From an uncultured Methanobrevibacter sp. (GTDB taxonomy: Archaea > Methanobacteriota > Methanobacteria > Methanobacteriales > Methanobacteriaceae), in contig NZ_CAMVPN010000009.1 in NCBI RefSeq assembly GCF_947169325.1, positions 1 through 45,961 on the forward strand: a DNA stretch of 45,961 nt, written 5' to 3'. The translations under genes and the position numbers were made by a program. The notes beneath the pieces were generated by a model that was not told the origin of the DNA, made no database searches, and was given only the letters and a program-made list of their open reading frames with translations. Positions 1 through 45,961 of the stretch are shown one piece after another (the stretch's first letter is position 1; each line of letters opens with the position of its first letter).

Positions 1-87
1 ATGGTGATTTGAGTCCTTATAGGTTTCTTTTCCTTGCTTTAAGATTTTATCGACAAAATCCAAATAACATTGATTGATAGTTAACAT
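1..87 (-). CDS. Partial CDS, N-terminal 29 residues, unidentified
   Basis: An ATG on the minus strand at 87-85 opens a frame that runs off the window edge at base 1 without a stop. GGAG lies 7 bases before the ATG, a good ribosome-binding site. The visible peptide begins MLTINQCYLDFVDKILKQ and ends in a Tyr-Lys-Asp-Ser-Asn-His-His stretch. That pattern recalls the start of thymidylate synthase/dCMP hydroxymethylase-like proteins, but 29 residues are too few to name it. A longer overlapping frame at 47-280 lacks a comparable start signal and I treat it as spurious. Confidence 0.5.
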   Translation of the reverse strand, partial: MLTINQCYLDFVDKILKQGKETYKDSNHH

Positions 88-529
88 AAAAAAACTCCGT
101 TTCTAAATTAGTTAAAAATATGTTTTGTAAAGTATTTAATATTATCAATTTTAATAGAAATTTGGTTTTGTTAGTTACCTCACCTATATTTAGCCATTTT
201 AATTTATTGTTTTCAAGACCGCTTTTTAAAATATTGATGTTAGCTATTAGTATTTTGATTATTTTTGAGTAACATTTCATTTAATTATACTTCTATTTGA
301 TTATTCGATAGGTAATTTCGAAGTCAGATGTGGGATGGGATTTTCATTGCAAATTGCTCCCACACGGTAAAATTGTTGTGAGTGTGTAAAATTGTCGTCA
401 CATTGTAAAATTGTTGTGAGCGTGTAAAATTGCTTTGGAATGATAATTATTATTTTAATTCTTATTTTAGAAATTTTCAGATAAGTATTTATAATTTAAG
501 TCAAATATTACATTAACATTGGTGATTTG
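88..529. other. Intergenic region with promoter-like DNA and repeats
   Basis: No gene is convincing in this 442-bp AT-rich stretch between two divergent genes. It holds a 7-bp inverted repeat (TGTGGGA at 329-335, TCCCACA at 358-364), the 19-bp repeat array listed separately, and a TATA-like TATTTATAATTT at about 486-497 that fits a promoter for the gene at 530. A CATTAACATT sequence lies at 511-520, directly before the ribosome-binding site. Confidence 0.6.
349..443. repeat. 19-bp-period tandem repeat array, copy 1 (5 units)
   Basis: The core TAAAATTG recurs at 368, 387, 406 and 425, exactly 19 bp apart, with a degenerate unit (GCAAATTG) at 349. The two best units are TAAAATTGTTGTGAGTGTG and TAAAATTGTTGTGAGCGTG. 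The 3' halves vary more than the core. Nineteen is not a multiple of three and the units have no open frame, so this is not coding. The same core and period recur at 5548-5623. The array lies about 90 bp upstream of the gene at 530. Tandem sites for a DNA-binding protein are the simplest reading, but that is inference. Confidence 0.85.
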
Positions 530-1174
530 ATGATTTTCAGGACATTTGAAGAATATGATAAAGAGTTGAAAGAAATTGAATCTACATTGGATTCAATGGA
601 GAAACGATTGGATGAAGAACCATATAGTTCAATTAGGAAAGGAAATTATCGTGGTTTTCAAGAGTTATACAAAATATTTCGTCAAGATAGGGATGATTTT
701 CTTGAAATGTTGCATGAAAATGTGGTTTTACACCTTTGCAAAGGGGAGGTAAAGTGCCATAATATTTCTTTATTAGTTTTTAGGTGTTTATTTGATAATT
801 TTATTGATTTGATAATTTTCATTTCTGATTTTGTTAAAAAGGAATTGGAGTATGTTGGTGAATATCATGATTTGATGTTGAAAGATTTTTGCAAAGAATC
901 TATTCAAATTGTCTTTTCTATGGATACTGATATAAGTGAGTTAATGGAAGTTTATCTTAATCATGAGGTTTTCAGCAGACTGCTTGACTTGATTGACTGT
1001 GATGTTGAAGATTTGGAAAAACAAAAAGAGGTTATAGGAACAGACAGCATGTCTGCCTATAAAAAATTCTTAAAAATCATCATTGATAATGAATTGGATT
1101 TCACTCTTGAAAACAAATCCCGCAAAGTTGGATTGACATGCAAAGAAGCAAGAAAAATATATGATAAACTTTAG
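530..1174 (+). CDS. Hypothetical protein, mostly helical
   Basis: A 214-residue soluble protein that I do not recognise. It has no signal peptide or clear membrane segment. The first 40 residues are highly charged and probably helical, a hydrophobic helix lies near residue 90 (LFDNFIDLIIFISDF), and the C-terminus is lysine-rich and could form a small helix-turn-helix-like end. The ATG at 530 is preferred over the TTG at 527 because GGTGA ends 4 bases before it, the spacing used throughout the window. The gene is convergent with the next one and the stop codons overlap at 1171-1174. The 19-bp repeat array lies upstream. Confidence 0.75.
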   Translation: MIFRTFEEYDKELKEIESTLDSMEKRLDEEPYSSIRKGNYRGFQELYKIFRQDRDDFLEMLHENVVLHLCKGEVKCHNISLLVFRCLFDNFIDLIIFISDFVKKELEYVGEYHDLMLKDFCKESIQIVFSMDTDISELMEVYLNHEVFSRLLDLIDCDVEDLEKQKEVIGTDSMSAYKKFLKIIIDNELDFTLENKSRKVGLTCKEARKIYDKL

Positions 1175-1863
1175 ATGTAGTTCATCAGTAAATCAAACAG
1201 CTCTTTTGCCTTGTCAGTTGAATCCTGTTCGGTAATGTCTTCAGGTATTTCGTATACGAATGTAGGATAACCCGCTTGTGCAATAGGTTTGGATACCAAT
1301 ACTGCTGAAGTTGACTTGTAGGTTTCCCCTCCTGTTACAGGATAGTAATTGAAATCACTTGTTTCATTTATCTTTTCGGCTATTTCAACTGATGCGTTGT
1401 CCATCTCAGGTGTTGCAAGGTAGAATCCCTGGCCGTACTCCGGAATGTGGGAGTGGCTTATGATTACGCAATTCGCATCTGATTTTGTAACGTCGGGATT
1501 TACATAGTCATGAACAAGGCCTTCACCATGTGCCCTTCCGTTTTCATAATCCTGAGGGTCTTTTGTCACGTTGACCTGATAATGTATTATTTTCGCATCG
1601 CTGTGTGCATCCGCCCATTCCTTTGCAGCCTTGATTTCAGGATCAATTGATAAAGGCTCCCTTGGATGGATTCCAGTAATTAAAGCTATTGTCTTGTTTG
1701 CGCTTGGATTTCCATAAATGAACTTTTCAACGGTTCCATTTTCAGTATCTCCCAATACTGTGGACTGTGCTGTTTGCTTTGTTACATTATTTCCCATGAA
1801 ATATAGTCCTGCAAGAATCAGCAAACAGACAACTATTAGAATAATTTTAGTTTTCTTTTGCAA
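1171..1863 (-). CDS. Membrane-anchored M14/AstE-like metallohydrolase, predicted
   Basis: A 230-residue protein with one N-terminal membrane anchor (IILIVVCLLILAGLYFM) and an extracytoplasmic domain. The segment ALITGIHPREP contains an H-x-x-E pair typical of the zinc site of M14 carboxypeptidases and succinylglutamate desuccinylase-like enzymes; an HSH further on and the Glu of YEIPE could supply the third ligand and the catalytic acid. The substrate is unknown; a wall or peptide substrate is possible given its outside location. The upstream GTG at 1872 lies inside the ribosome-binding sequence GGTGA, so the TTG at 1863, four bases after it, is the likelier start. The domain call rests on motif reading only. 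Confidence 0.6.
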   Translation of the reverse strand: MQKKTKIILIVVCLLILAGLYFMGNNVTKQTAQSTVLGDTENGTVEKFIYGNPSANKTIALITGIHPREPLSIDPEIKAAKEWADAHSDAKIIHYQVNVTKDPQDYENGRAHGEGLVHDYVNPDVTKSDANCVIISHSHIPEYGQGFYLATPEMDNASVEIAEKINETSDFNYYPVTGGETYKSTSAVLVSKPIAQAGYPTFVYEIPEDITEQDSTDKAKELFDLLMNYI

Positions 1864-1894
1864 ATTTTTCACCTTGGATTGATATTTATAGAAG

Positions 1895-2698
1895 TTAATT
1901 TTTATACTTTTTCCACAGTTCAGTTTGAAGAACGCTCTTTTCGCTTATCTCTTCCAGCTTCAAAAACAGTTTCCATGGCATTGACAGTGTAAGGTACTCG
2001 CTAGGTATGAAGTGCTTCATCTTGTACTTGCCTGCAAAGTCAACAGGACCCAGTATAGGTTTTGGGTCATCGCTTTCTGCCTGTTGGAATGTGAAGTTTC
2101 CGATGGCTTGACACGCTGAAGCCTGCGGTGTCAAAACATATGAATCCCTTGTTCTGAAGCTTGAGTTTATCTGAATCAGTGCTGTCAGCTCAACTGCATT
2201 GACGGTGAAGATTACTGATTCGGGAGTCTCTTCCTCTTCAAGGTTCTCCATTCCTTTGAAAACAACATAATCCTCGCTGTCATATATCGGACGGCTTTTG
2301 ATGTTTTCCTTTGCGGTTTTAAAATCCGTAAATATTCTCTCACCTTCCTTGAACATTTTACGGGTATTTTTTTTGAAATATTCCAGTTTCTTTTCGTATT
2401 CTTCCCTGTCCGGTGCCGATTCGACTCCGCATGAGAGAAACGTTGCTTGGAAATCCAATGCTTCCTCATCTTTGAATCCTGTTCCCCAGCCGAAACCTGA
2501 AGATATTCCTCCGCAGGTGATGTTTTCACGTCCAAAGCAGGTCGTTTCTCTTTTGGCGATTGTCCGTGCAACAAATGCCATCACACAGCCTCCCTTACCG
2601 GGTTTAGGGCTTACCGCATCGTCAGGTTTTGTGTCGGTTTTTATTAGTGCTATTGGCGGAAATCTGAAATTCATTTCCTTTGTAATATTGCTGTTCAT
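1895..2698 (-). CDS. DUF169 family protein
   Basis: A 267-residue cytoplasmic protein that resembles the DUF169 family (COG2043), common in methanogens and of unknown function. The conserved-looking N-terminal part includes KPGKGGCVMAF, then CFGRENITCGGISSGFGWG with several cysteines and glycines, and a later LTPQASACQAIGNF. The cysteines could bind a metal or cofactor; this is inference. A GAGGTTGAT ribosome-binding site precedes the ATG. The gene lies 31 bp upstream of the M14-like gene on the same strand, so the two may be cotranscribed. Confidence 0.6.
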   Translation of the reverse strand: MNSNITKEMNFRFPPIALIKTDTKPDDAVSPKPGKGGCVMAFVARTIAKRETTCFGRENITCGGISSGFGWGTGFKDEEALDFQATFLSCGVESAPDREEYEKKLEYFKKNTRKMFKEGERIFTDFKTAKENIKSRPIYDSEDYVVFKGMENLEEEETPESVIFTVNAVELTALIQINSSFRTRDSYVLTPQASACQAIGNFTFQQAESDDPKPILGPVDFAGKYKMKHFIPSEYLTLSMPWKLFLKLEEISEKSVLQTELWKKYKN

Positions 2699-3138
2699 GT
2701 TATCAACCTCAATACTTATTCTTTTCTATTTTTTTTGGTAATGTAATTTTCTGATTTGTATTAAATGTTGAAGCAAATAATCTTAAAGAATATATATTGG
2801 GATTCCACTAAAACTGGTTTTTGACCTACAGCCAATTTGGTGATATTGTCTTTTAGGATGGCGATGCATTAAAATGGTTTTTGGAATGAAATTATTTAAA
2901 TACGTTTTAGAAAATTTTGAAAAATGTAATGTTTGGTTGCCAAAAGATGGCCAATGGATTTGTTTTATTTTAGTTATTCTTTTAATTGAACAATTTTTAG
3001 AATATGCATTTGTATCACTGTTTATTTTTTACATATCTTTTTCTATATGAAAATCATTGAAATATTTTTAAAAAAACTGAAACATTTAAATACTACTTTG
3101 GATAATCTAAGATAAGAATTTAAAATGAGGTGATAAAA
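2699..3138. other. Intergenic region between DUF169 and DUF1002 genes
   Basis: About 440 bp of AT-rich DNA between divergent genes. TTTAAATACTAC at about 3086-3097 fits the TATA region of the DUF1002 gene. A possible small gene lies at 2874-3050 (separate entry). Short near-repeats, AAAACTGGTTTTTG and AAAATGGTTTTTGG, occur at about 2810 and 2872, of unknown meaning. Confidence 0.5.
2874..3050 (+). CDS. Possible small membrane protein, 58 residues
   Basis: An open frame from ATG 2874 (or ATG 2886) to TGA 3048 encodes a 54-58-residue peptide. A polar N-terminal part (KYVLENFEKCNVWLPKDGQW) is followed by a strongly hydrophobic stretch (ICFILVILLIEQFL) and a second hydrophobic end. The ribosome-binding site is weak (AGGATGG about 18 bases upstream), though a TATA-like ATATATATT lies near 2790. 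AT-rich DNA yields hydrophobic frames by chance, so this is only a candidate. Confidence 0.28.
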   Translation: MVFGMKLFKYVLENFEKCNVWLPKDGQWICFILVILLIEQFLEYAFVSLFIFYISFSI

Positions 3139-3996
3139 ATGCGTAAGATTACTATAGCACTATTGGCACTAATCCTTGTGGGCATGCTGATTCCTGCAGG
3201 ATTTTCAACTGATTCAAATGTTGTAATAACTTATGGAGAAACTACCTATCAAAATTCAGAATACAAATCAATTGTGGACAGCTTCTTTCAAAGCCAGTCC
3301 AACATCAACGTAGGAAATGCAGAATCCAAAATAATCACTGCAAGTCAGGTTAACGAAATATCCGGTGGAATAACAGGCAAAACCTACAACTCAAATCAGA
3401 TATTGTCCTCCGCCCTTGTGGACCTGAACGACAATGATAATCTTCAGGTGAGCGTTGACAAATCAAAGATCACAACAATAACAGGCAACATGTACATTTC
3501 AGCCCTCAAATCCGCTGGAATCACTGCAGGCCATGTTTATGTAACCAGTCCGGTATCTGCTACAGGTGAATCAGCCCTTGCAGGTATAATGAACTCATAT
3601 GAGGAAGCGACAAATGTTGAAATTCCGGAAAGTGTCAAAGAGGCCGCAACAGATGAGATTCAAACCCAAGCGGAAGTAATTGACAATTCAGGTGTAAATG
3701 CAGATGACCTCTCAAAACTCGTGGATGATGTAAAGCAGGAGGTTTCAAAGGACAACGTAACCGACCATGCGACAATCGTCAACATCATCAACAACTATGT
3801 CGAGAACAACAACATCAACATAACAAACGTTGATATAGAAAACCTTGCTAACACAATCGAGCAAGTCCAAAACGTGCAAGGGGACGTTAACAACTACCAA
3901 AGTCAAGTAAGTGACTTTATGGGCAATGCCACCGGCAGCGGATTTTCCCTGGATGGTCTGTTTGACTGGATTAGATCCTTTGTAAACGGGATTTAA
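3139..3996 (+). CDS. Secreted DUF1002 family protein
   Basis: A 285-residue protein with a Sec signal peptide (MRKITIALLALILVGMLIPAGFS). The mature part matches the DUF1002 family (YpuA-like): a run of Thr/Ile/Ser around ITTITGNMYISALKSAGITA, then VYVTSPVSATGESALAGIMNSYEEAT, which are the family hallmarks. Function is unknown. The C-terminal third is rich in Asn, Gln and Val and probably helical. The start is ATG 3139, because GGTGAT sits just before it; the GTG at 3130 lies inside that binding site. It is monocistronic, ended by a stem-loop. Confidence 0.8.
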   Translation: MRKITIALLALILVGMLIPAGFSTDSNVVITYGETTYQNSEYKSIVDSFFQSQSNINVGNAESKIITASQVNEISGGITGKTYNSNQILSSALVDLNDNDNLQVSVDKSKITTITGNMYISALKSAGITAGHVYVTSPVSATGESALAGIMNSYEEATNVEIPESVKEAATDEIQTQAEVIDNSGVNADDLSKLVDDVKQEVSKDNVTDHATIVNIINNYVENNNINITNVDIENLANTIEQVQNVQGDVNNYQSQVSDFMGNATGSGFSLDGLFDWIRSFVNGI

Positions 3997-4017
3997 TCCC
4001 AAATTTCTTTTTTTCAA
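3987..4017 (+). terminator. Stem-loop and T-run after the DUF1002 gene
   Basis: GGGATTTAATCCC overlaps the stop codon and folds into a 4-bp stem with a 5-base loop. It is followed within 6 bases by a run of seven T residues. Confidence 0.55.
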
Positions 4018-4053
4018 AAAAAGAGTTCAATAAAATTAAAATAAGTGGAGTAA

Positions 4054-4944
4054 TTATACTCCACTTGATGTTGTTATTGTTATGTTCTCGGAATATAATG
4101 GAACATCGTCATTTGCTGAATCAACAACATAAAGTTTCGCTTTTGCTGGCGGATTTGTTTCCCAATACCAACTAGAAATCTTATATGTGTTTCCACTTTG
4201 TGGATTTGAGCCATACCATCCAATACTAGAGTCAATTATTTTATCTTCACTGTCATAATAGTCTACTTTAACTGATAAATAGTCAAAATTAGAATCCACA
4301 TGAATGTCTCCAGTTAAATAACCAGTATAATAACCATATCCATTATCAGTAATGTTTTGGGAAAGATTTCCAACAACAACTGAATTTTCAGCATTCATTT
4401 GGTATAATGCTCCACCAGCTATTAATGCCACGAATACTAATACAAATGTTAAAATAGGAATTGCCCATAACTTTTTGTTGTTATTGCGCATTCCCTTAAG
4501 GTATAGAACCAATATTCCTGCTATGATGAATAATGCCGCTGAAATTTCACCAAATCTGCCGATGAACATGAAAACTATAATTCCGGTTACAATAAATTCT
4601 GCTGCTGCAATTAATGGTTCGTTCATCTTTTCCATTATGAATATTCCAATTAAACCACCTAGAACTCCGATAGCCATTGCAATCAGGATGTTGTTCCAAC
4701 CCATCAGCATTGGTGTTCCAAGACCTTCGCCAACGGCTGCAACAATACCTATGATGGCTAAAATTAAAGGTAATTTGCTTATAAACTCGTTTTTATTATT
4801 TTTAGCTTCAGTTGGTTTACTTTCAGATGTTTTAACTACATTTGATTCTTGTGTAGGGTCAGTGTTAAGATTAAATCCGCATGAATCACAGAATTCAGCA
4901 TCATCATCAAGTTCCTGACCGCATTTTCTACAATATTGTACCAT
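4054..4944 (-). CDS. Zinc-ribbon membrane protein
   Basis: A 296-residue protein beginning with a zinc ribbon (CRKCGQ then CDSCGF, two CxxC knuckles in the first 24 residues). A charged linker leads to five or six hydrophobic segments, and the last ~110 residues form a polar, Tyr/Ser-rich domain (YLSVKVDYYDSEDKIIDSS) resembling FxLYD-type beta domains. It probably faces outside after the last membrane helix. The start is the ATG at 4944, with AGGAGG 7 bases upstream; the longer frame from 4968 has the binding site inside it. Function unknown. It is convergent with the DUF1002 gene. Confidence 0.75.
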   Translation of the reverse strand: MVQYCRKCGQELDDDAEFCDSCGFNLNTDPTQESNVVKTSESKPTEAKNNKNEFISKLPLILAIIGIVAAVGEGLGTPMLMGWNNILIAMAIGVLGGLIGIFIMEKMNEPLIAAAEFIVTGIIVFMFIGRFGEISAALFIIAGILVLYLKGMRNNNKKLWAIPILTFVLVFVALIAGGALYQMNAENSVVVGNLSQNITDNGYGYYTGYLTGDIHVDSNFDYLSVKVDYYDSEDKIIDSSIGWYGSNPQSGNTYKISSWYWETNPPAKAKLYVVDSANDDVPLYSENITITTSSGV

Positions 4945-5047
4945 ATTTTTTCCTCCTATGATTGTCATAATTGATGTGTATAATTTATTTATTTTCTGAT
5001 ATAAAATTATTAGTATTCTGATATATAAAATAATTTTAATTTCCTCT

Positions 5048-5149
5048 ATTCAAAGGTCATGGAATCATGTCCAGATTGACACGACAATGCAGTATGCCAT
5101 GGTAAACCCGAACAATGTGAAAATAGCTCATAGGAAGTTCATAGGTTGA
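5048..5149 (+). pseudogene. C-terminal fragment of a tyrosine recombinase/integrase
   Basis: Reading 5048-5149 in one frame gives 33 codons and a TGA. The translation includes HVQIDTTMQYAMVNPNN and ends VKIAHRKFIG. Integrases of the tyrosine recombinase family end in just this way: a GHS/GHK block, a TTxxYA segment with the catalytic tyrosine, then a VNxxNVKxAHRKYI-type tail. The tyrosine of TTMQYA would be the nucleophile. The GHS block is degraded (here RSWNH) and nothing recognisable precedes it, so the gene is a decayed relic. Its stop codon abuts the first unit of the tandem duplication. Confidence 0.65.
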
Positions 5150-5353
5150 CATTAACATTTGCAATTTCCGAAATCGGACTTGAATCTACTGTTGGATATA
5201 TATCCTACTTAAATTTTCGTCTCAAAAACTTGAAACGCAGTCGTTAATGTTAATGTTGATGAATATTTCAATAACTTATGATTCTAACCATCAATTTAAA
5301 TGAAGCTATTGTGAGTTTGAGGATAGTTAATGAGGATACTCCAGTGGAAGTTT
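5148..5353. repeat. Diverged tandem duplication, unit A
   Basis: This unit of about 206 bp opens with GACATTAACATT and has AATGTTAATGTT at 5246-5257, so its first 110 bp are bounded by 12-bp inverted ends with one mismatch. Between them lie GCAATTT, a CGGACTTGAAT segment and TACTTAAATT, all of which recur in order in unit B. The second half (TGAAGCTATTGTGAGTTTGAGGAT) also has a counterpart in B. Confidence 0.6.
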
Positions 5354-5550
5354 AACATTAACATTCGCAATTTTCAAAATCAGACTTGAATAGTGTATAC
5401 AATACTTAAATTATGAACTTAAAACTATAAAATGTGGTCGTTAATGTCTAATGATTAATATTTTGACCTCTTTCACAGTAATAGTTAATTTAATTGGGTG
5501 AAATTGTGATTTTAGGGATAACTGTCTTTCAAAGGATTGAAATTCACAAT
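5354..5550. repeat. Diverged tandem duplication, unit B
   Basis: This unit begins AACATTAACATTCGCAATTT, continues with CAGACTTGAAT, TACTTAAATT and GTCGTTAATGTC, and then GATTAATATTTT. These match unit A in the same order and nearly the same spacing. The right inverted end is degraded (AATGTCTAATGATT at 5443-5456). The unit runs into the 19-bp-period array. Confidence 0.6.
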
Positions 5551-5623
5551 CATTGCTTTGAGGCTGTAAAATTGCTTTCACTTTGAAAAATTGTTTTGAG
5601 CTTGTAAAATTGTTTTTTAAGCG
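5548..5623. repeat. 19-bp-period tandem repeat array, copy 2 (4 units)
   Basis: Cores lie at 5548 (AATCATTG, degenerate), 5567 (TAAAATTG), 5586 (AAAAATTG) and 5605 (TAAAATTG), again exactly 19 bp apart. The core and the adjoining YTTTGAG match the array at 349-443. The array is about 130 bp upstream of the gene at 5752. Confidence 0.8.
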
Positions 5624-5751
5624 TTAACTGATTTTTCAAGTTTTGCTGTTAAAATTCAAGGCATTACAATCATATTTATATATTATGAACTACATAATAT
5701 TGTTGTACTCAGTTTTTATACGAATTTTAGTAATCTCAATGAGGTGTTGTT

Positions 5752-6078
5752 ATGATTTATAAAGGTTGTAACGGTACTGTAATGCTTTCATCTGAAAGTG
5801 AGGTTGTCAAGAATAATCCTGCATATAAAAAGCTTGAAAATTTTCTTATTCCTTTGAGCGCTAAATATGGTTTGGGTGAAATTCTTTTCAGGGAAAAAAA
5901 TCCTAGAAATAACAATTCAACTGATGCATTCTACATTCGGTCACCTAAGGAATGGTCTCTAGCCAAGGAATTCCAGGTTGGGGATTTAATTGTGGAAGAA
6001 TCTCAGGCTTTCATTGAAAAGGAAGACATTGAATCTGAGATTGGTCTATGCTGTGTTATTGTTAGTAGCAGATATTGA
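5752..6078 (+). CDS. Hypothetical protein, partner of HEPN-like gene
   Basis: A 108-residue soluble protein that I do not recognise. It has a mixed alpha/beta look: an N-terminal MIYKGCNGTVML strand, a helix with Lys/Pro (NNPAYKKLENFLIP), a basic middle (FREKNPRNNN) and a cysteine-containing C-terminal strand (IGLCCVIVSSRY). It lacks the GSx10DxD motif of MNT nucleotidyltransferases, the usual partner of HEPN proteins. GAGGTG lies 5 bases before the ATG. The HEPN-like gene follows after 10 bp, so the two are very likely cotranscribed. An antitoxin or accessory role is possible but unsupported. Confidence 0.7.
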   Translation: MIYKGCNGTVMLSSESEVVKNNPAYKKLENFLIPLSAKYGLGEILFREKNPRNNNSTDAFYIRSPKEWSLAKEFQVGDLIVEESQAFIEKEDIESEIGLCCVIVSSRY

Positions 6079-6088
6079 GGTATTTTCC

Positions 6089-6478
6089 ATGACTCATGCA
6101 TTTGTTCATGAACATTTGCAAGCATTTGCCAAGTATCTTTACCGACAAGATTTTTCGGATGAAAACTATGACTTACAATGCATATACCGGTCCATTGTGA
6201 ATAGATCTTATCTTTCAACTTATCTTCACACTCGTGAATGGATTATTGATAATGGTCCATACAGTGATGTTAAAGACTATGCCAATAGGGATATTGGATA
6301 TCATGCGGCTATTCTTGAAGCTTTAAAATTCTTTAAAAGATATGATGTTCGCAAAAGATACTCTGATTTCATTGATTTAAGAGTAGATGCTGATTATGAT
6401 ATTGTAGGTATTGTCACTCGTGATGATGCTTTACGAGCAATCGAACTCGCCGATGAAATTTGCAGTGCTTTGCAGTAA
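6089..6478 (+). CDS. HEPN-like domain protein
   Basis: A 129-residue all-helical protein. The order IYRSIVNRSYLSTYLHTREWI (a YRSxxxRxY helix), YHAAILEALKFF, DFIDLRVDADYDI and ALRAIELADEIC is the pattern of HEPN proteins of the COG1895 type, with the R-x-x-ADY helix near residue 98. HEPN proteins are often RNases of toxin-antitoxin and other conflict systems, but the classic R-x4-6-H catalytic motif is not intact here (no His after Arg98), so it may be non-catalytic or use the ADY variant. The ATG at 6089 follows GAGGT; a longer frame from 5990 overlaps the upstream gene and is not credible. Confidence 0.6.
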   Translation: MTHAFVHEHLQAFAKYLYRQDFSDENYDLQCIYRSIVNRSYLSTYLHTREWIIDNGPYSDVKDYANRDIGYHAAILEALKFFKRYDVRKRYSDFIDLRVDADYDIVGIVTRDDALRAIELADEICSALQ

Positions 6479-6553
6479 ACTATTTTTTTTAATCTCTAAA
6501 AAATTCCATTATCAAATCAATTTTTCCTTCAAAAGTCACTGATTTTTACCATC

Positions 6554-6567
6554 TAGTATATATACTA
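6554..6567. promoter_or_regulatory. Palindromic TATA region upstream of 6628 gene
   Basis: TAGTATATATACTA is a perfect 14-bp palindrome about 60 bp upstream of the ATG at 6628 and includes a TATA-like core. It is preceded by ATTTTTACCATCTA (6542-6555), a 14-mer that also occurs before the pyrG promoter at 33312-33325. Confidence 0.45.
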
Positions 6568-6627
6568 ATGAATAACATAAATTAATTCATTAATAGATTA
6601 AATTTAATTAACGAAAGGTTTGATAAT

Positions 6628-7491
6628 ATGGTTAGATTTTCACAGACTCTTGATGATAAGCGGGAAAGGATTGGAGGAAAACCTATAGAACAGCTCAAGG
6701 ATAATCATCATTATTATTCCCATGAGGAAAGGCAGCCCCATGTAGTCCATATGCCGGCTGATGACAGGTTATACTCCCAGGCTCCAAAACCGGTTTATCA
6801 GGGTGCACCTGCATATCAAAAGCAGGAGAACATCTACAGGCAGGCTCCAACCGAAGAGCTTGAAGAGATTATCTATGAAAGGCCTGTAATCGAGAGGGAA
6901 TCCATAAAACCTGATATGTCAAAACCTGAATTGAATTTTCCGGCTGATCAAAACATCCAGTTTGGTGTCGAATACTCTCCAAACTCAAAGCCTCCTGTCA
7001 TTGGAAAGAACCATACCATAAGGTCAAATTCAATCATCTACAACGATGTGGTAATTGGTGACAATTTCAGGACAGGACACAATGTGGTCATCCGTGAAAA
7101 CACCAATATCGGTGATGACGTTCTGATTGGAACAAATACTGTCATTGAAGGTGATGTGATTATTGGAAACGATGTCAGCATCCAGTCCAACGTGTACATT
7201 CCAACCAATTCAGTAATTGAAGACAACGTGTTCATCGGACCTTGCGCTTGTTTTACAAATGATAAATATCCTGTAAGAATCAACTATGAACTTCAGGGAC
7301 CTAAGGTAAGGCGTGGTGCTTCCATAGGTGGTAACACAACATTCTTATCCAACGTTGAAATCGGGGAAGGTTCAATCGTTGCCGCTGGAGCAATCGTGAT
7401 ACATTCAGTTCCGCCGTTCTATCTGGCCATCGGAACACCTGCACGTATCAAGCCTCTTCCTGACCATCTGAAGGTTCCAAACAGATTCTAA
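6628..7491 (+). CDS. Hexapeptide-repeat (left-handed beta-helix) acyltransferase
   Basis: A 287-residue protein. The first ~115 residues are polar and low-complexity, rich in Gln, Pro and Tyr, and probably disordered. From about 120 onward it shows hexapeptide repeats such as [30 protein letters not shown] and IGEGSI, ending in [20 protein letters not shown], the usual end of such transferases. The [14 protein letters not shown] segment is typical of sugar N-acetyltransferases of the WbpD/WlbB type, which acetylate UDP-amino sugars for cell-surface glycans. Substrate is inferred only. The long disordered N-terminus is unusual for the family. An AAAGG ribosome-binding site precedes the ATG. 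Confidence 0.8.
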
Positions 7492-7512
7492 TGTTTTAAA
7501 GGAGATTATGTT

Positions 7513-7671
7513 ATGGCAATTTACAAATGCAAAATCTGCGGATACACTTTAGACGAGGACAACTATGAAGAAGGCCTCAACATTCCTGAGGGAACAAAAT
7601 TTGAGGATTTGCCAACTTCATTCAAATGTCCGAAATGCCGCATGGCAAAGGCTATGTTTGAAAAAATTTAA
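7513..7671 (+). CDS. Rubredoxin-like protein, 52 residues
   Basis: This small gene starts at ATG 7513 after an AGGAGAT ribosome-binding site. The product begins MAIYKCKICGYTLDEDNY and has CxxCG near the start and CPKC about 32 residues later, the four-cysteine iron site of rubredoxins. Its length matches ordinary rubredoxins, but the end (RMAKAMFEKI) replaces the usual CGxxKxxFE with an Arg after the second Cys pair. It probably carries electrons in the cytoplasm, for example to a rubrerythrin or oxidase-type flavoprotein. It is the first of three such genes in a row. Confidence 0.8.
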   Translation: MAIYKCKICGYTLDEDNYEEGLNIPEGTKFEDLPTSFKCPKCRMAKAMFEKI

Positions 7672-7740
7672 ATAATTTTATATATTACAAATTAGCATAA
7701 TAATATTAAAAACTATACAATTTATAGGAGATTGTTAACT

Positions 7741-7860
7741 ATGGCAAAATTTAAATGTAAACTTTGTGGATACACAACCGAAGAATTTGATGAATTACCT
7801 GAAGACTACAAATGTCCAATGTGCGGCGCTACCGCTGACATGTTCGAAAAAGTCGAATAG
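7741..7860 (+). CDS. Minimal rubredoxin-like protein, 39 residues
   Basis: It starts at ATG 7741 with GGAGAT 9 bases upstream. The product begins MAKFKCKLCGYTTEEFDELP and ends with CPMCGATADMFEKVE. The two CxxC knuckles form a rubredoxin-type site, but the ~14-residue middle loop of true rubredoxins is missing. This is the layout of the C-terminal rubredoxin domain of rubrerythrins, here free-standing. The 69-bp gap before it contains its own AT-rich promoter-like DNA; the next gene follows after 9 bp. Confidence 0.8.
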   Translation: MAKFKCKLCGYTTEEFDELPEDYKCPMCGATADMFEKVE

Positions 7861-7869
7861 GTGTTCTTC

Positions 7870-7980
7870 ATGGCATACGTATGCAAAGTATGTGGTTTTG
7901 TTTTAGAAGAAGACGAATTACCTGAAGACTACACCTGCCCTGTGTGCGGTGTACCTGCAGCAAACTTTGAAGAACAGTAA
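7870..7980 (+). CDS. Minimal rubredoxin-like protein, 36 residues
   Basis: It starts at ATG 7870, nine bases after the previous stop, and the product begins MAYVCKVCGFVLEEDELPED and ends CPVCGVPAANFEEQ. It is a close paralogue of the 39-residue protein, with the same four cysteines and the shared ELPEDY segment. A role in electron transfer to a peroxide- or oxygen-reducing enzyme is inferred from the family. No rubrerythrin gene lies nearby. Confidence 0.78.
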   Translation: MAYVCKVCGFVLEEDELPEDYTCPVCGVPAANFEEQ

Positions 7981-8010
7981 GGTTCTTCACTTTTTTTATT
8001 TTTTTTCCAA
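7981..8010. terminator. T-rich terminator between convergent genes
   Basis: Runs of seven and eight T residues lie directly after the last rubredoxin stop codon, before the convergent IMPACT gene. No strong stem is present, as is usual for archaeal U-tract terminators. Confidence 0.45.
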
Positions 8011-8595
8011 AAATTGCTTATTTTTAAAGACGGCTTTCATTTTGCCCGAGTACTTTTCAAATATTTTCACGATGTCTCTGCTGTCTCTGGATACGACATC
8101 ATAGCTTACCTTATCTGAATAGACCTTATCAATGACATCCAAATTATTGTTTCTAACTTCACTGTCAGCCGTCTTGATGTCTGAATATTCGAATGTTATT
8201 GTGAAAACCTCATACTCCTCGATTTCAAGGATTTCCGCATTTCCGACGGCATCCATCACTGATTTTGAATATGCTCTCACAAGCCCTCCAGCACCTAATT
8301 TGATTCCTCCGAAGTATCTGGTGACGATTGCAGTCACGTTGTGGAGCTCGTTTTTTCTTAAAACGTTTATCATCGGCTTGCCTGCGGTTCCGCCAGGTTC
8401 GCCATCATCGTCAAATCCTTCCCCATCGCTTACGATATATGCAGTGCAGTTATGGGTGGCATCTGAATACTGCCTGTTGATTTCCTGAATTATCTTTTTG
8501 GACTCTGCCTTTGTCCTTGTCGGGAACAGGGAACATATGAACTGTGACTTTTTCACATTGATTTCGCTTTGGATAGGTTCTTTGATTGTTTTCAT
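7996..8595 (-). CDS. IMPACT/YigZ family protein (UPF0029)
   Basis: A 199-residue protein of the YigZ/IMPACT family. The signature SDGEGFDDDGEPGGTAGKPM and the following TAIVTRYFGGIKLGAGGLVRAYSKS are the family's most conserved blocks. The C-terminal ~60 residues look like the small ferredoxin-like domain of YigZ. In eukaryotes IMPACT modulates the GCN2 kinase; the prokaryotic role is unclear. I prefer ATG 8595 (MKTIKEPIQ) over the TTG at 8625; it gives the usual length of about 200. No strong ribosome-binding site is seen, so the message may be leaderless. Confidence 0.85.
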   Translation of the reverse strand: MKTIKEPIQSEINVKKSQFICSLFPTRTKAESKKIIQEINRQYSDATHNCTAYIVSDGEGFDDDGEPGGTAGKPMINVLRKNELHNVTAIVTRYFGGIKLGAGGLVRAYSKSVMDAVGNAEILEIEEYEVFTITFEYSDIKTADSEVRNNNLDVIDKVYSDKVSYDVVSRDSRDIVKIFEKYSGKMKAVFKNKQFLEKK

Positions 8596-8663
8596 TCTTA
8601 TCAATATCTTTATATATCTAATCAAATATATTATTGTTAGTAAATTTTTAGAAGGTGTTTATA

Positions 8664-9059
8664 TTGTCAAGTCGATCTGCTACAGTATTGGTGATATTCA
8701 TAGTTGCATGCGTTGCTTTCTGTTTTGCGACTGTTTTTGCATCAATGACTGGTCCGATTTCAATTTTGCCTAATGAAAGTAGTGGTGGAGTTTTGGATAA
8801 TCTTTCAGCCATTACTGATTCAGATGATAATTATAATACTTACGGTTATGATGATTCCAATGATCAATCATCATACAATTACGATGATTCAAGTGATGAT
8901 AAACAAGTGGAGACCACTACGGAGGATTCACCATCAGAGTCTCAGAAAAATCAAGAGGATTCTAATGTGGAAAAAACTACAGAACCATCCCAAAGTTCCT
9001 CTTCAGGGTCTTGGAGTTCTTCTAATGTGGAAACTACTTCAGTTCCGAGTGATAAATAA
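8664..9059 (+). CDS. Small secreted or anchored Ser/Asp-rich protein
   Basis: A 131-residue protein with one N-terminal hydrophobic segment (TVLVIFIVACVAFCFATVFA) that is either a signal peptide or an anchor. The rest is low-complexity: an Asp/Tyr/Asn/Ser stretch (YNTYGYDDSNDQSSYNYDDS) followed by Ser, Thr, Glu and Gln. It is probably an unfolded extracytoplasmic tail, perhaps glycosylated; no enzymatic motif is seen. The TTG at 8664 fits the spacing from AAGGTG; the GTG at 8655 is part of that binding site. Confidence 0.65.
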   Translation: MSSRSATVLVIFIVACVAFCFATVFASMTGPISILPNESSGGVLDNLSAITDSDDNYNTYGYDDSNDQSSYNYDDSSDDKQVETTTEDSPSESQKNQEDSNVEKTTEPSQSSSSGSWSSSNVETTSVPSDK

Positions 9060-9085
9060 ATCACTTCCTTTTTTTATTTTTAAAA
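9060..9085. terminator. T-rich terminator between convergent genes
   Basis: CCTTTTTTTATTTTTAAAAA follows the stop of the secreted protein gene and overlaps the 3' end of the convergent arfB gene; it gives a U-rich tract on the plus-strand transcript. Confidence 0.4.
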
Positions 9086-9772
9086 ATCCATCAATTTTTC
9101 AATATCCAATATAACAGTATTTATGGATAAGTTGAACAGCCTTTCACCGTATTCCTCATCAATGTAAACTCCGTTTTCTTCAACGTCCCTTGCGCCTTCG
9201 TCAATGTTAGGGTCATCCTTTCTTGCCTGTGCAAATCCATGAAGTCCGACCTCTTCGTATTCATGGACATTTGCCTGATTTTCTACTTCATCCTCGTTGA
9301 CGATGCCCAACACCTTTGCCATTGAAAGCTCTCCGCTTCCGCCATGCGGGCCTTCAGAGGAGATTACCTTGTTGTTGAAGACTATTGCCATATCTGTCTT
9401 GTCTTCAATGTCCCATAGTTCTGTAACAAGAGGTATGTTTCCGCCGTGTGCGTTTACAATGACGACTCTATCAACATTCAAGTATTTTTTAGCGGAATTT
9501 AGGGTGTTTATGACGTTTTCCTTAAGCTCTTCAAGGGAAACATGCACTCCATGGTCGATTGTGTCCAGCTCATATGCTGGAAATATTATTCCCAAAAACT
9601 TGGCTCCGGTCATGAGTGATGCCTGAAATGCGATATGTGCTGCTATTTTGGCATCGGTGTCGATTGGAAGTGCAGGGCCATGGTTTTCAAGGTGTGAGCC
9701 CAGCGCTATCACTCCGACGTTGTGTACTTGGGGATTTTTTATGTTTCCTGCTCTAAGACGTAGCTCTGCCAT
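9080..9772 (-). CDS. arfB: 2-amino-5-formylamino-6-ribosylaminopyrimidin-4(3H)-one 5'-phosphate deformylase
   Basis: A 230-residue protein of the creatininase family. It removes the formyl group from the product of GTP cyclohydrolase III, a step in archaeal riboflavin and coenzyme F420 synthesis. The sequence has VIALGSHLENHGPALPIDTD near the N-terminus with metal-binding Glu, His and Asp, then VIVNAHGGN and EGPHGGSGELS, as in the methanogen ArfB proteins. Creatininase-type enzymes of other substrates share these motifs, but the length and the N-terminal MAELRLRAGNI agree with ArfB. GAGGCGAT precedes the ATG. It lies 9 bp downstream of the PUA gene and is probably cotranscribed with it. Confidence 0.85.
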   Translation of the reverse strand: MAELRLRAGNIKNPQVHNVGVIALGSHLENHGPALPIDTDAKIAAHIAFQASLMTGAKFLGIIFPAYELDTIDHGVHVSLEELKENVINTLNSAKKYLNVDRVVIVNAHGGNIPLVTELWDIEDKTDMAIVFNNKVISSEGPHGGSGELSMAKVLGIVNEDEVENQANVHEYEEVGLHGFAQARKDDPNIDEGARDVEENGVYIDEEYGERLFNLSINTVILDIEKLMDF

Positions 9773-9781
9773 TTTATCGCC

Positions 9782-10264
9782 TCACAGTTCAAAGTTCCAG
9801 ATGTCGTCTCCGACATAGTGTTTTGTTGCAACGGCCTTTCCTGATTCGTTTGCAACCATTTCCTCACCGCTGATTAGGCTCACTCCGATTGCCAGTGGTT
9901 TTCCGTGTGTTTCATCGATGATGAGCACGATGTCTCCTGCTTCAACGCCTTTGGATGCGGCCACAATTCCCGGGCTCATGATGTCTGCACCGTTGCTTAC
10001 GAATCTGATGGCTCCCATGTCGACGGTCACTGTCTTTGCGTCAATCTCGTTTGCAAGCGCTGCCTTGAGTGTCGGGAAAGGTTTTCCGTCAATCATTATG
10101 ATGTATGGTTCGCCATCCACAAGAATGAATGAATTTGGTTCTGCTTCAAGTATCTCGACATTTTTCTTACCCTGAAGCAAGTCCTCATATTCGCCCAATT
10201 GGGATTTTATCTCTTTAATTTTCTTTTTTTTCAGGAAATTTCTTTTTTTAACTTTTATTGCCAT
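9782..10264 (-). CDS. PUA-domain RNA-binding protein, MCT-1 like (COG2016)
   Basis: A 160-residue protein with a very basic N-terminus (MAIKVKKRNFLKKKKIKEIK), a middle domain with FILVDGEPYIIMIDGKPFPT, and a C-terminal PUA domain (VTVDMGAIRFVSNGADIMSP then GDIVLIIDETHGKPLAIG). This is the architecture of archaeal homologues of eukaryotic MCT-1 and the N-terminal part of eIF2D, which bind the ribosome. It probably works in translation. It is the first gene of a likely two-gene operon with arfB, although the two have no obvious functional link. Confidence 0.82.
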   Translation of the reverse strand: MAIKVKKRNFLKKKKIKEIKSQLGEYEDLLQGKKNVEILEAEPNSFILVDGEPYIIMIDGKPFPTLKAALANEIDAKTVTVDMGAIRFVSNGADIMSPGIVAASKGVEAGDIVLIIDETHGKPLAIGVSLISGEEMVANESGKAVATKHYVGDDIWNFEL

Positions 10265-10317
10265 GTTTACCCCATATTACATTAATGAATAATATTTTGT
10301 ATTCAAAAGTTATAAAC

Positions 10318-10794
10318 CTATTTGTTGCGATTCCTTAAGAACACGTCGTCATAGTCAATCTCGCAGCCCATCTCAGCATTCCTCAATGGCTTGTCCGCCC
10401 ATGCATGCCTTGTTATTGTATATGCATTGGCATCGCTTAGCTTTTTGATGCATGAATTGATTACGCTGAGCTCTTCTGGGCTGAACTTTGATGTGGGGAT
10501 GACTGTTGGATAGTACCTGTGGAGGATCCTGTTGTAGTATGGTTCCTTTCTCAAAAACAGCTGGTTTTTTTCCATCAGGCGTTGGGTGACTTTCCTGAAA
10601 TGCTTAGGCTTCACTCCCCTTTTGGATTTTATGTAGGTTTCCTTTGTGAGAAACTCGCCGTAAAGCTCGTAGTATCCGAAATCAATGAAGTACATCACAG
10701 TGCACAGGACTGTCTTTCCAAGGTTGGGCTTGTTGCCGCATCTAAAGAGTATGTACATGATGAGGTTGACGTATTTTTCTTCATTGATTTTCAT
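10318..10794 (-). CDS. Panacea/SocA-like (DUF4065-type) protein, orphan
   Basis: A 158-residue protein with the pattern of the Panacea domain (SocA/GepA, DUF4065): a helix with LGKTVLCTVMYFIDFGYYELYGE, then FLTKETYIKSKRGVKPKHF, and near the end FSPEELSVINSCIKKLSDAN with ITRHAWADKPL in place of the usual SHxxxPW. Panacea proteins commonly act as antitoxins for many unrelated toxins. No toxin-like partner is adjacent here: the neighbours are a PUA gene and Lsm. The ATG at 10794 is preferred to the GTG at 10803. A 22-bp upstream motif is shared with the gene at 12475-12810. Confidence 0.65.
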   Translation of the reverse strand: MKINEEKYVNLIMYILFRCGNKPNLGKTVLCTVMYFIDFGYYELYGEFLTKETYIKSKRGVKPKHFRKVTQRLMEKNQLFLRKEPYYNRILHRYYPTVIPTSKFSPEELSVINSCIKKLSDANAYTITRHAWADKPLRNAEMGCEIDYDDVFLRNRNK

Positions 10795-10856
10795 TGATAT
10801 CACGGTGACGGTTGGGTGGTTGTAGTTATGTTGACGTTATCATTTAAGTCAAGCGG

Positions 10857-10878
10857 GAGAGAGCATCTGCAAAGTATT
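10857..10878 (-). promoter_or_regulatory. Shared upstream motif, copy 1
   Basis: Read on the minus strand the motif is AATACTTTGCAGATGCTCT followed by CTC. It lies 63-84 bp upstream of the ATG of the Panacea-like gene. A copy with 19 of 22 identical bases occurs at 12867-12888, also upstream of a minus-strand gene at a similar distance. Confidence 0.55.
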
Positions 10879-10891
10879 TTAAATGGTGGTG

Positions 10892-10907
10892 TACTAATTA
10901 ATTAGTA
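10892..10907. promoter_or_regulatory. Perfect 16-bp palindrome
   Basis: TACTAATTAATTAGTA is a perfect palindrome in the divergent region between the Panacea-like gene and Lsm. It could bind a dimeric regulator of either gene. Confidence 0.4.
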
Positions 10908-11085
10908 ACGGGTTTATTTTTCCCCTATTTTGGCCTAAAATAAGTAACATTTATATAGTAGGTTAGTTATATTTAATAGTATTAGTTTTAATTAGGTTTT
11001 GTCTTATCTTAACTTGATTATATTATGTCTTTGAGTATGATTTTACTCAATTCAGATTTAAAAACTAAAATTTATGATAATATAA

Positions 11086-11325
<240 letters not shown>

Positions 11326-11371
11326 TTATTATTCTAAAGTATCTTTCGTGAAAGCTTAAGGAGGTGTATCA

Positions 11372-11560
11372 ATGTCAAAGGGAACTCCATCAATGGGTAA
11401 GAAGAATAAAAAGACCCATATCAGATGCAGGAGATGTGGTAGAAACACTTACCACGTACGTAAAAAAGTCTGTGCTTCTTGCGGATTCGGTAAATCCAAA
11501 AAACTAAGAAGATACAGCTGGCAAAACAAAAAACCAACCACCAGACAAAGACTGGTATAA
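11372..11560 (+). CDS. rpl37e: Large-subunit ribosomal protein L37e
   Basis: A 62-residue basic protein with two zinc knuckles, CRRCG near residue 19 and CASCGFG near residue 34, and the typical start [19 protein letters not shown]. It binds 23S rRNA in the large subunit. A strong AAGGAGGTG ribosome-binding site precedes the ATG. It is probably cotranscribed with Lsm. Length and motif order match the archaeal family. Confidence 0.96.
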
Positions 11561-11681
11561 GTTGGCAAAACTTTGAAGATTATTAAATTAATCTTCTCTC
11601 AAATCTATTTTTCAAGTAACTTTCTAGTCACTACATACTTTATTAACTACTTTTTTTAGATAATACTATTAGGTGTTATAA

Positions 11682-12092
11682 ATGGTTGACTTAAATGATA
11701 TTGCAAGAGAGAATGACGTCAATTTGGAAAAATGTGTCGTTTTCGTAAGGGGAAAGGATGACATTCTGGCGGTTGACATTTCCAATGCACGAATCAGGCA
11801 GAGAAGCGATGATACAATGGGCTTCACATTTTCAATCGCCCCAAAACAGGCACTGGCGCTGGAGGAATACTTCTCCAGATTCACAACCGGTGAGAAATTC
11901 TACTTCGACATTTCACAGACCGGCTACAGGCCAGTCTATTACAGGGGACTCTCACCTATGACAAAGGAGGTCAGCAAAGAGTATGAACCTAAGTTCAACA
12001 TCACTCTGTTTGCCCAGAAGGCAATCGTTGAGCCGGACGATTCCTACTTTGCACCGACATGCTCCTGCTGTGAATTCTGCCACATAGAATAA
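11682..12092 (+). CDS. Hypothetical protein, paralogue of the next gene
   Basis: A 136-residue soluble protein that I do not recognise. It is mainly beta-like, with KFYFDISQTGYRPVYYRGL in the middle, and ends in a cysteine cluster (CSCCEFCHIE) that could bind a metal. The central part aligns with the next gene (ILMVDISGTGGFKVSFRG-like segment there), so the two arose by duplication. Its stop codon shares a base with the next start (TAATG), which points to translational coupling. It has its own AT-rich upstream region of about 120 bp after L37e. Confidence 0.75.
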   Translation: MVDLNDIARENDVNLEKCVVFVRGKDDILAVDISNARIRQRSDDTMGFTFSIAPKQALALEEYFSRFTTGEKFYFDISQTGYRPVYYRGLSPMTKEVSKEYEPKFNITLFAQKAIVEPDDSYFAPTCSCCEFCHIE

Positions 12093-12478
12093 TGGATAAT
12101 ATGAATTTCACAAACAAGATTACAATAACCAAAAAGTCAGGCGAGAGCCTGGAACTTGACCAGAGAAGGGTAAAAATAAGGGAAAACGAGAACGGCCTGA
12201 TGGCATTGAGCTATGTCGCTCCGGTATTTGAGGCGATGGATCTGGAAATCTTTTTCGAGGATTTGCTCACATCAGAAAAGATAATGGTGGACATCAGCGG
12301 AACAGGCGGTTTCAAGGTAAGCTTCAGGGGAATAGTTGAAGGGAAAAACAAGAATTTCCCTCAAAACCTTGACCACAAGATAATCCTGCTTCAGGAGCCT
12401 ACCTGTCTTGATCCGCGTGAAAACATTCAACTGACAGGTTTTTCAAAGTTTAAAATCAGAGGCAAAATCTCTGATTAA
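12092..12478 (+). CDS. Hypothetical protein, paralogue of the previous gene
   Basis: A 128-residue soluble protein with the same layout as its upstream neighbour: an N-terminal strand-rich part, LEIFFEDLLTSEKIMVDIS, then GTGGFKVSFRGIVEG. The cysteine tail of the neighbour is absent; a single Cys sits in EPTCLDP. The shared pattern (FF/YF...L/F T..EK.. .DIS.TG...V..RG) supports common origin and perhaps a heterodimer. Function unknown. It ends convergently with the next gene, overlapping by 4 bp. Confidence 0.75.
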   Translation: MDNMNFTNKITITKKSGESLELDQRRVKIRENENGLMALSYVAPVFEAMDLEIFFEDLLTSEKIMVDISGTGGFKVSFRGIVEGKNKNFPQNLDHKIILLQEPTCLDPRENIQLTGFSKFKIRGKISD

Positions 12479-12810
12479 AACTCATCCTCAACGGCATCCC
12501 ACAAATCGACTGCCCAGCCCTGCCCAGCATCGATTACCATATCGAGCAGTCGTACCTTGCCGTCTCTGAATCTGAACAGCCTGTAGTCCTGCTGAGGCTT
12601 TTTTGAGGTTCCTTCCTTGTTGCAGTCAAGATAGATTCCTTCGCTGTATTCGGCTTCGAAGTTTCCGGCCTGAACGAAGTCTCCAACAAGAGAGTATCCG
12701 TTTCTCACGCTTTTGTCCAGTTCTTCTACAGTCTTAAGCCATCCGCCTTGCGCCCTGAACTTTATGTCAGGGTCTATTTTTGTAATTTCTTCTTGCCAAT
12801 TTATTATCAT
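12475..12810 (-). CDS. Hypothetical protein
   Basis: A 111-residue acidic protein that I do not recognise. It begins MIINWQEEITKIDPDIKF and ends WAVDLWDAVEDEF, with several Trp, Gly and Asp residues; no signal peptide or membrane helix. The ATG at 12810 is preferred, with GGTG 4 bases upstream; the longer frame from 12819 starts inside the binding site. A TATA-like CTTATATATG on the minus strand (about 12850-12859) is preceded by the shared motif at 12867-12888. Confidence 0.65.
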   Translation of the reverse strand: MIINWQEEITKIDPDIKFRAQGGWLKTVEELDKSVRNGYSLVGDFVQAGNFEAEYSEGIYLDCNKEGTSKKPQQDYRLFRFRDGKVRLLDMVIDAGQGWAVDLWDAVEDEF

Positions 12811-12866
12811 GAGCACCAAACTCCTTTTTTAATAGTAGTTTGACTGTGCCCATATATAAGCAAAGA

Positions 12867-12888
12867 GATAGAGCATTTGAAAAGTATT
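12867..12888 (-). promoter_or_regulatory. Shared upstream motif, copy 2
   Basis: Read on the minus strand: AATACTTTTCAAATGCTCT followed by ATC. It lies immediately upstream of a TATA-like box and 57-78 bp before the ATG at 12810. It differs from copy 1 (10857-10878) at three of 22 positions. Confidence 0.55.
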
Positions 12889-12973
12889 ATTTTTTTATAA
12901 CAATAGTTATATTTATTAATAATAAAATATTATATATAATCAGATTTCATAATTAATATCATATCAATTGATT

Positions 12974-13654
12974 ATGGGCTTTAGTATGGATATTCTTAAA
13001 AAATTTGGCATTGAAACTGATGATGAAAGCATATATCTCATGGCATTTACGCATGGTTCCTATGGTGCAAAATACGATTTGGACTATAATTACGAGAGAC
13101 TGGAATTTCTAGGAGATTCCGTATTGAGCGTAATAGTATCGGAATATTTATACAATAAATACCCTGAATTTGAAGAAGGTAAATTAACAAAAATAAGAGC
13201 CAATTACGTTTGCCAGAACGCGTTGATATTCTACTCCCACGAATTGGGCCTAATTGAGAACTTGAGATTTTCTGAAGATGAAGGGCATCTGACTGAAAGC
13301 GAAGTGCTCTCAATTACCGCAGACATATTCGAATCATTTTTAGGAGCGGTATTCATTGACCAGGGAATGGATTTCGCCAAGAAGTTCGTCTCAGACAACA
13401 TCTTCAAGTTCATTGATGAGGAAAGAGTGTTCTTCAGGGATTATAAATCAGCAATCAAGGAATACGGAGATGCCAATGAAGTGGAAATCGAATATAAGAT
13501 ACTGCAGGAATTGGGAGTCCCTCATGATAAGCTGTTTGTTATTTCAATTTGGATTGACGGCAAAGAGATGGGTGTTGGAAAAGGTAAGAACAAGAAAGAA
13601 GCTGAACAGGCTGCCGCTAAGATTGCTAGCGATAGATTGAAGTTGGTGTTTTAA
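12974..13654 (+). CDS. rnc: Ribonuclease III
   Basis: A 226-residue RNase III. The catalytic domain has the signature YERLEFLGDSVLSVIVSEYLY with metal-binding Glu44 and Asp48, and the second acidic pair in ITADIFESFLGAVFID (Asp117, Glu120). Residues ~155-226 form a double-stranded RNA-binding domain ending KGKNKKEAEQAAAKIASD. It cleaves dsRNA, probably in rRNA maturation. RNase III is uncommon in archaea outside a few lineages, methanogens among them. No ribosome-binding site is clear; a TATA-like ATATATAATC near 12931-12940 suggests a short or no leader, so ATG 12974 or 12986 could be used. The metX gene starts directly after the stop. Confidence 0.93.
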   Translation: MGFSMDILKKFGIETDDESIYLMAFTHGSYGAKYDLDYNYERLEFLGDSVLSVIVSEYLYNKYPEFEEGKLTKIRANYVCQNALIFYSHELGLIENLRFSEDEGHLTESEVLSITADIFESFLGAVFIDQGMDFAKKFVSDNIFKFIDEERVFFRDYKSAIKEYGDANEVEIEYKILQELGVPHDKLFVISIWIDGKEMGVGKGKNKKEAEQAAAKIASDRLKLVF

Positions 13655-15121
13655 ATGTATGAAGAATCTGTAGGTATTGTTGAGACAAAATATTTTGATA
13701 TTGAAGAGCCTGTCGAATTGGACAGCGGCCAGAGTCTGGATAACGTCACTGTTGCTTATGAAACTTATGGCGAGCTTAACAAGGAAAAGTCCAATGCCAT
13801 TCTAATCTGCCATGCATTGACAGGCGATGCTCATGCCGCCGGCTGGCACGAAGGAGACAAGAAACCTGGATGGTGGGAAATAGTAATAGGTCCCGGAAAG
13901 GCAATTGACAGCGAAAAGTACTTCATCATATGTTCAAACGTATTGGGAGGATGCAAAGGAACCACAGGTCCTGCTTCAATCAATCCAAAAACCGGAAAGC
14001 AGTACGGTCTTGAATTTCCAGTAATCACAATCAGGGACATGGTTAAAGTCCAGAAGAAACTTGTTGATTCATTCGGAATAAATCAGCTTGCAGCCATCAT
14101 CGGAGGATCAATGGGCGGAATGCAGGTTCTCCAGTGGATGATAACCTATCCGAAAATGATGAAAAAGGCAATCTCAATTGCAACATCCGCAATGTCCTAT
14201 CCTCAGCAGATTGCATTCAATGCAGTAGGCCGTCAGGCAATCTTTTCAGATCCCAACTGGAACAACGGAAACTACTATGAAACAGGCAAAAAGCCTGAAA
14301 ACGGATTGTCATTGGCCCGTATGATAGCCCACATTACCTATCTGAGTGATGAATCCATGGACATAAAATTCGGACGTGGACTTCAGGACAAGGATGAAAT
14401 AAGCTACGACTTTACAATCGATTTCCAGGTTGAAAGCTACTTGAGACACCAGGGAAAGACATTCGTAAAGCGTTTTGACGCTAACAGTTACTTATACATC
14501 ACAAAGGCGGTTGACCTGTTCGACCTTACTGTAAACAACTCCTTAAGTGACGGATTCAAGGATGTCGAAGCAAAAGTTGAAATAATTGCAGTTGATTCAG
14601 ATTGGCTGTATCCGACAGAACAGAACAAGGAGATTTTAACAGCGCTCAACGCCAATGATGTTGAAGTGACATATTCAGAAATCAAGTCCAATTATGGTCA
14701 TGACGCATTTCTGCTTGAAAAGGGACAGTTAAACTTCATCTTTTCAAAATTCCTCTCAGACAACATCGTTGAAGACATAATGATGGAAGAAATTGCAACA
14801 ATCAAGGATGATGCTGACGTTAAGGATGCTGCAAAACTGATGTTGGACAAGCATGTGACTCATATTCCTGTTGTAACCGATGATTATAAACTCATTGGTA
14901 TTGTCACAAGCTGGGATTTGTCCAAATCAATTGCAACCAACTCAAATCACCTGAAGGACATCATGACAACAACAGTCAAGTACTGTCATGCTCATGAAAG
15001 CATTGAGGACATTGCAAGGAAAATGCGTGACTTTGACATTTCCTGTCTTCCTGTCGTTGACGAGGACATGAAAGTGCTTGGTCTTATCACAACTGACCAA
15101 ATCAGTAATTTGCTCAGCTAA
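13655..15121 (+). CDS. metX: Homoserine O-acetyltransferase with C-terminal CBS pair
   Basis: A 488-residue alpha/beta hydrolase of the MetX family that transfers an acyl group from acyl-CoA to homoserine, the first step toward methionine. The nucleophile is Ser152 in [10 protein letters not shown]; the triad is completed by the Asp of DSDWLYP (316) and His349 in NYGHDAF. Residues ~375-488 hold two CBS domains ([20 protein letters not shown] and [20 protein letters not shown]), which probably bind an adenosyl ligand and regulate the enzyme; such fusions occur in methanogens. Whether the donor is acetyl- or succinyl-CoA cannot be told by eye. It abuts rnc with no gap. Confidence 0.93.
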
Positions 15122-15150
15122 ATTACTTTTCTTTTTTTTTTATTATAATT
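15122..15150 (+). terminator. T-rich tract after metX
   Basis: CTTTTCTTTTTTTTTTATTA directly follows the metX stop codon. It may end the rnc-metX transcript, although azlC begins only about 20 bp later. Confidence 0.35.
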
Positions 15151-15167
15151 TTTTTGGAGTCGTTACT

Positions 15168-15860
15168 ATTTCTAGAAAAGCAAAGTTCATTGATGGTGCT
15201 AAAAAGGGTATTCCAATCACATTCGGCTATGTTCCTATGGGAATTGGCTATGCGGCAATAGCCCTAAAGGCAGGATTCACTCCTATTCAGACAATATCAA
15301 TGTCTTTTCTGGTATATGCCGGCGCTGGACAGATCATTGCTGCATCGATGGCTCTTTCAGGTGCAACAGCAATAGCAATCATATTGACAAACTTCGTCGT
15401 CAATCTGAGATATTTCGTGATGTCAACCTGCGTCTTAAACCAGGTCGAGGAATCAAACACTCCATTGAACATCATGGCAGCGCATGTCACTGTTGACGAA
15501 TCCTTTGCAATGTTCTCGCTTTCAGATGACTCTTCAATATGGATATATCTTGGAATAGCAATAACCGCATGGCTGAGCTGGTGTCTGGGGGCGGCAATTG
15601 GTGTTGTTCTGCTTGACATTCTTCCGGTAATCGTTACAAACAGTTTCAACATTTCCCTGTATGCTCTCTTTGTTGCCATTTTGGTTCCGTCCGTTAAGGA
15701 ATCAAAGCAGATTGCACTTTTGGTTTTGATAACTGCCGTTTTAAATATCGTGCTGTCCCAAGTATTGGGAAACTGGGCTCTGATTGCATCGACCCTTATA
15801 GGAGCGGTAATAGGAATGAACATAGTCGATGATGAATATCTTCTTTCAGGTGATGCCTGA
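15168..15860 (+). CDS. azlC: AzlC family branched-chain amino acid exporter subunit
   Basis: A membrane protein of about 230 residues with AzlC features: GIPITFGYVPMGIGYAAI, then FLVYAGAGQIIAAS and NFVVNLRYFVMST. With AzlD it exports branched-chain amino acids. The start is odd. After the metX stop this frame has no ATG, GTG or TTG before the conserved region. GGAG lies at 15156-15159 and the best-placed codon is ATT at 15168, giving ISRKAKFIDGAKKGIP and the usual family length. The TTG at 15078 lies inside metX and would add 30 unrelated residues. It overlaps azlD by one base (TGATG). Confidence 0.85.
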   Translation: MSRKAKFIDGAKKGIPITFGYVPMGIGYAAIALKAGFTPIQTISMSFLVYAGAGQIIAASMALSGATAIAIILTNFVVNLRYFVMSTCVLNQVEESNTPLNIMAAHVTVDESFAMFSLSDDSSIWIYLGIAITAWLSWCLGAAIGVVLLDILPVIVTNSFNISLYALFVAILVPSVKESKQIALLVLITAVLNIVLSQVLGNWALIASTLIGAVIGMNIVDDEYLLSGDA

Positions 15861-16174
15861 TGGATTACATTAGCTTGGCAATTCTAGGATGTGCAGTCGT
15901 GACATTCATCCCAAGGCTGATTCCTGCACTGTTCATCGACAGGCTTAATTTCTCACCCAAATTTGAGAAGTTCCTTAATCTGATTCCGTACACTGCCCTT
16001 GCGGCCCTGATATGTCCTGGAGTTTTGACAGTTGACAGTCAGCTGTGGTATATCGGTTTAATAGGTGCGGTTGTTGCGGCAGGACTTGCATGGAAGAAAG
16101 CCCCATTGGGTGCCATTGTAATAATAACTGTAGTGGTATTGATTACAGTCTATTCTATTGTTCCTTTCTTTTAA
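15860..16174 (+). CDS. azlD: AzlD family branched-chain amino acid exporter subunit
   Basis: A 104-residue protein with three or four membrane helices and the AzlD pattern FIPRLIPALFIDRLNFSPKFEKFLNLIPYTALAAL at the N-terminus. It is the small partner of AzlC. Its ATG overlaps the azlC stop (TGATG), so translation is coupled. The T-rich DNA after the stop may end transcription. Confidence 0.88.
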   Translation: MDYISLAILGCAVVTFIPRLIPALFIDRLNFSPKFEKFLNLIPYTALAALICPGVLTVDSQLWYIGLIGAVVAAGLAWKKAPLGAIVIITVVVLITVYSIVPFF

Positions 16175-16721
16175 TTTTTTATTTTATAATATTTTTAATC
16201 AATATTGCATTTCTAACTTTATATTTCTTTTAAATTCTTTTTTTAGTCGTTTTTAAAGATCAGAATATTATAAAATTAGTTTTTTAGTCCCAAGCAGATA
16301 TTTTTAGAGGAAAATGGGTTGCATATTATGGGTTCGTTAAACTTGATTTTTCTGCTTGGAACTGTTGATGCAACATCAAATGTGTTAATGTAATGTTACA
16401 TATGTTAAAGATGTATTCCCTAATATATAAATGTTTCGTTTTTTATTTTTTCATTAAATATTAATTTATATTCTATTATTTTCTAATAAAAGATTAATTT
16501 AACATTAAAAATATTATATTTTTATTTTACATTATTTTAAATAATATTAAAATAATATTAAATCTTTTTTATTGAATTAACTGATTATAATTAATTTTAT
16601 TCTAAACCGTTAAGTTTATATATTATGTCATATAACATTAACATAAGTAATTAGATTTTAACATAATTACTTGCAGTACTTAAATACTTTTTGCAAAAAT
16701 GAATTAATTTGTGGGAAAACT
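16175..16721. other. 547-bp AT-rich region upstream of the XRE operon
   Basis: No gene is convincing. A 9-bp inverted repeat (CCAAGCAGA at 16290-16298 and TCTGCTTGG at 16351-16359) encloses 52 bases. A near-palindrome ATGTAATGTTACAT follows at about 16389-16402. TTTATATA at 16614-16621 fits the TATA box of the operon starting at 16722. A 21-codon frame at 16328 lacks a ribosome-binding site and was not accepted. Confidence 0.55.
16645..16672. promoter_or_regulatory. Inverted repeat, likely operator of the XRE operon
   Basis: AAGTAATTA and TAATTACTT are perfect 9-bp arms separated by 10 bp. The repeat starts about 24 bp after a TATA-like TTTATATA, so it covers the expected transcription start, and it ends 50 bp before the XRE start codon. 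Autoregulation by the XRE protein is the natural inference. Confidence 0.55.
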
Positions 16722-16958
16722 ATGAGAACCATGATTAAATATTTAAGACAGGAGCTCAAAATGAGCCAAAAGGAACTGGGGGATAAAGTTGGCGTTACCA
16801 GGCAAACGATAAACGCGTTGGAAAACGGCCGGTACAATCCATCTTTATTTTTAGCTTATGAGATAACCCAGGTCTTTAATAAAATGTTATTCAAAGGAGA
16901 TCGAGAACAATATTTCGTCATGGAAGATATTTTCATTTTCGATGATGATTACTATTAG
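16722..16958 (+). CDS. XRE-family transcriptional regulator
   Basis: A 78-residue helix-turn-helix protein. MIKYLRQELKMSQKELGDKV and GVTRQTINALENGRYNPSL are the classic lambda-repressor-like fold of the small YozG-type regulators. The C-terminus is acidic and aromatic (IFIFDDDYY). The start is ATG 16722 or ATG 16731; an in-frame extension back to 16671 crosses the operator and is unlikely. It is the first gene of an operon with two DUF4013 proteins, a secreted protein and an ABC transporter. In bacteria such regulators often precede small membrane proteins and transporters. Confidence 0.85.
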   Translation: MRTMIKYLRQELKMSQKELGDKVGVTRQTINALENGRYNPSLFLAYEITQVFNKMLFKGDREQYFVMEDIFIFDDDYY

Positions 16959-16969
16959 GAGTTGAAAAA

Positions 16970-17701
16970 ATGATATTAGATATTTATAAGGACGCACTAG
17001 AATATTCAGCAAAGGACTGGAAAACACTAGTGATTTTAGGAGTAATTTGTTTATTTAGTTTCTTGTTGCTTCCGGTATTCTTGCTCACCGGATACAATTA
17101 CAGGGTCATCAACACAGCGGTTCACGGTGTAATCAACGGAAGAGACCCAATGCCTGGCTTTGACGATATAATCAGAATGTTCGTTGACGGTGTCAAAGTA
17201 GTAATAGTTCAGATAGCTTATATGCTTGTGCCTTTCATCGTATTCATAATCTTTGCAGTCATTGCAGGACAGCTTTCAGGAATCGCTTCATCAGCATTGA
17301 TGATTATCGGATGCATAATCACATTCGCCCTTATCGTTGTCGCATGCCTTATGGACCAAATGGGAATTTGTCATATGGCATACAATGACGGTGCATTCAC
17401 AAAGGCATTCGCAATAAGCGAAATAAAAGAGGTAATTGATGAAATCGGATGGTTCAACTGCATTGCAACCTATCTTGGATTGATCATAATAACAATAGTC
17501 ATAGCAACTGTTGTCACTGCAATCATCTACGGAATATTCACAGTATTCGGAATTTCAGGTGCCATATTGGGAGCTGATCCAAGTGGAATATTCGTTTTAG
17601 GAGTGTTAATCAATTCACTGGTTACAATGTTTATTGTCGGACCGTACCTGAGCATATTCAATGCAAGATCCATCGGATTATTGTACACAATGCAAATCTA
17701 A
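16970..17701 (+). CDS. DUF4013 membrane protein 1
   Basis: A 243-residue polytopic membrane protein of the DUF4013 family. The family-like segment GYNYRVINTAVHGVINGRDPMPGFDD, followed by MFVDGVKVVIVQIAYMLVP, appears after the first helix, and about five further hydrophobic segments follow. A Gly/Ile-rich C-terminal half is typical. Function is unknown. It lies 11 bp after the XRE gene and 11 bp before a second DUF4013 gene, with which it shares layout and probably forms a complex. Confidence 0.75.
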   Translation: MILDIYKDALEYSAKDWKTLVILGVICLFSFLLLPVFLLTGYNYRVINTAVHGVINGRDPMPGFDDIIRMFVDGVKVVIVQIAYMLVPFIVFIIFAVIAGQLSGIASSALMIIGCIITFALIVVACLMDQMGICHMAYNDGAFTKAFAISEIKEVIDEIGWFNCIATYLGLIIITIVIATVVTAIIYGIFTVFGISGAILGADPSGIFVLGVLINSLVTMFIVGPYLSIFNARSIGLLYTMQI

Positions 17702-17712
17702 GGTGATTGAAT

Positions 17713-18549
17713 ATGGCAAGCATAACCGATTGTGTCGTTGAAGGATTGAAATATCCTTTCAATGACATCAAGAAACTTTTAGGATGCGGAGTTCTCTTTG
17801 CTCTTATAAGCGCAATATCCGTATTCATGAGCATGAAGTCATTTGAGATTTTCAGAACCACTGTGCATCTGGTTGAAAATAGTACTCAAAGCTTATCACA
17901 AATGCCTTTTTCACAGCTGCCGACAGGTGACATTTACCTGGTGGTCGCTTTAGGAATAATCAGCTTTATAATATCTCTGTTCATATTGGGATACCAATAT
18001 GACATCGTGAAGTTTTCAATCGAGAAGAAAGCGGAGCTTCCTGGATTCAGCGACATATTGGGGATGTTTGTAAAAGGAATCAAATACTTCCTTGTGGTTG
18101 TAGCTTACAATATAATTCCCTCCATCGTATTAATCTGTGGAGTAGTATTGGTGGGTGATTCATCAGCATTGCTCATCATATCCATGATTGCAGCCGTACT
18201 ATTCATAATCGCATATTTCCTGTTGGTTATGGCATTGAACAACATGGTTGCACACGACAGTCTTAAAAAGGCATTTGACTTCAATGAGATAATCGCAAAC
18301 ATTTCCAATCTCGGATGGGGAAAATACATTGGAATTATCATCTTCACAATAATCGTATACATGATTATCATGGTTGCAGTAAGCTTCATATTGAGTCTCA
18401 TAACCGGAGTATTCATTGCAACAATCTCAAATCAGGCTTTGGCAGTATCATTTTTCGTTGCAATAATAGAAGGACTGTTCGTGGACTCTTACGGAGCAAT
18501 ATTCTACAACAGGGTTTGCGGATCAATATACATGGAATCAATCAAATAA
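17713..18549 (+). CDS. DUF4013 membrane protein 2
   Basis: A 278-residue paralogue of the preceding protein: GYQYDIVKFSIEKKAELPGFSDILGMFVKGIKYFLVVVAYNIIPS matches the DUF4013 core. It has an extra polar loop of about 50 residues after the first membrane helix, probably outside (VENSTQSLSQMPFSQLP). ATG 17713 follows AGGTGAT at the usual distance; the TTG at 17707 lies too close. Function unknown. Confidence 0.75.
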   Translation: MASITDCVVEGLKYPFNDIKKLLGCGVLFALISAISVFMSMKSFEIFRTTVHLVENSTQSLSQMPFSQLPTGDIYLVVALGIISFIISLFILGYQYDIVKFSIEKKAELPGFSDILGMFVKGIKYFLVVVAYNIIPSIVLICGVVLVGDSSALLIISMIAAVLFIIAYFLLVMALNNMVAHDSLKKAFDFNEIIANISNLGWGKYIGIIIFTIIVYMIIMVAVSFILSLITGVFIATISNQALAVSFFVAIIEGLFVDSYGAIFYNRVCGSIYMESIK

Positions 18550-18562
18550 TTCTGGTGATAAC

Positions 18563-19297
18563 GTGAAAGTGGATTCAAAAGTGTTAGGTGTTCTCTTGGC
18601 ATTGCTTGCAGTTTGTGCGACAATTGCAGCGACAGGTGCAGCAGATTTGGGAAGCAATTTCAAGGATGATGACTTTTCAGTGAAAATTCCAAAAGGGGAT
18701 AATTTCATTGAAATCGTGAAGGTTTCCACTGATGACATTGATATGACAATCTATGAAAATTCAGACCATGATGCAACTGATGTCAATTCCATAATCTGCT
18801 TTAAGGATTTAACCGCAGATAAAAAGGAAATGAAAGGATTCATTAATGATTTGGAGAAAAGCGCAAACAAGGTTGAAGAAACCGACAAGTATGTAGTGTT
18901 GAAGAATACTAAGCAGTCCGATGACTTTGACATTTCAAAAGGTTTTGACAGCATCTTTAACTTTTTTGGCAGTGCATTTTCGCCAGAAGGTTTGAACGTT
19001 TCTTCTGAAGGCAATTCAATTTCTCTTTCAAGTGAAGGTCTGAAGATTTCTGATGCTGGCGGTGAAAACGTGTCCATTACCTCTGAAGGCATATCAGTTT
19101 CCGGCGAATCATCTTCACAAGCATCATCAGGCAATGCAAGCGTAAACATTTCAAGTGATGTCAATTCAAACATCATGGATTGTGATTATTCACTTTATTT
19201 GAAAAATCAGGACAATGGTAATGTCATTGTCATATCTGGAAATGATTTGGAACTATTGAAATCAATGGCTGAATCAGTCAAGTTTAAAGAGAATTAA
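18563..19297 (+). CDS. Secreted protein with Ser-x-Glu-Gly repeats
   Basis: A 244-residue protein with a signal peptide (VLGVLLALLAVCATIAATGA) starting at GTG 18563, which is preceded by GGTGATAAC. The first domain (about 30-120) is a small alpha/beta unit; residues ~125-195 hold imperfect repeats of Ser-x-Glu-Gly with a spacing of about ten (SPEGLNVSSEGNSIS, LSSEGLKIS, ITSEGISVS) and Ser/Ala/Asn-rich DNA follows. The C-terminal part returns to a folded domain (ISGNDLELLKSMAESVKF). I do not recognise a family. Operon position suggests it works outside the cell with the DUF4013 proteins and ABC transporter. Confidence 0.7.
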   Translation: MKVDSKVLGVLLALLAVCATIAATGAADLGSNFKDDDFSVKIPKGDNFIEIVKVSTDDIDMTIYENSDHDATDVNSIICFKDLTADKKEMKGFINDLEKSANKVEETDKYVVLKNTKQSDDFDISKGFDSIFNFFGSAFSPEGLNVSSEGNSISLSSEGLKISDAGGENVSITSEGISVSGESSSQASSGNASVNISSDVNSNIMDCDYSLYLKNQDNGNVIVISGNDLELLKSMAESVKFKEN

Positions 19298-19346
19298 ATC
19301 TTAATTCTCATTCATTTTTTTTAATTTTTATAGGGGAGTTTTTATC

Positions 19347-20264
19347 ATGGCAGACTACGTCATCGAAACAAACAATTTGTCAAAAATATATTCTAAAAAC
19401 AAGGTTGTAAATTCAGTAAACATGCATGTCGAAAGGGGTAAGATCTATGGTCTTTTAGGCAAGAACGGAGCCGGAAAGACCACTACCATGTGCATGCTCT
19501 TAAATTTAACTTATCCAAGCAGCGGAGACATTTATCTTTTCGGTAAAAATCCCAAAGTAGATTCCGGTGAAAGTTACTCAAAGATAGGTTCAATCATCGA
19601 AACTCCAGGATTTTACGAGAATCTCACAGCTTATGAAAATTTAAAAATCATTGCAAAGATAAGAGGGGATTATGACCCGTATCACATCAATTCAGTTCTA
19701 AAGATGGTCAATTTGGAAGATGCAAAATCCAAAAAATACAGGGATTTCTCACTGGGTATGAAGCAGCGTCTGGGAATAGCCGCTGCAATAATGCACAGTC
19801 CCGAACTTCTGATACTTGATGAGCCGATAAACGGCCTTGACCCCTTCGGAATCAAGGAAATCCGGGCACTGCTTAAGAGGCTCGCCCATGAATTCGGAAT
19901 CACAATCCTGATTTCATCACATATCCTAAGCGAAATAGAAAACATCGCTGATGTAATAGGATTCATGGATAACGGCGTTCTGATTGAAGAAATCTCAAAG
20001 GATGATTTGTACAGCAGGTTGAACAAGTTTGTTGAGTTTGAAGTGGCCAATGTGGATTTGGCAGTTAACATTTTCAGGGAACTGGAACTTAAGGAAAATG
20101 AGGATTTCACAGTTTCCGGAAATACGATTTGCCTATATACTCATCTGGAATTAAGGGACAAATTCAATGAGCTGTTTGTTAAGGCAGGTATCGACGTGAG
20201 AAAGCTAAACCTCTGTGAAGAGAATCTTGAGGAATTCTTCACAAGATTCGTATCCAATAATTAG
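19347..20264 (+). CDS. ABC transporter ATP-binding protein, BcrA-like
   Basis: A 305-residue ATPase. The Walker A motif is GKNGAGKTT (38-46), the signature is FSLGMKQRLG (~134-143), and Walker B is LLILDEP (~154-160) with a switch His in ISSHIL. The phrase GSIIETPGFYENLTAYENL after Walker A is typical of the bacitracin/lantibiotic immunity type (BcrA, LanF). The ~80-residue C-terminal extension after the ATPase domain is also usual. It probably pumps or protects against a peptide or lipid substrate. Its permease follows after 8 bp. A T-rich 49-bp gap separates it from the secreted protein gene. Confidence 0.9.
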   Translation: MADYVIETNNLSKIYSKNKVVNSVNMHVERGKIYGLLGKNGAGKTTTMCMLLNLTYPSSGDIYLFGKNPKVDSGESYSKIGSIIETPGFYENLTAYENLKIIAKIRGDYDPYHINSVLKMVNLEDAKSKKYRDFSLGMKQRLGIAAAIMHSPELLILDEPINGLDPFGIKEIRALLKRLAHEFGITILISSHILSEIENIADVIGFMDNGVLIEEISKDDLYSRLNKFVEFEVANVDLAVNIFRELELKENEDFTVSGNTICLYTHLELRDKFNELFVKAGIDVRKLNLCEENLEEFFTRFVSNN

Positions 20265-20272
20265 GTGATAAA

Positions 20273-20998
20273 ATGTTGACTTTTATTGAAATTGAATTTT
20301 TAAAACTTAAAAGATCAAAAATATTTCTGTTAAGCCTGATGGGGGCTATTCTTCCACCTCTTTTGATGTTCATTGCAGTAACATCATTTGATGAGGGACA
20401 GACATTCGAGGCACTGTTCAGCAACGTGAACATGTATATGTCTGCCATGTTTGCGGTTCTCATCTTTGCAATAATCATATCATACTTGTTTGGACGTGAA
20501 TACAACGAACATACATTAAAGACAATGCTGACAATTCCAATATCAAGAGGAAAATTTCTAATGAGCAAATACGTCATGTTTCTTGTTTGGATTTTAATGT
20601 TGACAGTGGTTACAAGTGTATCAACACTCATATTCGGTTTTGCAGCAGGTCTTGAAGGATTTAGCGTGAATCTGTTCATTGACAGCTTTGCCCAACTTCT
20701 CTATGCAAATGTCCTGCTGTTTTTAACATTCTCTCCGTTTGTATTTCTCTCATTATTCATCACAAACATGGTTCCTGCAATGGTTGGGGGAGCTGCATTG
20801 AGCCTGGTGAATTTAATGGTTTATGGTCAGAACTGGGCGCCGTTCGTGCCTTGGGTATGTCCTTATCTGATTGCATCAGGTGAAATAGCGCAATACGCTA
20901 CAAGCATCAGTGTCAGTTATGGTGTTATTTTGGCCACTTTTGTCATTGGACTGGCCGTTTCATATATTTACTTTACAAAAAAAGATGTGGCGTTATAG
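20273..20998 (+). CDS. ABC-2 type permease, BcrB-like
   Basis: A 241-residue membrane protein with six hydrophobic segments. The start MLTFIEIEFLKLKRSKIFLL and the YLFGREYNEHTLKTMLTIPI motif after the second segment are typical of ABC-2 permeases of the lantibiotic-immunity class. It partners the ATPase upstream, from which it is separated by 8 bp, with GGTGATAAAATG giving a normal start. The operon ends with a strong stem-loop. Confidence 0.88.
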   Translation: MLTFIEIEFLKLKRSKIFLLSLMGAILPPLLMFIAVTSFDEGQTFEALFSNVNMYMSAMFAVLIFAIIISYLFGREYNEHTLKTMLTIPISRGKFLMSKYVMFLVWILMLTVVTSVSTLIFGFAAGLEGFSVNLFIDSFAQLLYANVLLFLTFSPFVFLSLFITNMVPAMVGGAALSLVNLMVYGQNWAPFVPWVCPYLIASGEIAQYATSISVSYGVILATFVIGLAVSYIYFTKKDVAL

Positions 20999-21003
20999 GT
21001 TTT

Positions 21004-21035
21004 AAGCACTGGACGGGGTTAGACATCCAGTGCTT
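21004..21035 (+). terminator. Strong stem-loop after the ABC operon
   Basis: AAGCACTGGA (21004-21013) and TCCAGTGCTT (21026-21035) form a perfect 10-bp stem with a 12-base GC-rich loop (CGGGGTTAGACA). A weak T-run (ATGTTTTG) follows. It lies 6 bp after the permease stop codon, between convergent genes. Confidence 0.6.
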
Positions 21036-21063
21036 CATGTTTTGTACTTATGTTTAGATTTGC

Positions 21064-21087
21064 CATGCCAGTTGTAGCGGTGGCATG
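21064..21087. terminator. Second stem-loop between convergent genes
   Basis: CATGCCA (21064-21070) and TGGCATG (21081-21087) form a perfect 7-bp stem with a 10-base loop, 37 bp before the 3' end of mtrH. It may end the mtrH transcript or form part of a structured RNA with the first stem-loop. Confidence 0.45.
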
Positions 21088-21123
21088 AACAACTCGAGGC
21101 TGAAAATGAAAAACTTTGATAAT

Positions 21124-22062
21124 CTATACCAACTTATTCATAGGGTGGAAATCGACAGGTTCGGTTCCCATAGGTTTTACAGCTTCACAAATGAACATGT
21201 CAGTTTGTGCTACTGCAGGGAATGCGATTTTAGCGTTTTCAATAGGTCCAAATAAAACGAAATCTCCACCACACATTACCTGAACGATATTTGCACCAAT
21301 ATCACAAACGGTAAATGCGGTTTTGTTTCCTGCTTTTTTATAATCCCTTAGCCAGTCCCATGCTGATGGAACGTTGTGGATACCTGATCCAACTGGATAT
21401 CCCCATTTTGCCTTTTCGGCAAAGGAGGTTCTTGCTGCAATACCTGCTCCTTGACCTAAAGGAGTTACTGCAGTGTCCATCATGAATTTTTCAATACCAC
21501 ATTCTTCGGCAACTTCAAGCAAACCTTTTTCGTATGCGCCGTCGTCTCCGTCTTCCCACATTGCCATTTTACCTTCAATGGTAGCGTTCATTGGATTGAA
21601 TCCAAGAATGATGGAAGCTGAGATGTCAGTTTCGGCAAGTGCATCGAGTTCTGATTTGTCTGCTGCCATGTTGATTGAGTTATAAATTGCTCTTTCTGTT
21701 AATCCGGTTTCATCCGCATATTGTGCACCGGCAACTCTTGCGTCCCCGGATGTTGAATCGATAAGGAATGGTGCATCGCAAATTTCTCCGATGTATTCGA
21801 TGTATTTCGGAAGAGCTTCAACGGTCTGTCCAAATACTTGCACAATGTATGGATTACCGGTCACATCTGAAATTGATGCCATATCATTGACCAGTTGTTC
21901 TGCTCGATCTTTATCGAAATCACCGGTCAATTCATCGTTAAGAATATTGTGTCCGCCGTAGAAAATGGTTCCTGCTAAAACGGTAGGATATTCTCCAGGC
22001 TGTCCACCCATTTTGACTCCTGCGAAGTCAAAAACTGTTTGTTCTTTATCAAATTTAAACAT
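21124..22062 (-). CDS. mtrH: Tetrahydromethanopterin S-methyltransferase subunit H
   Basis: A 312-residue protein closely resembling MtrH of Methanothermobacter: MFKFDKEQTVFDFAGVKMGG, then GTIFYGGHNI, APFLIDSTSGDARVAGAQYA, and the C-terminal WGYPVGSGIHNVPSAWDWL. MtrH passes the methyl group of methyl-tetrahydromethanopterin to the corrinoid of MtrA in the membrane complex that makes methyl-coenzyme M. Normally mtrH ends the mtrEDCBAFGH operon; here it stands alone, with a ribosome-binding site (GAGGT), its own promoter and putative operators. It may be a second copy or serve another corrinoid protein; the window cannot decide. Confidence 0.93.
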   Translation of the reverse strand: MFKFDKEQTVFDFAGVKMGGQPGEYPTVLAGTIFYGGHNILNDELTGDFDKDRAEQLVNDMASISDVTGNPYIVQVFGQTVEALPKYIEYIGEICDAPFLIDSTSGDARVAGAQYADETGLTERAIYNSINMAADKSELDALAETDISASIILGFNPMNATIEGKMAMWEDGDDGAYEKGLLEVAEECGIEKFMMDTAVTPLGQGAGIAARTSFAEKAKWGYPVGSGIHNVPSAWDWLRDYKKAGNKTAFTVCDIGANIVQVMCGGDFVLFGPIENAKIAFPAVAQTDMFICEAVKPMGTEPVDFHPMNKLV

Positions 22063-22082
22063 TTAAATTAACCTCTTTTTGT

Positions 22083-22134
22083 TTCGACCTAACTATATTC
22101 AAATTAACTTTATAAAAATTAAATTTAGGTCTAA
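22083..22134 (-). promoter_or_regulatory. mtrH promoter flanked by inverted operator-like sites
   Basis: TTCGACCTAA at 22083-22092 and TTAGGTCTAA at 22125-22134 (TTAGACCTAA on the other strand) are the same 10-mer with one mismatch in opposite orientation. They flank a minus-strand TATA-like TTTTTATAAAG at about 22110-22120. The ATG of mtrH is 20 bp beyond the nearer site. Binding of a dimeric or looping regulator is inferred. Confidence 0.5.
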
Positions 22135-22733
22135 CAATATATTTTATTTAGTCATATATAAGTTAGTATTATAAATTTTATAATATAAATTGAAATTTTT
22201 TAATCACTGTTTAATATTTTTTATATTATTTTATAAAATGTTAAATCAAAAAATAATAAAGTATATTTGATATCAAACAAAAAGAGTTAATATTTGGTTT
22301 TATTTGGTCATTTACTTTTAAAAAACATAAAATAGATGATTGTTAATGATTAATCATGATTAAGAAAATCAATTGTAAATTATGAGCGGTATTATAAAAA
22401 AATTAAGTTTAAATTAATATTAATAAAAATTATGGGCAATAATATGGAATTGTATCTTTTAAGAAGAGAATATTTGGTTATTTGAAAAAAAAGCTGTAAA
22501 AAATCTATGACATGAATTTATAAAAATTAGTATGATTGGCTTAAAATTAAATATCTTTTTAGATTATTATTTTTTTAAAATTTAAAAGCTTATCTTAAAT
22601 TTTTTTCAAGATTATACTAAATTTTATAATATTGCTTTATATATAATTTTAATTAAAGTTTATAATTAAGTCAATTACATTTGTATAATTGATTACATGC
22701 TTTTATTTTTAATTCATATTCTTGGGCGCTGTT
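22135..22733. other. 600-bp very AT-rich divergent intergenic region
   Basis: I see no credible gene here. The DNA is extremely AT-rich and contains many stop codons in all frames; open frames are under 20 codons. Promoter sequences for the PadR-type gene probably lie near TTTATATATAATTTT at about 22637-22651. Confidence 0.5.
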
Positions 22734-23144
22734 ATGGAAAATTCAAATCAATCAATTCAAAAAAATTATGTTGAAATTATCTCCAACAATGCGATAATAA
22801 AGCATTATGTTAATGGAATGTCTCGTTTTTTGATATTGTGGATTCTTAGATATAAAGGTCCGATTCATGGTTATGCAATCCTAAAGGAATTGGATGCGTT
22901 TTTTGAAATATTGATTGAAGAGGGATCGTTGAAAACATCAAATCCCAGCAACATATATCCTATTTTGAATAAGATGGAGGAGTTAAATCTCATCATCAGT
23001 GAATTTAAAATTAAAAACAACAAGAAACTGAAGTATTTCAAAATTACCGATGATGGGGAGCATGTATTGGAATATATGTATTCCCGTTTTGACTTGATTC
23101 ACAACAATGACCAGTGGAAGCTATTGTTTGAAGACATGAATTAG
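22734..23144 (+). CDS. PadR-like winged-helix transcriptional regulator
   Basis: A 136-residue protein. The core FLILWILRYKGPIHGYAILKEL and SNIYPILNKMEELNLI with a following wing (KLKYFKITDDGEHVLEYM) are the PadR pattern, a DNA-binding winged helix that senses small ligands. The last part is short, so it is of the small PadR type. It is divergent from mtrH across 671 bp and could regulate it; the operator-like sites near mtrH are candidates. The ATG at 22734 is preferred to the TTG at 22722, although neither has a good ribosome-binding site. Confidence 0.8.
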   Translation: MENSNQSIQKNYVEIISNNAIIKHYVNGMSRFLILWILRYKGPIHGYAILKELDAFFEILIEEGSLKTSNPSNIYPILNKMEELNLIISEFKIKNNKKLKYFKITDDGEHVLEYMYSRFDLIHNNDQWKLLFEDMN

Positions 23145-23194
23145 TTTTTATACTCTATTCGCCAATATATGAATACAAGTAGGTAAGGGAGAAA

Positions 23195-24979
23195 ATGTAT
23201 AAAAAAATTTTATTCTTTTCAATATTGCTGATTTTATCTATGGGGTTGGTATCAGCTTCAAACAGTGATGGTGCTGATTTGAATTCAACTGGAGATGCAT
23301 TGAATCTCAACATTGATGAAAACGATTTTGATGAGATTTCACAAACCAATATTGGGGAAAATCAAAGCAAAATCGAATCAAAAGACATCACAACTTATTA
23401 TATGGAAAAATGCGAACTGGTCGGATATCTGAAGGACAGTGGCAGTCAGCCTATTTCAAACAGAACAGTTTCTATTTTTATCTGCGATAAGGTTTACAAC
23501 AAGACTACTGACAATTTGGGAAAAGTGGCTTTGAAAATCAATCTGAAGCCTGATTCTTACCTGGCAACACTTAAGTTTGACGGTGATGAAAATTACACTT
23601 CCTGCAGTGCGGATGTCATTGTCAATGTCAAAAAGGCTTCACTGGCCATTGAGGCCAAGGACTATAAAACCTATTGGCATTCAGATTTGTTCTTCAAGGC
23701 TAAAGTCATAAATAAGAACACCAAAAATCCTGTTGGAGGAATCAAAGTCGCATTTGAAGTCATCACAAATCAGAATAAGCATAAGATCTACTATGCAACT
23801 ACTGATTCCAAAGGGGTTGCGTATCTCAAAAGGAATCTGAAAGTGGGTTCCTATAAGGTCGTAACAAGCATTAAAGATAAGAAGAACATCAATTCCAAAA
23901 AAGCCAAGGCAACCATGACAGTCAAGCCGACAGCAGAAACTGGATGCTGCTCATTTTATCTGCAGGTCAGTGGCACTGAAGCTGTGGCAGGCTTCAGGCG
24001 TGATGCCACAAACGCTTTAAACATTTACATCAAGGCAGTGAAATGGCACGGCAGAACCGCTGTAAAACAGTATAAGCTGGGCAATTCATACTTCTTCCAT
24101 TTAATCACCACTTCAGACGGATGGATGGTCGGAACAGGAGGTATTGACAATCCAGGCATCAACAGAGCCATCGAGAATCTTGCAGGAAAGATGGTCAGCT
24201 CAGGTAAAATCAAATCATCCTACCTGAAAAAGATTATGGCCTATGAGCAAAGGCTGGGATTGGGTCATTTCTCAATCAAGGCTCCGAACGGAAAATTTGC
24301 AGTTGTATGGGGAAGCGGAATATATAACGGCAAATTGAAACCTGGCGAATATTTCAGCTCTCCTAATGGAAGATACTGCTACAGGCATGGTGATTGGACA
24401 AAATTCAGCGACAGCCCTACAAAAGCCGCAATCAAGGTGGGAGCTACAGATTCATATGGTGTAAACAGACGTGACATAACCATATTCCACTGGAAAGCGA
24501 CAACAAAGGACGGCAAAACAACTTCACTGGTAAATGCTTACGGAGCAAACGACAACGGGCGCTCTGTAGGAAGATCCACAGCATACCTTAAGGATGACAT
24601 CTACTTCAAAAACAAGTTCATCTCCAAAAACAAGCTTCCGAAATCACCGTCCAAGATTCTGCTTGGAACCCATAAGTTCGGAAGCATCGACAAGCTGATT
24701 AAAACACAAACTACTGTCAAGGCTTCAAAACTGGTCAGGCTTCAAAACGAATCAAAAACATTCGACATTACCGTAAAGGATAAGAAGACCAAAAAGGTCA
24801 TCAAAAACCTTAAGCTTAAAATAAGAATAGGCAAGAAGACCTATTCGGTAAAGACCAATTCAAAAGGCATTGCCAAGTTCAATACCGATGCCCTTATGCT
24901 CGGCAGATACAATGTGACAATATTTTCAGACAACATCAAATATTATGTTTCCGCTAAAAGTACAATCACAATCAAATGA
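23195..24979 (+). CDS. Large secreted protein with Ig-like domains and unknown central domain
   Basis: A 594-residue protein with a signal peptide (ILFFSILLILSMGLVSAS). Two Ig-like (Big_1-type) domains follow at about 65-150 and 155-245, each ending in a G-S/T-Y strand (KPDSYLATLKF, KVGSYKVVTS). A central domain of about 250 residues begins with ETGCCSFYL (Cys251 and Cys252) and has several His and Gly-rich stretches (LGHFSIKAPNGKFAVVWGSG, YRHGDW). A third Ig-like domain ends the protein. Methanobrevibacter has many adhesin-like proteins with such domains. The central domain could be an enzyme of the N-terminal nucleophile or cysteine protease type, but I cannot name it. GGGAG precedes the ATG. 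Confidence 0.8.
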   Translation: MYKKILFFSILLILSMGLVSASNSDGADLNSTGDALNLNIDENDFDEISQTNIGENQSKIESKDITTYYMEKCELVGYLKDSGSQPISNRTVSIFICDKVYNKTTDNLGKVALKINLKPDSYLATLKFDGDENYTSCSADVIVNVKKASLAIEAKDYKTYWHSDLFFKAKVINKNTKNPVGGIKVAFEVITNQNKHKIYYATTDSKGVAYLKRNLKVGSYKVVTSIKDKKNINSKKAKATMTVKPTAETGCCSFYLQVSGTEAVAGFRRDATNALNIYIKAVKWHGRTAVKQYKLGNSYFFHLITTSDGWMVGTGGIDNPGINRAIENLAGKMVSSGKIKSSYLKKIMAYEQRLGLGHFSIKAPNGKFAVVWGSGIYNGKLKPGEYFSSPNGRYCYRHGDWTKFSDSPTKAAIKVGATDSYGVNRRDITIFHWKATTKDGKTTSLVNAYGANDNGRSVGRSTAYLKDDIYFKNKFISKNKLPKSPSKILLGTHKFGSIDKLIKTQTTVKASKLVRLQNESKTFDITVKDKKTKKVIKNLKLKIRIGKKTYSVKTNSKGIAKFNTDALMLGRYNVTIFSDNIKYYVSAKSTITIK

Positions 24980-25042
24980 TTGTACAATCTATTTTTTTAG
25001 GCAAATTAACTTTTAAGTATAATAATCTTAAAATATTATATC

Positions 25043-26491
25043 ATGTGTTCAATAGTTGGTTTGCAAGGCAAGTTTAAAGGAAATGATGTAATAAAAATGT
25101 TGAAATCCTCTAAAAACAGAGGTCCGGATTCATCAGGCGTTTTTCTTGATAAGATTCACACTGACATTAACATTGACGAATTTGCAGATGATAGGGAATA
25201 TGAAATGGCTTTCGGCCATAATCTTCTTTCAATCTATGATTCAAACGATAGAGTGTCAAAGGCCCAGCCTGTTGAAAAGGATAACCTTGTTTTGGTCTTC
25301 AATGGGGAAATCTACAATTTCTTCACAATGAGAAATTTCCTTGCCAAAGTGGGAGTCGAGGCCGAAATCACATCAGATGCTGAAATCCTGATTTACCTGA
25401 TTGATTTTTATGCCAAGAAACTGGACCTGTTAAAAGCGGTCGAATCAGCCATCAGATTAATTGACGGAGATTATGCCTTTGCAGTATGGGACGGAGAAAA
25501 CCTTGCTATTGCACGTGACCCTTTGGGAGTAAAGCCATTGTTTTACGGACAAAACGATAATCTGAAAGGATTTGCATCCACAAGACAGTCCCTAAAAGAG
25601 GTTGGAATAACCGACATTGACGCCCTGAAACCTGAACATATCCTATACAACGGTGAGGACATTGCACCTGCACAGCCGATTTATGAAAAGATCTTTGAGG
25701 GAGACGTTGCAAAGATAGACAAAATGCTTAGATTGAGCGTCATCAAACGTGTGGAAAGCCTTGCAGAAATCGGAGTCATATTTTCGGGAGGGGTTGACAG
25801 CTCATATCTGGCACTGCTTTTAAAGGAAATATCAGACAATGTTGCGTTGAAAATCAAGCTTTATGCGGTTGGAGTTGAGGGTTCACAGGATGTTGAAGCG
25901 GCAATCTATGCATCAAAATTCCTTAATCTGGATTTGGAAATAGTTGAGGTCACCGAAGACATGGTGCGTGAAGCGCTGCCGCAGGTTGTAAACGCCATAG
26001 GTGATGACAATCTCATGAAGGTCGGAGTCGGACTGACAACATATTTTGCAACCAAGAAAGTGGCAGAGGACGGCATCAGGGTGGCAATTTCAGGCCAGGG
26101 TGCAGACGAGCTATTCGGAGGATATAAAAGATATGTCCAAAGCTTCATTGACGGAACACTGAACTATGATTTGAGGGTTGACATGTCGAACATGTACCAT
26201 GTCAATCTTGAACGTGACGATGCATGTTCAATGCTCAATTCAGTTGAGCTCAGATTGCCTTTTTTAGACAAGAAGCTTGTGGAACTGGTGCTGAACATTC
26301 CGGACAACAAAAAAATAGTATCAATGCATGATGACATGAGAAAAAGCATTTTAAGAAAACTTGCCTTTGAAGAAGGCCTTGACTATGAAATAGCATACAG
26401 ACCCAAAAAGGCGGCGCAGTACGGAACAGGAATCGACAAGATACTTCGCAAAAAAATTGTCAAGGATACTGATTTGAGTTCCTATCTGTAG
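25043..26491 (+). CDS. asnB: Asparagine synthase (glutamine-hydrolysing)
   Basis: A 482-residue protein. The glutaminase domain starts with Cys2 (MCSIVGLQGK), the nucleophile, with NRGPDSSG and LVFNGEIYN as expected. The synthetase domain has the ATP-pyrophosphatase loop FSGGVDSS (247-254) and GQGADELFGGYKRY. It makes asparagine from aspartate, ATP and glutamine. No ribosome-binding site precedes the ATG and a TATA-like element lies about 30 bp upstream, so the message is probably leaderless. It heads a gene cluster for aspartate-family metabolism. Slightly shorter than bacterial AsnB (~500-550), which is normal for archaea. Confidence 0.94.
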   Translation: MCSIVGLQGKFKGNDVIKMLKSSKNRGPDSSGVFLDKIHTDINIDEFADDREYEMAFGHNLLSIYDSNDRVSKAQPVEKDNLVLVFNGEIYNFFTMRNFLAKVGVEAEITSDAEILIYLIDFYAKKLDLLKAVESAIRLIDGDYAFAVWDGENLAIARDPLGVKPLFYGQNDNLKGFASTRQSLKEVGITDIDALKPEHILYNGEDIAPAQPIYEKIFEGDVAKIDKMLRLSVIKRVESLAEIGVIFSGGVDSSYLALLLKEISDNVALKIKLYAVGVEGSQDVEAAIYASKFLNLDLEIVEVTEDMVREALPQVVNAIGDDNLMKVGVGLTTYFATKKVAEDGIRVAISGQGADELFGGYKRYVQSFIDGTLNYDLRVDMSNMYHVNLERDDACSMLNSVELRLPFLDKKLVELVLNIPDNKKIVSMHDDMRKSILRKLAFEEGLDYEIAYRPKKAAQYGTGIDKILRKKIVKDTDLSSYL

Positions 26492-26565
26492 CTATCAATC
26501 TTTAACTATATTAATGGTGAAAAATAAAATATTAATATTATTTATTATTAAGGAGTTTTTAATTC

Positions 26566-26781
26566 ATGACAATCGAAAAAGATGCGGAAGACATTATAGA
26601 AAAATTTTCAAAAATATTGGAAGACATTCCAGATTCAGATGAAACCTGGTACATTACCGATAATTTAAACTTAACACGTGAAGACGAATCTCACGGTAAA
26701 AACCCGGAAAAGATTTTGAGAAACGCAAGTATTGACAAAGACGGTAATCTCAAAGTTAAAAAAGCTGATTGGACTGCTTAG
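26566..26781 (+). CDS. gatC: GatC-like Asp-tRNA(Asn) amidotransferase subunit
   Basis: A 71-residue protein beginning MTIEKDAEDIIEKFSKILED and ending in a Trp motif (KKADWTA). It resembles the short archaeal GatC-type subunit found in methanobacteria, which stabilises GatA in the GatCAB complex that makes Asn-tRNA and Gln-tRNA. Its place just after asnB agrees with the gene order I recall in other Methanobacteriales. A short promoter-like stretch and GGAG precede the start. Identity rests on pattern and context. Confidence 0.6.
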   Translation: MTIEKDAEDIIEKFSKILEDIPDSDETWYITDNLNLTREDESHGKNPEKILRNASIDKDGNLKVKKADWTA

Positions 26782-26793
26782 TGAGGGATTTTA

Positions 26794-27279
26794 ATGAAAA
26801 TGAATTTAGTTTTAGAACTTTTGGATGTTCCGGGCCAACTGGTTTCCGTACTTGAACCTATCGGAAACTTAGGTGCAAACCTGGTTACAGTCATCCACAA
26901 AAGGGAATTTAAAAATGAGAAAGGTATGGTTCCCGTTCATCTGACAATTGAAGGAGAACGTGAAAACCTATTCAATGTCATTCAAAAATTTGATGATTTG
27001 GGATTTTCTATCGTTGAAATGGACGGTGTTGTCAAAAAGGAAATGATTAGTACCATATTATACGGACACATTGTTGACAAGGACGTAAGGGACACCATGG
27101 ACAGAATCAATGCACTTAAAGGAGTTAGCGTAGCAGGATTTGACATAAGACTCGATGGCGAAAGGGAATCCACTGCACTGGTTACTGTTGAAACAGATTA
27201 CGGTAAAAAGCAATTTGTGTTTGATAAGATTAAAGAAATTGCTGAGGAAAAAGATTTACTAATGATTAATGAAGTTTAG
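26794..27279 (+). CDS. ACT-domain regulatory protein
   Basis: A 161-residue protein with an ACT domain at the start ([31 protein letters not shown]) and a second, related alpha/beta half. ACT domains bind amino acids. Archaeal genes of this kind often lie next to homoserine dehydrogenase, whose bacterial form carries its own ACT domain. Here it ends 8 bp before hom and may supply feedback regulation in trans; that is inference. GAGGGATT precedes the ATG. Confidence 0.8.
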
Positions 27280-27287
27280 GGATTATT

Positions 27288-28307
27288 ATGGATGAATGTA
27301 AAGTCATTATAATGGGATTTGGTGCAGTAGGTCAAGGCGTGGCCAATGCAATTTCCCTTAAAAAGGATTTGATTAGTCAAAAGACAGGAGTGGCCGTAAA
27401 GGTTGTGGCTGCTGCAGATTCATCTTCATCTGCAATATGTGCCGATGGGCTTGATGAAAAACTGCTTGTAGAGACTAAAAACAATGAAGGAAAATTATCT
27501 GCTTATCCTGAATTCGGAAGCGATAAGTGCGGTGAAGAGGTATTGGATGCTGTTGAATATGATTGTCTTATTGAAGCTACTCCTACCAATATCGTTGATG
27601 CGGAACCTGCATTCTCACTAACACTCAAAGCTTTCAGCCAGGGAAAGGATGTAGTGACATCAAACAAAGGGCATTTGGCATTGAAATTCAAAGAAGTGGT
27701 CGGTGCAGCACAAAAAGCAGGTGTAGAATTTAAATACGAAGCAAGTGTTGGTGGAGCAATGCCAATCATCAACTTCACAAAAGAAACACTTGCATCATGT
27801 GAAATAAAATCAATCATAGGTATTCTCAACGGTACCACAAATTACATCCTGTCAAGAATGACAACAGAAGGAACAGATTACGAATCCACATTAATTGAAT
27901 CACAGGAATTGGGAATTGCCGAAACAGACCCTACACAGGATGTTGAAGGTATTGATGCAGCATGCAAAACAGTAATACTTGCAAATTCCCTTTTAGGAAT
28001 TGACGCAACATACAGTGACGTGACAGTCTCAGGTATTTCAAACATCAATTCAGATGCAATCGAACTTGCCAAAAAGGACGATTACCTGATTAAACTGATA
28101 GCTGAAGTATCCCATGATAATCTGCGTGTATCTCCACGTCTGGTTAAGAAAGGAAGCTCTTATGATGTGGGAGGAACCCTCAATATGGCTACAATCCACA
28201 CTGATTTGGCCGGAGACATCACTGTAATGGGGCTTGGAGCAGGATCACTTGAAACTGCTTCTGCGATGTTGACTGACTTAATTAGTATTTTAAAAAATAA
28301 AAACTAA
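27288..28307 (+). CDS. hom: Homoserine dehydrogenase
   Basis: A 339-residue protein without an ACT domain. The Rossmann loop is GFGAVGQG (10-17), and the catalytic region has [11 protein letters not shown] and [14 protein letters not shown] with the [15 protein letters not shown] block. It reduces aspartate semialdehyde to homoserine, the branch point for threonine and methionine. Short archaeal forms lack the regulatory domain; the preceding ACT protein may provide it. It supplies the substrate for metX at 13655 and for the following kinase-like protein. Confidence 0.94.
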
Positions 28308-28332
28308 TTAACTTTCTTTTTTTATTTTTATC
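28308..28332 (+). terminator. T-rich tract between hom and apgM-type gene
   Basis: CTTTCTTTTTTTATTTTTAT directly follows the hom stop. It may attenuate transcription into the next gene, which starts only about 15 bp later. Confidence 0.35.
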
Positions 28333-28339
28333 TGATAAT

Positions 28340-29551
28340 ATGAAATATGTAATTTTTATCCCTGACGGGTCAAGCGACTATCCGATTGATGAATTAGATG
28401 GAAAAACTCCTTTGATGGTGGCAAAAACACCAAATATAGACAAACTGGCAAAAGGAGGATTTGGAGGATTTACAAACAACGTTCCCGACCAGTACACTCC
28501 GGGCTCTGACGTTGCCAACATGAGCATTTTCGGATATAATCCTGCTGATTACTATACTGGCCGTGGACCACTTGAAGCGGGTAGCGAAGGCATTCCTACA
28601 ACACCTAAGGACGTTATCTTCAGATGCAATACAATATTTTCTGAAACAGACTTGATGGATGACTTCAATGCAGGCCACATTTCCACTGAAGAGGCCGATG
28701 AGCTGATGAAAGGATTGAACGAATACTTCACAGAGAAGTATCCTGATTTCAAAGGCAAATTCTACACAGGCGTAAGCTACAGGCATTTGTTCATCTACTC
28801 ATGTGACAGCGTTGAAGATGCTGAAAAATTGTCTTCAATCAAAACAATGCCTCCTCATGACATTGTCGGCGAAAAGTTGATCGATAATCTCTTTGGAGAC
28901 TGTGAATTGGCTCAGGAAATCCAGGAGATAATGTTTGAGTCAAGGGAATTTCTTAAAAACGCTGATGTTAATGCAAAACGTGAAATCCCTGCAAACATGG
29001 TATGGCTATGGGGGCAAGGGGTGACACCAAGCCTTCCTAACTTCGAGGAAACCTACGGAATAACAGCATCAGTAATCACAGGTGTTGATTTGCTTAAGGG
29101 AATCGGAAACTTCGCAGGAATGAACATCGTCAATGTTCCTGGAGCAACAGGTTACTTCGATACAGACTACAAACAGAAAGGTGAATACGGTATTGAAGCA
29201 TTGAAGGAAACTGATTTGTTGTTGATTCATATCGAAGCTCCTGACGAAGCGGGACATGCTCAAAACATCGAGGAAAAGGTCAAGGCCATTGAAAGGATTG
29301 ACGAGTTTATCGTAGGTCCAATCATTGAAAGTCTTGAAGGCGAAGACTTCAGGGCGGCAATACTTCCTGACCATCCAACCCCAATTGATGTGGGAACCCA
29401 CACACGTGACGATGTGCCTTTGATAATATATGATCCAAATCAGGAAGGGGATGAATGCGAATCATTTGATGAGGAAGGGGTCAAGAAAGGTTCACTTGAA
29501 AACAGACCTGGACATTTCTTGGTTCAAAGATTGATTTTAGGAGATTTTTAA
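28340..29551 (+). CDS. apgM-type phosphoglycerate mutase / possible homoserine kinase
   Basis: A 403-residue member of the alkaline phosphatase superfamily, of the archaeal cofactor-independent phosphoglycerate mutase type. FIPDGSSDYPIDELDGKTPL holds the first metal-binding Asp, TPGSDVANMSIFGYNP the phosphorylated Ser, and HIEAPDEAGHA and LPDHPTPIDVGTHTRDDVP the other metal ligands. Members of this family next to hom have been proposed by comparative genomics to act as an alternative homoserine kinase (ThrB2). Position after hom and the absence of a classical thrB nearby support that, but the sequence cannot decide. Confidence 0.8.
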   Translation: MKYVIFIPDGSSDYPIDELDGKTPLMVAKTPNIDKLAKGGFGGFTNNVPDQYTPGSDVANMSIFGYNPADYYTGRGPLEAGSEGIPTTPKDVIFRCNTIFSETDLMDDFNAGHISTEEADELMKGLNEYFTEKYPDFKGKFYTGVSYRHLFIYSCDSVEDAEKLSSIKTMPPHDIVGEKLIDNLFGDCELAQEIQEIMFESREFLKNADVNAKREIPANMVWLWGQGVTPSLPNFEETYGITASVITGVDLLKGIGNFAGMNIVNVPGATGYFDTDYKQKGEYGIEALKETDLLLIHIEAPDEAGHAQNIEEKVKAIERIDEFIVGPIIESLEGEDFRAAILPDHPTPIDVGTHTRDDVPLIIYDPNQEGDECESFDEEGVKKGSLENRPGHFLVQRLILGDF

Positions 29552-30187
29552 ATGAAAGTATTATTGGTTAATGGAAGTCCCCACAAGGATGGCTGCACAT
29601 ATACAGCACTTACAGAAGTTGAAAAGACATTGAACGAAGCAGGCATAGAAACCGAGATATTCTGGATTAAGACAAAACCTATTATAGGATGTACAGCATG
29701 CCTCAAATGCCGTGAAAAGGGAGAGTGCACATTCGACAATGATGTCGTCAACGAGTTCGTCAAAAAGGCTTACGATGCAGACGGATTCATATTCGGCTCA
29801 CCGGTCTATTATGCAGGTGCTACTGGAGCAATGACATCATTCATGGACAGGGCATTCTATTCAAATGCACAGTCAACAGGCCTTGAAGCGTTCAAGCACA
29901 AACCCGCTTCAGTAATCTGTTCTGCAAGACGTGGAGGAACAACCGCAACATATGAACAATTGATAAAATACCCTGGAATATCCCAGATGCCGATAATTTC
30001 ATCATATTACTGGAACATGGTTCACGGAAACACTCCCGAAGAGGTCAGACAGGACCTGGAAGGCCTTGCCACCATGAGGCAGCTTGGACGAAACATGGCA
30101 TTTTTCCTTAAATGCATTGAAGCGGGTAAGAATGAAGGTTTGACTCCTGAAGAGGAACCTAAAATAGCTACAAACTTTATAAGATAA
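29552..30187 (+). CDS. Iron-sulfur flavoprotein / NADPH-dependent FMN reductase-like
   Basis: A 211-residue flavodoxin-fold protein. The FMN-binding loop is NGSPHKDGCTYTAL near the start, followed by GCTACLKCREKGECTF, a cysteine motif typical of archaeal iron-sulfur flavoproteins, and FGSPVYYAGATGAMTSFMDR. It probably transfers electrons from reduced ferredoxin or NAD(P)H. The start follows the apgM-type stop directly. It heads a close-packed set with a MATE exporter and a GNAT protein. Confidence 0.85.
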   Translation: MKVLLVNGSPHKDGCTYTALTEVEKTLNEAGIETEIFWIKTKPIIGCTACLKCREKGECTFDNDVVNEFVKKAYDADGFIFGSPVYYAGATGAMTSFMDRAFYSNAQSTGLEAFKHKPASVICSARRGGTTATYEQLIKYPGISQMPIISSYYWNMVHGNTPEEVRQDLEGLATMRQLGRNMAFFLKCIEAGKNEGLTPEEEPKIATNFIR

Positions 30188-30191
30188 TATT

Positions 30192-31547
30192 ATGAACATT
30201 TTTAAAACTCCTGAAGGCTACATTTACTCAAATCGAGCATTGCTTGCACTGTTCATACCATTGCTGATAGAATACGGTTTGGAATTCTTTGTAGGTTTGG
30301 CAGATTCCATCATGGTTGCTTCATTGGGTGAAGCTGCAATTTCGGGAGTTTCTTTGGTTGACTTTTTAGTTCAACTGCTTATTTTTTCTTTTTCAGCTCT
30401 TGCAACGGGCGGTGCCGTTGTAGCGGGACAGTACCTTGGTGACAATCAGATTGAAAAGGCACAGAACTCCGCAACACAGCTGGTATGGTTTTCAACAATA
30501 CTTTCCACAGTTTTAATGATTTGCGTAATCATTTTGAGGCAGTTTCTGATTGGAACTCTCTTCGGTCAGATTGAAGCTGACGTCTGGCACAATGCCGAAA
30601 TGTATCTCTACATAGTTGCATTGTCAATTCCGTTCATTGCAATCTACAATGCAGGTGCGGCAATATTCAGAACAACCAACAATGCGGATTTGCCGATGAA
30701 AATACTTCTTGTCTGTGACATATTGAATGTTGTGGGAAATGCAATATGCATATTCTATCTCGGATGGGACGTAAGGGGAGTGGCCATTCCAACGGTAATA
30801 TCAAGGGCGCTGGCTGCGGTTTTAATAATGTATTTTGCAGTCGATGAGGACTACAAGCTCCATATCAAAAGGACATTGAGGCACAAGTTCGACTTCTATA
30901 TTCTGCGAAAGGTGCTGCAGGTGGGCATTCCATACGGCGTTGAAAACGGACTTTTCCAGTTGGGCCGTGTTCTTGTATTGAGCATAGTCTCAACATTCGG
31001 AACAATGGCGATTGCCGCAAACTCAGTGGGTTATGCGATAGGCATATTTTCAGTGCTTCCTGGCTTTGCAATCAATCTGGGTTTGACTGCTGTCATTTCA
31101 AATTGCGTCGGGGCAAACGACTACGAACAGGCAAGATACTACAACAAAAAATGTTTAATCATTGTCATAATTTCCCATATTGTCATTAACGTTGCAATTT
31201 TCGCATTGCTTCCGTTGATCCTGGGCATATACAATCTCTCAGCCCAAACCGCAGCAATGACGACTGAAATGGTAATCTGGCATGGAATCTTTGCAATCAT
31301 AATCTGGCCGATATCATTTACATTGCCGTCCACATTCAGGGGTGCGGGGGATTCAAAATCTGTGATGTACATAAGCCTTGCGGTAATGTTTGCATGCAGA
31401 ATAGGTCTCTCATATGTCATTGCAGACTGGATGGGAATTGGAGTCTTCGGAACATGGATTGCAATGTTCATCGACTGGTATGTAAGGGCAGGAATTTACG
31501 TTTACAGATATTTTTCAAACAAATGGACACATTATAGGGTGGTATAA
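30192..31547 (+). CDS. MATE family efflux transporter
   Basis: A 451-residue membrane protein with about twelve helices. ALLALFIPLLIEYGLEFFVGLADSIMV is the usual start of MATE proteins, and the halves repeat the same pattern (AAISGVSLVDFLVQLL, MAIAANSVGYAIGIFSVLPGFA). These transporters export drugs or metabolites using Na+ or H+. It begins 5 bp after the flavoprotein and overlaps the GNAT start (TAATG), so it is part of the operon. Confidence 0.9.
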   Translation: MNIFKTPEGYIYSNRALLALFIPLLIEYGLEFFVGLADSIMVASLGEAAISGVSLVDFLVQLLIFSFSALATGGAVVAGQYLGDNQIEKAQNSATQLVWFSTILSTVLMICVIILRQFLIGTLFGQIEADVWHNAEMYLYIVALSIPFIAIYNAGAAIFRTTNNADLPMKILLVCDILNVVGNAICIFYLGWDVRGVAIPTVISRALAAVLIMYFAVDEDYKLHIKRTLRHKFDFYILRKVLQVGIPYGVENGLFQLGRVLVLSIVSTFGTMAIAANSVGYAIGIFSVLPGFAINLGLTAVISNCVGANDYEQARYYNKKCLIIVIISHIVINVAIFALLPLILGIYNLSAQTAAMTTEMVIWHGIFAIIIWPISFTLPSTFRGAGDSKSVMYISLAVMFACRIGLSYVIADWMGIGVFGTWIAMFIDWYVRAGIYVYRYFSNKWTHYRVV

Positions 31548-31954
31548 TGGCAGAAATTGAATACAAGGAAATACATGAATTCAAAAAGGATGATTTGCAG
31601 GATCTCTTCCTGTCAGTCGGATGGTCTTCAGGCCATTTCCCGGATAAGCTGCAGGTTGCAATGAGAAACTTCGAAACGGTAATCTCAGCATGGGACGGCG
31701 ACAAACTGGTAGGTTTGATATGTGCAATGGATGACGGCATCATGAATGCATACGTCCACTATCTTCTGGTGAGGCCTGAATATCAGGATGGGGGAATAGG
31801 AAAACATTTAGTCAAGAAGGTTAAAGATATCTATAAGGATTATCTGAGAATAGTCGTTGTCGGATATGATGATGAAGTTGGATTTTACGAAAACTGCGGA
31901 TTTGAAAAGGCGGAAGACGCCAGTCCGCTTTTCATTACAGACTTATGGACATGA
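31547..31954 (+). CDS. GNAT family N-acetyltransferase
   Basis: A 135-residue acetyltransferase. The acetyl-CoA-binding motif is VRPEYQDGGIGKHLVKKV, preceded by the YVHYLLV strand and followed by VGFYENCGFEKA. Substrate unknown. Its ATG shares a base with the MATE stop codon (TAATG). A small coiled-coil gene follows after 9 bp. Confidence 0.88.
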   Translation: MAEIEYKEIHEFKKDDLQDLFLSVGWSSGHFPDKLQVAMRNFETVISAWDGDKLVGLICAMDDGIMNAYVHYLLVRPEYQDGGIGKHLVKKVKDIYKDYLRIVVVGYDDEVGFYENCGFEKAEDASPLFITDLWT

Positions 31955-31963
31955 GGTGTTAAT

Positions 31964-32134
31964 ATGATAGAAAATGAAGACATATTCAACAAATTAGTGA
32001 GTTTGGTAAACTTGAATGATGCGCATTTTAAAGTTATGCTCGACAATCAGACCCTGATTTTAAAAAATCAGGAAGTTCTGTTTAAGGAAATCGACAAACT
32101 CAATGAAAGATTGGATAAACTTGAAAAGGAATAG
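31964..32134 (+). CDS. Small coiled-coil protein, 56 residues
   Basis: A short gene between GNAT and esterase. It starts at ATG 31964 with GAGGTG 5 bases upstream, and ends at TAG 32132. The product begins MIENEDIFNKLVSLVNLND and its second half is a heptad-like helix (FKEIDKLNERLDKLEKE). Good ribosome-binding site, tight packing (9 bp on both sides) and coiled-coil character support a real gene. Function unknown. Confidence 0.65.
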   Translation: MIENEDIFNKLVSLVNLNDAHFKVMLDNQTLILKNQEVLFKEIDKLNERLDKLEKE

Positions 32135-32142
32135 GTGCTTTA

Positions 32143-32922
32143 ATGGTATTGTTCAGAGGAGATGTCAAGTGCAAGAGCCTTCAGAGAAGAACATCCATCA
32201 GCGTGATACTGCCGTCGGACAATATTCACTTCCTGCAGGATGCTGAGGAAATAGTCCCTCAACCGTACCGGACATTGTACCTGCTTCACGGACTGTACGG
32301 AAGCGACGACATATTCCTTGCAAACACATCCATCCAGAAATTCGCAGAAGACCATGGGATAGCTATTGTCATACCATGCGGCGAAAACAGTTTCTATGTC
32401 GATAATGTCGCCTCCCATGCCTATTACGGGGAATATGTCGGCAGCGAACTTCTTGACATTACCAGAAACATTTTCCCATTGTCAGACAAACGTGAAGACA
32501 CATTCATCGCAGGTTTTTCAATGGGAGGATACGGTGCCGTCAGAAACGGTCTCAAGTACTCTCAAAACTTCTCGAAAATCGGAATGATATCCTCAGCGCT
32601 AATCACTGATGATATTGTCAGCTACACCTCCGATGATAATGTGCTGCGGTCAAGAGAGTTTTATGAATCAATCTTCGGCAATCTGGATGAACTTGAAGGT
32701 TCAGACATGGACCCAAAGGCACTGATTGATGACTGCGATGAAATTCCGGATATTTTCATGGCCTGCGGATATGATGATTTTTTACATAACAAAAACGTTG
32801 ATTATTATGAGTTTCTCAAATCAAGGGATGTTAATGTCGATTTCATTGAAGCTCCAGGCGAACATACATGGGAATTCTGCGACACTTACATCAAGGAATT
32901 CATTAAGACGTTGGTGAGGTGA
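32143..32922 (+). CDS. Esterase D / tributyrin esterase-like alpha/beta hydrolase
   Basis: A 259-residue alpha/beta hydrolase. TLYLLHGLYGSDDIFL gives the oxyanion region, GFSMGGYGAV the nucleophile (Ser126), CGYDDFL an acid, and GEHTWEF the catalytic His. This is the pattern of the esterase D / S-formylglutathione hydrolase-like and tributyrin esterase families. Natural substrate unknown. GGTG lies 5 bases before the ATG and a zinc-ribbon gene follows after 4 bp. Confidence 0.88.
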   Translation: MVLFRGDVKCKSLQRRTSISVILPSDNIHFLQDAEEIVPQPYRTLYLLHGLYGSDDIFLANTSIQKFAEDHGIAIVIPCGENSFYVDNVASHAYYGEYVGSELLDITRNIFPLSDKREDTFIAGFSMGGYGAVRNGLKYSQNFSKIGMISSALITDDIVSYTSDDNVLRSREFYESIFGNLDELEGSDMDPKALIDDCDEIPDIFMACGYDDFLHNKNVDYYEFLKSRDVNVDFIEAPGEHTWEFCDTYIKEFIKTLVR

Positions 32923-32926
32923 GATT

Positions 32927-33307
32927 ATGAAATGTCCAAGATGCGGAAATCAATTAGACATAGACAAGTTTTGCTTTGAGTGCATGGAATTTTTTTATGA
33001 TGCTGAAGAAGACGATGACTATCAGGATGACGGATTTGACAACATTAACGATGATGATTACGACTCTATGGTAAACAATGGAGATGAAATATGTCTGAAC
33101 TGCACATACTGGTCTGTAAGTCCCTATGGCTCAGCCCACGGAATGGTGTGCAGAAGAGGATATATGACAGAGGGTCCCGGAGATTCCTGCGGGGATTTTG
33201 CGCCTGAAATGCATTTTGCAAGCTACGGTGACAGCGGCCAATACCAGTTCAATGAAACTGGTAGGGCTATTTCAAACAAATTGTACCATTGGAAAAACAA
33301 TCGATAA
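32927..33307 (+). CDS. Cysteine-rich zinc-ribbon protein
   Basis: A 126-residue protein. An N-terminal zinc ribbon (CPRCGN and CFECMEF) is followed by a highly acidic Asp/Tyr-rich linker of about 30 residues and a second cysteine cluster (CLNCTYW, then CRRGY and a Cys in GDSCGDFAP). The later cluster resembles small Zn- or Fe-binding domains of unknown role. It is the last gene of the block and starts 4 bp after the esterase stop. Confidence 0.75.
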   Translation: MKCPRCGNQLDIDKFCFECMEFFYDAEEDDDYQDDGFDNINDDDYDSMVNNGDEICLNCTYWSVSPYGSAHGMVCRRGYMTEGPGDSCGDFAPEMHFASYGDSGQYQFNETGRAISNKLYHWKNNR

Positions 33308-33408
33308 TCAATATTTTTACCATCTACTTTTAAATGAGAAATTAAATTTTTATACCATGATGGAGTAAAATTATAAATGTAGTTTTAAATTTTAAGGAGA
33401 GGATTTAT
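33308..33408 (+). promoter_or_regulatory. pyrG promoter region
   Basis: A 100-bp gap with ATTTTTACCATCTA at 33312-33325, directly followed by TTTTAAATG, and a second TATA-like TTTTTATACC at about 33347-33356. AAGGAGAGG at 33394-33402 is the ribosome-binding site for the CTG start at 33409. The 14-mer also occurs at 6542-6555. Confidence 0.45.
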
Positions 33409-35010
33409 CTGACAAAATATATTATTATAACTGGTGGGGTTGTAAGTTCCATAGGTAAAGGTATAACATCTGCATCTATGGGTAGAATTTTAAGATCATA
33501 CGGCTTAAACGTTTCAGCTATTAAGATAGACCCATATTTAAACTGGGATTCAGGAACACTCAATCCGTATCAGCACGGAGAGGTATTCGTAACTCATGAT
33601 GGTATGGAAACAGATTTGGATTTGGGCCACTATGAAAGATTTTTGGATGTTGAGCTTGACGGTATTGCAAACATCACTACCGGAAAAGTTTACGAATCAG
33701 TAATCGCCAAGGAAAGGGAAGGAGGATACCTGGGAGAATGTGTACAGGTAATTCCGCACATTACCAACCGTATCAAAGAAATGATTAGGCAAAATTCAGA
33801 AAGTGCCGATTATGATGTGGTTTTGGTTGAACTTGGTGGTACAGTAGGAGACATTGAAAGTCAGCCTTTCCTCGAAGCTTTAAGACAACTCAGAAATGAA
33901 GAAGGACGCGAAAACGTCATGTTCGTCCATGTTACATTCATTCCCTACCTGAATGCAGCAGGCGAATTTAAAACCAAACCAACCCAACACTCCACAAAAG
34001 AATTGCGAAGTGTCGGTATAAATCCTGATGTAATTGTATGCAGATCTCAAGAGCCAATCGACGATGCGTTAAGAGGCAAAATTGCTCACTTCTGTGACGT
34101 TGACGTAAAAGCTGTCGTCAACACTCCTGATGCAGGCACAATCTATGAAGTGCCATTGGTTCTGGATGAGAAACACATTGGAGAATTCATCGTCAAAAGA
34201 ATCGGACTTGACATTGAACCTGACTCCTCCAAGTTGGACGAATGGAGAGAAGTAGTAAAATCCCTTAAAATCACAGAACCTGAAGTCACAATAGGTATTG
34301 TGGGCAAGTATGTAGAACTTGAGGATTCATATATCAGTATCAGGGAATCCCTGCTTCATGCAGCCGCAAGCATTGGCGTCAAAGCCAACATCAAATACCT
34401 GAGTTCCGATGTCGAGGAACTTGACAAGGAAGCATTGGCAGGATTTGACGGAATTCTGATTCCTGGAGGATTCGGTGAACGTGGATTTGAAGGAAAACTC
34501 GATGCAGTTGACTATGCAATTGAAAACAATGTCCCTCTATTCGGAATCTGTCTTGGAATGCAGTCAATGGTAACCCAGTTTGCAAGAAGAAACGGTTATG
34601 AAGATGCAAACAGCTCTGAATTCGATGACAATCTTAAATATCCTGTCATTGACATGATGGAAGAGCAGAAGAAAATCAAGAACATGGGAGGAACCATGCG
34701 TTTGGGCTCATATGACTGTAAAATCATTGAAGGTACAAAAACCTTTGAAGCTTATGGTGAAATCGACATCGAAGAACGTCACAGGCACAGATATGAATTC
34801 AACAATGACTACAGACAAGACTTGCAGGAAAAAGGAATTATCATTTCCGGAACCAGTCCTGATGACTTTTTAGTGGAAATTGTTGAGCTTCCGGATCACC
34901 CTTGGGCTATTGGTTGTCAATTCCACCCTGAATTCAAGTCAAGACCTAATAGGCCTCATCCATTATTCAAAGCATTTTTAGAAGCCATATATGAGTTTTC
35001 TAAAAATTAA
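33409..35010 (+). CDS. pyrG: CTP synthase, apparent CTG start
   Basis: A 533-residue CTP synthase that aminates UTP with glutamine. The synthase domain opens with TKYIIITGGVVSSIGKGIT, including the ATP-binding loop (Lys17). The glutaminase domain has FGICLGMQ with Cys381 and the CQFHPEF segment with the catalytic His and Glu. No ATG, GTG or TTG lies at the conserved start. The first ATG, at 33478, would remove 23 residues including the ATP loop. CTG at 33409 falls where the family has Met-Thr-Lys-Tyr, after AAGGAGAGG, so CTG is probably the initiator. The resulting length is the family norm. Confidence 0.93.
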   Translation: MTKYIIITGGVVSSIGKGITSASMGRILRSYGLNVSAIKIDPYLNWDSGTLNPYQHGEVFVTHDGMETDLDLGHYERFLDVELDGIANITTGKVYESVIAKEREGGYLGECVQVIPHITNRIKEMIRQNSESADYDVVLVELGGTVGDIESQPFLEALRQLRNEEGRENVMFVHVTFIPYLNAAGEFKTKPTQHSTKELRSVGINPDVIVCRSQEPIDDALRGKIAHFCDVDVKAVVNTPDAGTIYEVPLVLDEKHIGEFIVKRIGLDIEPDSSKLDEWREVVKSLKITEPEVTIGIVGKYVELEDSYISIRESLLHAAASIGVKANIKYLSSDVEELDKEALAGFDGILIPGGFGERGFEGKLDAVDYAIENNVPLFGICLGMQSMVTQFARRNGYEDANSSEFDDNLKYPVIDMMEEQKKIKNMGGTMRLGSYDCKIIEGTKTFEAYGEIDIEERHRHRYEFNNDYRQDLQEKGIIISGTSPDDFLVEIVELPDHPWAIGCQFHPEFKSRPNRPHPLFKAFLEAIYEFSKN

Positions 35011-35103
35011 TTTTTTCATTTTTCCACAATATTACAAACAAAAAACAATTTAATGAGATGATTTTCTAGCTAATTAATATAATAGTTAGTAAAATCTATA
35101 CTC

Positions 35104-35970
35104 ATGATTATTAGTACCGTATTTTTAATTCAAATTATAGTTACAATCCTTTTTGCCATTTTGGCGTCAATTTTTGATGTTAAGAAGGGTTTTGTTCCGG
35201 ACTGGTTAAATGATTTGCTGATATATTTTGGCCTCACCTCGAATCTGATTTTATCATTTATTTCAGGTAATCTTAAATACTTTTTAGCTTCATTTATTTC
35301 GATGGTTATCACTTATGTTGTATCTTATATGCTATGGAAATTGCATATGTGGGGAGGTGGTGATGTAAAGCTATTTACTTCCATCGCTACAGTTATACCA
35401 TTTGGTTGGAATATTGAATTTTTCAATGTTTTTCCCGTGCTGTCAATATATCCCTTTGCATTCAGCGTAATTTTCAACAGCATACTTGTGTCATTTCCAT
35501 TTCTGGTTGTCTTCACAACACATCTCATCGTCAAGAAGAACATGTTCAGCCGGAATGTCGATTTCCTCTTCAATATCCTCAACTATCAAAGCATGAGGCT
35601 GTTGATCAACAACACCCTAAACAAGAATGTCCATGTCAGCGACCTGAAGGAGGGCATGATTGTAAACGACTACTACTTCAACGACGACCACGTATGCAAT
35701 CTCATAACTGATCTGGACAAGAATCTGAAAGTCTATAAAAGCAAGGACGACAAGTACAAGTATTATTTCAAGTCCCAAAGTGCAGGGGGAATCACCGTCC
35801 AGGACATGTATCTGCTCAAGATAATGTCTGCACAGAACTTCGTTTCGGACACATTTTCAATCAAGATTTCATTTCCATTCACTCCCGCAATCCTATTCGG
35901 TCTGATAATCGCCTTGAGCTATGGGGATTTGATGATGCTGATAACTAAAAATCTGGTTCTGGTGATTTGA
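35104..35970 (+). CDS. A24 prepilin/preflagellin peptidase (EppA type)
   Basis: A 288-residue membrane aspartyl protease. The two catalytic Asp are in SIFDVKKGFVPDW (Asp25) and WGGGDVKLF (Asp87, the GxGD motif). About four helices precede a long cytoplasmic loop (residues ~145-255) and one or two helices at the end. Such enzymes cut class III signal peptides of archaeal pilins and related proteins just before a QxSxEY motif. The next gene encodes a protein with exactly that motif and overlaps this gene by one base (TGATG), so it is a likely substrate. Confidence 0.88.
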   Translation: MIISTVFLIQIIVTILFAILASIFDVKKGFVPDWLNDLLIYFGLTSNLILSFISGNLKYFLASFISMVITYVVSYMLWKLHMWGGGDVKLFTSIATVIPFGWNIEFFNVFPVLSIYPFAFSVIFNSILVSFPFLVVFTTHLIVKKNMFSRNVDFLFNILNYQSMRLLINNTLNKNVHVSDLKEGMIVNDYYFNDDHVCNLITDLDKNLKVYKSKDDKYKYYFKSQSAGGITVQDMYLLKIMSAQNFVSDTFSIKISFPFTPAILFGLIIALSYGDLMMLITKNLVLVI

Positions 35971-36395
35971 TGAGGGAAAACAGAGGCCAGGTGTCCCTGG
36001 AATATCTTCTCATATTCTCCATATCACTTATTATCTTGATAGCTTTCACCATGCCTCTTCTGGTGCAGAGCATGGACAATACATTTGACGTGTCAGATTC
36101 GCTTAAGGCAAAATCAGATTTGTCCAAAATAGCCGATTGCGTGAAGAGGGTTTACGGTGAAGGCCAGGGCTCCAGGCAAAGCGTAAGCATTGATGTCGGG
36201 GTGCCTGTCAAGATTGACACTGCCAGCAACCATGTCACATCAAAGATAAAACTTAAAAATGGAGAATATAAGACAGAAAAGATAAACGTCAAGTCCAAAC
36301 TGAAAACCAACACATTTAAATTAAATAAGGGCATGCATACTCTTGTAGTCGAATGGCCGGTCGGCAGTGAACACATGATGATTTATGAAAAATAA
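35970..36395 (+). CDS. Class III signal-peptide (pilin-like) protein
   Basis: A 141-residue protein beginning MRENRGQVSLEYLLIFSISL. RGQVSLEYLL is the class III motif: cleavage should fall between Gly6 and Gln7, with Glu11 after the +1 position and a hydrophobic helix after it. The rest is a polar, Lys/Val-rich beta-like domain that would be displayed outside. It may form a pilus or act as a solitary surface protein. ATG 35970 is chosen over TTG 35967 for spacing from GGTGAT. It is coupled to the peptidase gene. Confidence 0.88.
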   Translation: MRENRGQVSLEYLLIFSISLIILIAFTMPLLVQSMDNTFDVSDSLKAKSDLSKIADCVKRVYGEGQGSRQSVSIDVGVPVKIDTASNHVTSKIKLKNGEYKTEKINVKSKLKTNTFKLNKGMHTLVVEWPVGSEHMMIYEK

Positions 36396-36470
36396 GTGAT
36401 TTTTTATACAAAGCTTTTTAACTACTTAATTTAAAATATTTAAATAATAGTTAAATGGCTGTGTGAATTT

Positions 36471-37274
36471 ATGGAAATAGTTATTGCAATAATTTATGTC
36501 ATTTTATTCATAATAATGATGGTATTTGTTTTTTCAATTGGAATGCTAAGAAATTACATGCCCAAAAAGGAAATAGTTTTAGTGCTTGTTGTAGCCTTTT
36601 TAATTGGAGCAATAGGAGGAGCATTCTTTTTAGAGCCAATTTATGAGGAATTACCCTCTGTAATGAGTATGGTTGAAAAAAACGTACCTGGTAATGAAGA
36701 GACTTTATATCTCGACTTGTCCTCTTCAATCAACATGAATGAATTAAGAGAGGGTCTGGAAAAGACTGAGGGTTTTAAATCTTTTAAGGAGACTGGAATT
36801 ACGATACCGCTGTGGAAGTTCAATGACAGGGAAGTGGAATATTTCAATTACGTTTTAGGAAATATTGACTCTCACTACAAGCATTACAACGTCACAAAGG
36901 ACGGCAGACTTGAAATAGAGCTTGAAAACTACACTTCCTATGAAGCTTTGAAATCATTTTCCGACTGGTATAAACTGGTTTACGGAGGATCAATTTCCTA
37001 TGCTCAGGTACATGCCGAGCTGGTAGTGGATTCCGCTTCAGTAGACAAGTTTGACCAATATCTCCTGGATAAAGGGGTTGTGGCAAGCAACAGGTCAGGG
37101 CCTGTTCAGGACACTATGGCTGCCACCAATGAATCCATGATTCCAAATACATACTTTGTCGCATTGACAGGTGCAGTTGGTGTGGTCGTGGCTATATTTG
37201 GAATTTATTATGAATCATTCGGTGTATCCGTCAGAAGGTTTAGAAAATTCATACATGAAAAGCGAAAAAGGTAG
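36471..37274 (+). CDS. Membrane protein with an extracytoplasmic domain
   Basis: A 267-residue protein with two N-terminal hydrophobic helices (IVIAIIYVILFIIMMVFVFSIG and VLVLVVAFLIGAIGGAFF), a ~170-residue external domain and one C-terminal helix followed by a basic tail (RRFRKFIHEKRKR). The external domain has a duplicated alpha/beta look (LYLDLSSSINMNELREGLEK, and HAELVVDSASVDKFDQYL). I do not recognise a family. Its location after the prepilin genes and 5 bp before Dph6 does not suggest a role. Confidence 0.75.
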   Translation: MEIVIAIIYVILFIIMMVFVFSIGMLRNYMPKKEIVLVLVVAFLIGAIGGAFFLEPIYEELPSVMSMVEKNVPGNEETLYLDLSSSINMNELREGLEKTEGFKSFKETGITIPLWKFNDREVEYFNYVLGNIDSHYKHYNVTKDGRLEIELENYTSYEALKSFSDWYKLVYGGSISYAQVHAELVVDSASVDKFDQYLLDKGVVASNRSGPVQDTMAATNESMIPNTYFVALTGAVGVVVAIFGIYYESFGVSVRRFRKFIHEKRKR

Positions 37275-37279
37275 GAAAT

Positions 37280-37960
37280 ATGAATGCTGCCGTTTTGTTT
37301 TCGGGAGGAAAGGACAGTACAATGGCATTGCACTATGCCTTGAGTAATGGAGAGGATGTCAAATATCTTCTTTCCATGAAATCCCGTAATGCTGAATCAT
37401 ACATGTTCCATGTTCCAAACATTCACATCACCGACTTGCTTGCAGAGGCGGTCGATATTCCGATAATGTCAGTTGAAACTGATGGGATTAAGGAAGAGGA
37501 ACTTGAAGATTTAGGGCATGCATTCGAAAAACTCAAAACTTCAGGCGTCGAGTGCATATACACAGGTGCACTTTACTCGGTCTATCAGAAATCCAGGATT
37601 GAAAAACTTGGAGAGGAGGTGGGCCTTGAAATAATCTCTCCATACTGGCATGTTGATGAACTGGAATACATGAGGAAAATCGTATCCCTCGGCTTTAAAA
37701 TCATCATCAGTGGAGTTGCCGCATGGGGTTTGGATGAATCATGGCTTGGAAGGGTTATCGATGACGATGCTATTGACGAGCTTGTCAAAATTCATGAAAA
37801 GTATTATATCGATTTGGCATTTGAAGGCGGTGAAGCCGAAACGCTGGCCATTGACGGACCTATTTTTAAAAAGAAACTTAAAATACTAAAAGATAAAAAA
37901 GAGTGGCATCACGATAGTGGTGTTTACATTATCGAAGATGCAATATTGGAAGAAAAGTGA
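37280..37960 (+). CDS. dph6: Diphthine--ammonia ligase
   Basis: A 226-residue ATP-pyrophosphatase of the Dph6 type (MJ0570 family). The PP-loop is FSGGKDSTMA (7-16). Later motifs are GVECIYTGALYSVYQKSRIE, IISPYWH and FEGGEAETL, the last being the hallmark of the family. It catalyses the last step of diphthamide formation on elongation factor 2. It starts 5 bp after the membrane protein and is convergent with the following pair. Confidence 0.92.
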   Translation: MNAAVLFSGGKDSTMALHYALSNGEDVKYLLSMKSRNAESYMFHVPNIHITDLLAEAVDIPIMSVETDGIKEEELEDLGHAFEKLKTSGVECIYTGALYSVYQKSRIEKLGEEVGLEIISPYWHVDELEYMRKIVSLGFKIIISGVAAWGLDESWLGRVIDDDAIDELVKIHEKYYIDLAFEGGEAETLAIDGPIFKKKLKILKDKKEWHHDSGVYIIEDAILEEK

Positions 37961-37961
37961 T

Positions 37962-38501
37962 TTAGAAACCGATTTCATCGAAAAATTCATTCAGTTCCTG
38001 CTCATAGCTTTCCAGGTCGCTTTCGTTTACTATGAGTCTGTCTGAAAGTGAAATGACATTCCCGATTCCAAAGCCGAGTTCCTGGAAATCTCTTTTTTCA
38101 AATTCCTTATATTCTGTGGAATCATCTTCCCTTTGTCTGATCAGCAATCTTTCAAAACGTGTTTGAGGATTTGTGAATATTGAAAGAATGAAAAAGTTCT
38201 CGAAGTTTTCCTTAAACATTTCCACTTCATGGTGGCTTCTGATTCCCTCAACGATAATGAGTTTTGCGCTGTCATCTTCGCTGATTTTTTTGATTTTCTC
38301 AATGGTCAGTTCGGAAATGATGTATTGGCCAAATTCCTCTCTCAATTTTCTGGCAGTTTCCTTGCTGGATTCCCCTCTTTTTTTAGCTTCTTCTCTTACA
38401 ATATCGCCCATGCTGACGATTATTGCTCCTCTTTCTGATCCAATTTCTGAAACTGATGCTTTTCCAGAACCTGGCATTCCTGATATTCCCATTACTTGCA
38501 T
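37962..38501 (-). CDS. UPF0200 family P-loop kinase-like protein
   Basis: A 179-residue adenylate-kinase-like protein. The P-loop is GISGMPGSGKAS (Gly5-Ser16), where the residue after Lys is Ala instead of Ser/Thr, as in others of this archaeal family; SMGDIVREEA and LIIVEGIRSHHEV follow. The substrate of UPF0200 proteins is not known to me. Its start codon shares a base with the stop of the phosphopantoate ligase gene, so a role in coenzyme A metabolism or its regulation is suggested by position only. Confidence 0.85.
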   Translation of the reverse strand: MQVMGISGMPGSGKASVSEIGSERGAIIVSMGDIVREEAKKRGESSKETARKLREEFGQYIISELTIEKIKKISEDDSAKLIIVEGIRSHHEVEMFKENFENFFILSIFTNPQTRFERLLIRQREDDSTEYKEFEKRDFQELGFGIGNVISLSDRLIVNESDLESYEQELNEFFDEIGF

Positions 38502-39241
38502 TATATTCCTCTTATTTTAATTTGTTCTATAGATTCTTTAAGATTTTCTTCATTGTCAAAGTCATTCACCATGTCCATCAGGACCTTTTTGTCCTGAGTC
38601 TTCAAATCCTTGGCTATTTTGGTCATGAATGGAATCGCCCTTACGATATTGTCCATTATTGAAACGTCAGACATCTTTGAAGTCCTTGACAGAGGATTCA
38701 AATCGATTGTGATAATGTTCTTGCCGCTTTTTTTAAGTATTTCAGCTCTGTCGCCATCTTCAAGTGGAATCAGTATTGTGTCTGCGGTGTAGATTCCGCT
38801 TTTGCTTGCAGATGACCTGCTGTTTTTGATGTCTGTGAAATATTCGATGTCATCATCAAGGGTTCCGAGGATTTCCTTGTATCCTCTGTCCCTGAAAAGG
38901 CTTGTGATAATCTGAACCCTTTCGTCTGTTCTGTAAAATAGGTTTATCTCAATTTTGGCGTTGATTTCCCTTGCCAGCTCGATGATTTCATCGATGGCAA
39001 GTGCTGTAGCGTTTCCGTTTACTGAAATAACCGGATTATCTGATAAAAGTAATGCTGCAACCGCAACGTACATCGCTCTTTTTGCAGGATAAGTTGTTTT
39101 TTCTCCAATTAAATAATCGAAGGCTTCTCCCCTTCCATGGGCAATCATCGCTGAGTCGGCAAGATATCCCTTTTCGGAAGCCTTTACAATTTTTTCCCTT
39201 AAAAGCAGGGATTCATATCTTGGATGAGTCTTTGGTATCAT
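38501..39241 (-). CDS. 4-phosphopantoate--beta-alanine ligase
   Basis: A 246-residue protein of the archaeal phosphopantothenate synthetase family (COG1701). IPKTHPRYESLLLREKIVKA and MIAHGRGEAFDYLIGEKTT at the start, VNGNATALA in the middle, and TILIPLEDGDRAEIL and IDLNPLSRTS near the end are family features. It joins phosphopantoate and beta-alanine with ATP in archaeal CoA synthesis. It lies between a membrane protein and the UPF0200 gene in a likely three-gene operon. Confidence 0.92.
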   Translation of the reverse strand: MIPKTHPRYESLLLREKIVKASEKGYLADSAMIAHGRGEAFDYLIGEKTTYPAKRAMYVAVAALLLSDNPVISVNGNATALAIDEIIELAREINAKIEINLFYRTDERVQIITSLFRDRGYKEILGTLDDDIEYFTDIKNSRSSASKSGIYTADTILIPLEDGDRAEILKKSGKNIITIDLNPLSRTSKMSDVSIMDNIVRAIPFMTKIAKDLKTQDKKVLMDMVNDFDNEENLKESIEQIKIRGI

Positions 39242-39252
39242 GTATGGTTCAC

Positions 39253-39636
39253 CTATTTTAAATCAATAGTCATTTGGGCCAAATAGCCAACAAATGTTGT
39301 AATCAGTAATGTCAAAATGATCATTGAGAAGAAATGCAGAGTGTAATCGCTGAACATGAGTGTGCTTGCATTTGGATTGAGGAAAAATATGTAGTCTAGA
39401 ATTATGTCAATTATTACGAATATCATTCCCACTGCCAGACCTTCAATGACCTCATTTTCATTGATGTTTCTAATGTATAGTATTGCAAAAAATCCAGTCA
39501 CGACAATTACGATTGCCGGAACGAGTATGTTAATGTCAGGCAGGCTAAATGCAAATATTGGAGTAAATATTTCCGTTAGAATATATGTGAAAATCCAAAT
39601 CAAAATTCCGAATATAATTGCTAATTTTATTTTCAT
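39253..39636 (-). CDS. Small four-helix membrane protein
   Basis: A 127-residue protein with four hydrophobic helices (LAIIFGILIWIFTYILTEIF, LVPAIVIVVTGFFAILYI, LAVGMIFVIIDIILDYIF, FFSMIILTLLITTFVGYLA). This looks like the small archaeal membrane proteins of unknown role. The ATG at 39636 follows AAGGTTTG at a suitable distance and is preferred to the upstream codon at 39642. It is the first gene of the likely operon with the pantothenate ligase. Confidence 0.75.
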   Translation of the reverse strand: MKIKLAIIFGILIWIFTYILTEIFTPIFAFSLPDINILVPAIVIVVTGFFAILYIRNINENEVIEGLAVGMIFVIIDIILDYIFFLNPNASTLMFSDYTLHFFSMIILTLLITTFVGYLAQMTIDLK

Positions 39637-39703
39637 ATTCAAACCTTAGTATTAACTTTGATTTGAAAATATTAAAGTTTTTCTAAAATAAGTTTTTGGG
39701 ATG

Positions 39704-39733
39704 GTTAGGTAGTATTTATTATAACTACCTAAC
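39704..39733. promoter_or_regulatory. Inverted repeat, 10-bp arms
   Basis: GTTAGGTAGT and ACTACCTAAC are perfect 10-bp arms separated by 10 bp. It lies 68 bp upstream of the minus-strand membrane protein gene and could be an operator for it, or a hairpin in a leader. Confidence 0.5.
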
Positions 39734-39798
39734 AACTTGTTTTTCACAAGCTTTTTAGAGAAATGAATTTATAAAATTTGGCTGTTTAATCTATCTCT

Positions 39799-39821
39799 AA
39801 TTGACTACAATGTAGTCAATT
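39799..39821. promoter_or_regulatory. 23-bp palindrome, 11-bp arms
   Basis: AATTGACTACA, one A, then TGTAGTCAATT: a perfect 11-bp inverted repeat around a single base, typical of an operator for a dimeric helix-turn-helix protein. It is 107 bp upstream of the exonuclease gene at 39928. Confidence 0.55.
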
Positions 39822-39927
39822 AATATGTTATGATGTTATAGTATATAAACTTATTTATAATTTATAAAAATTCAAGTGTACTTTATTAAAAAACTATATA
39901 TTCCATAAATTAATAAAGTTTAATTGA

Positions 39928-40974
39928 ATGACGCATTATGATGAACATGAAGAATACTTGAGAAAAGTCTTGTCCAATTCAATAGGCTCACAAAATCCAT
40001 CAGAAAATGCAAAGAAAAAAGCACGTAGTCTTTCAAGTTCATATTTTCAAGATTATAAATATCAACTGTTAAATGACTATGAAGGGAAGCAATTAAAGGA
40101 TATTGACAATGCAAAAGTTGTTTCAACCTCTTTCGGCGACACATTAAAGATTACCGAAAAGGAGAAAATCAGCTTCGACATATGGGACAACGACTTCACA
40201 AGCCAGATTAACCATAACCTCAAGCTCCTTCCGAAAATCGGAATCAGGACAGAACAGAATCTCAAAAGCAGAGGTTACGGAACTATCGAATCCTTAAAAG
40301 CCCATGACAGATACGGAGATAGTGCAGCAAAATTCATGGACAGAATCGATGAAATGTCTTTTTGTGAACTGATTGAAATACTTGATGCCAACAGATACAC
40401 CAAAAGGTGCCGTGACAACATCATAAAGGCAATCAGCATGTGCGATAAGGAAAACTTCAAGTTCATGGATATAGAAACATTAGGCCTTTCCAATGTTCCG
40501 ATAATACTGATAGGCGTTGCAGAGATAAAAGCAGACAAGATCATATCTTCACAGTACTTCTTAAGGGACATCCATGAAGAGCCTTCTGTCATTGAAGCAT
40601 ATCTTTCACATCTCGATGAGGACTCAGTCCATGTGACCTTCAACGGAAAAAGCTTTGACGTGCCATTCATCAAAAACAGGTGCCTGTCAAACAGGATTGA
40701 TGCCGATTTGAATCTGCCTCACCTGGATTTGATGTATTTTGCAAAAAGCCTATGGGGCGAAAGGCTTCCTAATTGCCAGCTTCAGACAATAGAAAAGGAA
40801 CTCTTTGGAATTGAACGTGAAGGAGATGTTCCGGGCGCATACATCCCGGATTACTACAATACTTATCTGGCCGAAAAAAATATAGGTCCAATCGTTCCAA
40901 TTATAGAACATAATCGTCAAGATATTGTTTCACTTGCCAGTTTTCTAGAGAAAATGTATGAGGATGTAAATTAA
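39928..40974 (+). CDS. YprB-like RNase H-fold exonuclease (COG3359)
   Basis: A 348-residue protein. Residues ~98-125 form a helix-hairpin-helix-like part (LPKIGIRTEQNLKSRGYGTI). The nuclease domain is of the DnaQ/RNase H fold: FMDIETLGL (Asp181, Glu183), VTFNGKSFDVPFI, a HLDLMYFAK segment and the final HNRQDIVSLASF with the last acidic residue. It is probably a DNA- or RNA-processing exonuclease. No ribosome-binding site is evident. It abuts the HEAT-repeat gene, one base apart, and the two may act together. Confidence 0.82.
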   Translation: MTHYDEHEEYLRKVLSNSIGSQNPSENAKKKARSLSSSYFQDYKYQLLNDYEGKQLKDIDNAKVVSTSFGDTLKITEKEKISFDIWDNDFTSQINHNLKLLPKIGIRTEQNLKSRGYGTIESLKAHDRYGDSAAKFMDRIDEMSFCELIEILDANRYTKRCRDNIIKAISMCDKENFKFMDIETLGLSNVPIILIGVAEIKADKIISSQYFLRDIHEEPSVIEAYLSHLDEDSVHVTFNGKSFDVPFIKNRCLSNRIDADLNLPHLDLMYFAKSLWGERLPNCQLQTIEKELFGIEREGDVPGAYIPDYYNTYLAEKNIGPIVPIIEHNRQDIVSLASFLEKMYEDVN

Positions 40975-40975
40975 A

Positions 40976-42481
40976 ATGGGATTTTTAGACAGATTTAAAA
41001 GCAAAGACACCAAAAAGGAAAAAAAGCCTCTTCCGGATAATGTTGAAATAGATGAAGACCAGCTGGTGCTTAAGGAAATTGCAATAAACGGCAAGGACAG
41101 AACCGAAAGGGCGGTAGCTGCAGATAACATTACCGACCAGTTCGTTGCACTTGACATTGCAAAGAATGTGAAGGACCGTGCAATCAGACTGATAGCCGCA
41201 AACAAGCTCAAGGATGAACGGCTGCTTTGGGATGCGGCTGAAAACTCACAGTTCTTTGATGTGAGAAGCTTCGCTTACGAAAGGCTTGGCGAAAACAACA
41301 AATCAATATCCGAAATAGTCAAGAACACCAAGAAAAACAAAAACGTCGATGAAATATTCGAAAAGATTGTTGATGAAGAGACATTAACCGACATAGCCAT
41401 CAACGCCATCGACAGAAACTACAGAAGACTTTCTCTAGAAAAGATAGAAGGCGAAGAATTTTTGCGTGAAATTGTTTTCAATGCAAAGGACTCATCAATC
41501 AGAAAATCTGCAGTCAACAAGGAAAATTTCACAGATGAAGATACTCTTTTTAAAGTAGCCAGTGAAGACAAGGACGAATCTGTTAAAATAGCTGCAGTCA
41601 ACAAGATTGAAAACGAGGAAATCCTGGCAAAAATCGCCAAAAATGAGGATAACGCAAAAATCAGGTCAATCATTTTCGCCAAGATTACTGACAGTGAAAT
41701 ATTAAAGAATATCGCAATCGAGTCAGAAAAAGCTGATGTTCGCCTTGATATTGTAAATCAGCTTGACGACGAGGAACTGCTTGAGGAAATCGCATTAAAC
41801 GACAGCGACAATGTCGTCAGGACAGAAGCCGTTAAAAAGGTCACCTCACAGGACACCTTGCTTAAAGTCATATCAACAGAAAAAGATCCGTTCGTAAGGC
41901 AGATTGCGGTCAAGAACCTGGATGACCGTGAGGAACTGATAAGAATAGCATTGGATGATGATGACCAGTTCGTAAGAAATCATGCCATTTCAAATCCTGC
42001 ATTGAGCGATGAAGCTGATTTCACTTATATCGCAATCAACACAACCCATGAGGAAGTTGCATTCGAAGCGATGAGCCACATCACCAGTGAAGAGAACTAC
42101 ATTGACATATTGAAAAATGCAAAGCTAGATAACGTCAGAAAATCAACATTAGACCACATTGACGATTTGGAAACCTTAATCAGGATTGTGCTTGCAAACG
42201 AGGATGAGGAATTCTCCCTAAAGGCACTAAACAAGATTAAAGTTGAAAAGTGCCTGATAAAAATATACGAACAGGGCATAAGCGAAGCAATATCCGTAAG
42301 GGCAGTTTCACTGGTTAGAAATCAGGAATTTTTAACAAAGGTAGTTAAAAACGACGAATCATGGAGAGTCCGTGAAGTCGCATGTAAAAAAATAGTAAGT
42401 AAAAAAGTCCTAAAGGAAATTTCAATGTCTGATGAAAACGAATATGTAAGAAATGTGGCCAAAAAAAGAATGAGTTTATAA
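40976..42481 (+). CDS. HEAT-like repeat protein
   Basis: A 501-residue highly charged protein. After a basic start (MGFLDRFKSKDTKKEKKPLP) it consists of about 20 repeats of 22-24 residues with the form L-x-x-I-A-x-(N/D)-x-x-(D)-x-x-V/I-R-x-x-A-V-x-K-I, for example DEELLEEIALNDSDNVVRTE and DEDTLFKVASEDKDES. This is a HEAT/LRV-like solenoid that binds other proteins or nucleic acids. It begins one base after the exonuclease stop, so the pair is cotranscribed. The 3' end overlaps the convergent ferredoxin gene by 6 bp. Confidence 0.8.
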   Translation: MGFLDRFKSKDTKKEKKPLPDNVEIDEDQLVLKEIAINGKDRTERAVAADNITDQFVALDIAKNVKDRAIRLIAANKLKDERLLWDAAENSQFFDVRSFAYERLGENNKSISEIVKNTKKNKNVDEIFEKIVDEETLTDIAINAIDRNYRRLSLEKIEGEEFLREIVFNAKDSSIRKSAVNKENFTDEDTLFKVASEDKDESVKIAAVNKIENEEILAKIAKNEDNAKIRSIIFAKITDSEILKNIAIESEKADVRLDIVNQLDDEELLEEIALNDSDNVVRTEAVKKVTSQDTLLKVISTEKDPFVRQIAVKNLDDREELIRIALDDDDQFVRNHAISNPALSDEADFTYIAINTTHEEVAFEAMSHITSEENYIDILKNAKLDNVRKSTLDHIDDLETLIRIVLANEDEEFSLKALNKIKVEKCLIKIYEQGISEAISVRAVSLVRNQEFLTKVVKNDESWRVREVACKKIVSKKVLKEISMSDENEYVRNVAKKRMSL

Positions 42482-43234
42482 GAAAAACTCAATTTCTTTT
42501 CGCTCACTGTTGGCACTTTCAAATTCCGGTTTTTTAGCTTCAAAAGCATCTCCTGAAAACTTACGGGCATCTTCAGGACAGATATTGATGCATGCGGTGC
42601 ATCTTGAGCACAAATCAAGGTCTGTAGAAATCGGATCATCATCGGGAATTGCCTTTTCAGGACAGATTGAAACGCAGTCATAGCAGAATGCACAGATGCT
42701 TTCATCACAGCTGATTTCAAACGGAAGCTGCTTATAATCCACGTATGGCTTGTTTCCGGGAATTTCAGATTCCAAACTTTCACCGGATTCTATTTTTCCA
42801 ATGCATTTTTTGGCGAATTCATTTATCTTTTCAATATCATCTGAATCAGGCCTTCCGACTGCAACCCCGTCAAAGATTGAATGATGGCTTACTGTAGTAG
42901 CTGCTGCAAGCACATCAAAGCCGTTTTCCCGAAGAATTTCTACCAGCTCAAGCAGCGCATCACTGACATGTGCATTTCCATAGTTTGCAATTGCAATTGC
43001 TTTGGTATTGTTTCCTTTTATCTTTTCCAGTCTAGCACGGCCGCTTTTAGGAATTCTTCCTGCAAAGACAGGCATTCCGACAATTGCTATGTCCGTACCT
43101 GAAAATTCCTTTGAATCATTGAAATTCAACAAATCATAAGTTTCCTTATTTCCATCAAAATTGCTTGAAACCTGTTCTACAACCTTCTTGGTTGTACTTG
43201 AAGGGCTGAAAAAAACTTCTATAACATTTGACAT
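42476..43234 (-). CDS. EFR1-type flavodoxin/ferredoxin fusion
   Basis: A 252-residue protein with a flavodoxin-like N-terminal domain (VIEVFFSPSSTTKKVVEQV is the phosphate loop; VGMPVFAGRIP follows) and a C-terminal 2x[4Fe-4S] ferredoxin (CAFCYDCVSICPEKAIP and CSRCTACINICPEDA). This is the EFR1 family arrangement. It probably moves electrons between ferredoxin and an unknown partner. GGTGAGAGT precedes the start. Confidence 0.9.
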   Translation of the reverse strand: MSNVIEVFFSPSSTTKKVVEQVSSNFDGNKETYDLLNFNDSKEFSGTDIAIVGMPVFAGRIPKSGRARLEKIKGNNTKAIAIANYGNAHVSDALLELVEILRENGFDVLAAATTVSHHSIFDGVAVGRPDSDDIEKINEFAKKCIGKIESGESLESEIPGNKPYVDYKQLPFEISCDESICAFCYDCVSICPEKAIPDDDPISTDLDLCSRCTACINICPEDARKFSGDAFEAKKPEFESANSERKEIEFFL

Positions 43235-43357
43235 ACTCTCACCTATTTATTATATTGGGGACATGATTGATTTAAAAATTTCGAAAAGCTTCTTTTAATT
43301 TAGTTTTATAGAAATTCTTTAATATAATTAAATTATAAATTAATATTTGGTGATAAG

Positions 43358-44386
43358 ATGGAATTAATGAGAGAGCTATCCTTGGCACCAGGTGTTTCTG
43401 GAAGCGAAGAGGAAATAGCTAAAATTATTACACGTGAATTAAAGGATGTAGCTGACAAAATTGAAACTGACAGTATGGGAAACCTGATTGCAACCAAAAA
43501 AGGTGAAAAGAAGGCTCCTACTGTAATGCTTGCAGCTCACATGGATGAAATAGGATTAATGGTAAGATACATTGACGATAACGGTTTTATTAAATTCTCA
43601 AACATTGGCGGAATCAATGATCAGATGCTGATGAACCAGACTGTAACCGTACACTCCTCCGTTGGAGAGGACATTGTAGGGGTAATCGGTTCAAAACCGC
43701 CACACGTAACCAAAGCCGAAGAAAAAAACAAGGTCGTTAAGGCTGACGACATGTTCATAGACATAGGTGCAAAAGACAAGGAAGACGCCGAAAAGATGGT
43801 CAGAATCGGAGACAAGATGACCTTCAATTCACTCTTTGTCGAATATCCGAACAACCTTATCATGGGAAAGGCCTTGGACAACCGTGTTGGATGTTACGTA
43901 ATGATGGAAGTCTTAAAAAGAGTCAACACCAGAGCTACCGTTTACGGTGTTGGAACCGTGCAGGAAGAAGTGGGCCTTAAAGGAGCTAAAACCTCCTCAT
44001 TCAAACTGAACCCTGATTTGGCAATTGCACTTGACGTGACACTATCAGGAGACCATCCTGGAATCAAGCCTGAAGAGGCACCTGTCGTAATGGGCAAAGG
44101 TCCTGCAATCATCTTGGCAGACGCCAGCGGAAGAGGAATCCTAACCCAGCAATCTGTAAAGGACATGCTCATCAAAGCAGGGGATGAAAACGACATCGAC
44201 TATCAGCTTGAAGTCAGTGACGGCGGAACCACAGACGGAACTGCAATTCACCTGACCCGTGAAGGTATTCCAACAGGTGTTTTATCAGTGCCTACCCGTT
44301 ACATACACACTCCGGTAAGCGTGTGCAGTATGGACGATATAGAATCAACCATACAATTGATTACAGCAGCTATAAACAACTTATAG
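43358..44386 (+). CDS. M42 family aminopeptidase (glutamyl aminopeptidase/deblocking type)
   Basis: A 342-residue metallopeptidase. The zinc ligands are in [10 protein letters not shown] (His61, Asp63), ALDNRVGCY (Asp), [10 protein letters not shown] (the Glu pair), [10 protein letters not shown] and a His near the C-terminus (YIHTPVS). Family members form 12-subunit tetrahedra and degrade peptides from the N-terminus. GGTGAT precedes the ATG. It is followed by a T-rich tract and the DUF4062-like gene after 35 bp. Confidence 0.93.
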
Positions 44387-44410
44387 CTACTTATTTTTTT
44401 ATTTTAAGTA
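44387..44410 (+). terminator. T-rich tract after the M42 gene
   Basis: CTACTTATTTTTTTATTTTA directly follows the peptidase stop and may end its transcript or attenuate it; the next gene starts only 12 bp later. Confidence 0.35.
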
Positions 44411-44421
44411 AAGGAGAAATC

Positions 44422-45291
44422 ATGCTGAACGGCATAACAATAATGATTGTAAGCACAATCCCGGATATGTTTGCGGAACATTATTACTTTGTTAAACATG
44501 TTTTTCCACAACTAAAAGACATTTGCAGTGAATATGACATTTCTCTGGATTATGTTGATCTGTTTTTTTCCATGTCTGAAGATGAACTCAATAACGGCAG
44601 AACACTTCGCAAATATTTACAGTCAATTGATTTTGACAGGACTTTTTTTGTTTGCTTTAGAGGCCAGAAATTAGGAAGGGCTCCAACATACAAAAGAATC
44701 GATAAGAAGACATTGGATGAATACCCTGAACTTGTTGACTATATTGGGGATATTTCATTTACTGAATTGATTATCATGCATGCCCTGCAGCCATTTGAAA
44801 AGAATAACGATGGAGAACATAAGAATTTACCTCCCGTAAAACATGCTCTTTTCTATTTTAGGGACAGCAAATTCCTGGATAATTTGGATAGTTCTCAAAA
44901 GGAATTTTACACTTCAAACGGCATTTCCGAAGATTCATTCGTGCGTGATTTAAAGCTCGCAATGGCCAAGGATTTGATTTTCAATGAAAAAGAAGAATCC
45001 GAAAATAATGAGAACGGGCCTCATATCAACATTCACAAATACGAAGGAATTTGGGATGATGATTTAAGTTTAATGGAAGTGCTGGACAATTATATCCATG
45101 AATATGCAAGTATGAACAATTTTTCCTATGATTTTCTAAGTAAATTGGGTTCCAGAATTGATTTTGATGATTTAAAAGGGTCTTTCAGTGATTTTAAATG
45201 TGAAGGGAAAGATTTAAAAGAAGTGATGGCTGAAGACTTTTTCAATGAACTGAAATTGGAATTTCCAGATTTATTTGAATCTGTCGTCTGA
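44422..45291 (+). CDS. Stand-alone DUF4062-like protein (STAND N-terminal module)
   Basis: A 289-residue soluble protein. Its N-terminal ~85 residues (ITIMIVSTIPDMFAEHYYFV, then VFPQLKDIC, YVDLFFSMSEDEL, IDFDRTFFVCFRGQKLG) match the DUF4062-type domain that precedes NACHT NTPases in eukaryotic TEP1, NPHP3 and NWD proteins. There the pattern is VFISSTFxDM.aERdyLvkxvFPxL and a DLRWG-like strand. Two later blocks also match those proteins: ISFTELIIMHALQPF and HALFYFRDSKFL, then the final EDFFNELKLEFP. No P-loop follows, so it is the module alone. ATG 44422 is chosen because GGAGAAAT precedes it. The gene lies 35 bp after the M42 gene. Function unknown; a role in defence or signalling is inference. 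Confidence 0.65.
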   Translation: MLNGITIMIVSTIPDMFAEHYYFVKHVFPQLKDICSEYDISLDYVDLFFSMSEDELNNGRTLRKYLQSIDFDRTFFVCFRGQKLGRAPTYKRIDKKTLDEYPELVDYIGDISFTELIIMHALQPFEKNNDGEHKNLPPVKHALFYFRDSKFLDNLDSSQKEFYTSNGISEDSFVRDLKLAMAKDLIFNEKEESENNENGPHINIHKYEGIWDDDLSLMEVLDNYIHEYASMNNFSYDFLSKLGSRIDFDDLKGSFSDFKCEGKDLKEVMAEDFFNELKLEFPDLFESVV

Positions 45292-45756
45292 TTTTTGGGA
45301 TTTGGCCTTTTTGTGTTTTGTTTCAAACCATCCGATTTTTAGCTCGTCAATGGTATCCTCATATAATTGGGGCACGTACGGTTTGATGTCAAGCAGCGGT
45401 GTTCCGTCCAGAACGTCAATGTTTTCAACGCAGACCTTGTTGTCCTTGACATCGATTACTTTAACGACGCTCATTCCAATCCTGTTTGGCCTTTTGGGAG
45501 ATCTTGTTGCAAACACTCCATGAGTGTTGTCGTCCATAAAAGGTTTGACTTCAAGCATGTATCCGTCCACTTTGTGAAGCAAATATATTATGTGAATATG
45601 TGAGAAGTCTTTAAGGTCTTTTAGCCCATCTGCATATTTGTCTTTAATTTCTATTGTTCCCTTGACTCCTTTTGCACCAGTTGGTTGAATTGGCATGCCT
45701 TCTATTTCTTTGAATTCTGTATGAATTGTGCCTATTGATTCCATTTCGATTTTCAT
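45271..45756 (-). CDS. tRNA (adenine37-N6)-methyltransferase TrmO/TsaA-like
   Basis: A 161-residue protein of the TrmO (YaeB/TsaA, COG1720) family, which methylates N6 of threonylcarbamoyl-adenosine at tRNA position 37 with SAM. The motif is FATRSPKRPNRIGMS, with YLLHKVDGYMLEVKPF before it and VLDGTPLLDIKPYVP after. It is free of the C-terminal extension seen in bacterial TrmO. ATG 45756 or 45744 could be the start; the upstream TTG at 45771 is less likely. Its 3' end overlaps the convergent DUF4062-like gene by 21 bp. Confidence 0.88.
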   Translation of the reverse strand: MKIEMESIGTIHTEFKEIEGMPIQPTGAKGVKGTIEIKDKYADGLKDLKDFSHIHIIYLLHKVDGYMLEVKPFMDDNTHGVFATRSPKRPNRIGMSVVKVIDVKDNKVCVENIDVLDGTPLLDIKPYVPQLYEDTIDELKIGWFETKHKKAKSQKSDDRFK

Positions 45757-45961
45757 GATTATATTTATCAAGCTGTTTTTTAATAAAATTTTCTAGATGC
45801 TTTATATGCTACATGGTGAAAAATTATGAATTTCGATAAATTTTTCTATAAATTAATTATTGTAATTTAAATTAAATAATACTAATTATGTAATTTATTT
45901 TTTTAATTTAAAATATTATTTGATTAATATATTAATTTTAATTTTTTTATATTTGTTTTTT

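What the first reader, a model, noticed from the sequence alone, without database searches (positions are those of the whole stretch)
44422..45291. Stand-alone archaeal protein matching the DUF4062 module of STAND NTPases
The frame matches in three separate blocks the N-terminal module of TEP1/NPHP3/NWD-type proteins: SxxPDMFAEHYYFVKHVFPQL with a later VDLFF strand, TELIIMHAL...HALFYFRD, and a C-terminal DFFNELKLEFP. No NACHT P-loop or repeat region follows, and the protein ends near where the NTPase would start. DUF4062 domains are TIR-related and have been linked to conflict and signalling systems. A free module in a methanogen could act as effector or adapter in trans.
Basis: partly seen in the sequence, partly recalled or inferred. 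Interest (0 to 1): 0.72.

Follow-up and report, generated by a model that had tools for sequence, protein, structure and literature searches.

The report
Dead NAD-cutting domain in gut methanogens
Gut Methanobrevibacter carry a free-standing copy of a domain that in human TEP1 and bacterial anti-phage proteins destroys NAD+, but these copies have all lost the catalytic glutamate while staying under selection, so the domain was probably freed from an immune-type receptor and reused for binding or regulation.

Summary
The ORF at 44422-45291 (289 aa, Methanobrevibacter) is homologous to the DUF4062 domain of TEP1 (PDB 11gz, E 1e-9 alone, 1e-16 as a family). Over its whole length it matches the N-terminal module of DUF4062-NACHT-WD40 receptors of the same genus (best E 4e-46). 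It is a real stand-alone gene: 24 intact 280-291 aa copies in 17 of 67 genus genomes form one clade (support 100/100), with dN/dS about 0.04-0.11. The window copy lies between an M42 peptidase and TrmO, a junction that is bare or differently filled in most relatives.

The "effector" reading is not supported. A 2026 preprint shows that DUF4062 domains are TIR-like NADases needing one glutamate (TEP1 E1008). All 24 stand-alone proteins lack it (Ile117 in the window; A/T/S/I/M/V/L across the family) and have lost the DLRWG motif. 22 of 24 receptor-type relatives keep the glutamate. The best reading is a domesticated, fast-diverging pseudo-NADase that acts by binding, as regulator, decoy or adapter. 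Its partner is unknown; two genomes over 90% complete carry it without any other detected DUF4062 protein, so a homologous receptor is not obligatory. Not found in phages or viral contigs. New variant of a known kind.

The parts
44422..45291 (+). Stand-alone DUF4062-type TIR-like protein, 289 aa, predicted pseudo-NADase
   Evidence: open frame with ribosome-binding site; TEP1 homology; 24 intact family members in one clade
44428..44910 (+). TIR-like core, residues 3-163
   Evidence: alignment to TEP1 11gz residues 5-178 and AlphaFold2 secondary structure
44557..44571 (+). DLFFS, residues 46-50, in place of the DLRWG motif at the start of the BB loop in receptors and TEP1
44770..44772 (+). Ile117 codon, in place of the catalytic glutamate (TEP1 E1008)
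   Evidence: ungapped alignment TELIIMHAL / TEMEVM / TEMEIEHAL; role of E1008 from PMC13174449
44935..45288 (+). C-terminal part of the module, residues 172-289, matching the region between TIR-like core and NTPase of the receptors
43358..44386 (+). Flanking M42 aminopeptidase (context, not part of the system)
   Evidence: PF05343 E 3.7e-107
45271..45756 (-). Flanking TrmO-type tRNA methyltransferase, convergent (context, not part of the system)
   Evidence: PF01980 E 3.6e-40; adjacent to M42 in many relatives without the gene

Best explanation
The gene encodes a TIR-like DUF4062 domain. It was released once from a TEP1-like receptor (NADase domain, NACHT-type NTPase, WD40 propellers) in a clade of gut Methanobrevibacter, lost its NAD+-hydrolysing glutamate and the BB-loop motif, and was kept as a separate pseudoenzyme. 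SHOWN: homology, stand-alone state, single clade, absence of the glutamate in every member, purifying selection, insertion into an otherwise simple M42-TrmO junction. INFERRED: direction of change (receptor to stand-alone) and inability to hydrolyse NAD+. INFERRED, weaker: it works by binding, either hetero-oligomerising with active TIR-like NADases (decoy, brake or scaffold) or binding an NAD-derived nucleotide or a viral trigger as a sensor. Estimates: domain identity 0.97; catalytically dead as a NADase 0.85; function by binding or regulation, given that, 0.7; partner specifically a DUF4062/TIR NADase 0.25.
For: TEP1 DUF4062 homology; full-module match to receptors with PF13271 + NTPase + WD40; catalytic Glu in 22/24 receptor-type rows and 0/24 stand-alone rows, with seven different residues at that position amid invariant neighbours; DLRWG and ER motifs lost, new invariant residues gained; one clade 100/100 on a tree built without those columns; dN/dS about 0.04-0.11; confident model with strand/helix order as expected for a TIR-like domain; NADase biochemistry of DUF4062 and need for the Glu (PMC13174449).
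Against: No biochemical test. Pseudoenzymes can use migrated residues. Foldseek against the PDB did not return a TIR structure. No conserved partner or operon was found; the TPR neighbour is genus-wide and co-occurrence with receptors is weak. Outside G029 and G012 absence of receptors is hard to judge in incomplete genomes.
Confidence: 0.6

Rival explanations
1. Still an active effector: a NADase, or another NAD/nucleotide N-glycosidase, with a relocated catalytic residue, killing or arresting the cell when triggered.
For: The core is well conserved and E115, two residues before the catalytic position, is invariant; the parent family is a NADase family (PMC13174449); fast divergence is common in defence genes.
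Against: E115 corresponds to TEP1 E1006, which is equally invariant in the relatives that keep E1008, so it is probably structural; the DLRWG and ER motifs are lost as well.
Confidence: 0.12
2. Adapter or brake that works in trans specifically with the full-length DUF4062-NACHT-WD40 receptors of the same cell.
For: Same module, and TIR-like domains act as oligomers (PMC13174449); mild enrichment of receptors in genomes with the gene, 6/15 against 4/35, Fisher p 0.048.
Against: G029 and G012 have the gene but no detected receptor and no PF13271 protein; the enrichment is uninformative once relatedness is considered; never found next to a receptor.
Confidence: 0.2
3. Decaying remnant of a receptor gene without function.
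For: The catalytic residue is lost; one copy (L041, G012:C4) is broken by a stop.
Against: 24 intact copies of nearly equal length in one clade, strong purifying selection, two copies kept side by side (L046, L051), and new invariant residues.
Confidence: 0.03

Closest known systems
DUF4062 TIR-like domain of human TEP1 (vault NADase; PDB 11gz; PMC13174449)
   Same: Homologous over residues 5-178 (E 9.7e-10; profile 1.1e-16); same conserved blocks, including ST..DM..E, G...G..P, TE and YFRD.
   Different: Catalytic E1008 replaced (Ile117), DLRWG motif replaced, stand-alone instead of being part of a NACHT-WD40 protein.
Full-length DUF4062-NACHT-WD40 receptors of Methanobrevibacter and relatives (e.g. 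L055, L056, L058)
   Same: Whole stand-alone protein aligns to their N-terminal 270-325 residues (E 4e-46 to 5e-23).
   Different: Receptors keep the Glu and DLRWG and carry NTPase and propellers; stand-alone proteins form a separate clade with a long stem.
Swarozyc (KpSwz), bacterial anti-phage DUF4062 system (PMC13174449)
   Same: Short protein built around a DUF4062 TIR-like domain without NACHT.
   Different: KpSwz has a portal-sensing AUX domain and needs E97; here the Glu is absent and the C-terminal part is that of the archaeal receptors.

Membership tests
DUF4062 / TIR-like domain (as homologous fold) | Significant sequence relationship to a DUF4062 domain | tested here: met
   TEP1 11gz E 9.7e-10, profile E 1.1e-16; genus receptors with PF13271 above cut-off match at 4e-46
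DUF4062 / TIR-like domain (as homologous fold) | Pfam PF13271 gathering score | tested here: not met
   no hit for P0001 or any of the 24 stand-alone proteins
DUF4062 / TIR-like domain (as homologous fold) | TIR-like alpha/beta fold | tested here: inconclusive
   confident model (pLDDT 87.7, pTM 0.87) with fitting order of strands and helices, but Foldseek against the PDB listed no TIR; 11gz itself could not be superposed
DUF4062 TIR-like NADase (enzyme) | Catalytic glutamate (TEP1 E1008 / KpSwz E97) | tested here: not met
   Ile117 in the window, absent in 24/24
DUF4062 TIR-like NADase (enzyme) | NAD(P)+ hydrolysis | not testable with these tools
   needs an enzyme assay
STAND receptor (TEP1/NWD/NPHP3 type) | NACHT-type NTPase followed by WD40 or TPR repeats | tested here: not met
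   protein ends at 289 aa, no P-loop motif, no such Pfam hit
Swarozyc | Portal-sensing winged-helix AUX domain | tested here: inconclusive
   C-terminal part aligns with the archaeal receptors' linker region; the AUX fold itself was not compared
Swarozyc | Active-site Glu needed for defence | tested here: not met
   absent

The most novel reading that the evidence does not exclude
A lineage of stand-alone pseudo-NADases, domesticated from a TEP1-like immune receptor, that restrains or tunes NAD-depleting immunity in gut methanogens, or serves as an NAD/ADP-ribose sensor.
Probability: 0.3. Interest if true: 0.75.

Novelty: new variant of a known kind. Interest (0 to 1): 0.55.

Why it matters
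DUF4062 was reported as a NADase family only in 2026 (PMC13174449). A whole conserved clade that lacks the catalytic residue, next to relatives in the same genus that keep it, is a natural experiment on what the domain does besides catalysis. It may also bear on human NWD1, NWD2 and NPHP3, which showed no NADase activity in that study. The family is missed by Pfam, NCBIfam and PADLOC, so it is probably annotated as hypothetical in methanogen genomes.

Tried and rejected
Pfam, NCBIfam and PADLOC scans of P0001: nothing meaningful; the BACK_BPM_SPOP hit (E 0.0035, below cut-off) is taken as chance. Virus or phage origin: no relative in IMG/VR or INPHARED. Plasmid origin: only a Chloroflexota full-length receptor. 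TPR gene as dedicated partner: found in 47 of 67 genomes, with or without the stand-alone gene. Co-occurrence with receptors or any DUF4062: weak and not decidable on the marker tree. Remnant/pseudogene: rejected by dN/dS. Foldseek against the PDB: no TIR hit, uninformative. The GTG start at 44323 (322 aa) is rejected because it overlaps the M42 gene and the family starts at the ATG. The first attempt used a wrong frame.

Full report
WHAT IS THERE. The ORF 44422-45291 (+, 289 aa) starts with ATG behind an AAAGGAG site, 35 bases after an M42 aminopeptidase, and runs convergently into a TrmO-type gene. The window is a complete contig (C9) of a 2.6 Mb, 145-contig genome. Related loci with named records are all Methanobrevibacter, several titled as goat or roe deer gut isolates.

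IDENTITY. P0001 itself gets no Pfam DUF4062 hit, no NCBIfam hit and no meaningful PADLOC hit. Against all PDB sequences it finds one relative, TEP1 11gz_A (E 9.7e-10), and as a family profile E 1.1e-16. In the same genus, proteins of 1389-1781 aa carry PF13271 above cut-off followed by AAA_22/NPHP3_N/NACHT-type NTPase and WD40 propellers (four such proteins scanned). Most align to P0001 from about residue 5 to 283-288 (E 4e-46 to 5e-23; L064 in two pieces). The stand-alone protein is therefore the complete N-terminal module, including the part after the TIR-like core. AlphaFold2 gives a confident model (pLDDT 87.7, pTM 0.87) with alternating strands and helices, a helix-containing loop after strand 2 and an insertion before helix 113-122; TEP1 is described with an extended BB loop holding a helix and a loop-helix-loop next to helix C (PMC13174449). 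Foldseek against the PDB returned only weak Rossmann-type hits and no TIR among those listed, so the fold is inferred mainly from homology.

STAND-ALONE FAMILY. 24 intact copies of 280-291 aa, plus one broken copy (L041), occur in 17 of 67 genomes of the genus; none of this type was found elsewhere in 152 genomes of the phylum. They fall at three recurrent sites: (A) M42 peptidase - gene - TrmO (window type); (B) methionine synthase region - gene - tetrapyrrole methylase; (C) upstream of an HTH-cupin regulator and an AMP-binding enzyme, sometimes as two copies. A few further copies lie singly. The M42-TrmO junction is a bare 20-50 bp in many relatives without the gene; in others it holds different single genes, so it is a small insertion spot. 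All stand-alone proteins form one clade (100/100) with a long stem (1.48) in a tree built without the trait columns (the program warns of long branches). dN/dS is about 0.04-0.11 in close pairs with finite dS. Yet the gene diverges several-fold faster than its neighbours: dN 0.09-0.32 against 0.01-0.04 (M42) and 0.03-0.09 (TrmO) in the same genome pairs; synonymous sites are near saturation, so ratios are rough.

LOSS OF THE CATALYTIC RESIDUE. Osinski et al. (bioRxiv 2026, PMC13174449) show that DUF4062 domains are TIR-like NADases. KpSwz needs E97; TEP1 needs E1008, with R908 and R976 contributing. Chain position + 893 gives TEP1 numbering for 11gz (Arg at 908, 954 and 976 and Glu at 1008 all fit; this offset is my inference). 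E1008 is then the second Glu of TEMEVM. The alignment here is ungapped: TEP1 TEMEVM, receptors mostly TEMEIEHAL, stand-alone mostly TEL[ATSIMVL][IVM].HA[LI]. The catalytic position is E in 22 of 24 receptor-type rows (exceptions L066 and L124; the 24 include short or cut rows L059 and L117) and in 0 of 24 stand-alone proteins, where it shows seven different residues amid invariant neighbours. The DLRWG motif (R 24/24, W 23/24, G 23/24 in receptors) and the ER of the first helix (24/24) are also lost. Conversely S50, T74, R80, L84, A180, A182, D184 and D272 are invariant in the stand-alone set and not the rule in receptors. This is the pattern of a pseudoenzyme with a new constraint, not of decay. 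The rows are related, so the loss counts as one event. E115 is no convincing substitute: it is equally invariant in active-type relatives.

HOW IT MAY WORK. With the NADase residue gone, action by binding is the most economical reading: contact with other TIR-like domains, an NAD-derived ligand, or a viral or host protein. Two genomes over 90% complete (G029, G012) have the gene but no detected receptor and no PF13271 protein; G018 and G037, less complete, are the same. A homologous receptor is therefore not obligatory. Enrichment together with receptors is weak (Fisher p 0.048; any DUF4062 p 0.062) and uninformative once relatedness is considered. The TPR neighbour at site C is widespread in the genus and not a dedicated partner. 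No relatives in viral contigs or phages.

COMPARISON. By homology it belongs with the DUF4062 TIR-like fold. By defining features tested it is not a member of the NADase enzymes (Glu absent), not a STAND receptor (no NTPase or repeats) and not Swarozyc (Glu absent). No paper found describes a stand-alone or catalytically dead DUF4062 lineage in archaea (library limited to open-licence PMC).

VERDICT. Observation confirmed; the effector reading is not supported; best explanation is a domesticated stand-alone pseudo-NADase with a binding role. New variant of a known kind, interest 0.55.

Noticed in passing
L055 3057-6494, L061 2-3484, L065 3-3935, L056 9704-12217, L058 1184-3646; fused in L060 5077-10176 and in the window's own genome L068 6153-9746: Full-length DUF4062 receptors lie next to right-handed beta-helix proteins without an obvious signal peptide (often starting MG[FIL]FDKFKN); a similar beta-helix region is fused to the N-terminus of the receptor in L060 and L068, which suggests a functional link.
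   Followed up: partly
L126 8178-10463 and L127 5418-9000: In two genomes of another genus of the family, the gene upstream of the receptor looks Hsp70-like by its N-terminus, with a kinase-like frame further upstream in L127; judged by eye only.
   Followed up: no
G109 (L117, L118, L120-L125, L128): One genome of the same family holds about 15 DUF4062 module matches, most in long receptor frames, two of them next to each other in L117.
   Followed up: partly
L059 6842-7699: A 285-aa DUF4062 protein in G041 that keeps the catalytic Glu and lies outside the stand-alone clade: a second, independent short form or a truncated receptor.
   Followed up: partly
M42-TrmO junction, L130, L142, L148, L149, L154, L170, L178: In genomes without the stand-alone gene the same junction sometimes holds another single gene (139-aa, 177-178-aa or 96-aa frames), so it is a small insertion spot.
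   Followed up: partly
genus-wide, e.g. G004:C1:2199696-2199950, G022:C14:108496-108750: A separate DUF4062 family of about 470-500 aa with strong PF13271 scores occurs in many genomes of the genus; its other domains were not examined.
   Followed up: no
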